From Methylophaga nitratireducenticrescens (GTDB lineage: Bacteria; Pseudomonadota; Gammaproteobacteria; Nitrosococcales; Methylophagaceae), in the NCBI RefSeq assembly GCF_000260985.4, contig NC_017857.3:62001-126000 (forward strand): DNA of 64,000 nt, given 5' to 3'. Below, in pieces: positions 1-64,000 of the stretch (positions within the stretch are counted from its first letter, which is position 1; each line of letters begins with the position of its first letter). The position numbers were made by a program, and so were the translations under genes. A model generated the notes under the pieces. That model was not told where the DNA came from and made no database searches. It saw only the letters and a list, made by a program, of their open reading frames with translations.

Positions 1-530
1 GGTACTGTCGTCTCACGCTCGTTATAGCCGTTTCCTTCAGGAACGATTTCTTTCAGTGTCAGTTGTGTTTCACTGATCGCAACAATCTGGCCATGGTTCA
101 ACCCCATGTAATTACCAATCTGTACACGATGTATCGTACTGTCTGGAGCCCGTATTAATGCCCATAAGCTTTCCTGTTCCAGAGTACCGACATATTGCAA
201 ATCACCCAGCGGATAATTTTCCAGAATTTCCTTCATCCGGTTTTCATTTGGCTGAATGCCATTATCAACCACTTGCTCCGGTTCCGGTTCGGGAACATCA
301 ATAACGGTTGGAACAAATGGATCACGTAACTCAGCAGCGGCATAACTGAATTTTTCATAAGGCTTCATCACAGGAATCGGTGGAATATCGACAACCTGAC
401 GAGCTTTTACTTCAGCAACATAGGCTTGCAGATCATCTTTTGGTTGCGAACAGGCCACCAGCAGAAATGCCATGGAAAGCAGAATAAGCTTTTGAATTAA
501 TGAATGGCTAGATATGGATATGTTCATCAT
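1..530 (-). CDS. pilP: Type IV pilus assembly lipoprotein PilP (partial)
   Basis: Inner-membrane lipoprotein of the type IV pilus alignment complex, which links PilN/PilO to the PilQ secretin. Translating the minus strand gives an N-terminal signal with lipobox LVAC (Cys about residue 27), then a Pro/Glu-rich linker, then the beta-domain with an NYPLGDLQYVGT-type stretch and an IGNYMGLNHG loop typical of PilP. The start ATG overlaps the pilO stop (TGATG); a second ATG follows directly. The C-terminus lies beyond the left window edge, as would pilQ. Last visible gene of pilM-N-O-P. Assignment by family pattern and position; high confidence. Confidence 0.93.
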   Translation of the reverse strand, partial: MMNISISSHSLIQKLILLSMAFLLVACSQPKDDLQAYVAEVKARQVVDIPPIPVMKPYEKFSYAAAELRDPFVPTVIDVPEPEPEQVVDNGIQPNENRMKEILENYPLGDLQYVGTLEQESLWALIRAPDSTIHRVQIGNYMGLNHGQIVAISETQLTLKEIVPEGNGYNERETTV

Positions 531-1117
531 CAATTACCCTGCTCGTCAAAGTAACGATAGGTCTTGGCCGTAATATCCATGGTCATATTTCCATCGCTGG
601 TTAATGGACCCATTTTGAAATTATGCAGTGTCACAATACGGGGTAATGCCGCTATCCCACTAATAAACTCAGCAAATTGATGATATGAGCCTGTCACGCG
701 CATAGTGATAGGCAATTCAATATAAAAATCAATCGGCCGTTCTTCTTCGGGCTTGAATAGTTCAAACTCCAGTCCATTTACCAAGCCAGTTCTGGAAATA
801 TCAACCAGCAGATCAGCCACTTCACTTTTCCGGGGTAATTGTTGCAACATCGAAGCAAATGACAACTCCATTTCTTTCATCTGCTCTTTGTAAGCTTCCA
901 GATTTACCGCTTTGCTCTGTTTTATTTCAAAGCTGGTACGCAACTCCGTTTCTGCTTGCTCAAGCTGTGCCAATTCAGCCCGTTTATCTTTAATTATGAA
1001 GTAGTAACCACCACCCCAAATTACTGCGCAGATTAGTATTGCGGCAACAATTTTTCCTATCAGCGGCCATTCACCACTTTCATTGAAATCAATATCATTG
1101 ACTGATGGGATATCCAC
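530..1117 (-). CDS. pilO: Type IV pilus inner-membrane protein PilO
   Basis: PilO forms a heterodimer with PilN in the inner membrane and connects the cytoplasmic PilM ring to PilP and the secretin. The 195-residue protein has a short cytoplasmic N-terminus, one membrane segment (about residues 23-41, rich in Ile/Gly), a coiled coil (about 44-90) and a ferredoxin-like periplasmic domain containing the FYIELPITMRVTGSYHQ strand of the family. Length is normal. It starts 2 bp after the pilN stop and overlaps pilP by 1 bp, so the genes are probably translationally coupled. Confidence 0.95.
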   Translation of the reverse strand: MDIPSVNDIDFNESGEWPLIGKIVAAILICAVIWGGGYYFIIKDKRAELAQLEQAETELRTSFEIKQSKAVNLEAYKEQMKEMELSFASMLQQLPRKSEVADLLVDISRTGLVNGLEFELFKPEEERPIDFYIELPITMRVTGSYHQFAEFISGIAALPRIVTLHNFKMGPLTSDGNMTMDITAKTYRYFDEQGN

Positions 1118-1119
1118 GA

Positions 1120-1680
1120 CTATTGCTCCTCATCCGTTTGCGGTTTGGACTCGGTGACTTCCAAAGTAAATTGACGAATGGCATCATCTCGGGAGGAGGT
1201 ACGCTGAACAACACGAAGTTTTGATTCCGTAAACTCCGGATCTTTATCGAGTTGATTCATGAATACTGATACCCTGGCATTGGTTTGCGCAACTCCTTGC
1301 ACAATCAATTTATCGCCTTCACGGCTTAAAACTTGAAGGTGAATTCCTTCCGGAACCGTTCTCACTAACGAATCGAACACTTTTACAACTTTAGGCCGGC
1401 TTTGTTGTAAATCCTGGATAACCTGCATTCTGGCTAATAATCGATCTCGCTGTTTCTCCAAATCCTGGATTTCTTTAATTTGACTATCGACTAGGGCTAT
1501 TTCTTGCTGCAGGTAGGCATTACGTTGATTTTGTTCATTAACAAGACCGTTGATATGTGAAGTAAATAAAATAAAGACCATAATGGCAAAAGCTAAAGTC
1601 AGTCCCATCGCTATATAGAACTGCTGTTGCTTTTCCTGACGTTTTTCTTCACGCCAGGGTAGAAGGTTAATATGTGCCAT
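1120..1680 (-). CDS. pilN: Type IV pilus assembly protein PilN
   Basis: Partner of PilO. Its cytoplasmic N-terminal peptide docks into PilM. The conserved start INLLPWREEKR is present directly after the ATG chosen here, so the longer open frame reaching back into pilM (beginning MWAGHEE) is rejected as the start. There is one membrane helix (about residues 22-42), then a coiled coil and a periplasmic ferredoxin-like domain. The ATG overlaps the pilM TAA by one base (TAATG), indicating coupled translation. About 186 residues, normal for the family. Confidence 0.95.
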   Translation of the reverse strand: MAHINLLPWREEKRQEKQQQFYIAMGLTLAFAIMVFILFTSHINGLVNEQNQRNAYLQQEIALVDSQIKEIQDLEKQRDRLLARMQVIQDLQQSRPKVVKVFDSLVRTVPEGIHLQVLSREGDKLIVQGVAQTNARVSVFMNQLDKDPEFTESKLRVVQRTSSRDDAIRQFTLEVTESKPQTDEEQ

Positions 1681-2738
1681 TAGTCGAAACTCCTCATGGC
1701 CAGCCCACAAGCAATCATCATCGAGGGGGCATCGTTACTGAGCGCCTGAACCTTGACTCTAGCGCCCAAGGCCATGTCGGTGAATGGATTGGCAATAGAT
1801 GTTGAGGTACCAGTTTCTACCTCAACAACCTTATCTACTCCCTCAATCGAGGCACAACCACCAGCAAGGATAATATGATCAATTGATTGGTACTGGCTTG
1901 ATGCTGAAAAGAAGAACTGCAGGGCTCGAGTGATGGTTACTGCCATGGAACGTTTGAAAGGCTCCAGTACCTTTGGTTCATAATCGTCAGGCAAGCTCTT
2001 ATCTTTTTTGGCACGGCCTGCTTCCTGATAAGACATTCCATAATAGCGCTCAATGTCTTCGGTCAGCATTCGGCCGCCAAAAGTCTGCTCTCTGGTAAAA
2101 ACAATTTTGCCGTTTACCAGAACATGTAACGTCGTTAAATTAGCTCCGATATCTGCAACAGCAACGGTTAAACCATTACCTTGATTGGGTAGTTGTCTGG
2201 CGATTAGAGAAAAAGCATTTTCGACAGTATAGGCTTCCACATCGACCAGTCTCGGTTTGAGTCCGGCTTTTTCCAGCACACTGGTACGAGCATCGACATT
2301 TTCGCGGCGGGAAGCGGCTAATAAAACATCTACGGCATCGGCATCAGCGGCAGATGGACCTAAAACCTCAAAGTCAAGTCGGACTTCATCAAGTGGATAG
2401 GGAATATAATTTTCTGCTTCCAACATTACATTTTCTTCCATATCACGTTCTGAAATGGAAGATGGAAAAGAAACAACTTTAGTAATGGCTGAATTCGCTG
2501 AAACCGCGACAGAAGCATCTCGAGATTTCGTCCCAGAACGTTTCACTGCACGCTTTATCGCACCAGCAACTTCATCACTGTTTTCGATGCGACCTTCTAC
2601 CACCGCATTTACCGGAAGAGGTTCCACCGCATAGGATTCAACCGTATAACGATCGCCGCGCTTATTAAGCTCCAACAGCTTTACTACTGAAGAGCTGATA
2701 TCTATCCCTAGTAAAGGGGATTTCTTACGTCCAAACAT
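1680..2738 (-). CDS. pilM: Type IV pilus actin-like ATPase PilM
   Basis: Cytoplasmic actin/FtsA-fold protein that binds the PilN N-terminus. The N-terminal phosphate-binding strand LGIDISSSVVKLLEL and the second loop VADIGANLTTLHVL are visible, as is an ILAGGCASIEG motif near the C-terminus. The start is set at MFGRKKSPLLG, the usual PilM beginning; the six-codon upstream extension has no family support. First gene of the pil operon, divergent from mrcA, an arrangement conserved in gammaproteobacteria. The 188-bp spacer should hold both promoters, though I could not assign boxes with confidence. Confidence 0.95.
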   Translation of the reverse strand: MFGRKKSPLLGIDISSSVVKLLELNKRGDRYTVESYAVEPLPVNAVVEGRIENSDEVAGAIKRAVKRSGTKSRDASVAVSANSAITKVVSFPSSISERDMEENVMLEAENYIPYPLDEVRLDFEVLGPSAADADAVDVLLAASRRENVDARTSVLEKAGLKPRLVDVEAYTVENAFSLIARQLPNQGNGLTVAVADIGANLTTLHVLVNGKIVFTREQTFGGRMLTEDIERYYGMSYQEAGRAKKDKSLPDDYEPKVLEPFKRSMAVTITRALQFFFSASSQYQSIDHIILAGGCASIEGVDKVVEVETGTSTSIANPFTDMALGARVKVQALSNDAPSMMIACGLAMRSFD

Positions 2739-2926
2739 GCATCGCCCCAATTCCATCGAAATGATGTGTGTAGCACACTTACCTTTGCAACTTAAAGTAG
2801 TTTATTAACTATTGTCAGGATGTCAACAACTAAAAATATGATATTTTCCTGAAAAGTCATTAACTGGCTTTATTAGTGTGTTTATATATACTCTACGGTT
2901 TTATTTTTTGCGAACGAAAAAATCCA

Positions 2927-5326
2927 ATGTCGCGACTTGTGTCACGCCTTTTAAAATGGGGCTTTAGCTTTTTTGTAGCCGGTCTACTGTTTATCGCTGT
3001 AGTCTATCTATTTTTATCACCTAAACTTCCGAGTCCGGAATCACTACGCTCGGTTCAGTTGCAGATACCCTTACGTATTTTTAGTGAAGAAGGTCTTTTA
3101 ATGGCTGAATTTGGAGAGAAACGCCGAATTCCTGTCCAGTATGAGGATTTTCCGCCCAAACTCATACAAGCTTTCCTCGCAGCCGAAGACGATCGCTTTT
3201 TTGAACACCCTGGCGTGGATTATCAAGGGTTGCTCCGGGCAGCATATTCGCTGGCTGTTACCGGCGAAAAAACACAGGGTGGCAGTACCATTACCATGCA
3301 GGTTGCCCGTAATTTTTTCTTAAGTAATGAAAAAACATATTTGCGCAAAATTAATGAGATTATTCTGTCATTAGAAATAGAAAATACTCTCTCCAAAGAA
3401 GAAATTCTTGCTTTGTATCTAAATAAAATATTCCTGGGTCATCGCTCTTACGGTGTTGGAGCGGCAGCTGATGTTTATTATGGTAAAAAGCTCGAAGAGT
3501 TAACGCTGGGCCAAATGGCAATGATCGCCGGATTACCCAAAGCTCCTTCTACCACGAATCCGATCACTTCTCCGCAACGAGCGATGGACCGCCGAAATTA
3601 TGTACTCAGCAGAATGCTTGATGTGGGTTTTATTACTCAGTCCGAATATCAAGATGCCTTAAAAGAAGAAGTGAGTGCACGCTATCATGGACGCGAAATA
3701 GAAGTTTATGCACCGTATGTTTCTGAAATGGTGCGCACTTATCTGATAGATGAATTTGGTGAAGAAATCTACGAAAAGGGTATTCGAGTATTTACAACGA
3801 TCAAAGCTAAACATCAGCAAGCGGCAACCAAGGCATTGCAAGATGCTTTATTGGCCTATGACAAACGTCATGGTTATCGAGGACCAACAGCGAAAGTAGA
3901 TCTGAGTGAATTACCGGATTTGGCAGCATCAGAACAGTTTCTGAAAGATTTTTCGATTATAGGATCCATCAGCCCAGGTCTGGTATTGAGCATAAAAGAT
4001 AACTCTGCTCAGGTATTTGTGAAGGATTTCGGACAAATTGAATTACCCTTTTCAGCGGTAAGTTGGGCTCAGCCGCAGCTCAGTGCATACAGCATGGGGA
4101 AAAAACCACAATCCATAAATGAGGTATTAACTGTTGGCGATATTATCTATCTACGAGCGTTAGAAGACGATGAATGGCAGTTAACACAAATTCCCGAAGT
4201 ACAGGGAGCCTTGGTCTCGCTTGCTCCTGAAGATGGCGCAATAACCTCTTTACAAGGAGGATTTGATTTCTTCCAGAGTAAATTTAATCGTGCAACACAA
4301 TCAAAGCGTCAACCTGGATCAGGATTTAAGCCTTTTGTTTATTCAGCTGCACTGGAAAAAGGCTATACGGCCGCAACTGTAGTAAATGATGCGCCAGTGG
4401 TATTTGATGATCCGGGGTTGGAGAATGTCTGGCGCCCCGAAAATTACAGTGGACGTTTTTTTGGCCCCACCCGATTAAGGGAAGCACTTACGCACTCTCG
4501 AAACCTTGTTTCTATACGGCTGTTAAGAGATATTGGAATTGCCTATACAGTGGATTATGTACAACGGTTTGGATTTCTGCCTGAGCAAGTACCACCGAAT
4601 TTATCTATAGCCTTAGGTAGTGGTAACGCTGCACCATTAGATATGGCGCGGGCATATGCGACATTAGCCAATGGTGGGTACCTGATAGACCCTTATATTA
4701 TTAATCGGGTTGAAAATGCTGCTGGTGAAATTCTGATGCAGACCAAACCCAAGAAAGTCTGCGACAGCTGTGCTATACCCGCAGCCGATATCAGTGAAGA
4801 AGAAGCCCTGATGCAAGCTGAATTGTTAGGCTTTTATCCAGCCAAACAGGTCATTACCCCACAAAATGCTTACATTATTAACAGCATGCTGCGTGATGTA
4901 GTGAAGTTTGGTACAGGTCGCCAGGCATTAAGTTTAAATCGCGGTGACTTGGCGGGTAAAACCGGCACAACAAATGATCAACTGGATGCCTGGTTCAATG
5001 GCTTTAACCCCAAACTGGTTGCTATAAGCTGGGTCGGCTTTGATAATCCAAGTACCTTAGGTCGCTATGAAACGGGAGGACGTGCTGCTTTACCAATGTG
5101 GATTGATTTTATGCGTGTAGCACTTGAAGATATTCCCGAACAAAGCTTTCAGCAGCCTGTTGATATGGTCACTGTTCGCATTGATCCGGAAACAGGATTG
5201 CAGGCACAACCAGACGATACGGATGCAATTTACGAAATCTTCCGTAAAGAAAATGTTCCGGCAATGCGTGGTGGCAGTAGCACCTCAGCCGAAGAACAGG
5301 ATGATTCACTTATCGAACTTTTCTAG
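2927..5326 (+). CDS. mrcA: Penicillin-binding protein 1a (bifunctional peptidoglycan synthase)
   Basis: Class A PBP that polymerises glycan strands and cross-links peptides at the outer face of the inner membrane. About 799 residues, close to the usual 800-850. One N-terminal membrane anchor (about 12-32) is followed by the GT51 domain with EDDRFFEHPG (about 87-96) and GGSTITMQVARNFF, then an OB-like insert, then the transpeptidase domain with catalytic SGFK (Ser about 465), a SRN box and KTGTT (about 676). The start is taken at MSRLVS rather than 17 codons upstream because the extension MCLYILYG lacks family support; neither has a strong ribosome site. Divergent from pilM. Confidence 0.95.
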   Translation: MSRLVSRLLKWGFSFFVAGLLFIAVVYLFLSPKLPSPESLRSVQLQIPLRIFSEEGLLMAEFGEKRRIPVQYEDFPPKLIQAFLAAEDDRFFEHPGVDYQGLLRAAYSLAVTGEKTQGGSTITMQVARNFFLSNEKTYLRKINEIILSLEIENTLSKEEILALYLNKIFLGHRSYGVGAAADVYYGKKLEELTLGQMAMIAGLPKAPSTTNPITSPQRAMDRRNYVLSRMLDVGFITQSEYQDALKEEVSARYHGREIEVYAPYVSEMVRTYLIDEFGEEIYEKGIRVFTTIKAKHQQAATKALQDALLAYDKRHGYRGPTAKVDLSELPDLAASEQFLKDFSIIGSISPGLVLSIKDNSAQVFVKDFGQIELPFSAVSWAQPQLSAYSMGKKPQSINEVLTVGDIIYLRALEDDEWQLTQIPEVQGALVSLAPEDGAITSLQGGFDFFQSKFNRATQSKRQPGSGFKPFVYSAALEKGYTAATVVNDAPVVFDDPGLENVWRPENYSGRFFGPTRLREALTHSRNLVSIRLLRDIGIAYTVDYVQRFGFLPEQVPPNLSIALGSGNAAPLDMARAYATLANGGYLIDPYIINRVENAAGEILMQTKPKKVCDSCAIPAADISEEEALMQAELLGFYPAKQVITPQNAYIINSMLRDVVKFGTGRQALSLNRGDLAGKTGTTNDQLDAWFNGFNPKLVAISWVGFDNPSTLGRYETGGRAALPMWIDFMRVALEDIPEQSFQQPVDMVTVRIDPETGLQAQPDDTDAIYEIFRKENVPAMRGGSSTSAEEQDDSLIELF

Positions 5327-5473
5327 GGCTTGTTTACCCCGCGTCTCTACTATTGCTGGGACACCATTGGTTGGGGAAAGATCCTATTAAGGTCCTTGGA
5401 GCAGATTTTATTCATCAGGCATCAAACCATAGAACTCATGGAGTAAGCCAGCAGCTTTATTGGAAAGATTGGC

Positions 5474-6571
5474 TCAATCACTTTCACTGACCAGCCTTCT
5501 CAAGCGATTCATGACCTCCATGTTTGCCTCTTCCATTGCCGAAAGCGCCTGCAGAGCCTCTTCGGACTCTCCGGCTTGATACAGTTCAACTGCCCGTCTC
5601 GCCTGCACATGGACTTGACGGTGAGGCTCCTCAATGCGCTGAAATTCGGAAGCATTCATAAACACCGTCTGTCCTGAACCTTCATAGTACCAACGGCCGA
5701 GGCGACATTCTTCTTCACTTGGCAACGACTTTGGATCGACGTATTCCAGCCCCAGTAAGCAACGGTAGACTAACAACTTGATCTCCAACTCTTCCAGATT
5801 GGCAAACTCCACTTCGCTGGCCAAAGCGGTGCGATTGAGCACACGTCCCCCATCGCCTGCCAGACCCAGCACTTCAGTGGTGCGAGCCAAAATCCGACTG
5901 GCATTCTCGTCCACTCGACTGACTGCTTCAGAGTTGGCCTGCATGTCAGCATCCGCTTGTCGTGTTTGAGCCTGAATAGTGTCGACCAGCGATCTGATCT
6001 CGCGTGTGGCATCACTGGTACGCTCGGAGAGACTTCTGACTTCACTGGCAACCACAGCAAAACCGCGTCCGTGGGTTCCGGCACGCGCCGCTTCAATACT
6101 GGCATTCAAGGCCAACAGATTTGTCTGATCGGAAATACTGTCGATCAAGGAGACAAACCGACTAACCTCCTCCGTGCGCTCCTGAAGAGTTCGCACTTGC
6201 TCGGCAGACTGACGGGTTGCAGTAACAATCTGACTGAGTTCAGCGCCCAATTGGTGCAGATCAGTTTCGTTAGATCGCGATGCCGACAAAGACTCACCAG
6301 CAGCGGCATTAGCCTCTTCCAACTGACCGGAAAACACTCCGAACGAATTCTTGAGCGCTGTCAATGAGGCACTGAAACCGGTAAAACTACTTAAAATACC
6401 CTGCTGTTCTGTAAACTGATGCTGCCGAGATATCTGTTCGGAACGCAAATCTTCACGTTCTTTTTCAAGCATCCGCACCTGTTCCTGAAGAGAACGGTTC
6501 TCCGCGATCAATAGATCCTTTTCATCATCAATCGGCGGGTTGCGCCAGAACAGCAATGCACTTCCAAACAT
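5474..6571 (-). CDS. Soluble chemoreceptor with C-terminal CZB zinc-binding-type domain
   Basis: Methyl-accepting-chemotaxis-type signalling protein without a convincing membrane segment or signal peptide, so probably cytoplasmic. The N-terminal coiled coil (about 18-60) leads into the MCP hairpin with the kinase-contact tip [18 protein letters not shown] (about 149-166) and [14 protein letters not shown]-terminal CZB domain (about 258-330) shows the CRLGRWYY core (Cys289) and the PHRQVH pair (His317, His321). The first histidine normally found in CZB helix 1 appears to be replaced (KLLVYR, about 265-270), so metal binding may be altered. It is divergent from nnrS with an NsrR operator between them, which suggests a link to NO stress. 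The sensory ligand is unknown. Confidence 0.85.
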
Positions 6572-6601
6572 GGCACTAACCTCTTTGATTATTTTTTATA
6601 A

Positions 6602-6624
6602 TAAATGTATTTTACATACATCTT
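6602..6624. promoter_or_regulatory. NsrR operator between the CZB chemoreceptor and nnrS
   Basis: A 23-bp imperfect palindrome whose half sites ATGTAT and ATACATCTT are centred 1 bp apart as in the known NsrR consensus (AAGATGYATTT, one base, AAATRCATCTT). It lies about 30 bp upstream of the chemoreceptor start and 24 bp upstream of the nnrS start, so it could repress both. The same pattern recurs before ytfE and an nsrR-like gene is 1.2 kb away. Seen by eye; binding is inferred. Confidence 0.75.
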
Positions 6625-6647
6625 ATTACAACATCAAAGGATAACAA

Positions 6648-7817
6648 ATGCCGACTGATGTCAGCAGCACAGTTATGTACAATCAATCGAAGGTCTGGTT
6701 GGCTCTGTGGTTGTTCCCGCTGGTCAGCGCCTATGCGATGATCATTATGCCTCTGACATTGTACAGCCTGTATCAGACACAAGGCTTGCCAGGGCTGAGC
6801 CAGCCTGAAGGCCATGCGCATGAGATGCTGTTCGGATTGGTTACTGGTTTGATTGCTGGCTATCTAAGCGGTCGCCCAGAACGTAAAGTTGCTCTACTGA
6901 TACTGCTGGCATGGTTTGCAGCCCGGGTGGCCTCGCTTAACTGGCCAGATAGTCTTTGGTCTACGGTACTGCAGGCGCTACTAGTTGCCCTGCTGCTCTG
7001 GCAGATACTTCCGCGTCTGAACGCCGCTAAACGCTGGCGAAACCGCATACTGCTGCCATTAATCTTTGCATTGCTGGGGCTGGGCGTGTTGAGTGCGTTG
7101 AGCCGAGGACTTACTTTGCCGATGTGGTTTTGGCCGACCGCCCAAGTTACCGGCATATTGCTGGCATTATTGTTAAGCTACATGGGCGGCCGTTTGCTGG
7201 CCCCAGCCATCGCCAATGCTATAGATCGTACCGGTGGAACAATACTGAAGGCTCGAGTGCAACCACGTATCGAAGGAGGCCTGATCCTTACGCTGGCTAC
7301 GGCCGCCCTTCTATCTTTGTCGAGCACTCAAATTCCAGGTTGGTTTAGCGCACTACCATTGTGGCTAGCAGCACTGTTGATCTGTATACGAATCGTCCGC
7401 TGGCAGCCGTGGCGTCTGGGTGGCCGCTTGGATCTGTTATGCCTGCTAGCAGGTTATGGCTGGCTGGCACCGGGACTTATAGTCATGGCGCTGCAACAAA
7501 CACGAGGTCTTTCAACTGGACCGGGGTTGCATCTGGTGACCATCGGTACTCTGGGTATTCTGGCCACTGGTGTAATTATGCGGCTGACGGCACAACGTCG
7601 CAAACGTGACCTGCCAACCGGAAGCTGGTGGGCCCTGATTGCCCTGCTTTTCAGCCTTGCAGCCGTCAGTCGGGCCCTGCCCGATCTGTTCCTCTTGCTT
7701 CCCTGGAGCGCGCGAACAATACTGTATTTCTTCGCTGCTGGTGGCTGGTCACTGGCCTGGGGATTAACACTGATTTATCAATTGCGAACACTACAACGTC
7801 CGGTAGTGAGTACTTAG
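6648..7817 (+). CDS. nnrS: NnrS-family membrane protein (nitric oxide stress)
   Basis: Polytopic inner-membrane protein of the NnrS family, reported to contain haem and copper and to relieve NO-induced stress. The family motif GHAHEMLFG follows the first helix (about residues 50-58), and the late helix contains HLVTIGTLGILATGVIMR. About twelve hydrophobic segments in 389 residues. A good ribosome site (AAAGGA, 6-7 nt upstream) supports the start. The nnrS stop codon TAG lies inside the ribosome-binding region of nsrR, so the two form an operon. An NsrR operator precedes it. High confidence in family; exact biochemistry is unsettled. Confidence 0.92.
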   Translation: MPTDVSSTVMYNQSKVWLALWLFPLVSAYAMIIMPLTLYSLYQTQGLPGLSQPEGHAHEMLFGLVTGLIAGYLSGRPERKVALLILLAWFAARVASLNWPDSLWSTVLQALLVALLLWQILPRLNAAKRWRNRILLPLIFALLGLGVLSALSRGLTLPMWFWPTAQVTGILLALLLSYMGGRLLAPAIANAIDRTGGTILKARVQPRIEGGLILTLATAALLSLSSTQIPGWFSALPLWLAALLICIRIVRWQPWRLGGRLDLLCLLAGYGWLAPGLIVMALQQTRGLSTGPGLHLVTIGTLGILATGVIMRLTAQRRKRDLPTGSWWALIALLFSLAAVSRALPDLFLLLPWSARTILYFFAAGGWSLAWGLTLIYQLRTLQRPVVST

Positions 7818-7826
7818 GAGACAACA

Positions 7827-8264
7827 TTGCGTATTACAAGCTATACCGACTATGCCCTGCGCGTCCTCATTTATCTGGCGGCAGAGCCCGGACGCAAAAC
7901 GACCATCAGAGAAATTTCAACGACCTTTGGTATTTCCAAGAATCACCTGATGAAAGTGGTAAATCAACTAAGCCGATTAGGGTATATTGATTCTGTTCGG
8001 GGAAAGAACGGTGGTCTGAACCTGCATTGCTCACCGACAGAAGTCAATCTGGGCATATTGTTCCAGCAAACAGAAACCGACTTAGGCCTGGTGGAATGTT
8101 ACACTGAGAACAACACCTGCAGTATCACCCCTGCGTGCCAGCTCAAACACATTCTGGCAGAGGCACAGCAGGCGTTCATTGATGTTCTGGGGCAATACAG
8201 CCTGGCCGATCTGGTCACAGCCAGACACCGGCCAGAACTGTTAAAACTGCTAAACCTGAACTGA
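7827..8264 (+). CDS. nsrR: Rrf2-family nitric oxide-sensing repressor NsrR
   Basis: Iron-sulfur repressor that releases DNA on nitrosylation by NO. The protein closely follows the NsrR pattern: an N-terminal winged helix (TSYTDYALRVLIYLA, then ISKNHLMKVVNQLSRLGYI and VRGKNGG) and three cluster cysteines C91, C98 and C104 in a CSITPAC context. A TTG start is chosen because GGAG sits 9 nt upstream and the protein then begins exactly as NsrR proteins do (MRITSYTDY). 145 residues, normal length. Cotranscribed with nnrS; two NsrR-like operators nearby imply local autoregulation. Confidence 0.93.
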   Translation: MRITSYTDYALRVLIYLAAEPGRKTTIREISTTFGISKNHLMKVVNQLSRLGYIDSVRGKNGGLNLHCSPTEVNLGILFQQTETDLGLVECYTENNTCSITPACQLKHILAEAQQAFIDVLGQYSLADLVTARHRPELLKLLNLN

Positions 8265-8285
8265 GTGCCTCCCTGTGGAGAACTT

Positions 8286-8960
8286 TCAGGCAGCCAGAGC
8301 CCGACGGAACAATACATTATTCTCCAGATGAATATGTTCCATCAGATCATTACGCAACTGATCCAGTCCGAGATACAAGGCACGCCAAGTGTTACAGGCG
8401 TCTGCAGGTGGTGTCATATCGTTTGTTAGCTCAACCAGACGCTGCAGCGCTTCTCCGTGGTCATTATGCTCGTGCATCATGACTTGAATAGGGCCGCCAG
8501 CATGAGCGCCAGCACCTTGCTGAAGCATGGGGAACAGAATGCTCTCTTCCTTTTGCATATGACTTTCCAACTCATTTTCCAAGATCTCAAGCTGATCTGC
8601 CAGCCCCAGCGGACAATCGGACTTGTCTCCGTGTACCGTCTCAACTCTGCGCGCCATACGGCGAAGCTCCGGAAGTTGCTCTCGGTGCACCAAATGGAAA
8701 TGGTTGTAGATGTAGTTGACCAGTTCGGGAATCGGTCGTGTTGTCCAATCCTGTTCGGGTGACTCATCTTTCAGCGCTTCCAACTGTTTCAGCACGGGTT
8801 CGGCATCCAGTTGTTTGCGCTGCAAAGCTTCTTCAAGACTGATGCCCCCGCCGCAGCAGAAATCCAGCTTATACTGTCGAAAGACCCGCGTGGCACCGGC
8901 AAGCTGCGTGGCAATTTCGCCAAGACTGGTTTGTAGCAGGGACTGGGTAGATGTGGTCAT
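8286..8960 (-). CDS. ytfE: Iron-sulfur cluster repair di-iron protein YtfE (RIC)
   Basis: Di-iron hemerythrin-like protein that repairs iron-sulfur clusters damaged by NO or oxidative stress. The N-terminal ScdA-type domain carries the signature FCCGGG (about residues 34-39). The C-terminal domain contains regularly placed His/Glu ligands (HFHLVHREQLPEL, HMQKEE, MMHEHNDHG, HIHLENN). 224 residues, as in E. coli. The start is set at MTTSTQ, preceded by AGGAGC; the longer frame begins inside the operator. Converges with nsrR. Expected to be NsrR-repressed through the palindrome just upstream. Confidence 0.95.
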   Translation of the reverse strand: MTTSTQSLLQTSLGEIATQLAGATRVFRQYKLDFCCGGGISLEEALQRKQLDAEPVLKQLEALKDESPEQDWTTRPIPELVNYIYNHFHLVHREQLPELRRMARRVETVHGDKSDCPLGLADQLEILENELESHMQKEESILFPMLQQGAGAHAGGPIQVMMHEHNDHGEALQRLVELTNDMTPPADACNTWRALYLGLDQLRNDLMEHIHLENNVLFRRALAA

Positions 8961-8973
8961 AATGCGCTCCTTA

Positions 8974-8996
8974 AAGGTGTATTTAAAAAACATCTT
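8974..8996 (-). promoter_or_regulatory. NsrR operator upstream of ytfE
   Basis: A 23-bp palindrome with half sites AAGGTGTATTT and AAAAACATCTT around one central base, which is nearly the published NsrR consensus. It lies 14 bp upstream of the ytfE ATG, in a position to overlap the promoter or transcript start. Together with the site before nnrS it defines a local NsrR regulon. Confidence 0.8.
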
Positions 8997-9046
8997 TTGA
9001 AAGGTATTATGGACTCATCTTTAACGATGTCAAGTATGGTCCTTCA

Positions 9047-9411
9047 GGGTCTGTTGATCTTTCATCTCCACCACTTCTGGAGGCTATGTTTTGTGTCCGA
9101 CAAGGCGGAAAGCATGCCGTGTAGTATCTTACATAAGTAATTGAAAATAAGTCTGGAACGCATTTGAACAGCTTTGCTGGCCGCGTAGCGGTGAATTACA
9201 GGGTGCGCAGTCGGTCGCAAAATAGTCCCAGCCCTTCGAGTGCAGGGACGCACAGGAGTGACCACTCCATCCATGGAGATAAACGTTTTTGCGCGTAAGC
9301 CCCAATAATGGGGTGAGATGCATGAATGTATCTCACAAAAGGCGCTCCTCGTGCCTTGATTGACGCTTTTTCAGCTCACAACAGAGGCGGAGATGAAAGA
9401 TCAACAAATCC
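9047..9411. mobile_element. MITE-like non-autonomous element, copy A
   Basis: A 365-bp sequence bounded by inverted ends: GGGTCTGTTGATCTTTCAT on the left and its slightly degenerate complement on the right. Read in reverse complement, it aligns over its first 150 bp or so with the element near 39.0-39.4 kb, including a GTGAGATACAT palindrome and a CTCCATGGATGGAG hairpin; the rest is diverged. No transposase frame is present. The family resembles a miniature inverted-repeat transposable element mobilised in trans. Target duplication at this copy is not clean (CA on the left, TA on the right). Confidence 0.75.
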
Positions 9412-9848
9412 TAGTGTTTCACTTCGTCCAGCAGAACAGAAATAATGCGTTGCCGGTATTCAACAAAAGTCATTTGCAACAACGTAATGCAGAAAACAGC
9501 CCCGTCCATTACGTGTAGCGGCTGAAAATACGCTGCTTAATGTTGATTATCTTTTGACTGTAAATCACATAATGGTAGCAATATCATTCGCGTGAATAGT
9601 CAACAAAAAAATGGAGCAAAGGGATAGCCTTCTAACTTCATCTCTATCGCGTGGTAATCCTTTTTCAACCACAACTGATGATGAGACATGAATAAATCTC
9701 TATGGGGCAAGTACCTTTTTTCCAGGTCAGCAAAGACGGCGAGGCAGATCCTTATAAGCAGACAGGACTGTCAACACTGCTCTATTGATGATGTCAATTT
9801 CTCAAATAGAATTCGTTGAAGCTGAACGTCACTCAAACAATATAATAG
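9412..9848. other. Intergenic region without recognisable gene
   Basis: About 440 bp between the MITE-like element and the M48 protease gene. I see no protein family, RNA gene or clear terminator. A 42-codon frame beginning near 9690 has no good ribosome site or recognisable product. Possibly decayed sequence brought in with or disrupted by the element. Confidence 0.5.
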
Positions 9849-11324
9849 TTAACGAACACGTTTAGCCAATTGGCCTGATTTCAGTTCACCCTTTGGATAA
9901 TCACCATTCAATAACCGCAACTGCTGTATTGGGCTATTGCTGATTCGTGATTTGGCTGCCCAGCCTGAATAACTATCATTGCTATCGACTTTGACCACTT
10001 CGATACGCTGTGCTTCGGCAAATTGCTGTTCATCCTGACGCATAGCATGGAAGCTCATCACCGTCTCACGGAACGCCGGATCAAACTTATTGAAATCTCC
10101 GGACGACTTGGTGGTCGCAATAAAAATAAACGCCTGTTCACGCAAATATATGACCGCCACTCGAACCGGCTTGCCCTCTGCGACGGTTAAGCCAGTGTAA
10201 CCCTGCAATCCATTTGTGGAGAGCGGTTCTCCATTTTTCAGCTCTTTAATATTCAACCTATCCCGGATAAACTCAGCCGGGGTCTGTTTCCGATTAAGAT
10301 CGGAAGCGCCCATCTCAATAATAGCGGCCCCTTGCGGCGCGGTTGCCCGTAAGCTGGTTGGGTTGTTCTGAATATGCCAATTTTGCGGAAAACTCAACGC
10401 AAACTGCATTTCACCATGATAGAAATTTCGACCAGATCGAATGCCCTGCGATTCACTATCACCAAACACCATGCCATCGATACGCTGCAAATAACGCTCA
10501 GTGCCTTCATCTTCACGAACAGTGGTTTTGTATTTATCAGCCGCTTTAACGACTTCCTGCAGCCGAGTATCATTATCCGGGTGAGAAGCAAACAGACCGT
10601 GGTAACCCTGATAATCCTGGCCTTGTTTTTTAGCCTCGGCTTCAGCAAAGGTTGCCTGATCTTTTAACACGCCAATAACTTCTATCATGGCCTCTGAAGG
10701 ATAGCCGGAACGGGCCAGATATTCGGCACCGAGCCTGTCCGATTCTAATTCGTGTTCGCGACCATAACCACTGAGCAATGCACCACCAAACACATTAAAC
10801 AGATCCTGGGCACCTGCGGTGCGTAATCCCGGAAGCAGAATTGCTCCCAGCGTGTATCCTAAATTAGCTGCCTGGGCTGCACTTTGCTGACGTACGCCAT
10901 GACGGGCAGTGACATGGCCAATCTCATGTCCGAGAACGGCTGCAAGCTCAGCTTCGGAATTCAGATAGGCCATCATCCCCCGAGTGATATAGATATACCC
11001 ACCGGGTAATGCAAACGCATTGATAACCGGTGAATCTAAAACGGTAAAGCGATAAACCAAATCATCACGATGACTGACGGCGGCGAGTCTTTGCCCGACA
11101 TCCTGAACATATCTCTGCAACGCTTCATCTTCATAACGACCATACTGTTCAATGATCTGAGGATGATAGGTGCGGCCCATCTCAAGCTCTTTGTTTTCAC
11201 TGAACATGACAAAATCCTGGCCACCTGTCACCGGATTCTGCGCACAGCCGGATAAAAGGCCCAGAAACAACAAAGCCCCTGTCAATCGACAGAGGCTTTT
11301 GTATGTAATGTTGATGATGTTCAT
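9849..11324 (-). CDS. M48-family zinc metalloprotease lipoprotein
   Basis: Periplasmic or outer-membrane-associated M48 protease related to BepA/LoiP-type proteins in envelope quality control. It has a lipoprotein signal with LLSGC (Cys27), zinc motif HEIGHVTARH (His133, Glu134, His137), and the downstream HELESDRLGAEY segment supplying the third ligand (about 191-202). The C-terminal half (about 300-490) is not an obvious TPR repeat, unlike BepA; it looks like a beta-rich domain ending in SNDSYSGWAAKSRI and LLNGDYPKGELKSGQ. Family secure, substrate unknown. Confidence 0.88.
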   Translation of the reverse strand: MNIINITYKSLCRLTGALLFLGLLSGCAQNPVTGGQDFVMFSENKELEMGRTYHPQIIEQYGRYEDEALQRYVQDVGQRLAAVSHRDDLVYRFTVLDSPVINAFALPGGYIYITRGMMAYLNSEAELAAVLGHEIGHVTARHGVRQQSAAQAANLGYTLGAILLPGLRTAGAQDLFNVFGGALLSGYGREHELESDRLGAEYLARSGYPSEAMIEVIGVLKDQATFAEAEAKKQGQDYQGYHGLFASHPDNDTRLQEVVKAADKYKTTVREDEGTERYLQRIDGMVFGDSESQGIRSGRNFYHGEMQFALSFPQNWHIQNNPTSLRATAPQGAAIIEMGASDLNRKQTPAEFIRDRLNIKELKNGEPLSTNGLQGYTGLTVAEGKPVRVAVIYLREQAFIFIATTKSSGDFNKFDPAFRETVMSFHAMRQDEQQFAEAQRIEVVKVDSNDSYSGWAAKSRISNSPIQQLRLLNGDYPKGELKSGQLAKRVR

Positions 11325-11351
11325 TAGTATCTTCGGCTTAAGCCCGCAAGA

Positions 11352-11552
11352 TTATTTTCCGTATTTTTGACGGAATTTATCAACACGACCGGCACTATCC
11401 AGCATTTTCTGTTTGCCGGTGTAGAACGGATGACATTCTGAGCATACATCCAGCGTCAGGTCATTGCCGCGTGTTGAACGGGTTTTGAAACTGTTACCAC
11501 AGCTGCAGGTAACATTGATTTCGCTATAATCTGGATGGATATCCGCTTTCAT
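11352..11552 (-). CDS. rpmE: 50S ribosomal protein L31 (zinc-binding type)
   Basis: Small ribosomal protein of the large subunit. Starting at MKADIHPDY gives 66 residues with the zinc-ribbon cysteines in CSCGNSF and [10 protein letters not shown], so this is the Zn-containing (C+) paralogue. The upstream extension [12 protein letters not shown] has no family match. Stands alone between the M48 protease and the methyltransferase gene, same strand. Confidence 0.97.
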
Positions 11553-11675
11553 ATCTGTTCTCGCCAATAATGATGTTTGCCCGACAAACACGATTTTTAT
11601 GTTTGCCCTTTCTGAACCGCGTAATTCTACTGATCCGACGTCTTTTCAGCAAGTCCTATTAAGTATTTATTTTTA

Positions 11676-12254
11676 TTATGACTTTTGTCCCACCAGCATC
11701 GCCATGTTTCGCCACCCCATGGAAGTATCTCCAAGTGTCGACTCTTCTCGGTAAACTCTTAATTTCAGACCTGCAAATAAATTTAATAGTTCATTATCTG
11801 TCAGTAAAAATTCCGGGTTCTGCGGACCGGAACCATCTACCTTATCGCGACAGAAGGTTTGATAAAAAAGTAACCCACCGGACTTTAACGCATCGATAAG
11901 TTTCGGGCAAAGTTTGCGATCCAGAAACTGACTGACGACAATGACATCAAATCTCGAATTGTCAGGCGCTGTCGCACTCACATCCCGCTGCTCAGTAATA
12001 ATCTGTAACTGTCGCTGTTGAGCTTCTGCATTCAGTTTCGCCAAAGCTTCAGAACTGATATCCCATGCTTGAGTCCGTAACCCCAGACTGGCCATCAACA
12101 AGGCATTGGCACCTAAACCACAAGCCAGATCCAGAGCTCTTCCCTGCTGGGGCAATAAATGCTGATTCTGAGTGAGTACCAACGATGGCTCGGGGTAGAC
12201 CGCAATTTCCGACCGATACCGCTGATCCCATTTTTGCTGACTATCTGACATCAT
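11676..12254 (-). CDS. Class I SAM-dependent methyltransferase
   Basis: About 192 residues with the Rossmann SAM-binding signature LDLACGLGANALLMA (motif I, about 41-55), acidic motif II (AWDIS) and a late FYQTF strand. The overall pattern is TehB-like/DUF small-molecule methyltransferase. It overlaps the trkH stop by 4 bp (ATGA), with a second ATG immediately after, so it is coupled to trkH. Substrate cannot be told from sequence. Confidence 0.82.
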   Translation of the reverse strand: MMSDSQQKWDQRYRSEIAVYPEPSLVLTQNQHLLPQQGRALDLACGLGANALLMASLGLRTQAWDISSEALAKLNAEAQQRQLQIITEQRDVSATAPDNSRFDVIVVSQFLDRKLCPKLIDALKSGGLLFYQTFCRDKVDGSGPQNPEFLLTDNELLNLFAGLKLRVYREESTLGDTSMGWRNMAMLVGQKS

Positions 12255-13702
12255 CGGCGCCAGAACGCTGGTGTCAGCACCACTAGTAAAGTGAAGATTT
12301 CAAGGCGCCCTAACAACATGGCAACGCATAATATCCACTTTGATGGAGCATTAATCTGTCCAAAATTAGCCCCCACATCCCCCAGTCCCGGACCAAGATT
12401 ATTCAAACAAGCGGTTACGGCAGAAAACGATGTCACCACATCAAGCCCCGTTGCCATCAACAAAAGATGCATGATGCTGAAACAGAAAACGTATAAAGCA
12501 AAAAAGCCCCACACCGCCCCAACGACTTTGGGCGGTAACGCTTTACCATTCACCTTAATGGCAAACACTGCATTAGGATGAATCAGCCGTAAAACTTCAC
12601 GATATCCTTGTTTAAACAGTAGCATAACGCGAATAACCTTAATACCACCACCAGTGGAAAAGGCACAGCCACCAATATAACTACTCATCAACAATAAAAT
12701 TGGCAGAAAACCCGGCCACAAATAATAATCAGTAGTGGTAAAACCGGCTGTGGTACCAATTGACACTGCTTGAAAAATACCGTGATGAGCAGCCGTCCAG
12801 CCATCATCAAAAGTACCGGTGAAAAACAGGTAGGACGCCGTCACTAAGGAGATAACAAACATGATGCTTAAAAATACTTTTAACTCTGAGTCTCGCAGAT
12901 AATGCATCAGACTGCGATGGCGCCAGGCGAGAAAATGTAAGGAAAAATTCATCGCAGAAACCAGCATGAAAGCCACCGCGATCATTTCAATCGTCGCGCT
13001 GTTAAAAAAGCCCATACTGGCATCATGCGTTGAAAATCCGCCAATGGCGACGGTAGAAAAGCTATGACCGATAGCATCAAACCATGACATGCCGGCCCAG
13101 TAATAAGCGATGGTACAAGCGATAGTCAGACTCAAATAGATATACCAGAGGGCTTTTGCGGTTTCCGTAATACGCGGGGTTAATTTTGCATCTTTCATCG
13201 GTCCAGGTGTTTCGGCACGATACAGCTGCATGCCGCCGACACCTAATAATGGCAGGATGGCAACGGCCAAGACCACGATCCCCATACCCCCCAACCACTG
13301 CAGAAACTGACGATAAAACAATACGGCTTCTGGCAGCGTATCCAGCCCTACCAGAACCGTCGCTCCGGTGGTGGTTAAACCCGACATGGACTCAAACACC
13401 GCATCGGTAATACTCATCTCGGGTGATTCGGTCAGATAAAATGGCAACGCCCCGGAAAATCCCAAGGCAATCCAGAACATCACCACCACGATAAATCCAT
13501 CACGGATCTTCAACTCTTTATGGTGTTTTCTCGCAGGCAACCATAACAGCAAACCGGTACTGACTAGAATTACAAACGCTGTCAGAAAGGCTGTAGCAGC
13601 ACCGTCATTAAACCACCATGAAACCAGCACAGGTGGCAGCATGGTAATACTGAACAGGCTCAGTAAAATGCCCAGAATGCGCTGGATGGTCATTAATTGC
13701 AT
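12251..13702 (-). CDS. trkH: Trk system potassium uptake protein TrkH
   Basis: Potassium-translocating membrane subunit that works with the NAD-binding TrkA. Four pore-loop repeats are visible with selectivity residues SGLTTTGATVL, AIGGFSTHD, SIGTTAGFTTT and NNLGPGLGDVG. The 483 residues and the N-terminus (TIQRILGILLSLFSITMLPP) match E. coli TrkH. Start could be the first Met or MTIQ three codons later. trkA is not in the window. Follows lnt by 6 bp in the same direction. Confidence 0.95.
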   Translation of the reverse strand: MQLMTIQRILGILLSLFSITMLPPVLVSWWFNDGAATAFLTAFVILVSTGLLLWLPARKHHKELKIRDGFIVVVMFWIALGFSGALPFYLTESPEMSITDAVFESMSGLTTTGATVLVGLDTLPEAVLFYRQFLQWLGGMGIVVLAVAILPLLGVGGMQLYRAETPGPMKDAKLTPRITETAKALWYIYLSLTIACTIAYYWAGMSWFDAIGHSFSTVAIGGFSTHDASMGFFNSATIEMIAVAFMLVSAMNFSLHFLAWRHRSLMHYLRDSELKVFLSIMFVISLVTASYLFFTGTFDDGWTAAHHGIFQAVSIGTTAGFTTTDYYLWPGFLPILLLMSSYIGGCAFSTGGGIKVIRVMLLFKQGYREVLRLIHPNAVFAIKVNGKALPPKVVGAVWGFFALYVFCFSIMHLLLMATGLDVVTSFSAVTACLNNLGPGLGDVGANFGQINAPSKWILCVAMLLGRLEIFTLLVVLTPAFWRR

Positions 13703-13708
13703 GGAAGA

Positions 13709-15220
13709 TTAAGACTCGTTACGCCGATAAAAATACTGATAATACGCCCACAAAGTCAGCAACAGCAAAGTTGAGATCAATAATGGCCATTGCCCGAAAC
13801 GCACGTAGGGAGTCACACCCTCTCTGGGTTGAATGTCACCTTTCAGTACAGCTAATTCAAATTGAGGACTTTGTTGTTGAATAACGCCCTTATAATCAAT
13901 AAACGCTGATATCCCGTTAGTTGTAACCCGTAAAATGGGCCGCCCGGTCTCCAGCCCCCGGCTTCGTGAAATCTGTAAATGCTGGTGCGGTGCAAATGAA
14001 TCACCATACCAGGCATTATTAGTCGCGTTAATCAACATGGTTGCCGCCGGCACAGTGTCACGTACTTCAGATGAAAAGGCATCTTCATAGCAGATAGACA
14101 CCCCGACCGGATGGCCTGCCAACATCATTTGTGGTTGCTCGGAAGCACCCGGTACAAACGCTGACATCGGTAAATCAAAGAATTTTATCAATCCACGCAG
14201 GGTTTCAAAAGGAACGTAATCGCCAAATGGAACCAGGTGACGCTTATGATAAAACACCGGGGTTTCGGTCAGACTGACCATACTGTTGTAATAATCTTCA
14301 CCATTTTCATCCAAGACAGGCAGCCCGACAAGGATATCGGTATTCTGAGAACGTGCTTCGCGACCTAATGGTTCGAGATAACCTTCATCTATTTGGTGAT
14401 AAAACGCTGTTGCTGCATTTTCCGGCCAGACAATTACATCTGCATCCCAATTCTCTCGACTCAGATCAGCATATAACTGCAACGTATTACGTAACTGCTG
14501 GGGATCCCATTTAATTTCCTGCGGCACATTGCCTTGAATCAAGGCAGCTTTCACCGGTTCACCAATGGGCTTGGTCCACTCAACCGACTGCAGGGAAAAA
14601 GCGCTGCCCCAAATCACTGCAGGCAATAAGAGAAATAGCCATTTACGCTGGTAAAACACTATGGCCAGACTACCGGCGGTCAATGCTACCAGCCATGAGG
14701 CTCCATGAACGCTGATTAACGGAATAAAACCGGCAAGCGGGCCTTCAATTTGCCCAGTACCCAATTCCAGCCATGGGAATCCCGTCAGAAACCAGGCTTT
14801 AAACCACTCAAATAAAAGCCAGCTGCTGGGCAGTAATATCAGAAAATCTTTGCTGGATAATATTGGTCCGGTCAGGCGTTTTAACCCCCACCCCAATACG
14901 CCGATCATAAAACCCAGGGCAACCACAAACAATGCGGTCAGCAAACCTGCAAGTACTATGCTGGCCTGTCCAAAAACATGGATAGCCACAAAAACCCAGG
15001 AAACACCCACACCGAACATGCCGGTACCAAACAGGGTGCCACGCCACAACGCCTGACGAGGACTGACACCTTGCCAGCTGAGAAACAGCACGAGCAGGCT
15101 CAACACCGCCAAGGGGTAATAATGGAATGGGGCTAGACTCATTGGCAGGATGGCACCGGCCAATAATGCTGCCCAGCCGCCAAATGCGCCTTGCCAAGCC
15201 AACTGCCTGGAAGTTGTCAT
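13709..15220 (-). CDS. lnt: Apolipoprotein N-acyltransferase
   Basis: Adds the third acyl chain to bacterial lipoproteins in the inner membrane. About six N-terminal membrane helices (residues 1-200) precede a nitrilase-fold periplasmic domain with the catalytic triad Glu in VWPENAATAF (about 265), Lys in YHKRHLVPFGDYVPFE (about 325) and Cys in SICYEDAFS (about 376). A final C-terminal helix is present. 503 residues. Its ATG overlaps the corC stop (TAATG). Part of the conserved miaB-phoH-ybeY-corC-lnt block. Confidence 0.97.
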   Translation of the reverse strand: MTTSRQLAWQGAFGGWAALLAGAILPMSLAPFHYYPLAVLSLLVLFLSWQGVSPRQALWRGTLFGTGMFGVGVSWVFVAIHVFGQASIVLAGLLTALFVVALGFMIGVLGWGLKRLTGPILSSKDFLILLPSSWLLFEWFKAWFLTGFPWLELGTGQIEGPLAGFIPLISVHGASWLVALTAGSLAIVFYQRKWLFLLLPAVIWGSAFSLQSVEWTKPIGEPVKAALIQGNVPQEIKWDPQQLRNTLQLYADLSRENWDADVIVWPENAATAFYHQIDEGYLEPLGREARSQNTDILVGLPVLDENGEDYYNSMVSLTETPVFYHKRHLVPFGDYVPFETLRGLIKFFDLPMSAFVPGASEQPQMMLAGHPVGVSICYEDAFSSEVRDTVPAATMLINATNNAWYGDSFAPHQHLQISRSRGLETGRPILRVTTNGISAFIDYKGVIQQQSPQFELAVLKGDIQPREGVTPYVRFGQWPLLISTLLLLTLWAYYQYFYRRNES

Positions 15221-16089
15221 TATTCTGTTTCGCTTTCGCTTTCAGTTTCTTCGGCTAACTTCACCATACGTAACAAATGAACTCGACGTTTATCTGCACG
15301 TAACACAGTAAATTCCAGTGAACCTATTGTGACCTGCTCACCCCGGCCGGGCAAATGACCAAATTGATTCACCACATGGCCACCCACCGTATCAAAATCA
15401 TCGTCACTCCACTCGGTTTCAAAATACTCGTTAAAATCTTCAACCGGGGTCAATGCTTTGACAGTGAAGGTATTGTCATCACGTTGCAAAATTGGCGCAT
15501 CATCATCCACATCATGCTCGTCTTCAATTTCACCAACAATTTGTTCAAGCACGTTTTCGATGGTAATCATGCCGGCCACACCGCCATATTCATCAACAAC
15601 GATTGCCATATGATTACGACGGGCGCGAAATTCACGCAGCAGTACATTTAGACGCTTACTTTCCGGGATAAACACCGCCGGACGTAACAATTCACGCAGA
15701 TCAAAATTAAACTCACCAGAGCTGACCACTGCCGCCAGCAGATCCTTGGCCAGCAAAATTCCGATAACATCATCACGATCATCATCAATCACCGGAAAAC
15801 GTGAATGCGATGTTTCTGTGACCAGCTTAAGTGTTTCTTCCGGTGGCGCATCTCGGGAAACCATCACCACTTGAGAACGTGGAATCATAATGTCGCGAGC
15901 TTGCATCTGTGAGACGCTCAAAGCGCCTTCGACAATCGACAAGGCTTCGGCATCGAGAATATGCCGTTCAGAAGCATTGCGTAGTAATTCAATCAACTGT
16001 TCCTGGTCTTTAGGTTCCAGGAACAGATTACTTAATTTTCGCACCCAGGAAACTGGACTGTCTGAGCGACTCGGTCGTCCCTCACTCAT
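15220..16089 (-). CDS. ybeX: CorC/YbeX CBS-domain protein
   Basis: Soluble member of the CorC/HlyC family associated with magnesium/cobalt homeostasis and, in E. coli, ribosome maturation. It has two CBS domains (about 65-185; [36 protein letters not shown] and [28 protein letters not shown]) followed by the CorC_HlyC domain (about 205-285). No membrane domain, as expected for CorC. Overlaps ybeY by 4 bp and lnt by 1 bp. Confidence 0.95.
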
Positions 16090-16550
16090 GATGTAACCCT
16101 CTGCTCTGTATAAGGATTGTTAATATCAAGCTTTTGTAAAATTTTAATTTCCAACGATTCCATTAATTCTGCCTCATCGTCTTCAATATGATCATAGCCA
16201 AGTAAATGCAAACAACCATGCACAATTAAATGTGCCCAATGATCGTTAGTGGTTTTTTCTTGCTCGGCAGCTTCACGCTCTACCACCGGAACACACAGCA
16301 CCAGATCGCCTAATAACACAGGTTCTAACGGCACAGGTGACTCAAAGGGAAAAGATAAAACATTGGTCGGATAGTTTTTGCCGCGATAATCATTATTCAA
16401 TTCGGCACTTTCGGTTTCATCCACCAGGCGAATAGTTAATTCACAGTCTTCGTTGACTTCAGCCAGCGCAGCACTGGCCCAGCGTTGAAATTGTTGTTCA
16501 GATGGCACATCTGCATCAGTTGCCTGCTGCAGATCGATAATGACGTTCAC
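16086..16550 (-). CDS. ybeY: Endoribonuclease YbeY (16S rRNA maturation)
   Basis: Zinc-dependent single-strand endoribonuclease for 16S rRNA 3' processing and ribosome quality control. The metal motif [11 protein letters not shown] (about residues 114-124) gives three His ligands. The preceding TNVLSFPFE strand is also conserved. 154 residues. Overlaps phoH (ATGA) upstream and corC downstream, indicating a tightly coupled operon. Confidence 0.97.
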
Positions 16551-17521
16551 GACTTTGTTTCAGCCTTTTCGTAAGCCAGAATAACTTTCTGCACCAGCGA
16601 ATGACGCACCACGTCTTTTGCCTGGAAAAAAGTAAAGCCAATGCCTTCAATATCTTTTAAGACTTCAATGGCATGACGCAGACCTGAACGGGTTGAACCC
16701 GGCAAATCCACCTGAGTAATATCACCGGTGATCACCGCTGTCGAGTTATATCCCAGACGAGTCAGAAACATTTTCATCTGCTCAACCGTGGTGTTCTGTG
16801 CTTCATCCAGAATAATAAACGATTCGTTCAAAGTACGGCCACGCATATATGCCAGGGGTGCCACTTCGATCACATTGCGTTCAATCAGTTTGGCAACCCG
16901 TTCAAAACCTAGCATTTCATAGAGCGCATCAAATAAAGGCCGTAAATACGGGTCCACTTTCTGAGCCAAATCACCCGGCAGGAAACCCAGACGTTCACCG
17001 GCTTCAACTGCAGGCCTGACTAATACAATCCGTCTGGCAAAATCACGTTCCAGAGCTTCAACTGCACAGGCAACGGCAAGATAAGTTTTACCAGTACCGG
17101 CAGGTCCCACACCAAAGTTGATGTCATGCGTCATTACACGGCGCAAATAGGCTTGTTGATTTTCACCACGCGCCTTAATCAGGCCGCGTTTGGTTTTGAT
17201 GGTAACTTCTTTTTCTTCTTCAAAACCGGTGGTTTCAGTACCACCCGATTCGCGAATCGCGAGATGGACTTGTTCCGGTTCCAGAACAGATTGGGCGGTG
17301 TCGGCATACAGAGTGTGTATCACATCCTGTACTTCAGCCAGAATCTCCGGCTTACCGATGATCTGGAACTTGCCACCGCGATTATTGATTTCCACGCCAA
17401 ATCCACGTTCCATCATCCGGATATGTTCATCCAGATGACCACATAAATTGGCTAGGCGGGGATTGTCCGCAGGACTTAATTCAAAGCTTATCGTGTCAAC
17501 TGTAACAGCTGGAGTGACCAC
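16547..17521 (-). CDS. ybeZ: PhoH-like ATPase
   Basis: Cytoplasmic P-loop protein of the PhoH family, usually paired with YbeY. The N-terminal KH-like region is followed by Walker [16 protein letters not shown] (about 138-152), [18 protein letters not shown], Walker [12 protein letters not shown] and sensor [10 protein letters not shown]. 324 residues. Start appears to be GTG (MVTPAVTVD), with only a weak ribosome site. The name PhoH comes from a phosphate-regulated E. coli paralogue; nothing here shows a Pho box. Confidence 0.94.
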
Positions 17522-17542
17522 AAATTAGATTCCAAAAAGGCG

Positions 17543-18883
17543 TTAGAGGATAACGCTATCAGCAAGAAGTTCTCCTCGCAAGGAGTTGGTATGTGCCTCT
17601 GTGACGCGCACATCGACAAACTTGCCCACCAGCGCCATATCACCGGGAAAATTCACCACCCGGTTATTTTCGGTTCTGCCGGCTATTTCACCTGCATCGC
17701 GATGTGCAGCACGCTCTACCAAAACACGCTGCACCGTACCAAGCATCGATTCACTGACAGCATTTTCTAGCTCACGCAAACGATCCTGCATGATTTGCAG
17801 ACGCTGTTTCTTCTCTTCATCAGAAACTGAATCATTAAACATAGCTGCTGGTGTGCCAGGTCGCGCGCTATATATAAAGCTAAAAGAGTGATCAAAACCT
17901 ATCTGATTAATCAACGCCATCGTCGCGTTGAAATCTTCTTCGGTTTCATTCGGAAATCCGACAATAAAATCGCTCGACATACTCAGATTGGGACGGATTT
18001 TTTTCACCCGTTCAATTTTTTCAATATATTGCGCGACAGTATGACCGCGTTTCATCATCGTCAGAATTCGATCTGAGCCGGACTGCACCGGTAAATGCAG
18101 GTGGTTGACCAATTCCGGGATTTCGGCAAACGCTTCGATCAATGAATCGGAAAATTCCACCGGATGCGAGGTAGTAAAGCGAATTCGCTCAATACCTTCA
18201 ATTGCCGCGACATAGTGAATCAATAACGCCAGATCAGCGGTTTCGTCATCTTCAATAATGCCGCGATAGGCGTTAACGTTTTGTCCTAACAGATTGACTT
18301 CACGCACGCCCTGGGTGGCCAGTTGTCGAATCTCACGCAACACTGCACCCACTGGACGGCTGACTTCTTCACCACGGGTATACGGTACAACGCAGAATGT
18401 GCAGTACTTGCTGCAACCCTCCATGATGGAAACAAATGCTGTTGGACCATCCGCTTTAGGCGCTGGCAAATTATCGAATTTTTCGATTTCTGGAAACGAG
18501 ATATCAATTTCCGGTTTATGATTTTTTCTGACGTCATCCAACATGGTTGGCAAACGATGCAAAGTTTGAGGTCCAAAGATCAGGTCTACATAAGGCGCAC
18601 GTTTACGGATCGCCTCACCTTCCTGACTGGCCACACAACCGCCAACGCCAATCACCAGATGCGGTTTTTTATCTTTCCAGCGCTTCCAGCGCCCCAGTTG
18701 ATGAAAAACTTTTTCCTGGGCTTTTTCACGGATCGAACAGGTATTGAGCAACAACACATCGGCTTCTTCAGCGATATCGGTTGTTTCCAATTGATGTGAC
18801 GCAGCAAGTACCTCGGCCATCTTGTTCGAATCGTACTCGTTCATCTGGCAGCCAAAGGTTCTGATAAAAAGTTTTCCAGCCAT
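17543..18883 (-). CDS. miaB: tRNA-2-methylthio-N6-(isopentenyl)adenosine synthase MiaB
   Basis: Radical-SAM methylthiotransferase that modifies A37 of tRNAs reading U-starting codons. The N-terminal UPF0004 domain has [10 protein letters not shown] and conserved cysteines ([16 protein letters not shown]). The radical SAM motif is CSKYCTFC (about 157-164), and a C-terminal TRAM domain starts around [15 protein letters not shown]. The start is taken at the ATG of [11 protein letters not shown], 27 bp inside the longest frame, whose GTG extension is not conserved. First gene of the phoH-ybeY-corC-lnt block. Confidence 0.97.
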
Positions 18884-19471
18884 AAAATCAGTCAGTGATA
18901 AAGGGCGCACAGCATACGCTTTTTACGCCACAGAGTACAGACAAGTGATTGTTTTTGTTCACGCAAAAAATAGCTGGCTTGCATCAAACATCTGCAAAAT
19001 AAAGCCAATAGTAAACAATTTCCTTCTTGCGTTTCCCTTTTGTCACACTTCGGCAAAGTCTAGCGAAATCCGATAGCCGCAGATTTCAGATAAAATTGCT
19101 GGTGGTAGACGCTCAGTAGTTTTCTAATTTCAACATACATTGTCATCTCATATCTGGCGACATTCATGCTGAACAAACTGACGCCCTTCACAGTCTCTGC
19201 CGGACATTACAAATACTCCTATCAACATAATTCAGTATTAAAACAGGGGATTGTTTGATAAGTTTTTCTTCCCTTCAAACGTCATGGTTTCATTTGACTT
19301 ATGTTAATGCTTTTGTTTCTGTGTAGCTTTAACGTTGTAAAGTGCCATATCCGTATACTCACTTTGCTGTATGTCATAATCCCTGTCTGGATCCTGTTTC
19401 TTTTGTGAAAAACTGCTGTTGAAAAAAATTTTCAACCGCTCCCTATCCAACAATTCAATAAGGAGATAACC
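18884..19471. other. Long intergenic region before the GlcG-like gene
   Basis: About 590 bp between two divergently oriented genes with no convincing coding frame. Its only clear structure is an inverted repeat GTTGAAAA / TTTTCAAC (19418-19436, 3-bp centre) about 35 bp before the GlcG-like start, a possible operator. The remainder presumably includes promoters for miaB and the GlcG-like gene. Confidence 0.5.
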
Positions 19472-19906
19472 ATGCACGTTACTTCAGAATCGGCAAAAAA
19501 AGCGATTGATGGTGCACTCAAAAAAGCTGAATCAACAGGCACTCGTATGTGCATTGCCGTAGTTGATTCTGGTGGCGCGCTTAAAGCATTCTATCGTATG
19601 GATGATGCCTGGGTCGGCAGTATTGATATTGCCATCAAAAAAGCGCGTACCGCTGTATATTTTGGTATGCCCAGTGGTGAGATCGGCCAATTATCCCAAC
19701 CGGGTCAGCCTTTATATGGCATCGAGCACTCGAATGATGGCATGATTACTTTTCCGGGGGGCGTACCAATTGTGGATGACGAAGGCTTTATGTCTGGGGC
19801 AATTGGAGTCAGCGGAAGCTCGGTTGAGAATGATGATCTGGTTGCTCGTGCAGGCGTTGAAACCATAGGTGTTTGTGACTTACCGGAACATCCGTGGAGG
19901 ACATAG
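19472..19906 (+). CDS. GlcG/HbpS-family (DUF336) protein
   Basis: Small alpha/beta protein of the GlcG/HbpS family, some members of which bind haem or cofactors. Typical pattern: N-terminal helix, [34 protein letters not shown], and C-terminal [20 protein letters not shown]. 144 residues, no signal peptide, so cytoplasmic unlike secreted HbpS. A strong ribosome site (AAGGAG) precedes the ATG. Single-gene unit ended by the hairpin terminator downstream. Function not assignable. Confidence 0.88.
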
Positions 19907-19995
19907 AACTTTTTGACGAGGAGTCACATCATTTCACTGATAGTGTAGTGACAGCCTGTAACTGATCGTTCTCTGATCTTCACACGTAATAAATA

Positions 19996-20029
19996 GGGAG
20001 TCATGCTTTAATACATGACTCCCTTTATT
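19996..20029. terminator. Bidirectional rho-independent terminator
   Basis: A 10-bp stem GGGAGTCATG / CATGACTCCC with an 8-base loop, followed on the + strand by TTTATT and on the - strand by TATTTATT. It lies between the convergent GlcG-like and VPLPA-CTERM genes and can end both transcripts. Confidence 0.85.
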
Positions 20030-20039
20030 ACGCTACGTT

Positions 20040-20798
20040 TTAAGCTTTTGTCTGACGACGTCGCAACCCTAAAAAGCCCATCAAAGCAGGTGCAAACATC
20101 CATACAGCTGCAGGCAGAGGAACTTCGCTTGGCGGCTCAACCAGCTTCTGGGTAAAACCGGCATATTGGACCTGAGCTTGAGAATAGTTATAAAAACCGA
20201 ACTGTCCGGATGTAAAGCTGGTATCCAATACTACTGTATCCCAAAGCGTCAGCTCTCCTTGTTTCACTTCCACACTGAATTGCCCTGGCGTAGTAAAAAA
20301 ATCGAGATGAAAAGAGTAGCTTGTATTATCTTTCCAACCTTTATCAGTTCCCAAATTACTATCCAGTAGAGTGAAAGCCGAACTGTTGGCCGGCCAGAAC
20401 TCTATGTTTGGAATAGCCGTATCAGAATCCACTTTGAGAATACGAAAACCGGCTTGTGCAACTCCGCCACCACCGCTCTGTGCACGTTGTTTCCAATCCA
20501 GAAGATAATACTGAGAAGGATTCTGGTAACCAAAAACAAAGCCGATAAAGTCATCATCGCCAGTGGTATTGACTCGCCAGGTTCCATCTAACGTATAAGA
20601 AGTTTGATTGAGACCATTTAAAAATACTGTCGGCTGACCATTTATAGTTTGAAGCACACTGTTATTATCGCCAGCAACATTCCAGTTGCCATTGCTATCC
20701 GGCGTACTCCAGGTTGATAGATCGACAGGTACAGTTTCCGCAACTGCCGATGTTGCCGTGAAAGCAAACGCGCAGGCTATTAAAGAGATTGTTTTCAT
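20040..20798 (-). CDS. VPLPA-CTERM (PEP-CTERM-like) exported protein with thrombospondin-C-like domain
   Basis: Exported protein with an N-terminal signal peptide (MKTISLIACAFAFTATSAVA) and a C-terminal sorting tail: VPLPAAVW, a hydrophobic segment and LRRR, matching the VPLPA-CTERM variant of the PEP-CTERM signal handled by exosortase-type enzymes. The middle contains GFVFGYQNPSQYYLLDWKQ, resembling the thrombospondin C-terminal/L-type-lectin-like beta sandwich. The start is set at MKTISL, preceded by AGGAG; the 15-codon extension is not signal-like. No exosortase is visible here. Possibly a surface or biofilm-matrix protein. Confidence 0.85.
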   Translation of the reverse strand: MKTISLIACAFAFTATSAVAETVPVDLSTWSTPDSNGNWNVAGDNNSVLQTINGQPTVFLNGLNQTSYTLDGTWRVNTTGDDDFIGFVFGYQNPSQYYLLDWKQRAQSGGGGVAQAGFRILKVDSDTAIPNIEFWPANSSAFTLLDSNLGTDKGWKDNTSYSFHLDFFTTPGQFSVEVKQGELTLWDTVVLDTSFTSGQFGFYNYSQAQVQYAGFTQKLVEPPSEVPLPAAVWMFAPALMGFLGLRRRQTKA

Positions 20799-21109
20799 CC
20801 TAGACACTCCTAAATTTGTGCAACCCAGCCGTCTATCATCCAATAGACCCGTAGCTTTCCGTCCTTAACTCACATTAAGTTTGGCAAATATTTAGACACA
20901 AATCGTTTAGGCTTAGCTATTAAGCCCATGTAAATTATTAACCAAGGTTAAACCGGTTGACAACAAAAAATTTCAAGATAATTCAGACAGATGAGATTTA
21001 TGGCAAAAACATCTTTCTGCCACAACCGAATAAACCTCGCAATATTCATTTTGTCTGTTAGGCTTTCCTTCACGTTTATTTTCCAGACCTGTTCCCAGGA
21101 GCAAATACA

Positions 21110-22852
21110 ATGTCAGAACAAACTTTTATCAAGGGCAAGGACCGTGATCTGGAAACCAGTATCGCCACCATGCAGGCCAAATTAAAATCATTTGGTTTTG
21201 ATATCGAAGAGGCCTCTTGGCTTAACCCGGTCAGCAATGTTTATTCAGTCCATATCCGCGATAAAACCTGTCCTTTAATGTTTACCAATGGCAAAGGCAG
21301 CAGCGAAAAAGCCTGTCTTGCCAGTGCGTTGGGGGAATATTTCGAACGGCTCAGCGGCAATTATTTCTTTGCCGACTTCTATCTGGGCGAACATCACAGC
21401 AATAGTGAATTTGTGCATTATCCCAACGAACGCTGGTTTGATATGGATGGCGATGAAATGCCTGAGGGCTTGATGGATGAAAGCCTGTGGAAATATTTTG
21501 ATCCGGAAAATGAACTGACGCCGGATATGCTGTTTGATACCAATTCTGGCGATGGCGAACGTGGTATCTGTGCTGTACCTTATCAGCGCCTTGGAGATGG
21601 TGAAGTTCGTTATATTCCAGTCAACCTTATCGGCAATATTTACGTCAGCAATGGCATGTCGGCCGGTAATACCCAGAACGAAGCCCGGGTTCAGGGCTTA
21701 TCTGAAGTTTTTGAACGCTATGTGAAAAACAAAATCATTGCTGAAGGTATCTGTCTGCCCGAAGTACCAGATGAAGTATTAAACCGTTACCCAAAAATCC
21801 AGCAGGCCTTGCAGGAACTGCGTGATCATGGCTATCATTTAAAAGTGGCCGATGCCTCTCTGGGCGGTCAATTTCCGGTGATGTCCGTCACACTGATTAA
21901 TCCAAAAGATGGTTCTGTATTTGCCTCATTTGGTGCACATCCGAGTTTTGAAGTGTCATTGGAACGTACTGTTACTGAATTACTGCAAGGACGTGGGTTG
22001 GATCAGCTGGATGTTTTCCACCCACCCACATTTGATCTTGATGAAGTGGCTTCATCCGCCAATCTGGAAATGCACTTTATTGATTCCAGTGGTTATCTTT
22101 CTTATGACTTTTTCCGGGAAACACCGGATTTTGATTTCTTTGACTGGGATTATGATGACGCCACAGCTGATGAATTCAAATTCCTGACAGACAAAATCCA
22201 TGAGCTTGGTTTTGATATTTACATTGCCGATTACAATCACCTTGATGTCTACGCCTGCCGTATTCTGGTGCCGGGCATGTCGGATATTTATCCGATCGAT
22301 GAACTGGTGTGGGAAAACAATAATGAAGGCGCATTATTCCGCGAGGATTTCCTGACCCTTAAGGATGGTGACCCGGAACAATGGCAGGATATTCTGGATC
22401 GCCTGGATGAAGGCGGTTATAACGATCAAACACCCGTCGCACCGTTTATTGGGCTGGCTGCAGATCCCGGTACGCTATGGTCAGAGCTTCGTCTTGGCGA
22501 ACTCAAAGCCATGCTCTATCTGGCCTTGGAAGATGAAGAAGCGATTGACTGGATTGATTGGTGTCTGGCTTTGGATCAGGCCAGCGAAGAAAACATTTTG
22601 TTTTACCGTTGCCTGAAGGCACTGCTGGAAATCAAATGGGATGATGAACGCGATTACGCTGAATACAGCAAAGGCCTGGCTTTAATGTACGGTCAGCAAA
22701 ATGTCGATGACGGCATTCAGATCGTCGAAGGCGAAAAACTGTTCCACAACCTGCATTGCCCCGGCCTCAGTCTGGACGGGTTTGAACGGCATAATGCATT
22801 ACTGGCAGGCTATGAGAAACTTCAGCAAGCCAAGCGTTATAACTGGAAATAA
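21110..22852 (+). CDS. ycaO: YcaO-family protein (RimO-associated)
   Basis: Full-length homologue of E. coli YcaO (about 580 residues), an ATP-dependent YcaO-fold protein linked genetically to RimO-mediated methylthiolation of ribosomal protein S12. Visible family segments are GKGSSEKACLASALGEYFERL (about 60-80), GMSAGNTQNEARVQGLSEVFERY (about 180-202) and the C-terminal helical/TPR-like extension rich in acidic residues. AGGAGC 9-10 nt upstream supports the ATG. No peptide-precursor or dehydrogenase gene sits next to it, so a RiPP function is not indicated. Confidence 0.93.
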   Translation: MSEQTFIKGKDRDLETSIATMQAKLKSFGFDIEEASWLNPVSNVYSVHIRDKTCPLMFTNGKGSSEKACLASALGEYFERLSGNYFFADFYLGEHHSNSEFVHYPNERWFDMDGDEMPEGLMDESLWKYFDPENELTPDMLFDTNSGDGERGICAVPYQRLGDGEVRYIPVNLIGNIYVSNGMSAGNTQNEARVQGLSEVFERYVKNKIIAEGICLPEVPDEVLNRYPKIQQALQELRDHGYHLKVADASLGGQFPVMSVTLINPKDGSVFASFGAHPSFEVSLERTVTELLQGRGLDQLDVFHPPTFDLDEVASSANLEMHFIDSSGYLSYDFFRETPDFDFFDWDYDDATADEFKFLTDKIHELGFDIYIADYNHLDVYACRILVPGMSDIYPIDELVWENNNEGALFREDFLTLKDGDPEQWQDILDRLDEGGYNDQTPVAPFIGLAADPGTLWSELRLGELKAMLYLALEDEEAIDWIDWCLALDQASEENILFYRCLKALLEIKWDDERDYAEYSKGLALMYGQQNVDDGIQIVEGEKLFHNLHCPGLSLDGFERHNALLAGYEKLQQAKRYNWK

Positions 22853-22935
22853 ATACAGCTGAGAGTCATGACAGGACTGCTTTTATAGCCTGTTACCCCA
22901 GCTGAAAATAGCAAATGGGTTAATTGGACAGCGAG

Positions 22936-24510
22936 TTAATCTCTAATCTCAATCCTCTGCATTGCCTGATCTGCCAGCGACAATCCCGCTCCTTCATAAA
23001 CTTCAAAAACTTCATCGGCTCCCAACTCCTTCAGCCGCTCAACTTCATCAGGATATTCCACAATGGCCGTCACATGACCTTTAAAGTCACGGCCCCTTAA
23101 TTGCTTAAGGGCATACACATTTCCGGCATGATGCGGCATAGCCAACACCACTAACTGTATCTGCTCACTCATTAGCAGTTTATCCCAAAAATCGGAGTCA
23201 ACAGCATCACCTTCAACAATCTTGAAACCATCCGTTAAACGACTGATTTTATTTTCATCATTATCAACACCGAGCACTTTTAAGCCATATTTTTGTTCCA
23301 ACCGTTGGTAGGCCCCTCGACCGATTTTACCCATTCCCAAAATAACTACCTGGGTTGAGTTCAGCTCAATCGGTTTATCATGCGAATGCAGCTGGTCTGT
23401 TGGTACTTCTGTTAGTCGGCTTTTACTTAACTGATATACACGTTCGTTGTAGTTGTTCAAAATTGCTGAAACAACAAAGCTCATGGCCACTGATAATGAA
23501 AGTATTACCATCCAATCATTGCTAAGCCAACCCTCAGAAAGCGCTAATGCTGCCACAATCAGCCCAAATTCAGAGTAATTCGTCAGTGTCAGCGAAGTTA
23601 ACACCGAGGTACGAATACGTAACCTGAAGCGTGGAAACATCATCACAAATAATAAGGTTTTCAAGGGTAACAGTACTAACAGAAGCAACGCTAACCCAAA
23701 ATGCTCCCATCCAGGTAATGCTGTCAGACCAATCGACAGGAAAAAGCCGACCAGAAACAACTCTTTAATGTTGAATAACGAACGGGCCAGATTGGCCGAA
23801 GTTTTATGCGGCGCAAGCAAAACCCCCATGATCAGTGCACCGAGATCGCCTTTTAAACCCACCAGTTCAAACAGTTTGTAACCGAGCACTAATGCCAGCA
23901 CAAAGCCAAACAATACCTGCATCTCACCATGCCCAAGACGATCCAGTAATCGTCGTAAAACCGGTGCTGCCGGAATCAGTAAAAAAAGAGCTAATGCCCA
24001 AACTGATGGTAGCGTACCGGTGGTTGCAGAGAGAAAAATCACTGCAAAAATATCCTGCATGATCAGAATGCCAATCGCTACACGGCCATAAAAAGACTGG
24101 GTTTCACTGCGTTCTTCGAGAACTTTAACGGCAAACACCGTACTGGAAAAAGACAAGGCAAAAGCCAGAATCACAATGGCTGTCCAGTCGGTAGATTGCA
24201 TCAGAAAAATACCGCCGAACTTAAGCAGCCCCAGGATCCCGACAAATAACAGGCTGGATAAGGTGATATGTAAACTGGCCACTCCCCATACTTCAGACTG
24301 CAGCAGGGTGCGGATATTGAGTTTAAGCCCAATGGTAAACAGTAATAAGGTTACGCCAAGATTAGCGATAGCTGTAAGCGTTGGCGTTAATTCATAGCCT
24401 GAATAGTTGAGTAAAAAACCAGCTGCAAGAAAGCCTGCCAGTGGTGGCAGGCGTAAAATCATCGCCAGCAATCCACCTGCAAAAGCATAAATAAAATAAG
24501 CCGGTTCCAC
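22936..24510 (-). CDS. CPA2 cation:proton antiporter with TrkA-N domain (YbaL/KefB type)
   Basis: Membrane antiporter with about 12-13 helices followed by a cytoplasmic NAD-binding domain. The Rossmann segment QVVILGMGKIGRGAY (about 388-402) and the following acidic strand (VLGVDNDE) are typical of YbaL/Kef proteins; a second TrkA-C domain is absent. A GTG start (VEPAYFIYAF) is chosen because GAGGAGG lies about 10 nt upstream; the longer frame beginning MKLVLCG would bury that site. About 524 residues. Ion specificity (K+, Na+ or glutathione-gated) cannot be read from sequence. Confidence 0.87.
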   Translation of the reverse strand: MEPAYFIYAFAGGLLAMILRLPPLAGFLAAGFLLNYSGYELTPTLTAIANLGVTLLLFTIGLKLNIRTLLQSEVWGVASLHITLSSLLFVGILGLLKFGGIFLMQSTDWTAIVILAFALSFSSTVFAVKVLEERSETQSFYGRVAIGILIMQDIFAVIFLSATTGTLPSVWALALFLLIPAAPVLRRLLDRLGHGEMQVLFGFVLALVLGYKLFELVGLKGDLGALIMGVLLAPHKTSANLARSLFNIKELFLVGFFLSIGLTALPGWEHFGLALLLLVLLPLKTLLFVMMFPRFRLRIRTSVLTSLTLTNYSEFGLIVAALALSEGWLSNDWMVILSLSVAMSFVVSAILNNYNERVYQLSKSRLTEVPTDQLHSHDKPIELNSTQVVILGMGKIGRGAYQRLEQKYGLKVLGVDNDENKISRLTDGFKIVEGDAVDSDFWDKLLMSEQIQLVVLAMPHHAGNVYALKQLRGRDFKGHVTAIVEYPDEVERLKELGADEVFEVYEGAGLSLADQAMQRIEIRD

Positions 24511-24665
24511 GATATGACTCCTCCTCAGTCTAATGGCTGATTGAAAGTCAATCATACCGCACAAAACTAACTTCACCCCATTGTCGTCGAGGGATTGTTA
24601 TTTACACCTTTATCTAAGCCTGATCGATAGGTTCGGGCCACATTTTGGAAAAGTTGAGAATAACT

Positions 24666-24962
24666 TCATTTGCCATCCCACATGACATCTGCATTGGCAT
24701 CAATTGCTGCGTTTAACAGATTAATTAACGGTAAAGCTCTTTGTGACAAACCTGGTTTGAATTCACCATCTTTGGGATCCTGCTCAGCAGCTTTACTGGA
24801 ATCAACCGCTTTTTGCAGCTTCGCTAAAGCCGATGGCAAGTCCTGTGGCTGAAATGCCCCCGGAATGGTGCCGCTATGCCCCATAATCTTCAACATATCT
24901 TTGGCCACATCGCCGAACATGGTGATATCGGCATAAGCTTTGGTGCTAAACGTGACAATCAT
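24666..24962 (-). CDS. DUF1840 domain-containing protein
   Basis: 98-residue soluble protein with the DUF1840 pattern: MIVTFSTKAYADITMFGDVAKDMLKIMGHSG at the start, a charged alanine-rich middle and LSQRALPLINLLNAA near the end. No known function. A good ribosome site (GGAGAG) precedes the ATG. The adjacent CPA2 gene lies downstream on the same strand, but a functional link is not evident. Confidence 0.85.
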   Translation of the reverse strand: MIVTFSTKAYADITMFGDVAKDMLKIMGHSGTIPGAFQPQDLPSALAKLQKAVDSSKAAEQDPKDGEFKPGLSQRALPLINLLNAAIDANADVMWDGK

Positions 24963-25209
24963 TGAAGCTCTCCATTAAATGGTTTATTGATCTGCAACAG
25001 CCCGGCCAGCGCAAACGGTTGTTGATTTCATAACCACCACTGCTGGTGGCTCATCTTGTTTGACAAAGCAGATAATGACGCAATGTCGCTGGGTGGGGAA
25101 TACCCCCAACCCTATGGGTTGAGGCCAAAAAGAACAGTCTCAGGTTTTATCGTTATTTGAGTTCACCATAAAACAAGCGTCAACGGGAAATTAATTGAAG
25201 ATTAAAGGG

Positions 25210-25530
25210 TTATCTTGGCTCAACCGTTGTTTCGTATTCTGGACTTACTAACCGTGGGTCACCTTCATTCAGACACAGGAAAGTTACATCATAAAAATAT
25301 TTCACCTGTTGTCGCTTCAGGGTTTTAGTGACCAGTAGCTCTTTTCCCTGATTGGCACAGTACTCGCCAGCTTGTTCGAGAACTGAAGCTTTTGCCGTGG
25401 AGGCATTCAGATGGTCAGCTGAAACCGTATAGGTATCAGGGCCAACTTTTTTAACACCGGAAGTTTTCACCGCACAGCCGGTGAGGACTAATGCCGCTGA
25501 CAGACTTACCACTAATGCCAGTAGTTTCAT
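25210..25530 (-). CDS. Small predicted lipoprotein of unknown function
   Basis: 106-residue protein with a clear lipoprotein signal (MKLLALVVSLSAALVLTGC, Cys19). The mature part begins AVKTSGVKKVGPDTYTVS and contains two cysteines (Cys58 in GEYCANQGKE and Cys86 in VTFLCLNEGD) that could form a disulfide. The pattern of a short GxDTYTVS strand and EYCxxxGK resembles small gammaproteobacterial lipoproteins with no assigned role. Monocistronic by appearance; start preceded by GGAGAC. Confidence 0.75.
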   Translation of the reverse strand: MKLLALVVSLSAALVLTGCAVKTSGVKKVGPDTYTVSADHLNASTAKASVLEQAGEYCANQGKELLVTKTLKRQQVKYFYDVTFLCLNEGDPRLVSPEYETTVEPR

Positions 25531-25646
25531 TTTGATGTCTCCAATTAATAAACCTGAAATATGCTGGATAGCCTATTACTAATCAGTTATATGCTGCCAG
25601 CGATCTTGTCGACAATCATTTTGGTTAAAACACTTTATGACTCTAT

Positions 25647-25922
25647 TTATTGATAAAATTCAACATAAAAATCGACCGGCCCCATAGGTTTTACTTGGTG
25701 TAACACGGTAGGCTCAACTACACCATATTTATTTGAATCCAATAAGATTTCTTCAAATGGGTCCTGAATGGTATAAAGCAACTTGCCACTTAAAACCACA
25801 ATCTTTCCCCATACACCCTCCTTAGTTTGGTGATTGTTCAGTAAGCCGGTGGGGACAGAGCTCTCATCAAATTCCGGCGTACGTTTATAAGCAACAACAT
25901 TGTCTGGTAGCGATTTCATCAT
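25647..25922 (-). CDS. DUF1971 (YeaR-like) cupin-fold protein
   Basis: Small beta-barrel protein of the DUF1971/YeaR-TehB C-terminal type. Pattern: AYKRTPEFDESSVPTGLLNNHQTKEGVWGKIVVLSGKL, then YGVVEPTVLHQVKPMGPVDFYVEFY. In E. coli the relative yeaR is induced by nitrate/nitrite through NarL and NsrR, so a link to the NO module is conceivable but no NsrR site is seen here. The start is taken at the first of two adjacent ATGs behind AGAGGT; the longer frame (MIRFYKEVK) covers this ribosome site. About 91 residues. Confidence 0.8.
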   Translation of the reverse strand: MMKSLPDNVVAYKRTPEFDESSVPTGLLNNHQTKEGVWGKIVVLSGKLLYTIQDPFEEILLDSNKYGVVEPTVLHQVKPMGPVDFYVEFYQ

Positions 25923-25948
25923 CTTTACCTCTTTATAGAACCGGATCA

Positions 25949-25967
25949 TGCAGACAACATATCTGCA
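25949..25967. promoter_or_regulatory. Inverted repeat upstream of the DUF1971 gene
   Basis: Palindrome TGCAGA, 7-bp spacer, TCTGCA, located 27 bp upstream of the chosen DUF1971 start. Position and symmetry suit an operator for an unknown regulator. It does not match NsrR, FNR or Pho consensus. A chance palindrome cannot be excluded. Confidence 0.35.
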
Positions 25968-26054
25968 AAGTCATTTAATCAATAGCGATTCTCACTATAT
26001 AACATTCAATTATGTCGTTTTACATATTCCCCCCGTACAAGCGTAGATGAATAT

Positions 26055-26681
26055 TCAATGCGATTCAGATAAAACTTCAGCCACCCGTTGGCGTAGATCC
26101 GGTAATAATGTTTGTTCAAACCAGGGATTGTTTTTCAACCAGCGATTATTGCGCGGACTGGGGTGTGGCAAAGGCACGACGTGGGGCCAGAGTTCATGCC
26201 AAGCTAAGACTTTTTCGGTGAGTGAGGCTTTATTATCAGCAAAATGATAGGCCTGCGCATATTGGCCAATCACCAATGTCAATTGAATATTTTCCAACTT
26301 GGACAGCAGAGCCTCACGCCACGTCGGAGCACATTCCGGTCGCGGCGGTAAATCACCTGACTTGCCGGTTCCCGGATAGCAAAATCCCATTGGCAGAATA
26401 GCGACCTGCTGTTCGTCGTAGAACACATCGCGAGACATGCCAAGCCAGGATCGCAATCTATCGCCGCTGGCATCATCAAACGGAATACCGGTTTCATGTA
26501 CTTTTCGGCCCGGGGCCTGCCCGGCAATCAAAACCTTTGCAGCAGGATGAAATTGCAAAACGGGTCGTGGCTCAACCGGTAACTTATCAGCACAAAGTCG
26601 ACAACCACGAACCTCTTTTAGCAATGTAAACACATCATCATCTTGGCAATAGGCAGATCGTTTCAAAACAAATAATCCCAA
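26055..26681 (-). CDS. Uracil-DNA glycosylase family protein, probably Fe-S type
   Basis: 208-residue base-excision-repair-type protein. Motif GQAPGRKVHETG (about 54-65) corresponds to the glycosylase motif 1 loop, and LPHPSPRNNRWLKNNPWF near the C-terminus to the motif 3 HPS loop. Four cysteines, C27-x2-C30 and C101-x15-C117, match the spacing of [4Fe-4S] ligands in family 4/5 uracil-DNA glycosylases. The absence of the standard acidic residue right after motif 1 suggests a divergent subfamily. Activity on uracil is inferred. Confidence 0.82.
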   Translation of the reverse strand: MGLFVLKRSAYCQDDDVFTLLKEVRGCRLCADKLPVEPRPVLQFHPAAKVLIAGQAPGRKVHETGIPFDDASGDRLRSWLGMSRDVFYDEQQVAILPMGFCYPGTGKSGDLPPRPECAPTWREALLSKLENIQLTLVIGQYAQAYHFADNKASLTEKVLAWHELWPHVVPLPHPSPRNNRWLKNNPWFEQTLLPDLRQRVAEVLSESH

Positions 26682-26706
26682 AGCCAGTGATAGTTAAAAA
26701 GAATGA

Positions 26707-26961
26707 TTACATTTCACCGCGATTAATATGTAACTCGCCATCCACCACTTTGTGGTTAAGGATCAATCCTTCCGCAATCTCTTCAAATTTATATTGATGA
26801 TCCAGAAACACAGATTCAGCATCCATCTCATCATCCGGGTCAGCCAACTCATCAAGGGCCGTTGTAGAAACAATACATGCTACCGTCTGGTTATTGACGA
26901 TGGCATAAAACGTCACATCTTGATCATTAACCAAATATTCACCGGTAAAGTCGACATCCAT
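26707..26961 (-). CDS. DUF1488 family protein
   Basis: 84-residue acidic protein beginning MDVDFTGEYLVNDQDVTFYAIVNNQTVACIVS, followed by TTALDELADPD and a C-terminal helix (FEEIAEGLI), the DUF1488 pattern. No signal peptide. Function unknown. Lies 25 bp upstream of the glycosylase gene on the same strand, so possibly cotranscribed. Confidence 0.8.
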   Translation of the reverse strand: MDVDFTGEYLVNDQDVTFYAIVNNQTVACIVSTTALDELADPDDEMDAESVFLDHQYKFEEIAEGLILNHKVVDGELHINRGEM

Positions 26962-27042
26962 AACATCTCCTTTTGGTTTATCAGGTTTTCATCTATTAAT
27001 TGGAACATAGAGAAAAGAAGATTTAAAGTGACAAGCCTCTTA

Positions 27043-27062
27043 GGGCTTGTTGATCTTTAATT
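27043..27062. repeat. Solo end of the MITE-like family (remnant D)
   Basis: GGGCTTGTTGATCTTTAAT, preceded by TA, is nearly the terminal repeat of the elements at 9.0 and 39.0 kb. No internal sequence or opposite end follows, so this is either a one-ended remnant or a chance match; the TA flank favours the former. Confidence 0.5.
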
Positions 27063-27147
27063 GTTGTTCATTGTTATTACAATGATTCCTAAAGCGTACC
27101 AGCTGATGCTTATAATATTTGTCAGTCATTAATCAGGAATTATCCTA

Positions 27148-28434
27148 ATGTACCAACTGAGTGACTTTCTCGGCCCAGTCAGCCAGGACCTTTTTGCTCT
27201 CGGTATCGCTCTAGCTCTGGGAGCCTTAATCGGATTGCAACGTGGTTGGCTCGCCCGGGATAAAGCAGCAGGACAACGCGTCGCAGGAATTCGCACACAC
27301 GCACTCCTTGGTTTGCTGGGTGGCCTGTCCGTTCAACTCGGCCGCGAATTGGGTAACTGGGTACCTGCAATATTGTTGGTTATGGTTGCATTAGCCGGAC
27401 TTGCCGGATTTTTGATGCAAAACCGTCAGCAGCAAGATTTCAGTATTACCAGTTGGGTGGGTCAGGTACTGACATTTTGCTTTGGTGCGCTGGTGGTTGC
27501 CGGACAACCTGTGATCGCGGCGGCGGCGGCAGTTGTTACCGCAATGATCCTGGATAATAAAGAAACCATTCATCGTTTTCTGAAAGCATTGGAAGCCAAT
27601 GAACTGGATGCAGGTTTGAGACTTCTGCTGATTTCAGTGGTGATGCTGCCCTTAATACCAAACGAAGGGTTTGGACCTGGCGATGTGCTCAATCCCAGGG
27701 AAATCTGGTGGCTGGTTGTGCTTATCGCTGCAATTGGTTTCATCGGTTATTTTGCTATGCGTTTTGGCGGATCGGCACGCGGTATCATGTTTACCAGCCT
27801 GTTTGCAGGACTCAGCTCCTCCACCGCGCTCACACTACATTTTTCACGTCTTTCAAGACAGTCAGACTCACGTCAGCTAAGTCCTCTCCTGGCCGCAGGA
27901 ATTCTCATCGCATGCGGCACAATGTTCCCACGCATTTTGCTTTATGCAGCACTTATTTATCCACCGTTGCTGACAGAATTACTGATACCTGTCATCGCTA
28001 TGGGGGGACTGCTTTATGGCTCAGCTGCATGGATATGGTGGCAACATTCCGGTTCAGGCAACGTGAGTCAACCTCAAGAACAGAACCCCCTGGAACTCCG
28101 CGCAGCGCTACTTTTTGGTTTGTTACTGGTAGTCATTTTATTGCTCGGCGAATGGATGAAAAATGTGATGGGTGATGCAGGAGTCTTTCTGCTGGCCGCT
28201 ATTTCCGGACTGACAGATGTGGATGCTATTACCTTATCCTTGACTCGCATGGCACGGGAGGATTTAACGGCGGCTACCGCAGTGTTAGCAATTATTATCG
28301 CCGCTATGGTCAACAATCTTTTCAAAGCCAGTCTGGCGCTTGGCATCGGCCCTTTTGCATTAGGTATCCGCGTATTAATACCAATGTTACTATCATTATC
28401 TGCCGGTCTAGCGGTGGTCTTTTTAAGGATGTAA
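27148..28434 (+). CDS. MgtC/SapB-DUF4010 family membrane protein
   Basis: 428-residue polytopic membrane protein. The N-terminal MgtC/SapB-like part (about 15-150) shows LALGALIGLQRGW and GIRTHALLGLLGGLSV. The C-terminal DUF4010 part carries several helices and GVFLLAAISGLTDVDAITLSLTRMA (about 350-374). Family members are widespread and of uncertain function; a role in ion or magnesium homeostasis is suggested only by MgtC. Start preceded by a weak AGGA site. Monocistronic. Confidence 0.85.
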   Translation: MYQLSDFLGPVSQDLFALGIALALGALIGLQRGWLARDKAAGQRVAGIRTHALLGLLGGLSVQLGRELGNWVPAILLVMVALAGLAGFLMQNRQQQDFSITSWVGQVLTFCFGALVVAGQPVIAAAAAVVTAMILDNKETIHRFLKALEANELDAGLRLLLISVVMLPLIPNEGFGPGDVLNPREIWWLVVLIAAIGFIGYFAMRFGGSARGIMFTSLFAGLSSSTALTLHFSRLSRQSDSRQLSPLLAAGILIACGTMFPRILLYAALIYPPLLTELLIPVIAMGGLLYGSAAWIWWQHSGSGNVSQPQEQNPLELRAALLFGLLLVVILLLGEWMKNVMGDAGVFLLAAISGLTDVDAITLSLTRMAREDLTAATAVLAIIIAAMVNNLFKASLALGIGPFALGIRVLIPMLLSLSAGLAVVFLRM

Positions 28435-28479
28435 ATTTGCTTATGTTTTCAACTTACACCTGATCAAAACCCTTCTGGA

Positions 28480-28545
28480 ATCATTTTTTGGCAATACGCT
28501 TTACCAATACTCGATAGAAAAATTGAGCTGCACTCCATCCGAGCG
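28480..28545. repeat. 66-bp direct repeat flanking the PLD gene, copy 1
   Basis: By eye about 52 of 66 bases match a second copy at 30291-30356, with the core GATAGAAAAATT and GCTTTACC conserved. It lies downstream of the phospholipase-D-like gene. A minus-strand frame reads through it (ending FFYRVLVKRIAKK) but copy 2 has a stop in that frame, so coding is doubtful. Confidence 0.6.
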
Positions 28546-28673
28546 CCCTCGGTGTGCTGCAGTTTAAGGCATAGGAGAAGCCGTAGTCTGCTTCCCCAAC
28601 TTTGATTGGTGTTAGCAAATGCAAGCCCCTTTTAAAAAAGCCGAGACAGTTAGTTTGTTCCAATAAAGGGGAC

Positions 28674-30137
28674 TCAAAAAGTACTTAATCCAGTAGCCTC
28701 CATAATGCGATACAGCATTCGTGACCAAAGTCTCTCGTCGGCATAGTTGATGTAATCTACGGTGTAGATACGATCATTCTGGTTATTCCAACGCTCTTCA
28801 AACCACTGTTGCCCTCGTTGCAAAGGTTCAGCCCCAGCAGATCCACGCAGAATCACACTGGTTTCCAGGTTGAGGTTATGCAGGTTGCGGCGGGTTAAAT
28901 TGGTGGAACCAAGCAACATGGTACTTCGCTCCTCTGCTCCGCGATGCATCAGCCATTTTGCGTGACATTGCTCGCCATGCGTATTGCACCAACGCACAGC
29001 AATGCCCGCTTCTACTAGTTCATGGGCCACGGGTCGATTCGGTACACCATTTTTCTTCCGACCAAATGCATCTTTATTGGGATCCAGCAGAACCCGTATG
29101 CTCACGCCGCGCTCTGCCGCTCGTTTCAATGCGTTTACTATGTCGCGGTCAGACAGATAAAACATCGCCATATCCAACTTATCACCAGGCCCAGCCCCAT
29201 CAATCATCTCGATTGAGGATCGCTCAACAGAGCGTTCGGTGACCACCTGAACGGTAAGACCGTTACTGCTCGATTCTGATAGCTGTTCTACTTCAGGGAT
29301 TGGAACGGGGGCATCCGAAAACTCCAGCACCGCTGCTTCGCTTTCAAACAGATCCCAGGCTGCGGCCCCCTTAAACCGCAACGCCACATTACCGTGAGCA
29401 CTGCTGCCATCATGAGGATTGGCAGAAGTAACCAATGCTGACAGTTGCGTCCCATCATCGGCAATGATCAGTTTGCGATGGTTCGCTTTGAAGTTGAGTA
29501 TGGCAAGATAGCTACGCAACGAAACCCGCCCTTCCCCAAAAGGATTAGGCAACAGTTTACCCTCACTATTGCCAAAGGGCTGAATAAACAGACGCCACAA
29601 GGCAGAATATGCCGGGTTGCTATCGCGTAAGCGGGTCAGATCGGTCAACGTGACAGAAATACCGGCAGCTTCAAGTTGTGAAAAATGTGGCGAAGGGCGT
29701 CCACCATAAAGAGTATTCAGCGGATCGGAAAGAACCTGTATATCAAGCGCCGGGTAGCGCTTTTTCTGAGCAATCAGAGCGTCAGTCAGTTCGTCAGATA
29801 GAGGGCGATGTATCTCGGCCAGCTGGCCCTGAAAACCATTGAATAAAAACATATCCACCAGCACAAACCGGCGGGCACCGGCAATCATCTCAAAAACGGC
29901 ACCGAATATTTGTTGATCGGTATAGCGTTCGCCATTCGCACTGATAAACGTTCTGTCAGCCAAAAACTGCACATCGATGGCAGAGCGTTCCGGCCCAGAA
30001 AAATCCACTCCCGGTGGCAGCGGTTTGTAGACGTGATAAAAGCCCATGCCCACCAGCATAATAACCAACACACTCAGTATCCATAACCCCATGTGTCGGC
30101 TGCGATGTGCTGGCCTGTCAGCAATAAACAATTTCAT
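28674..30137 (-). CDS. Phospholipase D-family protein with N-terminal membrane anchor
   Basis: 487-residue PLD-superfamily protein, anchored by one N-terminal helix (about 18-37). The first catalytic motif is complete (HRKLIIAD, about 219-226, followed by SANPHDGSSAHGN). The second is HAKWLMHR (about 391-398) followed by LLGSTNLTRRNL, where the usual Asp of HxKxxxxD is Arg. Similar to cardiolipin-synthase-like or PLD-like phosphodiesterases; substrate unknown. It sits between two direct repeats with no operon partner. The Asp loss is tolerated in some PLD proteins, so it may be active. Confidence 0.83.
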   Translation of the reverse strand: MKLFIADRPAHRSRHMGLWILSVLVIMLVGMGFYHVYKPLPPGVDFSGPERSAIDVQFLADRTFISANGERYTDQQIFGAVFEMIAGARRFVLVDMFLFNGFQGQLAEIHRPLSDELTDALIAQKKRYPALDIQVLSDPLNTLYGGRPSPHFSQLEAAGISVTLTDLTRLRDSNPAYSALWRLFIQPFGNSEGKLLPNPFGEGRVSLRSYLAILNFKANHRKLIIADDGTQLSALVTSANPHDGSSAHGNVALRFKGAAAWDLFESEAAVLEFSDAPVPIPEVEQLSESSSNGLTVQVVTERSVERSSIEMIDGAGPGDKLDMAMFYLSDRDIVNALKRAAERGVSIRVLLDPNKDAFGRKKNGVPNRPVAHELVEAGIAVRWCNTHGEQCHAKWLMHRGAEERSTMLLGSTNLTRRNLHNLNLETSVILRGSAGAEPLQRGQQWFEERWNNQNDRIYTVDYINYADERLWSRMLYRIMEATGLSTF

Positions 30138-30290
30138 TTGGCAACGCTCCCTTTAACTTGGTATAGCTATCCATTTCAAATCCATCTGAACTGCATCGCC
30201 CATGACGACTTTATTGTCAAAAGATGATACTTGATGACCGTGTGAGCCGGAAACATCTGTCCAAAAAATCTTAGTCCGGCAAACCCCATG

Positions 30291-30356
30291 ATCATCCTTT
30301 GGTAACAAGCTTTACCGATACTAGATAGAAAAATTCACTTACACTCTATCTGAGAG
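30291..30356. repeat. 66-bp direct repeat flanking the PLD gene, copy 2
   Basis: Second copy of the repeat, same orientation, immediately upstream of the metallophosphoesterase start (14 bp away) and about 150 bp upstream of the PLD start. The pair encloses the PLD gene. See copy 1 for the alignment. Confidence 0.6.
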
Positions 30357-30370
30357 CGTGCAGCATTCTG

Positions 30371-32287
30371 ATGACAAAGCTAACGCAATTGTGTTTTATC
30401 TTCATAGGTTTTATTTTTTTATCTGGTTTTAATGCGTCAGGAGTAGCAGTGGTCAAAAAAGTACCGGAAAGCATTGAAGAAAATGGTCAGTTTCTGAGTG
30501 ATCCCTTTCTCCAACTGCCCACACTAGATTCAGTCAATGTGGTCTGGTTTACCAACTTTGCAGGGCAAAGCCATCAATTGCACTATGGTGATGGACTGAT
30601 TGCTGATGCCACAACCACCAAGATGACAAGGACGTTTGAGGATGCGGATTCATCCCAACCCGGCAGGGATTATCAAACTCTCACCTTGAGAAAGGTTTAT
30701 CGTCATGAAGCGACAGCAACATCATTAACGGCCGGTGTACGCCTGAATTATCAGGTGAAAAGCATAACCGATGAGGGACAGATTCTTCTCAGTGACAGCT
30801 ATAGCCTTGCACCGTTGCCAGAGAAAAATACGCCACTGAAAATTCTGCTCACCTCGGATCTCCAATCCAAAACCAACGCGCCTGCCAATTATCAAAAAGT
30901 GGTGGAAACCATTGGTCAGCCGGATGCCGTTTTCTTTGCTGGCGACCTGGTCAATATTCCGGATCGTGCTTCGGAATGGTTTGATCAAATCGAAGACGGT
31001 GCGCCGCCCTTTTTCCCGACGTTGCAGGGACGCTATCAGAAACTCAAACCCGACTCGGTCTATAACGGTGGTGAAATTTTGCAACATACACCGCTATTTG
31101 CCGCCATTGGTAATCATGAAGTGATGGGGCGTTTTCTCCCACAGCAACCAGATCACCGAATGAATAACAGTTTTAATGATCCGCAGCCGCGCTGGTATGC
31201 CGAAATCGCCTATGAGCAGATAAAACAGCAAATCAATCCTGACAATGATCCACCGATCAAAGCCCAATGGCTCCTGGACAACTCCCATAACCAGCATACC
31301 TATCTGGAAATTTTTTCATTCCCGGAGGATGGCCCGCGCGGCAAAGAATATTACGCCATGGCATTTGGTGACGTGTTTCTGATCTCAATGAATGTCTCGC
31401 GGATCTGGCGTTCGTGGAATGTGAGTGGTCAACATCGCAGCAAGTTTGTTGAAGCCTTATCCGAGTTGCAAATTCCAGATGCATGGGGCTTTGGTGAATT
31501 TATGTTCGAGCGTTTTGATGCACATTCACAGCAATACCAATGGTTGGAATCTGTGCTGCAATCGGAAGCATTTAAACAAGCCAAATTTAAAGTGGTGCTC
31601 GCCCATCAAGGCATATTTGGACTGGGTGATAATGTTGTGCCGGTGCTGGCCAATCCACTCATGCAACTGGTAGAAACAGATGGAAATGATATCGAAAAAC
31701 TGACCGAGCTGACCTTTCCCATCAGCCCGCAGGATTGGCAAAATACCGTATTACCTATGCTACCCAACATCCGTGAAATTCGTTATCAGTATCCGCTCAG
31801 CGACGATATCTGGCGCAGAGATATTGAGCCGTTATTAGTCAAACATGGCGTAGATCTGGTGCAAATCGGTCACTCACATCTCTGGAATCGCACAAAAGTC
31901 GGCCGTATGCATTATCTGGAAACCTCCAATGTCGGGAATACGCTAGGAGCTTATTACAACGATCCAACCGGCATTTATCTACAAAACAATCGCAACAGCA
32001 AAGCCAACTTCTGGATAGAGTTGAACTCGGAAAACTCGCGTTGGGATCCGGCGACTTACGCTGCCAATGGCGATCCTCATGGACGGCAAATGATCCACCC
32101 CAGCTTTTTCAGTCCGATGCATCTGCTGGATAAAGCCTTTCCGAAATTACCCTTTGTCTCAAGCAATCAACTGACCACGTTCTCGATTTTGGATACTGGT
32201 ACAGCTACGGTGAAAAGTTATGTTTTCGATACCGCTGATCCAGTATCTGAAGTTCAGTTATTTGATGAATTCTCGATCGGCAATTAA
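30371..32287 (+). CDS. Secreted metallophosphoesterase
   Basis: 638-residue calcineurin-like phosphoesterase. N-terminal signal peptide (MTKLTQLCFIFIGFIFLSGF), then a fibronectin-like region resembling the N-terminal domain of purple acid phosphatases (about 45-130), then the catalytic domain with AGDLVN (Asp about 191), GNHE (about 247), LAHQG and GHSH (about 499). Likely periplasmic or extracellular phosphate-ester hydrolase. The start has no strong ribosome site. Followed by a PstS-like lipoprotein on the same strand, suggesting release and capture of phosphate, but I find no Pho box upstream. Confidence 0.88.
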   Translation: MTKLTQLCFIFIGFIFLSGFNASGVAVVKKVPESIEENGQFLSDPFLQLPTLDSVNVVWFTNFAGQSHQLHYGDGLIADATTTKMTRTFEDADSSQPGRDYQTLTLRKVYRHEATATSLTAGVRLNYQVKSITDEGQILLSDSYSLAPLPEKNTPLKILLTSDLQSKTNAPANYQKVVETIGQPDAVFFAGDLVNIPDRASEWFDQIEDGAPPFFPTLQGRYQKLKPDSVYNGGEILQHTPLFAAIGNHEVMGRFLPQQPDHRMNNSFNDPQPRWYAEIAYEQIKQQINPDNDPPIKAQWLLDNSHNQHTYLEIFSFPEDGPRGKEYYAMAFGDVFLISMNVSRIWRSWNVSGQHRSKFVEALSELQIPDAWGFGEFMFERFDAHSQQYQWLESVLQSEAFKQAKFKVVLAHQGIFGLGDNVVPVLANPLMQLVETDGNDIEKLTELTFPISPQDWQNTVLPMLPNIREIRYQYPLSDDIWRRDIEPLLVKHGVDLVQIGHSHLWNRTKVGRMHYLETSNVGNTLGAYYNDPTGIYLQNNRNSKANFWIELNSENSRWDPATYAANGDPHGRQMIHPSFFSPMHLLDKAFPKLPFVSSNQLTTFSILDTGTATVKSYVFDTADPVSEVQLFDEFSIGN

Positions 32288-32502
32288 CCTCGGTAATCAC
32301 TAAATTCCCACTTACCTCAATACATCTTTCTGACTCATCCCGATAAGCAAATCGTGGGTTTTCTAGCTACTGAAGCGCATCAAGATATATCAGAATTCCA
32401 AAATATATGATTTGACATATATATGTAATGATGAATATGTATCTTCCCAGTAAATGCTCAACGTTAACGGAACCAAATAAACTAATGTTCAAGGAAAATA
32501 CA

Positions 32503-33558
32503 ATGACTCGTTTAATTAATACCATTATCTATTTTGTGGTTACGCTGGTATCACTTAGCCTTACAGCCTGTGACTCCAACAACGATCCCGCTGAAATCTC
32601 AGAGATTGATGACAACCGTTCTGCAATAATCATTGCAGGATCGACCTTCGCCTCCCCTTTCTTTGAAAAAGTGTTGCAAACCTATGAGCAGGGCAAAAAG
32701 TTTAGCTACCATTCGATAGGCAGTGGTGCAGGTATTGAACAATTTATAACGGGTGATGCGGATATCGGGACAACGGATGCGCCGATTAACGAAAAGGAGG
32801 CTGCTCGCTTAAATGAAAATTACGAGGAAATCGTCGTCATCTCAGGAATGATCAGTATTGCTTATAACGTAGAAGGTTTGACTGACACACTCAAACTTCC
32901 AAGAGATGTGTATACAGATATCTTTCTTGGTGAAATCACCCGCTGGAATGATCCACGAATTGTTGCAGCAAACTCTGATATTAATTTACCTGACCGTGTT
33001 ATACAGGTCATTGCACGTTCCGATAGCAGTGGTACAACCTTCGCGTTTACTAATCATATGTCGACGGTTAGCCCGGCTTGGAAAACTACATTTGGCGCAA
33101 CAAAAAAACTGGACTGGCCCAGAACAACAATGGAAGCAAAAGGTAACGAAGGTGTCTCCCAACGCCTGGCAATTACCAACAATAGCATCGGCTACGTTGA
33201 ATTTGGCTTCGCTCAGCGCCTGGGCTTAAAAGTTGCAAGTCTGGAAAACAAAAGCGGAAAATTTGTTCTGCCCAATAACGAGACGGGCGACATCGGCCTC
33301 GTCGATGAATTGTATTCAGAAGCAGAGCAACTTGTTTCATCAATTGCTGATCCCGAGGGAGAATCTGCTTACCCAATCGTCGCATATACCTGGGCATTAA
33401 TACGTAAAAAATATGAAACCCCAGGCATCGGCAGTGAAATAAGAGATTTTATAAAATGGACGCTGAATGAAGGACAATCACTAGCAGCACCATTGCATTA
33501 CCTTCCTTTATCGCCAGAAATTATTGAGGCAGAACAGGAAAAGTTGGAGCAAGAGTAA
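32503..33558 (+). CDS. PstS-like phosphate-binding lipoprotein (stand-alone)
   Basis: 351-residue periplasmic binding protein of the PstS family. Lipoprotein signal with LSLTAC, then ASPFFEKVL, GSGAGIEQFITG, DIGTTDAPIN and the phosphate-contact loop RSDSSGTTFAF, and late YVEFGFAQ. The start is set at MTRLIN, preceded by AAGGA; the longer frame (MMNMYL) lacks a signal. No permease genes adjoin it, unlike the pstS in the phosphate island at 58 kb. It could feed that transporter or act as a sensor. Adjacent metallophosphoesterase supports a phosphorus role. Confidence 0.86.
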   Translation: MTRLINTIIYFVVTLVSLSLTACDSNNDPAEISEIDDNRSAIIIAGSTFASPFFEKVLQTYEQGKKFSYHSIGSGAGIEQFITGDADIGTTDAPINEKEAARLNENYEEIVVISGMISIAYNVEGLTDTLKLPRDVYTDIFLGEITRWNDPRIVAANSDINLPDRVIQVIARSDSSGTTFAFTNHMSTVSPAWKTTFGATKKLDWPRTTMEAKGNEGVSQRLAITNNSIGYVEFGFAQRLGLKVASLENKSGKFVLPNNETGDIGLVDELYSEAEQLVSSIADPEGESAYPIVAYTWALIRKKYETPGIGSEIRDFIKWTLNEGQSLAAPLHYLPLSPEIIEAEQEKLEQE

Positions 33559-33619
33559 TAATTCAAATCCAGTATAAGATGTTTGTGAGTTTATACTCTG
33601 CCACAAATGTCACTGCCGT

Positions 33620-34627
33620 TTATTGCTGCTTATCTTCTAACGGTTCTGCTCCGGCCGTGTCTGCTACGTATGCACCACGCTCGCCCATTGGCTTGTCTTC
33701 CCCGACCGTTGAGTCGACTTCTGTTTGATGTTCCATCTCGGCATTTATCTCGGCTCCCAGCAGCACGACAAAGGCACTGATATAAAACCAAAAGATGAGA
33801 ACGATCACACTGCCAATAGCACCATAGGTTTCATTGTAATTAGAAAAATTTTGCACATAGACAGTGAAACCGAAAGAAGCCAAAAGCCATAACAAGGTCG
33901 CTACGACCGCACCTACACTGACCCAGCGCCACTTCGCATTTTTTCTATTGGGGGCGAATCGGTAAAGACACTCAAGTAAGAGAATGAATATCATCGCCAG
34001 AATTGGCCAACGCAATGTTCTCAATAAGGTTTCCAACGTTTCACCCAAGGGGATAAAGCCAAGAACGATGGGCACCAAAATGGCGAGCAACGCTAAAACC
34101 ACAAAACTGAAGATACCAACCACTGTAAATAAAAGCGATACCAGCAGCAGGTTCCAAAATGGGCGCTTTTCCTGTTCTTTGTAAATAATATTGCAAGCCT
34201 TAATGACCGCCATAGCGCCTTTGCGCGCTACCCAAAGCCACACTAACAGCGATACGACCAGGGTTAAGTTAAAGGCAGCTCCACCGGTATCCGTGAGCTC
34301 GGTAAGCTGTTCGGTAAATATCTCGAATGCCTGTTCGAGCAACAGTTGCCGAAACGGTTCCACTTGCGAAATGATGTTTTCAGGTGAAGAAAAAAGCGCA
34401 AAAAGCGAAACGGCTACATTCAGCGCCGGAAAGATGGACAACATCATAAATAACGCCACGCCGGCTGCGAGCAGCGAAATATCGTGTCGATTCACATTGC
34501 TAATGACTCGCCGACCGATATCCCACCATCCTCGCCAATTGATTTCAGGCGGCTTGCTGGCTTGTCGCCCACGTTTATCATCGGACGATGTTTGTGCTGG
34601 ATGCGGCGTGATATCATCTTTTGGCAT
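33620..34627 (-). CDS. YihY/BrkB-family membrane protein
   Basis: 335-residue inner-membrane protein of the YihY/BrkB family (often mislabelled ribonuclease BN). Six hydrophobic segments; characteristic stretches are HDISLLAAGVALFMMLSIFPALN (about 48-70), a middle LWLWVARKGAMAVIKACN and GSVIVLIFWFYISAFVVLLGAEINAE near the C-terminus. Polar tails at both ends. Function not established. Ends convergently with the PstS-like gene. Confidence 0.88.
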   Translation of the reverse strand: MPKDDITPHPAQTSSDDKRGRQASKPPEINWRGWWDIGRRVISNVNRHDISLLAAGVALFMMLSIFPALNVAVSLFALFSSPENIISQVEPFRQLLLEQAFEIFTEQLTELTDTGGAAFNLTLVVSLLVWLWVARKGAMAVIKACNIIYKEQEKRPFWNLLLVSLLFTVVGIFSFVVLALLAILVPIVLGFIPLGETLETLLRTLRWPILAMIFILLLECLYRFAPNRKNAKWRWVSVGAVVATLLWLLASFGFTVYVQNFSNYNETYGAIGSVIVLIFWFYISAFVVLLGAEINAEMEHQTEVDSTVGEDKPMGERGAYVADTAGAEPLEDKQQ

Positions 34628-34694
34628 AAAGCCCCCTCACGGTGCTGGCGACTGTTAAAACGTATAGTCAGAGTGATAATTCATAGATAAAAAT

Positions 34695-35137
34695 TCATTC
34701 ATTCTTAAGTTGATAGTGGATTTTGACACTGCCCCTTTTAATCAAGTTTGCTGCACCCTTGATTTTTGCAGGCTTTAAATCCAGCTCAGCGAGCCTGGCC
34801 TTTATCAGATCGATTAATAGTGTTTTGTCGATAGTCCAATCACTTGGCACCTGAAATAAGTTTTTCTTCACAACATAGCCATCAGTTTCGAGCCGAGCCT
34901 TAAATGTTTCCATTACCTCAGTGCTCCAGGGAGCAAGCGCAAGGTGGTTCTTCAGTGCTGATACGCCAAATACATAATCACTGCCTCTACAAATCTGCGG
35001 CACGTTCCAGGCAAGTTTAGATTCCAATTCCGGAAAATTTTGAGAATAACCCCAATCACCTCTGTAAGCGTATTTCCTTTTGTCGAATCCCACACCAACA
35101 AATAATCTTCAACTGGGCTAAATTTGTTTGATGTCAT
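34695..35137 (-). pseudogene. DUF1801 protein gene with a one-base frameshift
   Basis: Two overlapping minus-strand frames together make one DUF1801 protein. Frame 1 begins MTSNKFSPVEDYLLVWDS and runs to VIGVILKIF. The family pattern then continues in another frame with PELESKLAWNVPQI, GVSALKNHLALAPWS and LLIDLIKARLAELD. The switch lies in an AAAATTTT run (35034-35041) and needs one extra base to be repaired, giving about 147 residues. Either a real recent inactivation or a homopolymer sequencing error. DUF1801 proteins include iron-chaperone-like YdhG relatives; the role here is unknown. Confidence 0.8.
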
Positions 35138-35263
35138 CGCTTCAATCTCTTATATGTTTAACAACGGTCATCAATAGAGCAGCTTGAATGAAGTTTGTGG
35201 CTCATTTGATTTTCGCTTTGTTAATACTTCAAACACTGTCTCTTGTATTCGCCACTCTGTGAC

Positions 35264-36211
35264 TTAGTTATAACCTAACAAAGCAACAACATCTTTCACG
35301 GCATTCATTGAATGATCGAGTTTGGCTTTTTCATCAAAATCCAAATTGAGTTCAATGATTTTTTCTACGCCATTACATCCTAAAATAGCGGGCAAACCGA
35401 TAAATAAATCTGTGTAACCATATTCCCCTTGGGTATAAACAACGCTGGGAATAAGCCGTTTTTGATCTTTCAATATCGACTCTATGGTCTGTGCGGTAGC
35501 GGCTGCAGCTGCGTAATAACTGCTATAACCCAGCAGATTTACGATCTCTCCCCCACCATGTGCTGTGCGATGAATAATTTCTTCCAGACGTTTTTCGCTG
35601 ATCAAATCCAGAATAGGAATACCGGAAATAGTGGTATGGGTAGGTAACGGCACCATCGCATCACCATGACCGCCAATCACCAGACCATTTACATCTTTAA
35701 CGCTAACACCCAACTCCATCGCAATAAAGGCTTTATAACGAGTTGTATCGAGAGCTCCCGCCTGACCAATAATGCGTTCAGTGGGAAAGCCGGTGACTTC
35801 TTTCACTACATGACACATCGCTTCAATCGGGTTGGTGACAACAATCACAATGCTATCCGGCGCATAGCATTTAATCTTCTTTGCCGCCTGTTCCATTACA
35901 ACCTGATTGATTTTGATTAGTTCATCGCGGCCCGGATACTTACCGGTTTCAGGATCTTTACGCCGTGGCACACCGGCAGAAACCACCACAATATTGGCAT
36001 CAGCAATGATTTCAGGATGATTACTTCCAGTAATTTTCGCATCAAATCCCGCTGCCGGTCCGGACTGCATTAAATCAAGTGCTTTGCCCTCGGCACTTTG
36101 CTCATAAATATCAAATAATGCGAGATCACCTAATTCTTTCTGAGCTAACCAGTGAGCCGTAGTGGCACCAACATTGCCAGCACCATAGAGAGCAATTTTG
36201 TTTTGCATCAT
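35264..36211 (-). CDS. mdh: Malate dehydrogenase, LDH-like type
   Basis: NAD-dependent oxidoreductase interconverting malate and oxaloacetate. Rossmann motif ALYGAGNVGATTAHWLAQ (about 7-24), substrate-loop AGVPRRKD with the Arg-Arg pair diagnostic of malate rather than lactate (about 80-87), VVTNPIEAM, and catalytic His in IGGHGDAMVP (about 180). 315 residues with the LDH-like (bacterial/archaeal type) layout rather than the E. coli type. Preceded by an AAGGAAG ribosome site. Monocistronic. Confidence 0.88.
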   Translation of the reverse strand: MMQNKIALYGAGNVGATTAHWLAQKELGDLALFDIYEQSAEGKALDLMQSGPAAGFDAKITGSNHPEIIADANIVVVSAGVPRRKDPETGKYPGRDELIKINQVVMEQAAKKIKCYAPDSIVIVVTNPIEAMCHVVKEVTGFPTERIIGQAGALDTTRYKAFIAMELGVSVKDVNGLVIGGHGDAMVPLPTHTTISGIPILDLISEKRLEEIIHRTAHGGGEIVNLLGYSSYYAAAAATAQTIESILKDQKRLIPSVVYTQGEYGYTDLFIGLPAILGCNGVEKIIELNLDFDEKAKLDHSMNAVKDVVALLGYN

Positions 36212-36311
36212 GCTTCCTTACTTTGTCGGGTTTCGGTTTTTATTTAGTCCTATTTCTGATTAAAATTTTCCAGCTTGCTGGCACCTTGATTGTTAAACCA
36301 CCAAGCATCCC

Positions 36312-36662
36312 TCATCGACTATAACTATCAGGTAAGCTTACGGCTACCCCGAAAGCATATGCCTCAAACGGAAAAGACGCACCTGGCTCCAGCCACACCG
36401 AACCACCTTTCTCCACGACTTCATGTAATAAATTCAGTACTCTGGCGTTAGCCAGACACAGTGATTGAAAAGCCGAGTTGGAACGTGCAGGAAGTAAATT
36501 CGAGTGAAGAGGCTCCAGCGAGGCCGGGCATAGCCATTCATCGGGATATTCGGGATCCTTAAACGGGCGCCACACCTGAATGGTTACCTCACGCAAAGGT
36601 TCGTTTGGGAGCTGTACTAATACTTTATCTATTGCTATTGGATCTTTCATGAATATGCCCAT
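36312..36662 (-). CDS. Hypothetical protein, possibly DUF6968-like
   Basis: 116-residue soluble protein containing VQVWRPFKDP-like and LCPASLEPLHSN segments, then SAFQSLCLANARVLNLLHEV and GGSVWLEP. This loosely resembles DUF6968-type proteins (W, Cys, serine-rich turn, helix, Trp strand), but I cannot be certain. The start could instead be MKDPIAID four codons in; neither has a strong ribosome site. No operon partner. Confidence 0.55.
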   Translation of the reverse strand: MGIFMKDPIAIDKVLVQLPNEPLREVTIQVWRPFKDPEYPDEWLCPASLEPLHSNLLPARSNSAFQSLCLANARVLNLLHEVVEKGGSVWLEPGASFPFEAYAFGVAVSLPDSYSR

Positions 36663-36825
36663 AACAGTCTGGTAAAGAGGCCTGCGACTTCAAATAATTA
36701 TTAACAAGAATGGCTAAGAAATTATGCTGCCCCTTGATTTCGGGACTGTATATCAACCCAGGAAACCCAAAGGGTCAAAGCCTCAGTTATCCTCACAAAT
36801 ATTAAGTTTGGTAGCTGATTAAGTA

Positions 36826-37368
36826 TTACAAAAGAGTCGCACTAAAGGCTACTTGATAATTGCCTTTTACTTTAGTGATGGCACTCATAACAACCCTGAC
36901 TTTTTTGTCTGGTAACGAAACAGTAAATTCATATGTTTTAAGCTCATCTTCTACTGCAAACATTGGAATTTTGTTAGTAGAAAATGTCCAGTCAGATTTT
37001 TCGGAGATACGCTTAATACTCTCATTCATGTATTTGATGTATTTAGCGACGTCAGTCTCTTTGATAAAAACAGTACAAAGACCATCATCTCTATACACAA
37101 CTGCGTAGTTTCCATCCGGAGATTGAAATGACCAAGCTGTTCCATCTGAGCCATTGAGAAAATGATTGGCGAGTTCAGGTGGCAGTGGGTTATTTATTCT
37201 CATGCCGGTGGTCATGAAATCATGGAGAGCATCAGCATCTCCGGCATTCTGAACACAACTTGAAAGAGAGAAGTTTGCACCAAAAAATTCAGGTTCACGA
37301 GCATTAGCTTGATTACAGGCAGAAATAATGACTAAAAACATAGTGAGGAATATGACCTTTACGTCCAT
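36826..37368 (-). CDS. Predicted lipoprotein or secreted protein of unknown function
   Basis: 180 residues with a hydrophobic N-terminus ending in IISAC (possible lipobox, Cys18), so probably periplasmic. The mature part has two cysteines (SLSSCVQN and DGLCTVF) that could pair, FMTTGMRINNPLPPELANHFLNG, a WSFQSPDGNYAVVYRDDG strand pair and a beta-rich C-terminus. No family recognised with confidence. The start is preceded by GGAG about 13 nt away. Stands alone. Confidence 0.65.
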   Translation of the reverse strand: MDVKVIFLTMFLVIISACNQANAREPEFFGANFSLSSCVQNAGDADALHDFMTTGMRINNPLPPELANHFLNGSDGTAWSFQSPDGNYAVVYRDDGLCTVFIKETDVAKYIKYMNESIKRISEKSDWTFSTNKIPMFAVEDELKTYEFTVSLPDKKVRVVMSAITKVKGNYQVAFSATLL

Positions 37369-37517
37369 GTGTTTTACTCTCCTTAGTAGTACCTATATTA
37401 ACTTCGCTCAGGTCCCGTTGATCTGAATTAGAAAGCCCTATCAATAGCTGTCTTTTTATAGCGTAAGCGAGCAGCAGGCCTTTTTTCTGTCGACCATTTA
37501 GAACGACAGTAAATTAG

Positions 37518-38033
37518 TTATGCCCTACCATGATCCAGACTACTCTGTTTCAGCAGCCAGTAGGTTACGCCTAATGCCAGTGTAGTTGCAGCAATCCCGA
37601 GCAGATACATTGGCGTCAACGTTTCAAAATCCAAAACAATAACTTTTCGGGCAATGGCCATGAGTGCTGTAGCCACAACCAATTGCACAGGAAAAACATT
37701 GGTACCAAGATAAAGCCGGATATTAATGAAAATTTCCACTGCAATAAGCACTGCCATGAAGGCCCCAAAGGTGTAAAAAATATCATTAATATCCAAAAGC
37801 AGGAACGGCGGTTTATTTAGCCTTTCGAAAATAATATAAATGATATCTGCCACTCCCCAGAGTATGACTGCTACCATCAACACGGCAAGAATACGAATGG
37901 CAAAACGAATAACCCGGTGAAGAGCACGGAAAAACGGGTCGGGAGAGTCAAGCGGAAGCTCCTGATGCAGATCTTGCTGTTGCTGTTGCTGCTGTTCGGA
38001 ATGGTTTGGTTTCACTTGATTATCGTCACCCAT
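37518..38033 (-). CDS. psiE: PsiE-family phosphate-starvation-inducible membrane protein
   Basis: 171-residue membrane protein with four helices (about 43-66, 83-105, 118-136, 143-162) after a polar glutamine-rich N-terminus (a run of seven Gln). Typical segments: FFRALHRVIRFAIRILAVLMVAVILWGVADI, YTFGAFMAVLIAVEIFINI and ATALMAIARKVIVLD. E. coli psiE is phosphate-starvation-regulated, but no Pho box is apparent upstream here. Function unknown. Confidence 0.85.
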   Translation of the reverse strand: MGDDNQVKPNHSEQQQQQQQDLHQELPLDSPDPFFRALHRVIRFAIRILAVLMVAVILWGVADIIYIIFERLNKPPFLLLDINDIFYTFGAFMAVLIAVEIFINIRLYLGTNVFPVQLVVATALMAIARKVIVLDFETLTPMYLLGIAATTLALGVTYWLLKQSSLDHGRA

Positions 38034-38233
38034 TTAAAACCTCAATGTTCGTCTGAATGTAGATCACCATGATAAGCATTCATATTTCCTGAGCTTACAG
38101 GTTATCGTAACGGCTAATGCCTGAGCAGCATGTATTAAACGACACCCCTTGTCACGCCAAACGCACCACAAAAAAGAGCAACCCTAGATATAGGTTGTAA
38201 AGTACCAGCAATTCCAATTACAGATCAGGCTTG

Positions 38234-38962
38234 TTAACCCTGACCAAGCCCTTTGACTTCTGCCGAACCAAAGAGCCGTTTTCCCCAATCTTCAACCTGT
38301 CTCGTTTCCAATCGGTTTCTGGCCAATCGCCGCAAGTTGGGAGAGAGCAGTTCCAACTCAGCCATGCTTGACAAGGCAGGCCAATCCTTCGTTGTCAGGT
38401 AGAGTACCGATAACATCCGGCTAAGAGGCCATTCCGGGTTCGGGCGTTGTATAAGAACCAACGTGTCACCCTGGTGGATCATTCCTGTTTGCAGCACCCG
38501 GTAGTACCAGCCGGTTCTGAGTGTACCCTGCAGACGGTGAGACATATCTGGCAGGCCAAACCGGGCATTCAATCGCCAACAGGGTTGCCGTGGCTGGGAC
38601 ACCTGTACGATGACTTCCCCCAGTTTATAAATATCCCCTACACAGACATCAGCTTCGGTCAGTCCTTCCGTAACCAGATTTTCACCAAAAGCGCCAGGAA
38701 GGCAACGGTCAGCAGCGGAGGCGGGAAGCTGTTCTTTCAGTCTGCCGTAATGGTCTGAGGCAAAATGGTGTAAGGCTTTTTCCGGGCCACCATGGTGTTG
38801 AGTGTCTCCGTATTCGTCCTGTTCCAAACCGTGTTTGTTCACAAAGGCAGAAACAGTCTCCTGTTTGAAGATACCAGTACTTACTCCGGTATCCGCCAGT
38901 GGCTGCAGCTGGCCGATCCTCAGTTGAAGGAGAGTAGTTTGAATGATTTGGCAAGTCATCAA
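38234..38962 (-). CDS. MOSC-domain protein (YiiM-like)
   Basis: 242-residue molybdenum-cofactor-sulfurase C-terminal domain protein of the YiiM type, in which the domain binds Moco and a 3-alpha bundle follows. Seen: GDTQHHGGPEKALHHFASDHY (about 52-72), GAFGENLVTEGLTEADVCVGDIY (about 90-112), the conserved Cys128 in QPRQPCWRLNARFG, and the C-terminal region LARNRLETRQVEDWGKRLFG. YiiM reduces 6-N-hydroxylaminopurine in E. coli; this is plausible here. Monocistronic. Confidence 0.88.
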   Translation of the reverse strand: MMTCQIIQTTLLQLRIGQLQPLADTGVSTGIFKQETVSAFVNKHGLEQDEYGDTQHHGGPEKALHHFASDHYGRLKEQLPASAADRCLPGAFGENLVTEGLTEADVCVGDIYKLGEVIVQVSQPRQPCWRLNARFGLPDMSHRLQGTLRTGWYYRVLQTGMIHQGDTLVLIQRPNPEWPLSRMLSVLYLTTKDWPALSSMAELELLSPNLRRLARNRLETRQVEDWGKRLFGSAEVKGLGQG

Positions 38963-39040
38963 TTATCCCTGATCTAAAAGGCAGTTATTGCCAGCAAGTC
39001 TGGTTTCAGACAAGCCGCAAAAAAATTATGAAGTGGTCTT

Positions 39041-39373
39041 AGGGTCTGTTGATCTTTCATAGCCACCTCTGTTGTGACTGAAAATGCACCAATCAAGGTG
39101 CGAGGAGAGCAGTTTGTGAGATACATCCATGTATCTCACCCCTTTGGGGCTTGCGCTCAAAAACGCTTATCTCCATGGATGGAGTAGTCGCCTGTGTGCT
39201 TCCTGCACCCGCGACACTTGTGCATCCTTGCACATCGTATGCAAAAGCAATGTCTGGAACATTGCTTGTCCCGGCGTTTTTGTCGTCATTCTAAATAAAA
39301 GACGAGCAACACGGAGTGATGCATTTTCAGCCTCAACCCGCAGGCAGGGGCTATGAAAGATCAACAGACCCTA
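39041..39373. mobile_element. MITE-like non-autonomous element, copy B (TA-flanked)
   Basis: Core 39042-39371, with TA on both sides. Ends are perfect 19-bp inverted repeats (GGGTCTGTTGATCTTTCAT and complement). Inside: a GTGAGATACAT / ATGTATCTCAC palindrome (39116-39139), CCCC-TTT-GGGG, and a CTCCAT-GG-ATGGAG hairpin. The first half is shared with copy A in inverted orientation; the second half is mostly unrelated. No transposase. TA duplication and TIRs suit mobilisation by an IS630/IS5-type transposase encoded elsewhere. Confidence 0.82.
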
Positions 39374-39510
39374 GCTTCTACCGGATAGGTATAAAAAACA
39401 GCTATGTCCACAGAGTAGACACTTTTTGGCGAACGTAGAAATCCTCATCCGTGTTTTCCGTTTTTTCTGAACGCAGCTGCAGGCTCGTCCGTCTTGACGA
39501 GCGGTCTCTT

Positions 39511-40674
39511 TTAGTTTTTTTCAATAATCATCGGCAGATAACTAAAGCCTCCGGTTGGGAACACTGCTCGTTCAGCTTGCTCATTGGGCGCATGTTTCAA
39601 AGTATCAACCGCAGCAAGAAATTCCTCCATCAAAACCCTGAGTTCCATTCTGGCCAGCGGGGCCCCGGGACAAACATGAATGCCTGCACCATAAAGCAGG
39701 TTCTGCTCACGATTTTGCTGTGGGGAAAAGGCATCTGGATCACCGAAAACCTCTTCATCGCGGTTGGCAGACGCCCACAGAATAGTGATTTTTTCACCTG
39801 CGGGAATGCTTTTTCCACCCATCTCCACGTCTCGCGTTGTGACCCGGCGATTGGACATCAGTGGTGCATCCATGCGTAAAATTTCATCAATTGCATCCGA
39901 AAGCGCATTGGTGTCAATGGAAAGACTATGCATCAGATCCGGGTGTTCTGATAAATAATTTAGCAGAATCGATACACTGGCACTGATGGTAGCCAATTCA
40001 CCAACAGTCCAGTTTCTCAGAAGACTTGTGAGAGCTTCATCGGTCATGGTTTGACCATTGACAGTCTCTTTCATCAACGATGTGGTCACGTCTTTTGGGG
40101 CGTTAGCCCCAGCCTGCCGTCGAGTTTCCAGTAAGTCATGAATATAGCCATCAAACTCATGGGCAACGTCAGCCATCGCCTGCCGGTCCCCTGAAAGGGT
40201 AGCATGGTGATTTTTCAGCACCCACTCACGGAGAGGGGCACGGAGAGAATCGGGCCATCCCATAAAAGCGCACTGTATCTGTAAAGCAAAGGCTCTGCTA
40301 AAAAGATCAACAACATCAAATGGCTGACCGCTGGGCAGTGTGTCGACAAGCTGTCTTGCAATATTACGGCAGGTTGGTTCAAACTCACTCATCGCCTGAG
40401 TCGAAAAATAAGGTTCGATCACCTGACGATAGAGGGCATGTTCAGGAGGATCCATGCCATTGGGTACCGATAGATGGCTGGAAGCCGCATTGCTGAAGGA
40501 GTGGTGATCTTCCAGGACCCGCATGACATCGCCATGTCGGAATAACGTCCAATGCTGATAATCACTCCAGGCGACAGGGCACTGCGTACGCATCGTGTCA
40601 TAGGTGCTTATCTGGTCTTTCAGGGCCTCTTCTGACCGGGGATTCCAGTCTGCTTTGCGGGAATTATTCGCCAT
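39511..40674 (-). CDS. Cytochrome P450
   Basis: 387-residue soluble bacterial P450 monooxygenase. Haem loop LLYGAGIHVCPGAPLARMEL with thiolate Cys335 (Tyr replaces the usual first Phe), ExxR-containing helix before it, MDPPEHALYRQVIEPYFS in the C-helix region, and an I-helix region TVGELATISASVS in place of the common AGxxT pattern. The ribosome site AGAGGA fits the start. No ferredoxin or reductase gene adjoins it, so redox partner and substrate are unknown. Next to a MITE-like element in an accessory-looking zone. Confidence 0.92.
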   Translation of the reverse strand: MANNSRKADWNPRSEEALKDQISTYDTMRTQCPVAWSDYQHWTLFRHGDVMRVLEDHHSFSNAASSHLSVPNGMDPPEHALYRQVIEPYFSTQAMSEFEPTCRNIARQLVDTLPSGQPFDVVDLFSRAFALQIQCAFMGWPDSLRAPLREWVLKNHHATLSGDRQAMADVAHEFDGYIHDLLETRRQAGANAPKDVTTSLMKETVNGQTMTDEALTSLLRNWTVGELATISASVSILLNYLSEHPDLMHSLSIDTNALSDAIDEILRMDAPLMSNRRVTTRDVEMGGKSIPAGEKITILWASANRDEEVFGDPDAFSPQQNREQNLLYGAGIHVCPGAPLARMELRVLMEEFLAAVDTLKHAPNEQAERAVFPTGGFSYLPMIIEKN

Positions 40675-41179
40675 TGCAAATCCTCTTTAACAAAGAAGAC
40701 TAATCTAACATATCAGACAACTGTATTGCCCTGCTGACATAAATCATCTGTTGACGGGCGAAGCGATTTGCATCAACACTGTTACAAACCGCATAATTCT
40801 CAAGCTTCTGAACAACAGCCGCGACTGGAAAGCAGGATTGGAAGATGTGTATTCTGCACTCAGCCAACAACCTTCCGAGATTCTCTACTGTCCTCTGGCA
40901 AAATCATCTACCTGTAAATTCCTAGCATAGGAATCACCTGGCCAAGCATGAATACCACTTGGGCTTGTTGATCTTTCATCTCCGCCTCTGTTGTGAGCTG
41001 AAAAAACGCCAATCAAGGCACTATGTATTTCACCGCTAGGCAGCCAGCTAAGTGGAGAATTTTGTTTTCTTCAAACAAAAAACTAAACGCACTGGTTCAC
41101 AAAATTAGGAATTATGGTTTGTGATTACTGTTTTTCATCGTTAGCTTTATCCATGAATTGAAATCGCAGGGAGCGAATC
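40675..41179. other. Non-coding stretch upstream of radC
   Basis: About 500 bp between divergent genes P450 and radC. It holds the MITE remnant C (40961 onward) and otherwise only short frames. A region around 40800-40920 reads partly like decayed coding sequence but matches nothing I recognise. Confidence 0.5.
40961..41004. repeat. MITE-like family, truncated copy C
   Basis: GGGCTTGTTGATCTTTCATC followed by the subterminal CTCCGCCTCTGTTGTGAGC and AATCAAGGCAC of copy A (reverse complement). The match is close for about 65 bp in total (roughly to 41031 with gaps), then stops; no opposite end is found. A one-ended remnant. Confidence 0.65.
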
Positions 41180-41854
41180 ATGGCAATCAAGGACTGGCCG
41201 GCAGATGAGCGGCCGCGTGAAAAACTGCTTCAATCAGGTGCAGCAGCCTTATCAGATGCTGAATTGCTGGCTATCTTTCTTCGAACCGGTGTGACCGGCA
41301 TTTCAGCTGTCGATCTAGCCCGAAAACTACTATCTGATTTTGGTGGTTTACGGGCTTTATTTGAAGCAGATCATCACCGTTTTTGTCAGCAGCATGGCTT
41401 GGGTACGGCGAAGTTTGTGCAGTTGCAGGCAGTGTTGGAAATGAGCCTTCGGCATCTGGAATCGACTCTGACACGAGGTAATGCGTTTACCGATGCCGCG
41501 ACTACCCGACTTTATCTACAACGTCAGTTACGGCATTTTCCCCATGAAGTCTTTGCCTGTCTGTTTCTCGATACCCGACATCGGTTAATCAGTTTTGAGC
41601 CACTGTTTCGAGGCACGATTGATGGGGCCAGTGTGTATCCACGTGAAGTGGTTAAGCAGGCATTGAAACATAATGCTGCTGCAGTAATTTTTGCTCATAA
41701 CCATCCTTCCGGGGTGGCCGAGCCGAGTCAGTCGGATATTCAAATTACTAAACGCTTACGCAGTGCCTTGGATCTGGTGGATATCCGGGTGCTGGATCAT
41801 ATTATTGTCGGCGATGCGGAAACCACTTCATTAGCGGAATTAGGGCACTGTTAG
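41180..41854 (+). CDS. radC: RadC-family JAB/MPN-domain protein
   Basis: 224-residue RadC (YicR) protein: N-terminal helix-hairpin-helix region (about 1-80; [11 protein letters not shown]) and a C-terminal JAMM domain with metal motif [14 protein letters not shown] (about 174-187). Named for an old repair phenotype that was later assigned elsewhere; true function unknown. Ribosome site GGAG precedes the ATG. In many gammaproteobacteria it lies near rpmB and coaBC, which are not here. Confidence 0.95.
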
Positions 41855-41980
41855 AAGGACCTATTAAAATTCAGGCTTTTGCCACACTATTGATGTATAT
41901 CACGCATTTTTGTTGGTCAGCAGAAGGTTATGCTTTTGCGAATGTAAAACATATTCATTCCATTAGACGTGACCAACATC

Positions 41981-44017
41981 ATGACTATAACAAACAAACT
42001 CAAACCCATCAGCATGGCGCTTGCCGTGATTTATGCCAATGGTGCTTTTGCCGAATCTCCCAATCTGCTGGATGATGCCAGTCTGAACCTGGGAAGTATG
42101 GTGGTGTCTTCAGACAATATTGGCCCGCTGACTTCTCGTAATCTCTCTACATCGGTTGATGTATTAAGCCAGGATCGCATTGAAGATCAAAACGTGAATT
42201 ACACCTGGCAATTGTTTGATCAAATGCCAGGCGTAATGCTCACACAATATGGTATGGGGAATGAATCCGGCAAAATATCCTTTCGGGGCTTTAATGGTGA
42301 AGGCGAAATTAATGCTGTTAAATTGCTGATTGATGGAATTCCGAGTAATCAGAATTCAGGCAATATGCCTTATCTTGAATTACTGACGCCACTTGAGATT
42401 GAGAGCATTGAAGTTGTTCGCGGTACCAATGACCCGCGATATGGATTACATAATATTGCTGGCAATGCTGACATACTGACCCAACAAGGCGGCAATTATA
42501 ATAAAGCGCGTGCCAGTTATGGCAGCTTTGATACGCGTCATGTTCAATTTGTAAGTGGCCTCGAAAGCAACGGTTTTTCACAAAACTATGCGGTCAGTTA
42601 ACTAGATTCAAATCGTTACCGTGATCATAGTGATATCGAAAAAAGCACGTTTTCTGGAAAATGGTTTTATACACCGGAAAGTGGCCGTGCTCAGATTGGT
42701 TTTATCGCCCGCCATGGTCAGGCCGATGCTGAAGAGGCAGGTTATTTAACCCGTTTTGAAGCCCGCGATGATCCAGAACAATCCCGTCCTCACAATGCCC
42801 CGGATGGAGGGGATCGCTCTATGAATCAATTCAGTGCACATCTGGATGTTGATCTCAGCGATAACTTATTCTGGAATACCAAAGCCTATCTGAATCAGCT
42901 TGATGAATATCGCTATGTAACCTTCTCCGCCGGTGGTAATCATAATGAACGCATCACCCAGGAAGATCATAAAGGCGCTTTAAGCACGTTGACCTGGCGA
43001 CCTGAAGTGAGCTGGGCGCATGAGTTCGCCTTGATGGGTGGATTGAGCGCCGAGTTTCAAGACAATGAAAGCCGCCGTTATATTGTGGATGATTTTAGAA
43101 ATCGGACCTCGCAGACGCGGGATCAAAACTTTGATTTTGATATCTATGGGGGCTTTGTCCAGGCCATTTACAAACCGACCGAAAAGTTAAAACTGGTACC
43201 GGCTTATCGCGTGGATACGGTTCGCGGCAGCTTGAACGATGCCGGTGTGCATCGTGATATAAATGACTATGGCAATATCAGTCAGCCAAAATTCAGTGCT
43301 GTGTATTCGCTCACCGACCGTTATGCAGTATATGGCAATTGGGGTAAAACTTTTCAAGTGGCTTCAGGTGCCGCCAGCTACCAGAAAAATGTTTTCTCCG
43401 ATGATTTGGATCCATCTATTAACGAAGGCTGGGAGATCGGTCTGAAATTTACGCCGACTGATTGGCTAAATGGTCGTGTTGCGCTCTGGGAGCAGGTTGC
43501 CTCAGGAGAGTTCAAAACAAAGTTAGGTGATGCCAATAATGACAGTGAAAATATTGGTAAAACTGAACGTCGTGGCATCGATATTCAATTTAATGCACAA
43601 GCCACCGAAAAATTAGGTTTGTGGTTTGCCGCAGCATTTCAGGATTCGGAAATACTGAAAGCAGGCTCAGATAAACCCGGTTCAAAAGGCAATGAAATTG
43701 ATCATGTGCCGAGTTATTTAGTTGATGCTGGTATCGATTATCAGGCCAACCCCAAACTGAAACTATCCAGTTGGATCAGTGCGCAAGATAATTACCAACT
43801 GAACGTAGAGAAAGATACACGAAAATTTGGTCAGTATGTTTTGGTCAATGCTTCGGCCAGTTACACACTCACTGACAAAGTAAAACTGGGATTGGAACTC
43901 AAAAATGTATTGGACCGCGATTATGAATATGTCTGGTTTGATGAGGTTCAGACACTGACACTGCACTCCCCCGGCGATGGACGTGCTGTATATGGCTCAG
44001 TTCAGGTAGACTTCTAG
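41981..44017 (+). pseudogene. TonB-dependent receptor gene interrupted by an in-frame TAA
   Basis: Outer-membrane TonB-dependent transporter, about 678 codons. Signal peptide, a plug domain (RNLSTSVDVLSQDRIEDQNV, MPGVMLTQYG, ESIEVVRGTNDPRYG, about 45-160) and a beta-barrel ending NVLDRDYEYVWF and VYGSVQVDF. At 42599-42601 a TAA follows AVS; reading on in the same frame restores family sequence (DSNRYRDHSDIEKSTFSG). Relatives usually have AVSY, so TAA is a one-base change from Tyr. Start ATG at MTITNK. Next to a PepSY gene, suggesting siderophore or metal uptake. As written it cannot give an intact barrel. Confidence 0.88.
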
Positions 44018-44088
44018 CCCATAACTTTTTTTGATTCGCTGTCACTATTGGCAGCAAATCAGCTACGTCATTCGGATAAAAGCCCACC

Positions 44089-45225
44089 ATGAAAAACGCC
44101 CGCCGCATCTGGCTGAGCATTCATTTATACCTCGGTTTGAGTATCGGTGCCGTGCTGGTATTGCTGGGGCTGACTGGCAGTATTCTGGTGTTTTATCTGG
44201 ACATCGATCAAATCCTCAATCCGCAAATGGAACCCACCAGCGTTCCTTACGAAATGCCAGCCCAACAGGATATTTTGGATGCCTTGCAACAAGCACATCC
44301 GAAGCGGCAAAATTCCTGGCGAATCGAACAGCCAATGCATACAGACTGGCCGATTATGGCGCGTTATTACACCCCGATTGAATCAGTTGGAAAAAATTTC
44401 GCACCGTTAATGCTGACAGTCGATCCGATCTCGCTGGAGGTGACCAGCTCCCGTTTATGGGGCGATTATGCAATGACCTGGATTTACGATTTGCATTACA
44501 GTCTTCTGTTGAACAAACCTGGCAAAATCGCGATTGGCATTATCGGGCTGATTTCGTTGATCTCGTTTATTTCGGGAATTTGGCTGTGGTGGCCGGGTTG
44601 GGCGGGGTTAAATCATGCTTTAAAACCACAGCTTCGATCTGGCAAAGCACGATTTAATTATGATCTGCATGTGCTGACAGGCAGTTACGGTTTAGTGTTT
44701 TTGCTGATTTTAAGTCTAACCGGGGCGGCACTGGCCTTGCCCGATGAAGCGGCCATGTTGGTTAGGCCATTTTCTGATTTAACCAGTGCACCAAAGATTG
44801 CCTTAAACCATAGCGAAAGTGTTGATCGCATTACGGCGGATCAGGCTGTCGAAATCGCCAAAAATTGGTTTCCTGACGCAGAATTACGCTGGGTTGAAAC
44901 ACCTGGATTAAATAACCAAAAAGCATGGCGAATTGCGTTGTATCAAGAGGGTGAACCCAGTCGACGTTTTCCTCGAACTCAGGTGTGGATTGATCCCATT
45001 AGTGGGGAGATTCTGGCGCTTCGTGATACTAAACAAGACACTGGTGGTGATGTATTAATGCACTGGTTACATCCGCTGCATAACGGTGAAGTGTTTGGCA
45101 TGACCGGCCGGATCTTAGTGTTTATTGCTGGCTTTTTACCATTAATATTATTTGTGACCGGTTTGATCCGTTGGTTACAAAAGCGCCGGGCACGGCGACT
45201 GGTGACCAGTCGCCATACGGCTTAA
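44089..45225 (+). CDS. PepSY-associated membrane protein (probable iron reductase type)
   Basis: 378-residue inner-membrane protein of the PepSY_TM family, often next to siderophore receptors and implicated in ferric-siderophore reduction. Four to five helices (about 12-37, 140-168, 190-215, 338-362), PepSY-type periplasmic parts (AVEIAKNWFPDAELRWVE; VWIDPISGEILALRD) and His residues at helix ends (SIHLYLGL, LHYSLLL, LHVLTGSYG, HWLHPLHNGEVFG) that could bind haem. Lies 71 bp after the interrupted receptor on the same strand. Confidence 0.88.
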   Translation: MKNARRIWLSIHLYLGLSIGAVLVLLGLTGSILVFYLDIDQILNPQMEPTSVPYEMPAQQDILDALQQAHPKRQNSWRIEQPMHTDWPIMARYYTPIESVGKNFAPLMLTVDPISLEVTSSRLWGDYAMTWIYDLHYSLLLNKPGKIAIGIIGLISLISFISGIWLWWPGWAGLNHALKPQLRSGKARFNYDLHVLTGSYGLVFLLILSLTGAALALPDEAAMLVRPFSDLTSAPKIALNHSESVDRITADQAVEIAKNWFPDAELRWVETPGLNNQKAWRIALYQEGEPSRRFPRTQVWIDPISGEILALRDTKQDTGGDVLMHWLHPLHNGEVFGMTGRILVFIAGFLPLILFVTGLIRWLQKRRARRLVTSRHTA

Positions 45226-45233
45226 CGATTTAG

Positions 45234-45968
45234 TTAATCCGCATCAAACGGTTTTTCTTTAAAGACTTTCTCACCGGTAATCATCGCTGAGGTCAGGCCG
45301 TTACGTCTGCGTTTTTCTTCCACGATAACGGCTGAGATATGCAGTACTATCGAAAACATTAACAGATAAAAAAAGTAGGTATGCAGTGTGCGAAAGGGTT
45401 TTCGGAAATCTCGCATTTCCTGATAGGCAATAGGATCAACACCCTGTTTCTGATAGGGTTGAACCATCGCTATAGCCGCTTCATCCTCAGCCACCCAGGC
45501 TTTCATTTGTGAACCAAACGGGGCCATGTATAAGTCAGTACTTGCTAACACCAGCCCCGTTATGCCTTGACCAATCATCAGCAAAAACATCAGTAAAACA
45601 CTCCATCGACCTAACGGATTATGTCCCAGAAAATGCACATCTCGCCCAATTTTACGGCCTTGCAGATAGGCTTGAAATTGAGCTTTATACACTTTGCCAA
45701 ACGGTAAGATAGCTTTCCAACGAGCGAAACGGTTACCTAAAAAGGCCCAGACAAATCGAGCCAGTAAATTGACCACAAACACATAACCGACCCAGATATG
45801 AGCGGCTTTCAACAGAATCTTACCCTCATCAGTAATGCCCAAATCTTTACTGAACATCAGCACTAAACCAATAGCCAACAGCCCTATAATAGTCAGCACA
45901 TTTACCCAGTGAAATAAACGAACACCGCCATCCCATACCGGATAAGCTTTTAGATTTGATTGTGCCAT
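45234..45968 (-). CDS. Cytochrome b561-type membrane protein
   Basis: 244-residue b-type cytochrome. Helices near 17-37, 61-83, 117-140 and 195-214, with His at VRLFHWVNV, KAAHIWVGYVF, RTLHTYFFY and IVLHISAVI, the pattern of di-haem cytochrome b561/Ni-Fe hydrogenase b subunit domains. The start is set at MAQSNLK, behind GAGGAA; the five-codon extension is not supported. Convergent with the PepSY gene (9 bp apart). Partner unknown; could supply electrons to periplasmic acceptors. Confidence 0.85.
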   Translation of the reverse strand: MAQSNLKAYPVWDGGVRLFHWVNVLTIIGLLAIGLVLMFSKDLGITDEGKILLKAAHIWVGYVFVVNLLARFVWAFLGNRFARWKAILPFGKVYKAQFQAYLQGRKIGRDVHFLGHNPLGRWSVLLMFLLMIGQGITGLVLASTDLYMAPFGSQMKAWVAEDEAAIAMVQPYQKQGVDPIAYQEMRDFRKPFRTLHTYFFYLLMFSIVLHISAVIVEEKRRRNGLTSAMITGEKVFKEKPFDAD

Positions 45969-46065
45969 ATTGATGTTCCTCAACTTTATCGATTATCCAG
46001 TAGCATAAACCTGCTTGCTTAAATGAATCTTAACTGCATTTGAAACGGCTTCTGCCTGAAAGAAA

Positions 46066-46497
46066 TCAGCTTGTACGGCAGTAATCACCTTCCCACTTAT
46101 GCAAATACGGAGTAATTTTTTTGTGGAGTTTTAAGTGGTCTTGCCACCATTTTTTTAGAAATACCAGCAAGATCTGGGCTTCGTTATCCCTCAAGCCCAG
46201 ACGGCATTGAATATCAAACTCATCCATTATCTTTGCTTCATCCAACCGGTATTGTTTCAGCAAGGGGCTTTGCATTGCATGCAAAATACCCTCTTCAGTT
46301 TTGAAATGAAAATTCAGATAGCTTTTCAATACATTGACGGTAGGCATCAGATCCCGCAAACCATAGCCCTGCTGAATGAAATAATGCAGCGAATTGATTA
46401 TCGCCACCGCTCCACGATGCTGCTCATCAATGATTGATTCGTTTTGCAAAAACTTGTCCTGCCAAACGATATATAAAGGTTTTTGTGCTTTCTCCAT
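46066..46497 (-). CDS. Hemerythrin-like protein with missing ligand residues
   Basis: 143 residues with the bacteriohemerythrin outline: WQDKFLQNESIIDEQHRG (His about 27), LNFHFKTEEG (about 62-71), and WWQDHLKLHKK near the end. The usual HxxxH between the last two helices is absent (YRLDEAKIM), and the final Asp after WxxxH is replaced. It may therefore bind no or only one iron, or use other residues. Two bp upstream of thyA on the same strand. Function unclear. Confidence 0.78.
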   Translation of the reverse strand: MEKAQKPLYIVWQDKFLQNESIIDEQHRGAVAIINSLHYFIQQGYGLRDLMPTVNVLKSYLNFHFKTEEGILHAMQSPLLKQYRLDEAKIMDEFDIQCRLGLRDNEAQILLVFLKKWWQDHLKLHKKITPYLHKWEGDYCRTS

Positions 46498-46498
46498 A

Positions 46499-47332
46499 TT
46501 ACACCGCTATAGGAGCTTTAATATGTGGTTGTGCCACATAATCAACGATTTCAAAATCTTCAAACCGGTAATCCATCATAGAGGCCGGTTTACGATGAAG
46601 TCTTAATTTAGGTAACGGGCCGGGAGTACGTTGCAACTGCGTTTCAACTTGATCGAAGTGATTGCTGTATATGTGTGCATCGCCAATACTGAGCACAATT
46701 TCACCAACATCCAAATCACATTGCTGGGCCAGCATATGTGTTAAAAAAGCCAATGACGCCGTGTTATAGGGATTGCCCAGAAACAAATCGTTGGAACGGA
46801 TATACAGCGAGGCGCTGAGTTTTCCGTTGGCAACATAAAACTGATACAAAACATGGCATGGAGGCAATGCCATTCGGCCCGCTGCGGCATTTTCCCAAGG
46901 CTTTTGTTTTTCGTCCGGTAACAGAGCGACATTCCAACCGTTGATAATATGCCGGCGGCTGTCGGGGTTATTTTTCAGCCCATCAACCAATGCTTCAATT
47001 TGATCATAGTTTTTACCGTCAGCCCCCTTCCAATTCCGCCATTGTGCGCCATACACCGGACCAAGCTCACCATCTGGAGAGGCCCATTCATCCCAAATCG
47101 ATACGCCGTTTTCTTTGAGGTAACGAATATTGGTTTCGCCACTGAGAAACCACAGAAGTTCATGCAGAATGCTGCGAATATGCAGTTTTTTAGTGGTCAG
47201 CAATGGAAAACCGTCCACCAAATCATAGCGTATCTGCCGGCCAAATACTGAACGGGTACCGGTACCGGTTCGGTCACCTTTGTCGGTGCCGTTTTCCATC
47301 ACATCGCGAAGTAAATCGAGATATTGTTTCAT
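46499..47332 (-). CDS. thyA: Thymidylate synthase
   Basis: Converts dUMP to dTMP with methylenetetrahydrofolate. Motifs: [12 protein letters not shown] (about 20-31), ELLWFLSG (about 58-65), [20 protein letters not shown], catalytic Cys159 in [26 protein letters not shown]. 277 residues; compared with the 264-residue E. coli enzyme there is about a 13-residue insertion ([16 protein letters not shown]) just before the catalytic Cys. The usual lgt neighbour is not present. Confidence 0.97.
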
Positions 47333-47459
47333 GCTTGATTACTCGTTTGTTGCCGTGCCGCTACTGTAAACCATCAACGATTTTTTCGCACTGACTACGG
47401 GTCAGTTTGTCTGTCAAAATGCTATCGAGAGCCAAAGTAAAACATTCAGACTCTAAAGC

Positions 47460-48398
47460 TTATTTTGCGTCGTCCGAGAGGCCATATTTCTGCATACGAT
47501 ACAGCAGCGTATCGCGCGTAACACCTAATAATCTGGCGGCTTTGGAACGATTCCCTGCAGCTAGCTCTAATGCTTGTTCAATTAAGTCCAGCTCCAGCTG
47601 GGCAAGATCAATACCTTCAGCAGGAAGAGTGAACTGCTGAGCACTGGATAAGGATTTCTGTTGCATCTCTAATGGCAAATCCTTTGACTGCACCATAATT
47701 CCAGGCTGCAATAAACTAAGGCGCTGACAAAAATTTGATAACTCACGGACATTGCCGGGCCAATCATATCGTTGTAATTGATGAATCACTTCTTTTGAAA
47801 ACCGCAGCGGTGCATTGTTGCCCGCAAACTGTTTGGCAAAATAGGTCAATAACAACGAAATATCTTCACTGCGTTGATTTAACGGTGGTAATTCCAGAGG
47901 CACAACCTGTAGACGATAATAGAGATCAGCCCGAAAGCGTCCTGCTTTAACCTCAGCAGGTAAATCCACACTGGTTGCGGCCAGAATTCGTGCATCAATG
48001 ACGTGCAACTTATGACTTCCTGCCAACTGACATTCGCCGGCTTCCAGAAAGCGTAAAACTTTTGCCTGTACCGATAGTGGAAGCGCATCAACTTCATCAA
48101 GAAACACGGAACTACCTTGTGCAGCTAACAAACGGCCTGATTCAATTACCTCACCATCAGCATTGGCCCGACCAAATAAATCCACTTCGACATCCTGTAC
48201 TGGTAATGCCGCACAATTAATCGTCATCATTGATTTATCGGCTCGCCGACTTAACTGGTGCAGGCGCTGTGCTACCAATTCTTTACCCGTTCCGGTCGCA
48301 CCACATATTAATACGCTGGCATCACTTAACGCGATCATCGGTAACACGCGCTGAATATGCGTAATTTGCGGTGAGTGACCAATCATTTCCGTCGTCAT
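47460..48398 (-). CDS. AAA+ Fis-type regulator lacking the GAFTGA motif
   Basis: 312-residue regulator with a sigma54-activator-like AAA+ domain and C-terminal Fis-type helix-turn-helix (LELAAGNRSKAARLLGVTRDTLLYRMQKYGL). Walker A GATGTGKE, Walker B SVFLDEVDAL and RFRADLYYRL are intact. Where sigma54 activators have GAFTGA this protein has FGRANADGEVIESGRL, so it is unlikely to open sigma54 promoters; TyrR is a known GAFTGA-less relative. No N-terminal sensor domain. Start at ATG (MTTEMIGHSP); a TTG 12 codons upstream is possible. Target genes unknown. Confidence 0.85.
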   Translation of the reverse strand: MTTEMIGHSPQITHIQRVLPMIALSDASVLICGATGTGKELVAQRLHQLSRRADKSMMTINCAALPVQDVEVDLFGRANADGEVIESGRLLAAQGSSVFLDEVDALPLSVQAKVLRFLEAGECQLAGSHKLHVIDARILAATSVDLPAEVKAGRFRADLYYRLQVVPLELPPLNQRSEDISLLLTYFAKQFAGNNAPLRFSKEVIHQLQRYDWPGNVRELSNFCQRLSLLQPGIMVQSKDLPLEMQQKSLSSAQQFTLPAEGIDLAQLELDLIEQALELAAGNRSKAARLLGVTRDTLLYRMQKYGLSDDAK

Positions 48399-48440
48399 GT
48401 TGACCTGCTCACCTTGAGACTGATATCTATCCAACGCATT

Positions 48441-49169
48441 TTATGATTCCGGCACCGTAATGGGTTCAAGATCCATGATTTCATGATGCTGATGATCGGC
48501 TTGCGGCCATAATAAAACCATTAAGGCCATAAAGATAATTAGCCCCCCTGCAATTTTTCTAAACAATTGATTGCGCGCTAAAGAGGCCAGTAAGCCAGCA
48601 AACATACCGGCCCCCATCACTGCCGGCAAGGTACCCAAACCAAATGCCAGCATCACTGAGGCAGCATAAAAAATATCACCTGTTGTGGCAGCAACAGCAA
48701 GTCCGGCATAGACCAGACCGCATGGCAGCCAGCCCCATACCGCTCCCAACAAAAAGGCTTGTTTCAGGTTTCGTACCGGCAACAACTTCTGACCAATGGG
48801 CTGCAGCTTACGCCAGATTGGTGCACCAATTTTTTCAGCATGCGCAAATTTAGGAAACCAGCCAGCCAGATACAATCCCATACCGATCATCACCAACGCG
48901 GAGAGATAGCGTAAAAAAGGCAATCCATTGATTTGAGCTAATGGTGAGGCAAATAGACCAACCAATCCACCAGCGAGGGTATAGCTAAGAATTCGACCAA
49001 TATTGTAGTTCAGTACAAAAGGCAGCATTTTTTGAGGCTGCTCACGAATATGACCAGGTAACGTTAACGTTAATGCACCAATCACTGAACCACACATCGC
49101 AATGCAATGTGCCGAGCTGAACAAGCCCAGCAAAAAGGCGGTAGCTAAAGAGGTAATGTGCGCATCCAT
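48441..49169 (-). CDS. TauE/SafE-like (DsbD-type) membrane protein
   Basis: 242-residue inner-membrane protein with six helices. AHCIAMCGSVIGAL (about 20-33) near the start and WLPCGLVYAGLAVAA (about 144-158) carry paired cysteines. Family members occur beside cbb3-oxidase assembly genes (ccoGHIS) and are suggested to help copper/haem handling. A histidine-rich tail (DHQHHEIMD) could bind metal. 42 bp upstream of the AAA+ regulator on the same strand, so likely cotranscribed. Confidence 0.82.
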   Translation of the reverse strand: MDAHITSLATAFLLGLFSSAHCIAMCGSVIGALTLTLPGHIREQPQKMLPFVLNYNIGRILSYTLAGGLVGLFASPLAQINGLPFLRYLSALVMIGMGLYLAGWFPKFAHAEKIGAPIWRKLQPIGQKLLPVRNLKQAFLLGAVWGWLPCGLVYAGLAVAATTGDIFYAASVMLAFGLGTLPAVMGAGMFAGLLASLARNQLFRKIAGGLIIFMALMVLLWPQADHQHHEIMDLEPITVPES

Positions 49170-49597
49170 TTATATAACCTGAAAATCTTCTAGTGGGCAG
49201 ATTAACACTTTAACCTTGTGATTATTGTGTGATTTGCCATAGCCCTGTAGCAAAATACACATTTTCCCAGTTAAGGGATCGTCTAAACTCATTTCAACAG
49301 GTTAGAGAAGTTGCTATTCAAAAACGTCAAAGGTTTATTGCACATTTGAGCGAACAAAACCATGACGAAAATGAACAAACTGAAACTGATAGTTGAAATT
49401 GCTTGAATGTTACCCAACCACAAACCTTAAAAGCAGAAGTTTACACCTCTCTGTTGTTAAATTAAGGTTTTGATCATTGCGATAGCGATCTTTTGGTTGA
49501 TTTCAGCAAGAGTTTGAACCCGAAGTTCTTTGATGTTGTGATGAGTGTTTCGGTTACGCTTCAATAACCTGATTGTTACGATTTATGGGGGTAAAAG
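49170..49597. other. Intergenic region before the cytochrome c gene
   Basis: About 430 bp between divergent genes. I find no gene, clear operator or terminator. It presumably holds promoters for the cytochrome c and for the TauE/SafE-like gene. Confidence 0.5.
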
Positions 49598-50002
49598 ATG
49601 AAGACAAACAAAATAAAAACCGTTCCTTTAGTGATGATGGCAAGCCTATTGGCTTTCAGTCCTTTCATACAGGCTGAAGAGCAACCTTACACCGTTACCG
49701 ATGGACAGCTTCTGGATAGTGAAACCTATAACGGTTATAAACTCTATCGAAACTGGTGTGCTCGCTGTCACGGCACCTATGGACAGGGTATGGCGGGACC
49801 TAACTTGGCAGACAGCCTGAATATAATCTCCAAAGATGAATTTATAACTTCAGTTACTGAGGGAAAAATGGGACAAATTGGCATGATGCCAGCCTGGGGA
49901 AGCAATCCACAGGTAATGGAAGGAATTGATCAGTTATATGCTTACCTGAAAGCCCGTGCTGATGGTGCTATTGGTGAGGTCAAACCCAAAAAAGCGAATT
50001 AA
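49598..50002 (+). CDS. Small periplasmic c-type cytochrome
   Basis: 134-residue monohaem cytochrome c. Signal peptide MKTNKIKTVPLVMMASLLAFSPFIQA, then haem site CARCH (Cys54, Cys57, His58) followed by GTYGQGMAGPNLADSL, and GMMPAWG giving a Met axial ligand (about 96-97). Class I. The GGGGGT ribosome site fits the ATG. Soluble electron carrier; partner (alcohol dehydrogenase, oxidase or other) cannot be told. Monocistronic. Confidence 0.9.
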   Translation: MKTNKIKTVPLVMMASLLAFSPFIQAEEQPYTVTDGQLLDSETYNGYKLYRNWCARCHGTYGQGMAGPNLADSLNIISKDEFITSVTEGKMGQIGMMPAWGSNPQVMEGIDQLYAYLKARADGAIGEVKPKKAN

Positions 50003-50011
50003 ACCGAGCTC

Positions 50012-50039
50012 GCTGGCTTGTCATAAAAGACAAGCCAGC
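50012..50039. other. Strong hairpin between convergent genes
   Basis: Perfect 11-bp stem GCTGGCTTGTC / GACAAGCCAGC with 6-base loop. No U-tract follows on either strand (AAAAG to the right; GAGCTC to the left), so it is an atypical terminator or mRNA 3'-end stabiliser for the cytochrome c and the gene opposite. Confidence 0.6.
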
Positions 50040-50050
50040 AAAAGAGGCTA

Positions 50051-50584
50051 TTAATTTAGCCTGAAAATAGCTTGGCGACACTGGCCATCATCGGTAACGA
50101 AACGAAATTTTACTGTTTTAACGAAAGATAATTGCTGAAGACTGAGTGAGGCGTCACTTAACAAAAAATCCACCGTTTCAGCACGTCTGTCTGCCATTAT
50201 TGAAGAAAACACATCCCGCTGTCTGACCTGCTGGAAGCCTTTTGGTAAAGGCTGGGGATTGGCTGTTGCAAGCGAGGCACTTGCAGATTCGGAAAAGTCA
50301 TAAAAAACCGTTTGGTCTGCTTTAGCGGGCGATCCACAGCTCAGATTGTCATGCTCAAGAGAGATGGGTGTTTGCTCGTCAATTTGTAATAGAATCAGTT
50401 CATTATGGGCAAAACTGGCGGTATGTCTGTCACTGATTATCAGTGTAGCCCAGTGTTTGCCGTCGGGGGTTTGACTGATCGTCAAGCGATCTCCTCCGGT
50501 CTCGCTTTGATAATGCATTTCTTCAGCATAAAGCGGTGACATCAACATTGCAGCTGACACAATTATCGCTAATGATTGCCACAT
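50051..50584 (-). CDS. Exported protein of unknown function
   Basis: 177 residues from MWQSLA, with signal peptide (LAIIVSAAMLMSPLYA). The mature part has two cysteines (DNLSCGSPA and DGQCRQAIF) that may pair. No family recognised. The start is preferred because of the GAGGAAGGG ribosome site; the longer frame overlaps the ppx stop. Lies downstream of ppx in the same direction and could share its transcript. Confidence 0.65.
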   Translation of the reverse strand: MWQSLAIIVSAAMLMSPLYAEEMHYQSETGGDRLTISQTPDGKHWATLIISDRHTASFAHNELILLQIDEQTPISLEHDNLSCGSPAKADQTVFYDFSESASASLATANPQPLPKGFQQVRQRDVFSSIMADRRAETVDFLLSDASLSLQQLSFVKTVKFRFVTDDGQCRQAIFRLN

Positions 50585-50639
50585 AATTCTGCCCTTCCTC
50601 AGTAACAAGTTGACCGTTGCAGTGGGCTGAAATTCCTGT

Positions 50640-52145
50640 TTAATCACGAAATTTCAAGCGAATATCAATTTCCTTGAGTTCCTGTCTTTCCTGCAATAGA
50701 TCTGCTTCGGTCAATGGATGTTCTTCCAGCCAGCCTTCAGGCAGTGTCAATATTAATGTATTTCGATGCAGACTGAGGCCAACATGGGTATCGGTTTTTT
50801 CACTACGACCACGATTAAATACCAGGGATAAACGTAGCAGAATCGTCAATCGCAACGTGGACTGCTGCATATCATCAGACAATTGCTTGATATGTTTACG
50901 TGGGAAACTCCGGCGCTGGCCTCGCACCATTGCAGCGAGTGCCTGCTGTTCTTCTCTGGAAAAACCCGGTAAATCTGAATGTGCAACTAAATATGACGAA
51001 TGTTTGTGATATTGATAATGCGAAATTTCCAGCCCGACTTCGTGCAGTTTGGCAGCCCATTGCAAACGCTGTAATTGCTCTTCTGACTTAATTTGCCACT
51101 CGTCAGCCACTTGCTCATATAATTCGGCGGCCATTTTACTGACCCGCTCGGCATGAGCTTCATCTACATGGTAACGTCGCGCCAGGGAATTCACTGTGCG
51201 ATCACGTTCATCATCATGTTGAATACGACCTTGCAGGTCGTAAAGCAAACCTTCACGTAATGCCCCATCCGACACGATCATGCGATCAATTTTCAACCGA
51301 TCGAATGAGGCTTTCAAAACCGCGACGCCACCGGCCAGCACATTGACCCTTTCAGGACTTAGGCCTTCCAGTTGAAACTTATCCTGATGACCGGCTTCCA
51401 CCATGTGAGCAATGATTTTATCCAGTGCTTCATTAGTGATAACGCCGTTTTCACTCCAATTCTGCGCCGTGACAATACTGGACACAGTACGAATGGTTCC
51501 AGAAGCGCCGACTGCCTCAACCCAGCCAAGGTTTTGATAAGGCCGTTGAATGGAACGTAATTTGATTGCTGCGGTAAGTAGCGCCGCCTGTATGCGTAAT
51601 TGACTGACGTTGCCATCACTGAAAAACCGCTGACTGAAACTGACACAGCCCATTTCCAGACTTTCACGACGCAGTCCTTCCAGTCCTTCGCCGATGATAA
51701 ATTCAGTACTGCCACCGCCAATATCCATGACCAGACGGCGGGTGTTATCAAACGCCAGTGAGCGGGAAACGCCCATATAAATCAGCCGGGCTTCTTCTTC
51801 ACCCGTGACGATCTCAATAGGATGTCCCAGGGCCTGACGAGCCTTGCGGAGAAATTCACGACTGTTTTCAGCGATGCGTAAGGTATTGGTGCCGACTACC
51901 CTCACCTTGCCAGCCGGTAAATGGCGAATACGTTCTCCAAACCGCTCCAAACAGGCAATGGCACGTGTCTGAGCCTCATCAGACAGTACATTCTGCTTAT
52001 TCAAGCCGGCACGCAACTGCACCATTTCACGCAGTCGATCCATAATCTGGAAATGCCCGTCCCTCAGGCGGGCAATAATCATATGAAAGCTGTTAGAACC
52101 AAGATCTACAGCGGCAAGTACATTATAATCTTCAGGTGTTTCCAT
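50640..52145 (-). CDS. ppx: Exopolyphosphatase
   Basis: Ppx/GppA phosphatase that removes terminal phosphate from polyphosphate. Actin-like domain I: AAVDLGSNSFHMIIARL (about 11-27); second loop VMDIGGGSTEFIIGEG (about 137-152); VTGEEEARLIYMGVS. C-terminal HD-like helical domain (about 310-500). About 501 residues, as usual. The start METPED is chosen; a frame 11 codons longer (MPSPPYKQ) is possible, neither having a strong ribosome site. Neighbour of phoU/pst, as in many gammaproteobacteria, but separated by a terminator. Confidence 0.94.
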   Translation of the reverse strand: METPEDYNVLAAVDLGSNSFHMIIARLRDGHFQIMDRLREMVQLRAGLNKQNVLSDEAQTRAIACLERFGERIRHLPAGKVRVVGTNTLRIAENSREFLRKARQALGHPIEIVTGEEEARLIYMGVSRSLAFDNTRRLVMDIGGGSTEFIIGEGLEGLRRESLEMGCVSFSQRFFSDGNVSQLRIQAALLTAAIKLRSIQRPYQNLGWVEAVGASGTIRTVSSIVTAQNWSENGVITNEALDKIIAHMVEAGHQDKFQLEGLSPERVNVLAGGVAVLKASFDRLKIDRMIVSDGALREGLLYDLQGRIQHDDERDRTVNSLARRYHVDEAHAERVSKMAAELYEQVADEWQIKSEEQLQRLQWAAKLHEVGLEISHYQYHKHSSYLVAHSDLPGFSREEQQALAAMVRGQRRSFPRKHIKQLSDDMQQSTLRLTILLRLSLVFNRGRSEKTDTHVGLSLHRNTLILTLPEGWLEEHPLTEADLLQERQELKEIDIRLKFRD

Positions 52146-52226
52146 AAACTCAGTTTGCTTATACGGAGGTGATGGCATTTTGCCTGACTAAGGCCATCGA
52201 TGCTATGAACTTTGCGTTTTATGTTC

Positions 52227-52259
52227 AAAAAAAAGCCCGCTTCCACAATTGAGGCGGGC
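52227..52259 (-). terminator. Rho-independent terminator after phoU
   Basis: On the minus strand a GC-rich stem GCCCGC(CT) / (AA/AG)GCGGGC around a 10-base loop is followed by eight T. It closes the pst-phoU transcript and separates it from ppx. Confidence 0.9.
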
Positions 52260-52279
52260 CCAAGTCGCACCGAGAGAAA

Positions 52280-52996
52280 TTATTCGCCGCCTTTGACTAC
52301 TTTTTCCATTTTTTCCACGGTTAAATGTCTGACATCCTTGCCTTCTACCAGATAGATAATATGTTCAGAAACATTACGTGAATGATCACCAATCCGTTCC
52401 AGAGAACGAGCAGACCACATCATGTCGATTACTCGGCTGATAGTACGAGGATCTTCCATCATATAAGTCATTAATTGACGCATAATGCTTTCATATTCGG
52501 CATCGACCTGCCGATCTTCATGCGCCACCTGCAAGGCAGCATCAACATCAAAACGAGCAAAGGCATCCAGAGTGTTATGCAACATACCTGACACATGCTG
52601 GCCTAAAGCATGCAGTTCACGATAATTCTTTTTCGGCCGATCCTTTTCGGCAAGATTCAGTGCCATTCGCGCAATACGGACGGCTTCGTCGCCAATTCGT
52701 TCCAGATCGGTGATGGTTTTCAGAATACCGGTCACCAGACGTAAGTCACTGGCCGTGGGTTGTCGCAGTGCAAGGATCTGAATACATTCTTCATCAATGC
52801 TGACATCCAGTTTATTAACGTCTTCATCACCACTGATGACCTGACGAGCCAAGTCAGCGTCCCCGGTAACCAAAGCTTCCATCGCGCCCGAAACCTGTTT
52901 TTCGACCACTCCACCCATGGCTAGAACACGGCTGCGGATATCTTGAAGCTCTTTCTCGAACTGTTGCGAAATATGTTGTGATTGATTTGTAGCCAT
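52280..52996 (-). CDS. phoU: Phosphate-specific transport system accessory protein PhoU
   Basis: Negative regulator that connects the Pst transporter with PhoR. Two tandem three-helix PhoU repeats: first with GDEDVNKLDVSIDEECIQILALRQP and DLRLVTGILKTITDLERIGDEAVRIA (about 58-108), second with DAALQVAHEDRQVDAEYESI and ARSLERIGDHSRNVSEHIIYLVEG. 238 residues, normal. Starts 23 bp after pstB with AGGAG before the ATG; last gene of the operon. Confidence 0.97.
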   Translation of the reverse strand: MATNQSQHISQQFEKELQDIRSRVLAMGGVVEKQVSGAMEALVTGDADLARQVISGDEDVNKLDVSIDEECIQILALRQPTASDLRLVTGILKTITDLERIGDEAVRIARMALNLAEKDRPKKNYRELHALGQHVSGMLHNTLDAFARFDVDAALQVAHEDRQVDAEYESIMRQLMTYMMEDPRTISRVIDMMWSARSLERIGDHSRNVSEHIIYLVEGKDVRHLTVEKMEKVVKGGE

Positions 52997-53019
52997 AAAG
53001 GATCTCCTGAACCTGCAGC

Positions 53020-53862
53020 CTAGCCGTAACGGCCGGTAATATAGTCTTCCGTTTGCTTTTTGCCCGGATTGGTAAATAACTCATCCGTGGCACCAAATTC
53101 GATTAACTCCCCCATATACATGAACGCTGTGTAGTCCGAGACCCTGGCCGCCTGTTGCATATTGTGTGTGACGATAACGATGGTGTATTTTTCTTTCAGT
53201 TCGTAAATCAGTTCTTCGATCTTAAGCGTAGATAAAGGATCCAGAGCAGAGGCCGGTTCATCAAGCAATAATACTTCCGGTTCGATAGCAATGGCACGGG
53301 CAATCACCAGTCTTTGCTGTTGACCGCCTGACAGACCCATTGCTGAGGATTGCAATCGATCCTTTACTTCATCCCACAATGCAGCGCCTTTCAGCGATTT
53401 TTCCACGACTTTATCCAGCGTCTGGCGATCATTTACACCTTGCAAACGCAGGCCGTAGGCGACATTTTCATAAATTGTTTTTGGAAATGGATTCGGCTTC
53501 TGAAACACCATGCCAACTTTACGACGCAAATCAGATACGTTGACTGCCGGCGAGTTCAGTTCTTCACCATCCAGCAGTAACTGCCCCTGAATATTGACGT
53601 TATCAATCAAGTCATTCATTCGATTGAAACATCTTAGGAAAGTTGATTTACCGCACCCGCTTGGACCGATAAAAGCCGTTACTCTATGACGTGGAATGGT
53701 CAGGTTGATATCTTTTAATGCCTGAGCGTCGCCATAAAACAAATTGAAATTTTTAATTTCAATACAGGTCTTTTCATCAGCCATATTCAGTTTCGGGCCA
53801 CGATTCATTGATTCGATATCAATGCCACGCGCCGCGTTTTTTTGTTGATTGACTGCTTCCAT
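53020..53862 (-). CDS. pstB: Phosphate ABC transporter ATP-binding protein PstB
   Basis: ATPase of the high-affinity phosphate importer. Walker [10 protein letters not shown] (about 68-76), Q-loop [14 protein letters not shown], signature [14 protein letters not shown], Walker [14 protein letters not shown] and switch His in IVTHNMQQ. 280 residues; the first 25 or so are a polar extension. The ATG overlaps the pstA stop (TAATG), so it was chosen over the internal MADEKT, which lacks a ribosome site. Confidence 0.97.
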
Positions 53863-55529
53863 TAGTTATCACTCGCTTTAAAGTTTTCACGCAGACGATT
53901 ACGGATACTAATCGCCGTTAAATTCAACACTACTATTATCAGCAACAGCAGAAATGCAGTGGCATAAACCAGCGGACGTGCTGCTTCAACATTCGGACTC
54001 TGGAAACCCACGTCATAAATATGGAAACCCAAATGCATAAACTGGCGGTCCAGATGCAAATACGGTGCAACAGAATCAACTGCTAACGCTGGCGCCAGTT
54101 TTACTACACCCACCATCATCAACGGAGCAACCTCACCCGCTGCTCGGGCGACCGCCAGAATCAACCCGGTCATCATTGCAGGAGCCGCCATTGGAATAAC
54201 CGTGCGCCATAAGGTTTCCGCTTTAGTAGCGCCCAAAGCAAGACTGCCTTCACGCATCGCCCGTGGAATACGTGACAACCCCTCTTCGGTTGCCACGATA
54301 ACCACCGGCACGGTCAGAATAGCTAGCGTTAACGACGCCCACATCAAGCCGGGTTGACCAAAAGTTGGTGAAGGTAGTTTTGCCTGGAAGAATATTTCAT
54401 CAATATTGCCACCGAGGAAATAGACAAAGAACCCCAGACCGAATACGCCGTAGACGATTGACGGAACACCGGCCAGATTATTGACCGCGATACGAATTGT
54501 TCGGGTGATAAAACCCTGTTTTGCATATTCTTTCAGATAAATTGCAGCAATGACACCAAAAGGCGTGACGATCACTGACATAATCAGCACCATCATCACG
54601 GTGCCGAATATGGCCGGGAAAATCCCACCTTCCGTATTGGCTTCGCGAGGCTCGCCGGAAACAAATTTCCACACTTCATGAAAATAGTGCTGCAATTTTT
54701 CGAAACGATTCATATCGTTCGGTTTCACGACATCAACAATTTTCGACATCGGAATGATCACTTCATCGCCATTGGACATTTGCATGACCACCTGATCACG
54801 CACCAAAGCCTGATTTAAATCGTTAAGTCGAGTTTGTAATTCGCCATATTTTTCATTTTGTACCGCTTTTGCAGCTTCAATCTCGGCATAGGCAGCATTA
54901 TCTTGAGGAACATTATCCAACTCCAAACGTCTCTCATCCAGACGCAGAGATTCAAGTGCCTGATTTATTTTGCCAATTTCGATCTTTTCAATATATTTGA
55001 TTTCAGCAACCAGATTATTGCTACGTTCGAGCCGTTGCTGAAACTCTGGCCAGGCCTGGTCACCATCGGCTACTGTTTCGCCCTGTTGCTGCACGGATAG
55101 CAGATAACCATAGAAATGACCCCATTCACGACGTTCAATAGCCAGAATATCTTCCGGATAGCTGACCTCACCCATCCAGTCTTTGTTTACCCAGCGAAAA
55201 TCCAGACCGAATTGATCGCGATTACCGATTTTTAGCAGGTAACGCTCAACACTTATCTGACCTTCTTTTAGCTGGTAATCAGAAGGCACTCTTTCCGCAG
55301 GAACAATCTCATGATCAACTCTTTCACCAATTAGAACTGTCGGCTCCAAACCAGGCTCGTTGTATTCCACTGACATAATGTCTGCTGGCCAGAAATGGCT
55401 GAGGCCACGAACCGCAATCAATAAAACCAGACCAATAACCGCAATCAGACTGATGGAAACTGCACCGGCATTAAGCCAGACCCACGGACTGCCACTTTGA
55501 TACCAGGATTTAAATGTTGAATTAGACAT
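53862..55529 (-). CDS. pstA: Phosphate ABC transporter permease PstA (long form)
   Basis: Inner-membrane permease. 555 residues, about twice the E. coli length: first helix (about 17-42) is followed by a long periplasmic/coiled-coil region (about 60-300), then the usual permease core with six helices from about 310 ([74 protein letters not shown]). The EAA loop [12 protein letters not shown]-like stretch contacts PstB. Long PstA is typical of many gammaproteobacteria. 12 bp after pstC. Confidence 0.95.
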
Positions 55530-55541
55530 GCTGATCTCTGT

Positions 55542-57818
55542 TTAAAGGCTGCTATATTTCTTACGCAGACGCTGGCGAACCAGCTCTGCAAGGGTGTTAA
55601 ACACAAAAGTCGCTGAGAACAGCACCAACGCTGCAAGGAACAGCACACGATAATGGGTACTGTTCACCGCCGCTTCAGGCATTTCTACCGCGATATTGGC
55701 TGATAAGGCTCTGAATCCCTCAAAAATATTGAAATCCATAATGGGCGTATTTCCGGTCGCCATCAATACAATCATCGTTTCACCTACCGCACGCCCCAGA
55801 CCGATCATGACGGCCGAGAAAATTGCCGGACTGGCGGTAAGTAACACCACTTTTGTTAAGGTTTGCCAAGGTGTTGCACCCAGTGCCAAAGAACCAATGG
55901 TCAATTGTTTTGGCACACTGAAAATGGCATCTTCGGTAATCGAGAAAATGGTCGGGATAACGGCAAAGCCCATCACCATACCGACGACTAACGAGTTACG
56001 CTGATCATAGCCGATACCGGTTGATTCCAGCCAACCCGGCATATCGCCACCAAATAACAGATTCTCCAATGGCAGACTTAATTTCATCGAAATAATACCG
56101 ACCAGAATAACGATAGGAATCAAGATCGCCGCTTCCCAACCATCAGGAATTCGCTGACGCAATGATTTAGGTAATTTGGTCCATAGCCAGGCGGTGAGCA
56201 ACACCATAATGGGGGTGAGGATCAGAATACTGAAAACACCGGGCAGGTTGTTTTCCACCAGCGGGGCCAACCATAAACCGGCCAGAAACCCCAGAATAAC
56301 CGTTGGTAAGGCTTCCATGATTTCAATGGTCGGTTTCACCAGATTACGCATTCGCGGTGACATGAAGTAGGCGGTAAAAATCGCCCCCATAATCGCCAGC
56401 GGCACGGCGACCATCATGGCGTAAAATGCCGCTTTAATGGTGCCGAATGTTAATGGAGTAAGACTGAGTTTCGGTTCAAAGTCATTGCTGGAAGAAGAAG
56501 ACTGCCATAGATACTCAGGTTCGCTGCGACTTTCATACCAGACTTTTTCCCATAAGGAATGCCAGGAAACTTCGGGGTGTTCATTTTCAATTTCATGAAA
56601 CTGAGTATCACCATTCATTGCAACCGTTATCAGACCATTTGCCCGAGGTGACAAGGCCATTTTGGCATTGGCGTCGGCCAGAATATTCTCCACCAACAGG
56701 TTTCTCTCTGCAGTGGTGTGATAAATACCGATATCACCGGTATCATCCAACGCAACAAAGCCTTTACGAGCTTGTTCAGCCAGAATACTGCGAATGGGCG
56801 CAGTCTGTTCGGAGAAGCTTCTGACCCGCTCAATGGTGTAATTATTGTCAGCGTCACGTACTGGAAACCACTGGTCAATCTGGCCGTCACTGCGTCCTAT
56901 TAATATTGAAATACCGCCAGTCAGAAATTCTGCTGCCGTAATTTCAACATCCTCAGGTACTGCGCTGATCCGCTGCAGCATTCTGACATCGTCTATGTTT
57001 TGTACGTCGTAATAGGCAATATCACCATCATTGTGAATGACATATAACTCGCGCTGATCGATATCTAACCGAATCTTTGACACCGGTGCATTACTATCCA
57101 ATGGGATTTCGCGGTTTTCGTTGTCCAGTGTAAAGTCGGTTTCATCAAGAAAGTTCACATCCTTGGTAATACGCGACATAACCAGTCGATTATCAGCAGT
57201 GAGCGCCACTAAGGTGGTGAGGTCGTCATAACTTTGAACCGTCAGCATCTGCAACGGCTGTCCCTGTGGATCGATTTCGACCAGTTCTTCACCAATGGGA
57301 TACTGGATTTCTGGCGTAATCAGTCGTTGTGTTCCCTGCGGATAACTGATTTTGTAGTTTTCCTGGAAGACTATCGCCTGACCATTGTCCAGACCATAAG
57401 CAAACACACCGGTTGAGGCACTACCTGCTGAGAAACTGCTGACAGAACTTTCGGCTGGGATGGGTAGATCAACAGCGGATATTTCATTGCCATTATGTGC
57501 ATTAAAAAAACGTAAATTCGCCTTTTCATCCAGCGATAATGCCACTTCATTATATTCATCCAGGGTCAGATGAACATTATTGGTTGGCACTTGTTCGAAT
57601 TGTTGTTCAGTACGCAGGTCAGCACTATTGAACAGTGGAATTACCACATATAGCAGATAAAAGAAGATCAGCACGATGGCGACAATCACCATGATGCCAC
57701 CACCAGTTACAACAACCCGGGCTAATTTATCTTTAAACTCGCGCCAATTTCGCCGACGACGGGCCGTTTTTGAATTAGCAGCAGCTATAACGCTATTTTC
57801 AATAGTTTGCTCAGCCAT
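55542..57818 (-). CDS. pstC: Phosphate ABC transporter permease PstC (long form)
   Basis: Inner-membrane permease partner of PstA. 758 residues: an N-terminal membrane helix (about 34-63), then a large extracytoplasmic region of about 370 residues with repeated strand patterns reminiscent of a beta-propeller, then the permease core (about 460-750; [79 protein letters not shown]). The extra domain may read phosphate or bind PstS. Follows pstS after a terminator. Confidence 0.95.
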   Translation of the reverse strand: MAEQTIENSVIAAANSKTARRRRNWREFKDKLARVVVTGGGIMVIVAIVLIFFYLLYVVIPLFNSADLRTEQQFEQVPTNNVHLTLDEYNEVALSLDEKANLRFFNAHNGNEISAVDLPIPAESSVSSFSAGSASTGVFAYGLDNGQAIVFQENYKISYPQGTQRLITPEIQYPIGEELVEIDPQGQPLQMLTVQSYDDLTTLVALTADNRLVMSRITKDVNFLDETDFTLDNENREIPLDSNAPVSKIRLDIDQRELYVIHNDGDIAYYDVQNIDDVRMLQRISAVPEDVEITAAEFLTGGISILIGRSDGQIDQWFPVRDADNNYTIERVRSFSEQTAPIRSILAEQARKGFVALDDTGDIGIYHTTAERNLLVENILADANAKMALSPRANGLITVAMNGDTQFHEIENEHPEVSWHSLWEKVWYESRSEPEYLWQSSSSSNDFEPKLSLTPLTFGTIKAAFYAMMVAVPLAIMGAIFTAYFMSPRMRNLVKPTIEIMEALPTVILGFLAGLWLAPLVENNLPGVFSILILTPIMVLLTAWLWTKLPKSLRQRIPDGWEAAILIPIVILVGIISMKLSLPLENLLFGGDMPGWLESTGIGYDQRNSLVVGMVMGFAVIPTIFSITEDAIFSVPKQLTIGSLALGATPWQTLTKVVLLTASPAIFSAVMIGLGRAVGETMIVLMATGNTPIMDFNIFEGFRALSANIAVEMPEAAVNSTHYRVLFLAALVLFSATFVFNTLAELVRQRLRKKYSSL

Positions 57819-57922
57819 AATCTGATTTGGTTTCCGTTTAAGAAATACGCACGCAATAGGGTGATTGCTTAATTTTAATACTGCTAATCAATCTGCAGGC
57901 AAATTGATTAACGCTATTAGAT

Positions 57923-57955
57923 AAAAAAACCCCGCACATCTTGCAATGTGCGGGG
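57923..57955 (-). terminator. Terminator/attenuator between pstS and pstC
   Basis: On the minus strand, 10-bp stem CCCCGCACAT / ATGTGCGGGG with a 6-base loop, followed by seven T. It lies 18 bp after the pstS stop and about 100 bp before pstC, so it should stop most transcripts after pstS, giving binding protein in excess of the permease. Confidence 0.9.
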
Positions 57956-57973
57956 TGATTTTAATTCGCAATA

Positions 57974-58930
57974 TTACTTCAGCATTTCCATATATTTTGC
58001 TGCAGTTTTAGCTGGCAGTGGTACATAACCATCTTTAACAACAACTTCCTGACCCACTTTAGACAGAATCATTTTCATGAATTCACGGTCAATTGGAGAC
58101 ATTGGTTTATTAGGTGCTTTGTTCACATAAACCCACAAAAAGCGTGACATTGGATATGAACCATCAGCAGCATTTTCACCATTGGCTTCAATAAATGGTT
58201 GACCGGCTTCTTTCGCTAAAGGAACCAGTTTAACGCCAGATGTTTTGTAACCGATACCAGAATAACCCAGACCGTTGGTTGATTTAGTCACACCCTGAAC
58301 AACTGAAGCTGAACCTGGTTGCTCATTTACACTGTTTTTATAGTCACCTTTACACAAAGCATTATCTTTAAAGTAACCATAAGTACCCGATACTGAGTTA
58401 CGACCGTATAACTGGATTGACCCCAGACCTTCAACACCTAATTGTGACCAGTCAGTGATATCTTCTGAATAGCCACACTTACGAGTTGCAGAGAAAGCAG
58501 CATCTACTTGAGGAATGGTCATACCTTTGATTGGGTTATCTTTGTGGACATAAACCGCCAGAGCATCAATTGCAACTGGAATAGCGGTTGGTTTGTAACC
58601 GTATTTGTTTTCAAATTCTTTGATTTCGCTGTCTTTCATTTCACGGCTCATCGGACCAACATTCGATGTACCTTCAGTTAATGCAGGCGGCGCAGTTGAA
58701 GAACCCGCTGCTTGAATCTGGATGCTGACATTAGGATATTCGCGTTTGAACTCTTCAGCCCACAAGGTCATCAAGTTCGCCAGAGTGTCTGAACCGACGC
58801 TAGATAAGCTGCCTGATACACCGCTGGTTTTTTCATAAACTGACAGGTTTGGATCAACGTCTGCAAACGTGGCAGAGGAAAAGGTCATTGCCAAAGCGGC
58901 ACCATATATAGCAAAATTTTTCTTGAACAT
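57974..58930 (-). CDS. pstS: Phosphate-binding protein PstS
   Basis: Periplasmic phosphate receptor of the Pst transporter. Signal peptide ([23 protein letters not shown]), then [65 protein letters not shown] and the late [14 protein letters not shown]. 318 residues. No lipobox, unlike the stand-alone paralogue at 32.5 kb, so it is soluble. Preceded by a Pho-box array, followed by a terminator. Confidence 0.96.
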
Positions 58931-59007
58931 GAGTCATTAACTCCTTGGGTTAAAAATAAGTTCCAACGCTTACCGCGTTGAGCACCCGAGCAGTATCGCG
59001 ATTAACT

Positions 59008-59047
59008 GTGACAAGGATATGAAAGTAATATGACAATACTGTGACAT
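59008..59047 (-). promoter_or_regulatory. Four-heptamer Pho-box array before pstS
   Basis: Reading the minus strand: ATGTCAC, TTGTCAT, CTTTCAT and TTGTCAC, each separated by 4 bp (11-bp period). This is two adjacent Pho boxes, suitable for two PhoB dimers. The nearest end is about 78 bp upstream of the pstS ATG and within the phoR-pstS spacer, so pstS has its own PhoB-activated promoter. Confidence 0.88.
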
Positions 59048-59071
59048 GGCCGCAAACCGTATTCAGCAAGG

Positions 59072-60361
59072 CTAAATGTCGATTTTATCCATCACGCTTT
59101 TGACGGGAAAACAGCATTTAAAACTTGATCCTTCACCGATAGCACTTTGAATCACCAATTCTGCTTTGTGTCGTTGCAACACATGCTTGACAATAGCCAG
59201 CCCCAGTCCTGTTCCACCGGTTTCCCTGGCACGACCACTATCAACACGATAAAAACGTTCTGTCAGGCGATCCAGATGATGTTGGGCGATACCTTCACCG
59301 GTATCTTTCACCTCAATGACGGCAAAAATGCCCTCAATATGCCATCTGACATCGATCAAGGTTTCTGCCGGAGTATATTTGACGGCATTAAAGACCAGGT
59401 TGGAGATTGCACTGCGTAGTTCATCAGCATCTGCCATCAGCCATTTTTCGCTCAGGCAGTGCAGGCTGATCTGATGTTGATGAAAATGTTCCAGTCGTTT
59501 GGCATCTTCCACCACACTATGCAGCAATTTACAGATATCCGTTGGACGGTGTTGCAACGGCTTTTCACCGGTTTCAAGTTGGGATAATGCCAGCAGATCC
59601 TTGATCATCAGATGCATTCGCTGGCTTTGTTGCTGCATGATCGGTAAAGCCTGTTGCCAGAGTTCCTGATCACTTTCCGTGGTCAAGGTTTCCAGATACC
59701 CCCGCAAAACCGTCAACGGTGTACGCAATTCATGCGACACATTGGCTACGAAATCCCGCCGCATACGCTGCAACTTCTGGGTCTGGGTAATATCTCTGGC
59801 GATCAATAACCGATCTTTACTGGCGTACCGCACCACTTTGAATTCAAGCTGGATACGATCATTCATCGGTGAAGCGGCGATGATGACATCCTCGGCATTA
59901 TTCTCCAGCTCAAGAAGTTTCTGGAATGCCGGGTCACGAACCAGATTGTTGACCCTGACGCCGTTGTCATGAGGCCAATTGATTCCTAACAAGGTCATAG
60001 CTGAGGTATTGGCCCAGCTGACCTGCCCAAATTCGCCCATGACGACCACCGCATCGGGCAAAGCAGCCGTTGCCGATTGGAAACGTTTTAAATAACCGGT
60101 GAGCTTTTTTTTACGGCTGCTGTTTTGTGCGCGCATCTGTTCGATCTGCCGGCACACATCATCAATAACCCCCTCGGCTTGCGGAGAGCTATTTTTCTTC
60201 GGCTTATCCAGCCAGGCTTGCAACTGGTTCCATTTGCTCTGCATCCAAAAAATGTAAATAAGCGCAGCGACAAACAGGAAAGCCATCATATGGCCGACAA
60301 CCAATCCAACAAAACCGGCCAGACTGAGTACCGTCAGTAAACGCCAATAATCCCATTGCAT
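59072..60361 (-). CDS. phoR: Phosphate regulon sensor kinase PhoR
   Basis: Inner-membrane histidine kinase partner of PhoB. One hydrophobic N-terminal region with two short helices (about 8-38), a PAS domain (about 90-190), dimerisation domain with the phospho-accepting His in FVANVSHELRTPLTVL (about 210), and an ATPase domain with NLVFNAVKYTP, DTGEGIA and GTGLGLAIVKHVL. 429 residues. Ends 12 bp after phoB. As in other PhoR, no large periplasmic sensor is present, in line with signalling through PstSCAB-PhoU. Confidence 0.96.
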   Translation of the reverse strand: MQWDYWRLLTVLSLAGFVGLVVGHMMAFLFVAALIYIFWMQSKWNQLQAWLDKPKKNSSPQAEGVIDDVCRQIEQMRAQNSSRKKKLTGYLKRFQSATAALPDAVVVMGEFGQVSWANTSAMTLLGINWPHDNGVRVNNLVRDPAFQKLLELENNAEDVIIAASPMNDRIQLEFKVVRYASKDRLLIARDITQTQKLQRMRRDFVANVSHELRTPLTVLRGYLETLTTESDQELWQQALPIMQQQSQRMHLMIKDLLALSQLETGEKPLQHRPTDICKLLHSVVEDAKRLEHFHQHQISLHCLSEKWLMADADELRSAISNLVFNAVKYTPAETLIDVRWHIEGIFAVIEVKDTGEGIAQHHLDRLTERFYRVDSGRARETGGTGLGLAIVKHVLQRHKAELVIQSAIGEGSSFKCCFPVKSVMDKIDI

Positions 60362-60373
60362 CAGAAAATCCTG

Positions 60374-61066
60374 CTATTCAGCAGAAAAGCGGTAGCCGAC
60401 ACCGCGAACGGTTTGTACCAGGTTGTCATGACCGCTGTGTTCCAGCGCCTTACGCAGACGACGAATATGCACATCCACTGTGCGCTCCTCTATATAGACA
60501 GTGTCACCCCAGACAAAATCCAGCAGCTGGGAACGGTTATAGGCACGTTCGGGGTTTTTCATAAAGAAGTGTAGTAAGCGGAATTCGGTCGGTCCCAATT
60601 CAATGCGTTCACCATTCACCGAGACCCGGTGGCTTTTGGTGTCCATGACCAATTCACCCATCTGCAGTTTCTGGGCATCATCATCTTCCATCGGACGACA
60701 ACGACGTAAAACCGCTTTAATTCGCGCTATTAATTCAGGTGGGGAAAACGGTTTATTAATATAGTCATCAGCGCCGACACTCAGCCCTTTAACCATATCT
60801 TCACTTTCGCCTTTGGCGGTGAGCATGATTACGGGAATGGAGGCTAAAAACTCATTGGCACGCAGACGGCGGATAAACTCGATGCCATCAATTCCGGGTA
60901 ACATCCAGTCCAGCAAAATCATGTCTGGTTGTTGATTTTTCAACCAATCCAGACCGGTTTCGCCATCCTTGACCGCTTCGCAGGTAAATCCTGCCTGACG
61001 CAGACTGAAATTAATCATGTCACGAATGGCGGCGTCATCTTCAACCAGTAATACCGATATGCTCAT
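60374..61066 (-). CDS. phoB: Phosphate regulon response regulator PhoB
   Basis: OmpR-family transcription factor that binds Pho boxes. Receiver domain with acidic pocket (VEDDAA, about 8-13), phospho-accepting Asp53 in LLDWMLPG and Lys in MLTAKGE (about 105), then winged-helix effector domain with LGPTEFRLLHFFMKNPERAYNRSQLLD and VHIRRLRKAL. 230 residues. A Pho box lies about 50 bp upstream, so autoregulated. Cotranscribed with phoR. Confidence 0.97.
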   Translation of the reverse strand: MSISVLLVEDDAAIRDMINFSLRQAGFTCEAVKDGETGLDWLKNQQPDMILLDWMLPGIDGIEFIRRLRANEFLASIPVIMLTAKGESEDMVKGLSVGADDYINKPFSPPELIARIKAVLRRCRPMEDDDAQKLQMGELVMDTKSHRVSVNGERIELGPTEFRLLHFFMKNPERAYNRSQLLDFVWGDTVYIEERTVDVHIRRLRKALEHSGHDNLVQTVRGVGYRFSAE

Positions 61067-61118
61067 ATCCGATTTTTTCCTGAACTATTTTACTAAGAGT
61101 AAAGCTTAACGGCTAAAT

Positions 61119-61136
61119 ATGACAATTTGATAACAA
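61119..61136 (-). promoter_or_regulatory. Pho box upstream of phoB
   Basis: On the minus strand TTGTTAT, 4-bp spacer, TTGTCAT: a two-heptamer Pho box. Its nearest end is about 52 bp upstream of the phoB ATG. Supports positive autoregulation of phoBR. Confidence 0.75.
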
Positions 61137-61147
61137 CGCTGAAAGCT

Positions 61148-62377
61148 TTATACAGTCTGGGCTTTACGCGGTAACATTTTTGAAATAAAACTGGCGACCA
61201 GAATCATTAAGGCAGAAATGACCAGACAAGCTGCTAACCCGGCAACCTGATAAACCCAGCCAGATAATAATGTACCAAACAATCTTCCAGCGGCATTGGC
61301 CATGTAATAAAAACCGACATCCAATGACACCCCGGCCGCATCAGCATATGACACGATCAGATAGGAATGAATGGCAGAATTGATCGCAAAGATAGCACCA
61401 TAAATTAACAAGCCGACGGTTAAAGCAGGTATGACAGCCCATTCAAAATACACCGCGGCGGCAATCAATAACGGCAACACAAAGAGGGGGAAGGACCATA
61501 GCCAGACATGATAGCCATCAGGGGCGTTTTGTCTGGAAAAGCCAGTCAGTTTAGGGGCAAGCGCCTGCACAATACCGTAAGCAATTACCCAAGCCGCCAG
61601 TAGGCCACCGACATAAATGGGTGGCCACTGTAACTGAGCATGCAAAAACACCGGTAAGGCCACCACAAACCAGATATCTCGTGAACCAAACAGAAAGAAA
61701 CGTGCCAGCGATAAATGATTTACCGGCGCACTTTTTGACCAGATATCACTGAATTTTGGTTTATTTTTGGCTTTGCCCAGATCGCGTTGCAACATGATGA
61801 TGCTGAAAATCAACACCAGCAGAAGTACAACCGCCATCGCCAGTATGGCGCCACGAAAACCGATCCAGGAAAGCAGGGCCGCACCGACAAAAAAACCAAC
61901 CCCTTTCAGGGCGTTTTTGGAGCCGGTAAGGATGGATATCCATTTAAATAAGGTAGATTGCGCGTTATCCGCCACCAGCATTTTGATGCTGGATTTGGCA
62001 CTCATTTTATTCAGATCTTTGGCAATACCGGAGAGCGCCTGCGCCACCATGACATAAGCCACGGTGAGCCATTGCGGATCCACCAGCAGCATAGTCAATG
62101 CAATGACCTGTAATAACAAGCCCAGATGCATAGTGACGTTTAACCCTAATCTGGCGGCCAGCCAGCCACCGACCAGGTTTGTCACAATGCCGAAAAATTC
62201 ATACAGAACAAACAGCATTGCCACTTCAAGCGGGCTGTAGCCCAGTTGATGGAAAAACAATACCACCAACATGCGTAACGCACCGTCGGAAACGGTAAAC
62301 GCCCAGTAGCTGAAGGTCACCACCAGATATTGCTGAATCGCAATCGGCAATGCTTTAAGTTTATTCAGCATGTTCAA
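61148..62377 (-). CDS. arsJ: ArsJ-type organoarsenical efflux MFS transporter
   Basis: 409-residue major-facilitator protein of the ArsJ type, which exports 1-arseno-3-phosphoglycerate made by a GAPDH from arsenate. Diagnostic run: VTFSYWAFTVSDGALRMLVVLFFH (about 19-42), GYSPLEVAMLFVLYEFFGIVTNLVGGWLAARLG, ALSGIAKDLNKMSAKSSIK (about 114-132) and ILTGSKNALKGVGFF. About 11-12 helices. Usually beside a dedicated GAPDH gene; none is in this window. Lies 52 bp after pit and 81 bp before phoB, all on the minus strand. Confidence 0.9.
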   Translation of the reverse strand: MNMLNKLKALPIAIQQYLVVTFSYWAFTVSDGALRMLVVLFFHQLGYSPLEVAMLFVLYEFFGIVTNLVGGWLAARLGLNVTMHLGLLLQVIALTMLLVDPQWLTVAYVMVAQALSGIAKDLNKMSAKSSIKMLVADNAQSTLFKWISILTGSKNALKGVGFFVGAALLSWIGFRGAILAMAVVLLLVLIFSIIMLQRDLGKAKNKPKFSDIWSKSAPVNHLSLARFFLFGSRDIWFVVALPVFLHAQLQWPPIYVGGLLAAWVIAYGIVQALAPKLTGFSRQNAPDGYHVWLWSFPLFVLPLLIAAAVYFEWAVIPALTVGLLIYGAIFAINSAIHSYLIVSYADAAGVSLDVGFYYMANAAGRLFGTLLSGWVYQVAGLAACLVISALMILVASFISKMLPRKAQTV

Positions 62378-62429
62378 ATCGTCCTGACAAATAAGCTGAA
62401 AATAATATGTCAGTTTAATGAAGGTTTGA

Positions 62430-64000
62430 TTACAGCATGATGCCTCTAATCATAAAGAAGATGCAGGCTGATAAAGTTGCCGCTGCTGGAACGGTGACCA
62501 CCCACGCTGTAACAATCTTTTTCACCATATCGCGTTTGACGAACAGGTTTTTCTTTTCTTTTTTGAGAACTTTTTTGGCTTTTTTCAGCGAGGACTCTTC
62601 CTCTTCAATCAACCGATAAAGCTCCGTTATACGTTGATATTCATCCACGGTTTTGGAGGGCTTTTTCTCCAGTTTTTTCAGTTCACCGCGCAACGCATTA
62701 AGCATCTTTTTATCATCTTTGATTTCGGCTTTTTCGCGATCAATCTGGCGTTCGATTTTATTGGATTCATCCAGCCATTCACGCAGGAAGCCCACCCCGA
62801 ATACCCCACCAATGGCAATATGCGTTGTACTGACCGGCAAGCCGAGTTGGCTGGCAATGATGACGGTCAAAGCAGCAGCCATAGCGATTGAATAGGCGCG
62901 CATCTGATCCAGCTCGGTAATTTCACCGCCTACGGTACGAATCAGTCTTGGACCATACAGACCCAAACCAATGGCAATACCTAACGCACCCACGGCCATG
63001 ACCCAAAGCGGAATACCGGCTTTATCGGTGATACCACCTGACATAATGGCGTCATTTATTGCGGCCAGAGGACCGATAGCATTTGCCACATCATTCGCAC
63101 CATGGGCAAAGCTCAATAAGGCAGCCGCAAAGATTAAGGGAATAGTGAACAGGGCGTTGACACTGGCACGATCATTTTTCATCTGTGGCAGGTTGCTGCC
63201 GATAGATTTTTTAACAATCCAGAAAACCAGAACACCAATCAGCAGGCCTATTACCGCTGCAGTAAAAAAACTGGGTTTGGCTTGAGGAGCAAAATCCACA
63301 AGAGGTAGGCCATTAAGTGAATTAATAAATTGTCCCCATACCTGATTAAGTCCTTTAATCACCAAGTAAGTGGAAAATGCCCAGGCCATCACCGAAACAT
63401 AAATTGGCACCCAGCGAAAGGCGGCCTGAATTTTATCGTCACGAAAGATGATGGTTTTCTTAATAGCCAATAAAAAAGCGGCTGCAATAATACCCCCCAT
63501 CAATGGCGAAATAATCCAGGAACTGACAATGGCACCCATGGTGCCCCAGTCAACAATACCGAAGCCGGCGGCAGCCATACCACCGCCCATTACGCCGCCC
63601 ACTATCGAGTGAGTAGTTGATACTGGCGCTCCGGCGACGGTCGCCAGATTAAGCCATAAAGCAGCCGCTAATAATGCGGCCATCATGGCCCAGACAAAGG
63701 TTTCAGTATCGATACCAAATTGCTTGATATCAATGATGCCGCCTTTAATGGTTGACACCACTTCACCGCCAGCAATAAAGGCGCCAGCAGCCTCAAAAAT
63801 CATTGCAATCATAATGGCGCCACCCATCGTCAGCGCCTTGGAGCCCACCGCTGGGCCAACGTTATTGGCCACATCGTTGGCACCGATATTCATTGCCATA
63901 TAACCACCGAACACGGCGGCAATAGCCAGAAACAGATTATTGGGAACACCACCGGAAGTAGCAAAACTGTATGCCAGAATGGCAGCAAGGAAAAAAAGTG
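62430..64000 (-). CDS. pit: Low-affinity inorganic phosphate transporter, Pit family (5' end cut off)
   Basis: Inner-membrane phosphate permease. The open frame runs off the right edge; codons upstream of the first possible Met continue with AILAYSFATSGGVPNNLF..., so the true start is beyond 64000. Duplicated motif GANDVANNVGPAVGSKAL and GANDVANAIGPLAAIND, with APVSTTHSIVGGVMGG and LPVSTTHIAIGGVFGVG. Between the penultimate helices is a charged coiled coil of about 85 residues (EKAEIKDDKKMLNALRGELKKL and onward). Probably cotranscribed with arsJ. It should also admit arsenate. Confidence 0.93.
   Translation of the reverse strand, partial: LFFLAAILAYSFATSGGVPNNLFLAIAAVFGGYMAMNIGANDVANNVGPAVGSKALTMGGAIMIAMIFEAAGAFIAGGEVVSTIKGGIIDIKQFGIDTETFVWAMMAALLAAALWLNLATVAGAPVSTTHSIVGGVMGGGMAAAGFGIVDWGTMGAIVSSWIISPLMGGIIAAAFLLAIKKTIIFRDDKIQAAFRWVPIYVSVMAWAFSTYLVIKGLNQVWGQFINSLNGLPLVDFAPQAKPSFFTAAVIGLLIGVLVFWIVKKSIGSNLPQMKNDRASVNALFTIPLIFAAALLSFAHGANDVANAIGPLAAINDAIMSGGITDKAGIPLWVMAVGALGIAIGLGLYGPRLIRTVGGEITELDQMRAYSIAMAAALTVIIASQLGLPVSTTHIAIGGVFGVGFLREWLDESNKIERQIDREKAEIKDDKKMLNALRGELKKLEKKPSKTVDEYQRITELYRLIEEEESSLKKAKKVLKKEKKNLFVKRDMVKKIVTAWVVTVPAAATLSACIFFMIRGIML

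Follow-up and report, generated by a model that had tools for sequence, protein, structure and literature searches.

The gene at 5474-6571 (minus strand) of the window, by which we mean the whole 64,000-nucleotide stretch of Methylophaga nitratireducenticrescens DNA that was analysed, is best read, from its sequence and a structural model, as encoding a soluble, TlpD-like chemoreceptor of the cytoplasmic type that belongs to a distinct clade of CZB receptors. In this clade, which we call Glu-type, glutamate occupies the helix-1 position at which other CZB domains (His-type) carry a zinc-binding histidine. Judged by comparison of the sequences sampled, the exchange is a conserved, clade-wide change with partner changes elsewhere in the domain, and not the quirk of a single gene or a sign of decay. 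On the best reading, the clade is a CZB subclass of its own, of which the literature searched showed no description, that belongs to nitric oxide (NO) regulons and that probably uses a rebuilt metal site to read either NO or the redox state of denitrification.

A variant metal site in a predicted cytoplasmic receptor

The 365-residue product combines an MCPsignal domain (residues 120-232; 114 bits) with a C-terminal CZB domain (PF13682) that passes its curated Pfam cut-off (49.9 against 29.4 bits). The CZB helical domain lies at 5477-5854 (minus strand; about residues 240-365), approximate limits that combine the PF13682 match at residues 268-328 with the helices of the model. In the AlphaFold2 prediction, helices 14-163 and 169-272 form a long hairpin that bears a helical CZB bundle; the pLDDT is 85.7 for the full length and 91.6 for residues 225-365 alone. 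The model is helical throughout and has a plain N-terminal helix; membrane segments were judged from the sequence and this model. The protein has the arrangement by which a TlpD-like receptor is recognized, with the MCP signalling hairpin leading into a CZB domain at the C-terminus. The genome holds a single CZB match, which is this receptor, and ten matches to CheW-type domains. An earlier note on this DNA had called 5474-6571 a CZB chemoreceptor, and the coordinates, the strand, the length and both Pfam domains agree with that call.

The same note held that the first of the zinc histidines had been replaced. In a gap-free alignment, two relatives (L004 and L005) read KLDHIVWKFEIYR, and the window protein has Glu261 (codon at 5789-5791, minus strand) in place of their helix-1 histidine and Glu260 in place of the preceding aspartate. 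Both the relatives and an alignment to DgcZ of Escherichia coli identify Glu261 as the replaced residue. The replacement therefore stands, although the note had placed it inside the stretch KLLVYR, which begins a few residues further on. Three ligand positions that the note had listed are retained where it put them, namely Cys289 (5705-5707) and the His317 and His321 of an HxxxH motif (5609-5623), all on the minus strand. A second glutamate, Glu286 (5714-5716, minus strand), appears from its spacing to the cysteine to be the equivalent of His337 in TlpD. As the only histidines of the whole protein are residues 51, 106, 167, 317 and 321, there is no substitute elsewhere in the CZB part that could fill the helix-1 site.

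A profile that mixes 4 Glu-type rows with 39 other CZB domains (43 in all) matches the solved CZB domain of DgcZ (PDB 3t9o; E = 1.7e-5) and aligns the histidine column of the family with a DgcZ histidine that has a tryptophan three residues on. The zinc ligand His22 of DgcZ has a tryptophan at exactly this distance (PMC8262984). Alignment with a solved CZB domain thus confirmed the missing histidine, and another histidine in the site, which the earlier note had named as the result that would tell against it, was not found. A profile of Glu-type domains alone matched no solved structure, DgcZ included. In a structure search with the receptor model, 3t9o was the top row (Z 11.6, rmsd 2.7, 115 residues aligned), but unrelated helical bundles tie with it in Z, so that the fold alone is not decisive; TlpD entries were absent among the structure matches listed. 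Set against the canonical site of three histidines and one cysteine, the protein has the cysteine and the HxxxH pair and lacks the helix-1 histidine. With Glu261 in its place, we describe the domain as a variant and not as a canonical zinc CZB. Glu261 may itself be a metal ligand, and not simply a lost histidine.

Glutamate and histidine across CZB relatives

Among 119 distinct CZB domains, the helix-1 residue is histidine in 69, glutamate in 48 and not covered in two, and no other residue occurs in the 117 that are covered; the split of 48 to 69 includes rows retrieved by motif and is no estimate of frequency. The 119 were distilled from 154 domains, comprising the window and all loci, minus copies of its own locus and flanks that had been fetched again (L174-L207). 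The cysteine and both HxxxH histidines are kept in 118 of the 119. On these two grounds, the restriction of helix 1 to histidine or glutamate and the persistence of the other three ligands, we rejected a degenerate or dead site as the main reading. The one exception, L077 (genome G335), is a His-type CZB domain with serine at the usual cysteine position.

Our first set of relatives came from a scan of genome contigs with six peptides and comprised 36 loci, of which 33 have glutamate, two (L124 and L126) are His-type and one (L127) is not covered. As one of the six peptides was the glutamate motif NLEELEIK, this uniformity proves little about conservation, and surveys free of the motif were therefore added. 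Among the matches listed for a class-wide sample, 35 loci (29 from the sample itself and 6 from a same-genus search, with some His-type loci falling outside the comparison) gave 3 with glutamate, 31 with histidine and 1 not covered. In the genus of Marinobacter oulmenensis, 15 of 81 genomes have a match and 12, the query included, have an orthologue of at least 71% identity. All 12 orthologues carry the glutamate; three of them are new, and one of these (L136) keeps Glu261 within a varied motif (EELDIKL). Among 201 genomes of the family to which Halomonas sp. NO4 belongs, 52 gave matches, and the best 30 loci divide into 19 Glu-type, 10 of them new, and 11 His-type. Among 24 Methylophaga genomes, the present one included, a strong full-length match occurs in the present genome only, the next best being His-type matches of 32-35% identity in three genomes; the receptor gene was thus probably gained. 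The block of receptor gene, nnrS, nsrR and ytfE (window 5001-9000) has a GC fraction of 0.50-0.53, against 0.42-0.45 upstream and 0.43-0.50 downstream, which hints weakly at acquisition by transfer.

When 35 Glu-type receptors were compared with 49 His-type receptors, the columns that separate them (17 listed) clustered round the metal site. From His-type to Glu-type, the residue changes from lysine to asparagine at 258, aspartate to glutamate at 260, histidine to glutamate at 261 and an aromatic residue to isoleucine at 264 (isoleucine or valine in the clade as a whole); 284 becomes proline, 286 changes from histidine to glutamate, 350 from serine to asparagine and 358 from an acidic residue to arginine. 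All 30 halomonad loci are unmixed at 258, 261 and 264, and their further flanks are consistent with this. At position 286, the halomonad Glu-type loci have glutamate (15), aspartate (3) or alanine (1), and all 11 His-type loci have histidine; over the distinct domains the Glu-type counts are 42 glutamate, 3 alanine and 3 aspartate, and 61 of the 69 His-type domains have histidine. Two Glu-type alignments, one of 30 rows and the other of 26, show the cysteine, both histidines and the glutamate to be invariant.

Trees of 84 and 105 rows place the Glu label on one branch as a single change (support 98), with the Glu-type rows nested among His-type rows under midpoint rooting. Masking the site columns gives two changes, and the signalling part alone gives three; supported branches force only one. 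Three loci (L181-L183) form a separate Glu-type branch with Asp286.

For these positions we refer to TlpD of Helicobacter pylori, in which His315, Cys340, His368 and His372 bind the zinc and His337 stands close to it without serving as a ligand (PMC12871147). By spacing to the cysteine, position 261 corresponds to His315 and position 286 to His337. Bromide takes the place of His315 in one TlpD chain, and the authors regard the dimer with this chain as the zinc-disrupted state, with long-range rearrangement (PMC12871147). As release of His315 goes with the zinc-disrupted state, the Glu-type clade has altered a ligand that is linked to signalling. TlpD resembles the window protein in its MCP hairpin and C-terminal CZB domain, in its cysteine and HxxxH motif and in an acidic residue before the helix-1 ligand; it differs in having an N-terminal PAS domain and histidine at both 315 and 337, where the window protein has a plain N-terminal helix (in the model) and two glutamates (PMC12871147). 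The window receptor is also unlike TlpD in that its gene stands beside an NsrR-type site.

Two further CZB proteins allow comparison. McpA of Salmonella Typhimurium is, like the window protein, a CZB chemoreceptor without PAS (PMC13370339, PMC12871147), but it has the site of three histidines and one cysteine and mediates oxidant, zinc and oxygen taxis (PMC13370339); words beginning 'nitric' are absent from that McpA text. DgcZ (PDB 3t9o, 4h54) shares the CZB fold and differs in binding zinc through three histidines and one cysteine and in carrying an N-terminal CZB domain that drives a diguanylate cyclase (PMC8262984). That survey of CZB domains calls the motif of three histidines and one cysteine ubiquitous, and words beginning 'nitric' or 'glutam' are absent from the portion of its text searched (PMC8262984).

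Nitric oxide genes and predicted regulatory sites near the receptor

The earlier note had also proposed that the receptor gene and nnrS share an NsrR operator. A predicted NsrR-type palindrome does lie between them, at 6602-6624, in the promoter region of the receptor gene, so that NsrR binding and NO-stress control are predicted here from sequence. Divergent from the receptor gene is nnrS (6648-7817, plus strand; PF05940, 151.9 bits), which scores lowest among the three NnrS genes of the genome. Nine bases further on is nsrR (7827-8264, plus strand), an Rrf2-family gene (PF02082, 122.9 bits) whose best NCBIfam model is NsrR at 143.4 bits, below the cut-off of 182. It is followed by ytfE/RIC (8286-8993, minus strand), which encodes an Fe-S repair di-iron protein (NCBIfam YtfE, 323.3 bits against a cut-off of 254) and is the single RIC match in the genome, with a second predicted NsrR-type operator upstream of it at 8974-8996. 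As this box reaches into the opening codons of the ytfE frame as called, translation of ytfE probably starts at an internal ATG, at about 8960. In the gap that follows ytfE, an inverted repeat spans 9046-9412 (30-nt arms, 87% complementary, 307 nt apart); it could be a MITE-like or other small mobile element.

The two operators, with 3 (6602-6624) and 2 (8974-8996) mismatches to an NsrR 23-mer, are the only sites in the 64 kb with at most 3 mismatches, and 100 shuffles gave none. The published NsrR core is gATGyAT-N5-ATrCATc (PMC1274295), and 6602-6624 agrees with it at 13 of 14 positions, the top score in the window. The published regulon resembles the window in this operator core and in having nnrS and dnrN as members (PMC1274295); the word chemotaxis is absent there. 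A weak promoter-like match for the receptor gene (6637-6609, minus strand) is overlapped by the operator at 6602-6624, in a promoter scan whose 5 matches do not exceed chance expectation (3.2 +- 2.2). In M. nitratireducenticrescens, the nnrS1-nsrR1-dnrN/ytfE cluster rises 2.4 to 16 times when either strain is cultured anoxically with nitrate, as reported in PMC11526790, a text from which the word chemotaxis is absent.

Among halomonads, NnrS, RIC, NorR or NorB lies within about 8 kb of 18 of 19 Glu-type loci and of 1 of 20 His-type loci (p = 6e-9). The earlier note had proposed a survey of this kind and had named a lack of co-occurrence with NO genes as evidence against its reading; no such lack was found. 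This, the cleanest of the comparisons, stays within one family, was not selected by motif and uses 20 His-type loci whose residues were verified; its NO-gene profiles were seeded from Glu-type loci, L097 itself being part of the NsrR profile, whose matches were left uncounted, and in 4 of the 20 His-type and 2 of the Glu-type loci a contig end or clipping cuts the flank short. Six NorR identities were checked, from five Glu-type loci and L187, and all pass the NCBIfam NorR cut-off, while two NorB and five NnrS calls exceed their Pfam cut-offs. RIC matches of 85-94 bits in L097, L098, L117 and L123 are doubtful, and two of these, like the RIC match of L187, are haemerythrin-like only. L187 itself is a His-type receptor near norR.

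In a broader comparison, 15 of 36 Glu-type genomes have NnrS no more than 10 kb from the receptor, against 1 of 51 controls (Fisher p = 2e-6); the positions were compared by hand, and the 15 include L112, where an NnrS fragment lies at a contig end 4.5 kb away. The 51 controls were drawn from the matches listed and include fragmented assemblies; 43 are typed as His, seven (G003, G013, G026, G137, G376, G386 and G393) are untyped, with no CZB match in G003, and G383 is uncovered at the site. With the residue-typed controls the counts are 15 of 36 against 1 of 43 (p = 1e-5). The single NnrS-near case among the control genomes, within the matches listed, is L040 (G103:C70), in which a His-type CZB receptor (a 569-aa open frame) lies about 0.5 kb before nnrS. 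The RIC N-domain is found within 10 kb in 7 of 36 Glu-type genomes and none of 44 controls (p = 0.003), and RIC over its cut-off occurs anywhere in the genome in 11 of 36 against 0 of 44, a control set that leaves out G003, G013, G026, G087, G137, G155 and G256.

By their predicted genes, the Glu-type neighbourhoods are an anaerobic and NO setting in which gene order varies. In L181-L183 a divergent norR adjoins the start of the receptor gene, and norB comes directly next in L181 and L183, giving the order norR-receptor-norB. Wider neighbours include NorR, NorB with a quinol-type N-domain, NrdD, UbiT and U32 peptidases, together with a LuxR-type response regulator with a HisKA_3 kinase and a protoglobin GGDEF-EAL protein. 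In the halomonad L103, a protoglobin-PAS-GGDEF-EAL gene (L103:7479-9704) comes directly after the Glu-type receptor gene; its product is a possible c-di-GMP partner in the NO setting. Among the 12 Marinobacter genomes, NnrS adjoins the receptor in one; nine have it on the receptor's contig at a distance of 10 to 106 kb, one has it on another contig and one lacks it. In the same survey nirS occurs in 8 of 12 genomes with the Glu-type receptor and 25 of 69 others (p = 0.06), a suggestive but weak tie, and a second type of NnrS, defined by a bit-score band that we chose, in 11 of 12 against 26 of 69 (p = 0.0009).

The regulatory sites vary with lineage. An NsrR-like site (at least 16 of 22) stands upstream of 14 of 35 Glu-type receptors, mostly near the start of the open frame, and of 1 of 51 His-type receptors, several of which are near-duplicates; 21 of the 35 Glu-type rows have none at that level. 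The 14 are the window, nine Marinobacter (L136 included), two Ectothiorhodospiraceae MAGs, G240 (Arhodomonas, as its locus is identical with L122) and Saccharospirillum. Several halomonads (L103-L105 and L118) have the receptor gene after ytfE, with a sigma-54 match that agrees at 10 or 11 of its 11 positions ahead of the two genes. Matches of at least 10 of 11 were found at 5 of 20 Glu-type loci (these four and L100), with none that strong at the other 15. Of the halomonad flanks, 7 of the 13 that are Glu-type show such a match and 6 do not, and none of the 20 that are His-type shows one; three of these 13 Glu-type genomes overlap the 20-locus sample. Upstream of the receptor gene in L181-L183, a GG-N10-GC element can be made out by eye. 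With NsrR-like sites in some lineages and sigma-54 sites in others, two NO regulators, NsrR and NorR/sigma-54, seem to converge on the same receptor.

Control of the CRP/FNR type (DNR) was considered and rejected: sites of at least 9 of 10 are not enriched, as they precede one of the 35 Glu-type receptors and five of the 51 His-type receptors.

What the receptor may sense

We give roughly even chances to the following account as a whole, in which a Glu-type CZB receptor in an NO regulon reports the state of a Cys-metal site to CheA. NO would accumulate during nitrate respiration, and NsrR would let go; in the halomonads a NorR/sigma-54 setting would replace NsrR. The receptor would then be made together with NnrS, NsrR and YtfE and would join CheA/CheW arrays. 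There its Cys-metal site would be perturbed by NO, by nitrosating species or by an accompanying redox or metal shift, and the state of the site would be passed to CheA through the long hairpin. As loss of the helix-1 histidine marks the zinc-disrupted conformation of TlpD, its replacement by glutamate would retune the switch. Cells in NO-producing zones would gain a sensor for movement along NO or redox gradients, in a direction that the account does not predict.

Control by NO is not the same as sensing of NO, and the receptor may respond to oxygen, zinc or some other signal while NO times its expression. It is possible, if somewhat unlikely, that it is an ordinary zinc or oxidant receptor that uses the glutamate as fourth zinc ligand and senses as TlpD and McpA do, with NO again setting the timing. 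Cys289, His317 and His321 are kept, and glutamate is common as a zinc ligand. Published models ascribe CZB signalling to zinc occupancy (PMC13370339, PMC12871147). However, the exchange is fixed in the sampled clade together with partner changes at 258, 264 and 286, when a neutral swap needs none, and the Glu-type clade tracks NO genes. A site free of metal, its fold retained as a structural or protein-interaction module, would fit the absence of one of the four known ligands, but we think it very unlikely because a dead site would drift, whereas here the four residues are invariant in both Glu-type alignments and helix 1 never departs from histidine or glutamate where covered. The receptor might also merely travel with denitrification islands and have no functional link to NO. 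Its probable gain by this one genome among the 24 of Methylophaga favours such a passenger, as does its position in Marinobacter, mostly in the wider nnrS region and not beside nnrS; yet NO genes recur although their order differs between lineages, and the regulatory sites vary between NsrR-like and sigma-54 while the NO theme is constant, and we regard this alternative as most improbable.

A stronger claim would make the Glu-type CZB domain a direct NO sensor, with non-haem iron at a site of two histidines, the cysteine and the glutamate, and with NO binding that drives chemotaxis. We consider this doubtful, and just as doubtful that two changes from histidine to carboxylate, one of them at Glu286 three residues before the cysteine, converted the tetrahedral zinc site of three histidines and a cysteine for that purpose. 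If true, it would be a non-haem NO chemoreceptor derived from a zinc sensor. The NO sensor NorR uses mononuclear non-haem iron with carboxylate and cysteine ligands, held in the GAF domain of a sigma-54 activator; as NorR is no chemoreceptor, the likeness is a chemical analogy only. The NO-binding sensor domain sCache_heme also occurs on chemoreceptors and differs from CZB in fold and cofactor, being a Cache domain with covalent c-type haem (PMC12889525). PMC6710368 lists a chemoreceptor gene within the NnrR regulon of Bradyrhizobium. Among the literature matches listed for CZB, NsrR, nnrS, denitrification and NO taxis, mostly outside subscription journals, none ties a CZB receptor to NO.

The CZB domain is described as a zinc module of three histidines and one cysteine whose natural signal is debated, and the Glu-type clade, in which a ligand and a nearby histidine were exchanged together and which is tied to NO regulons, offers a natural experiment on what CZB domains sense. 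The account we prefer, a Glu-type receptor that would report the state of its Cys-metal site to CheA, makes this receptor a candidate for NO-guided movement of denitrifying bacteria.
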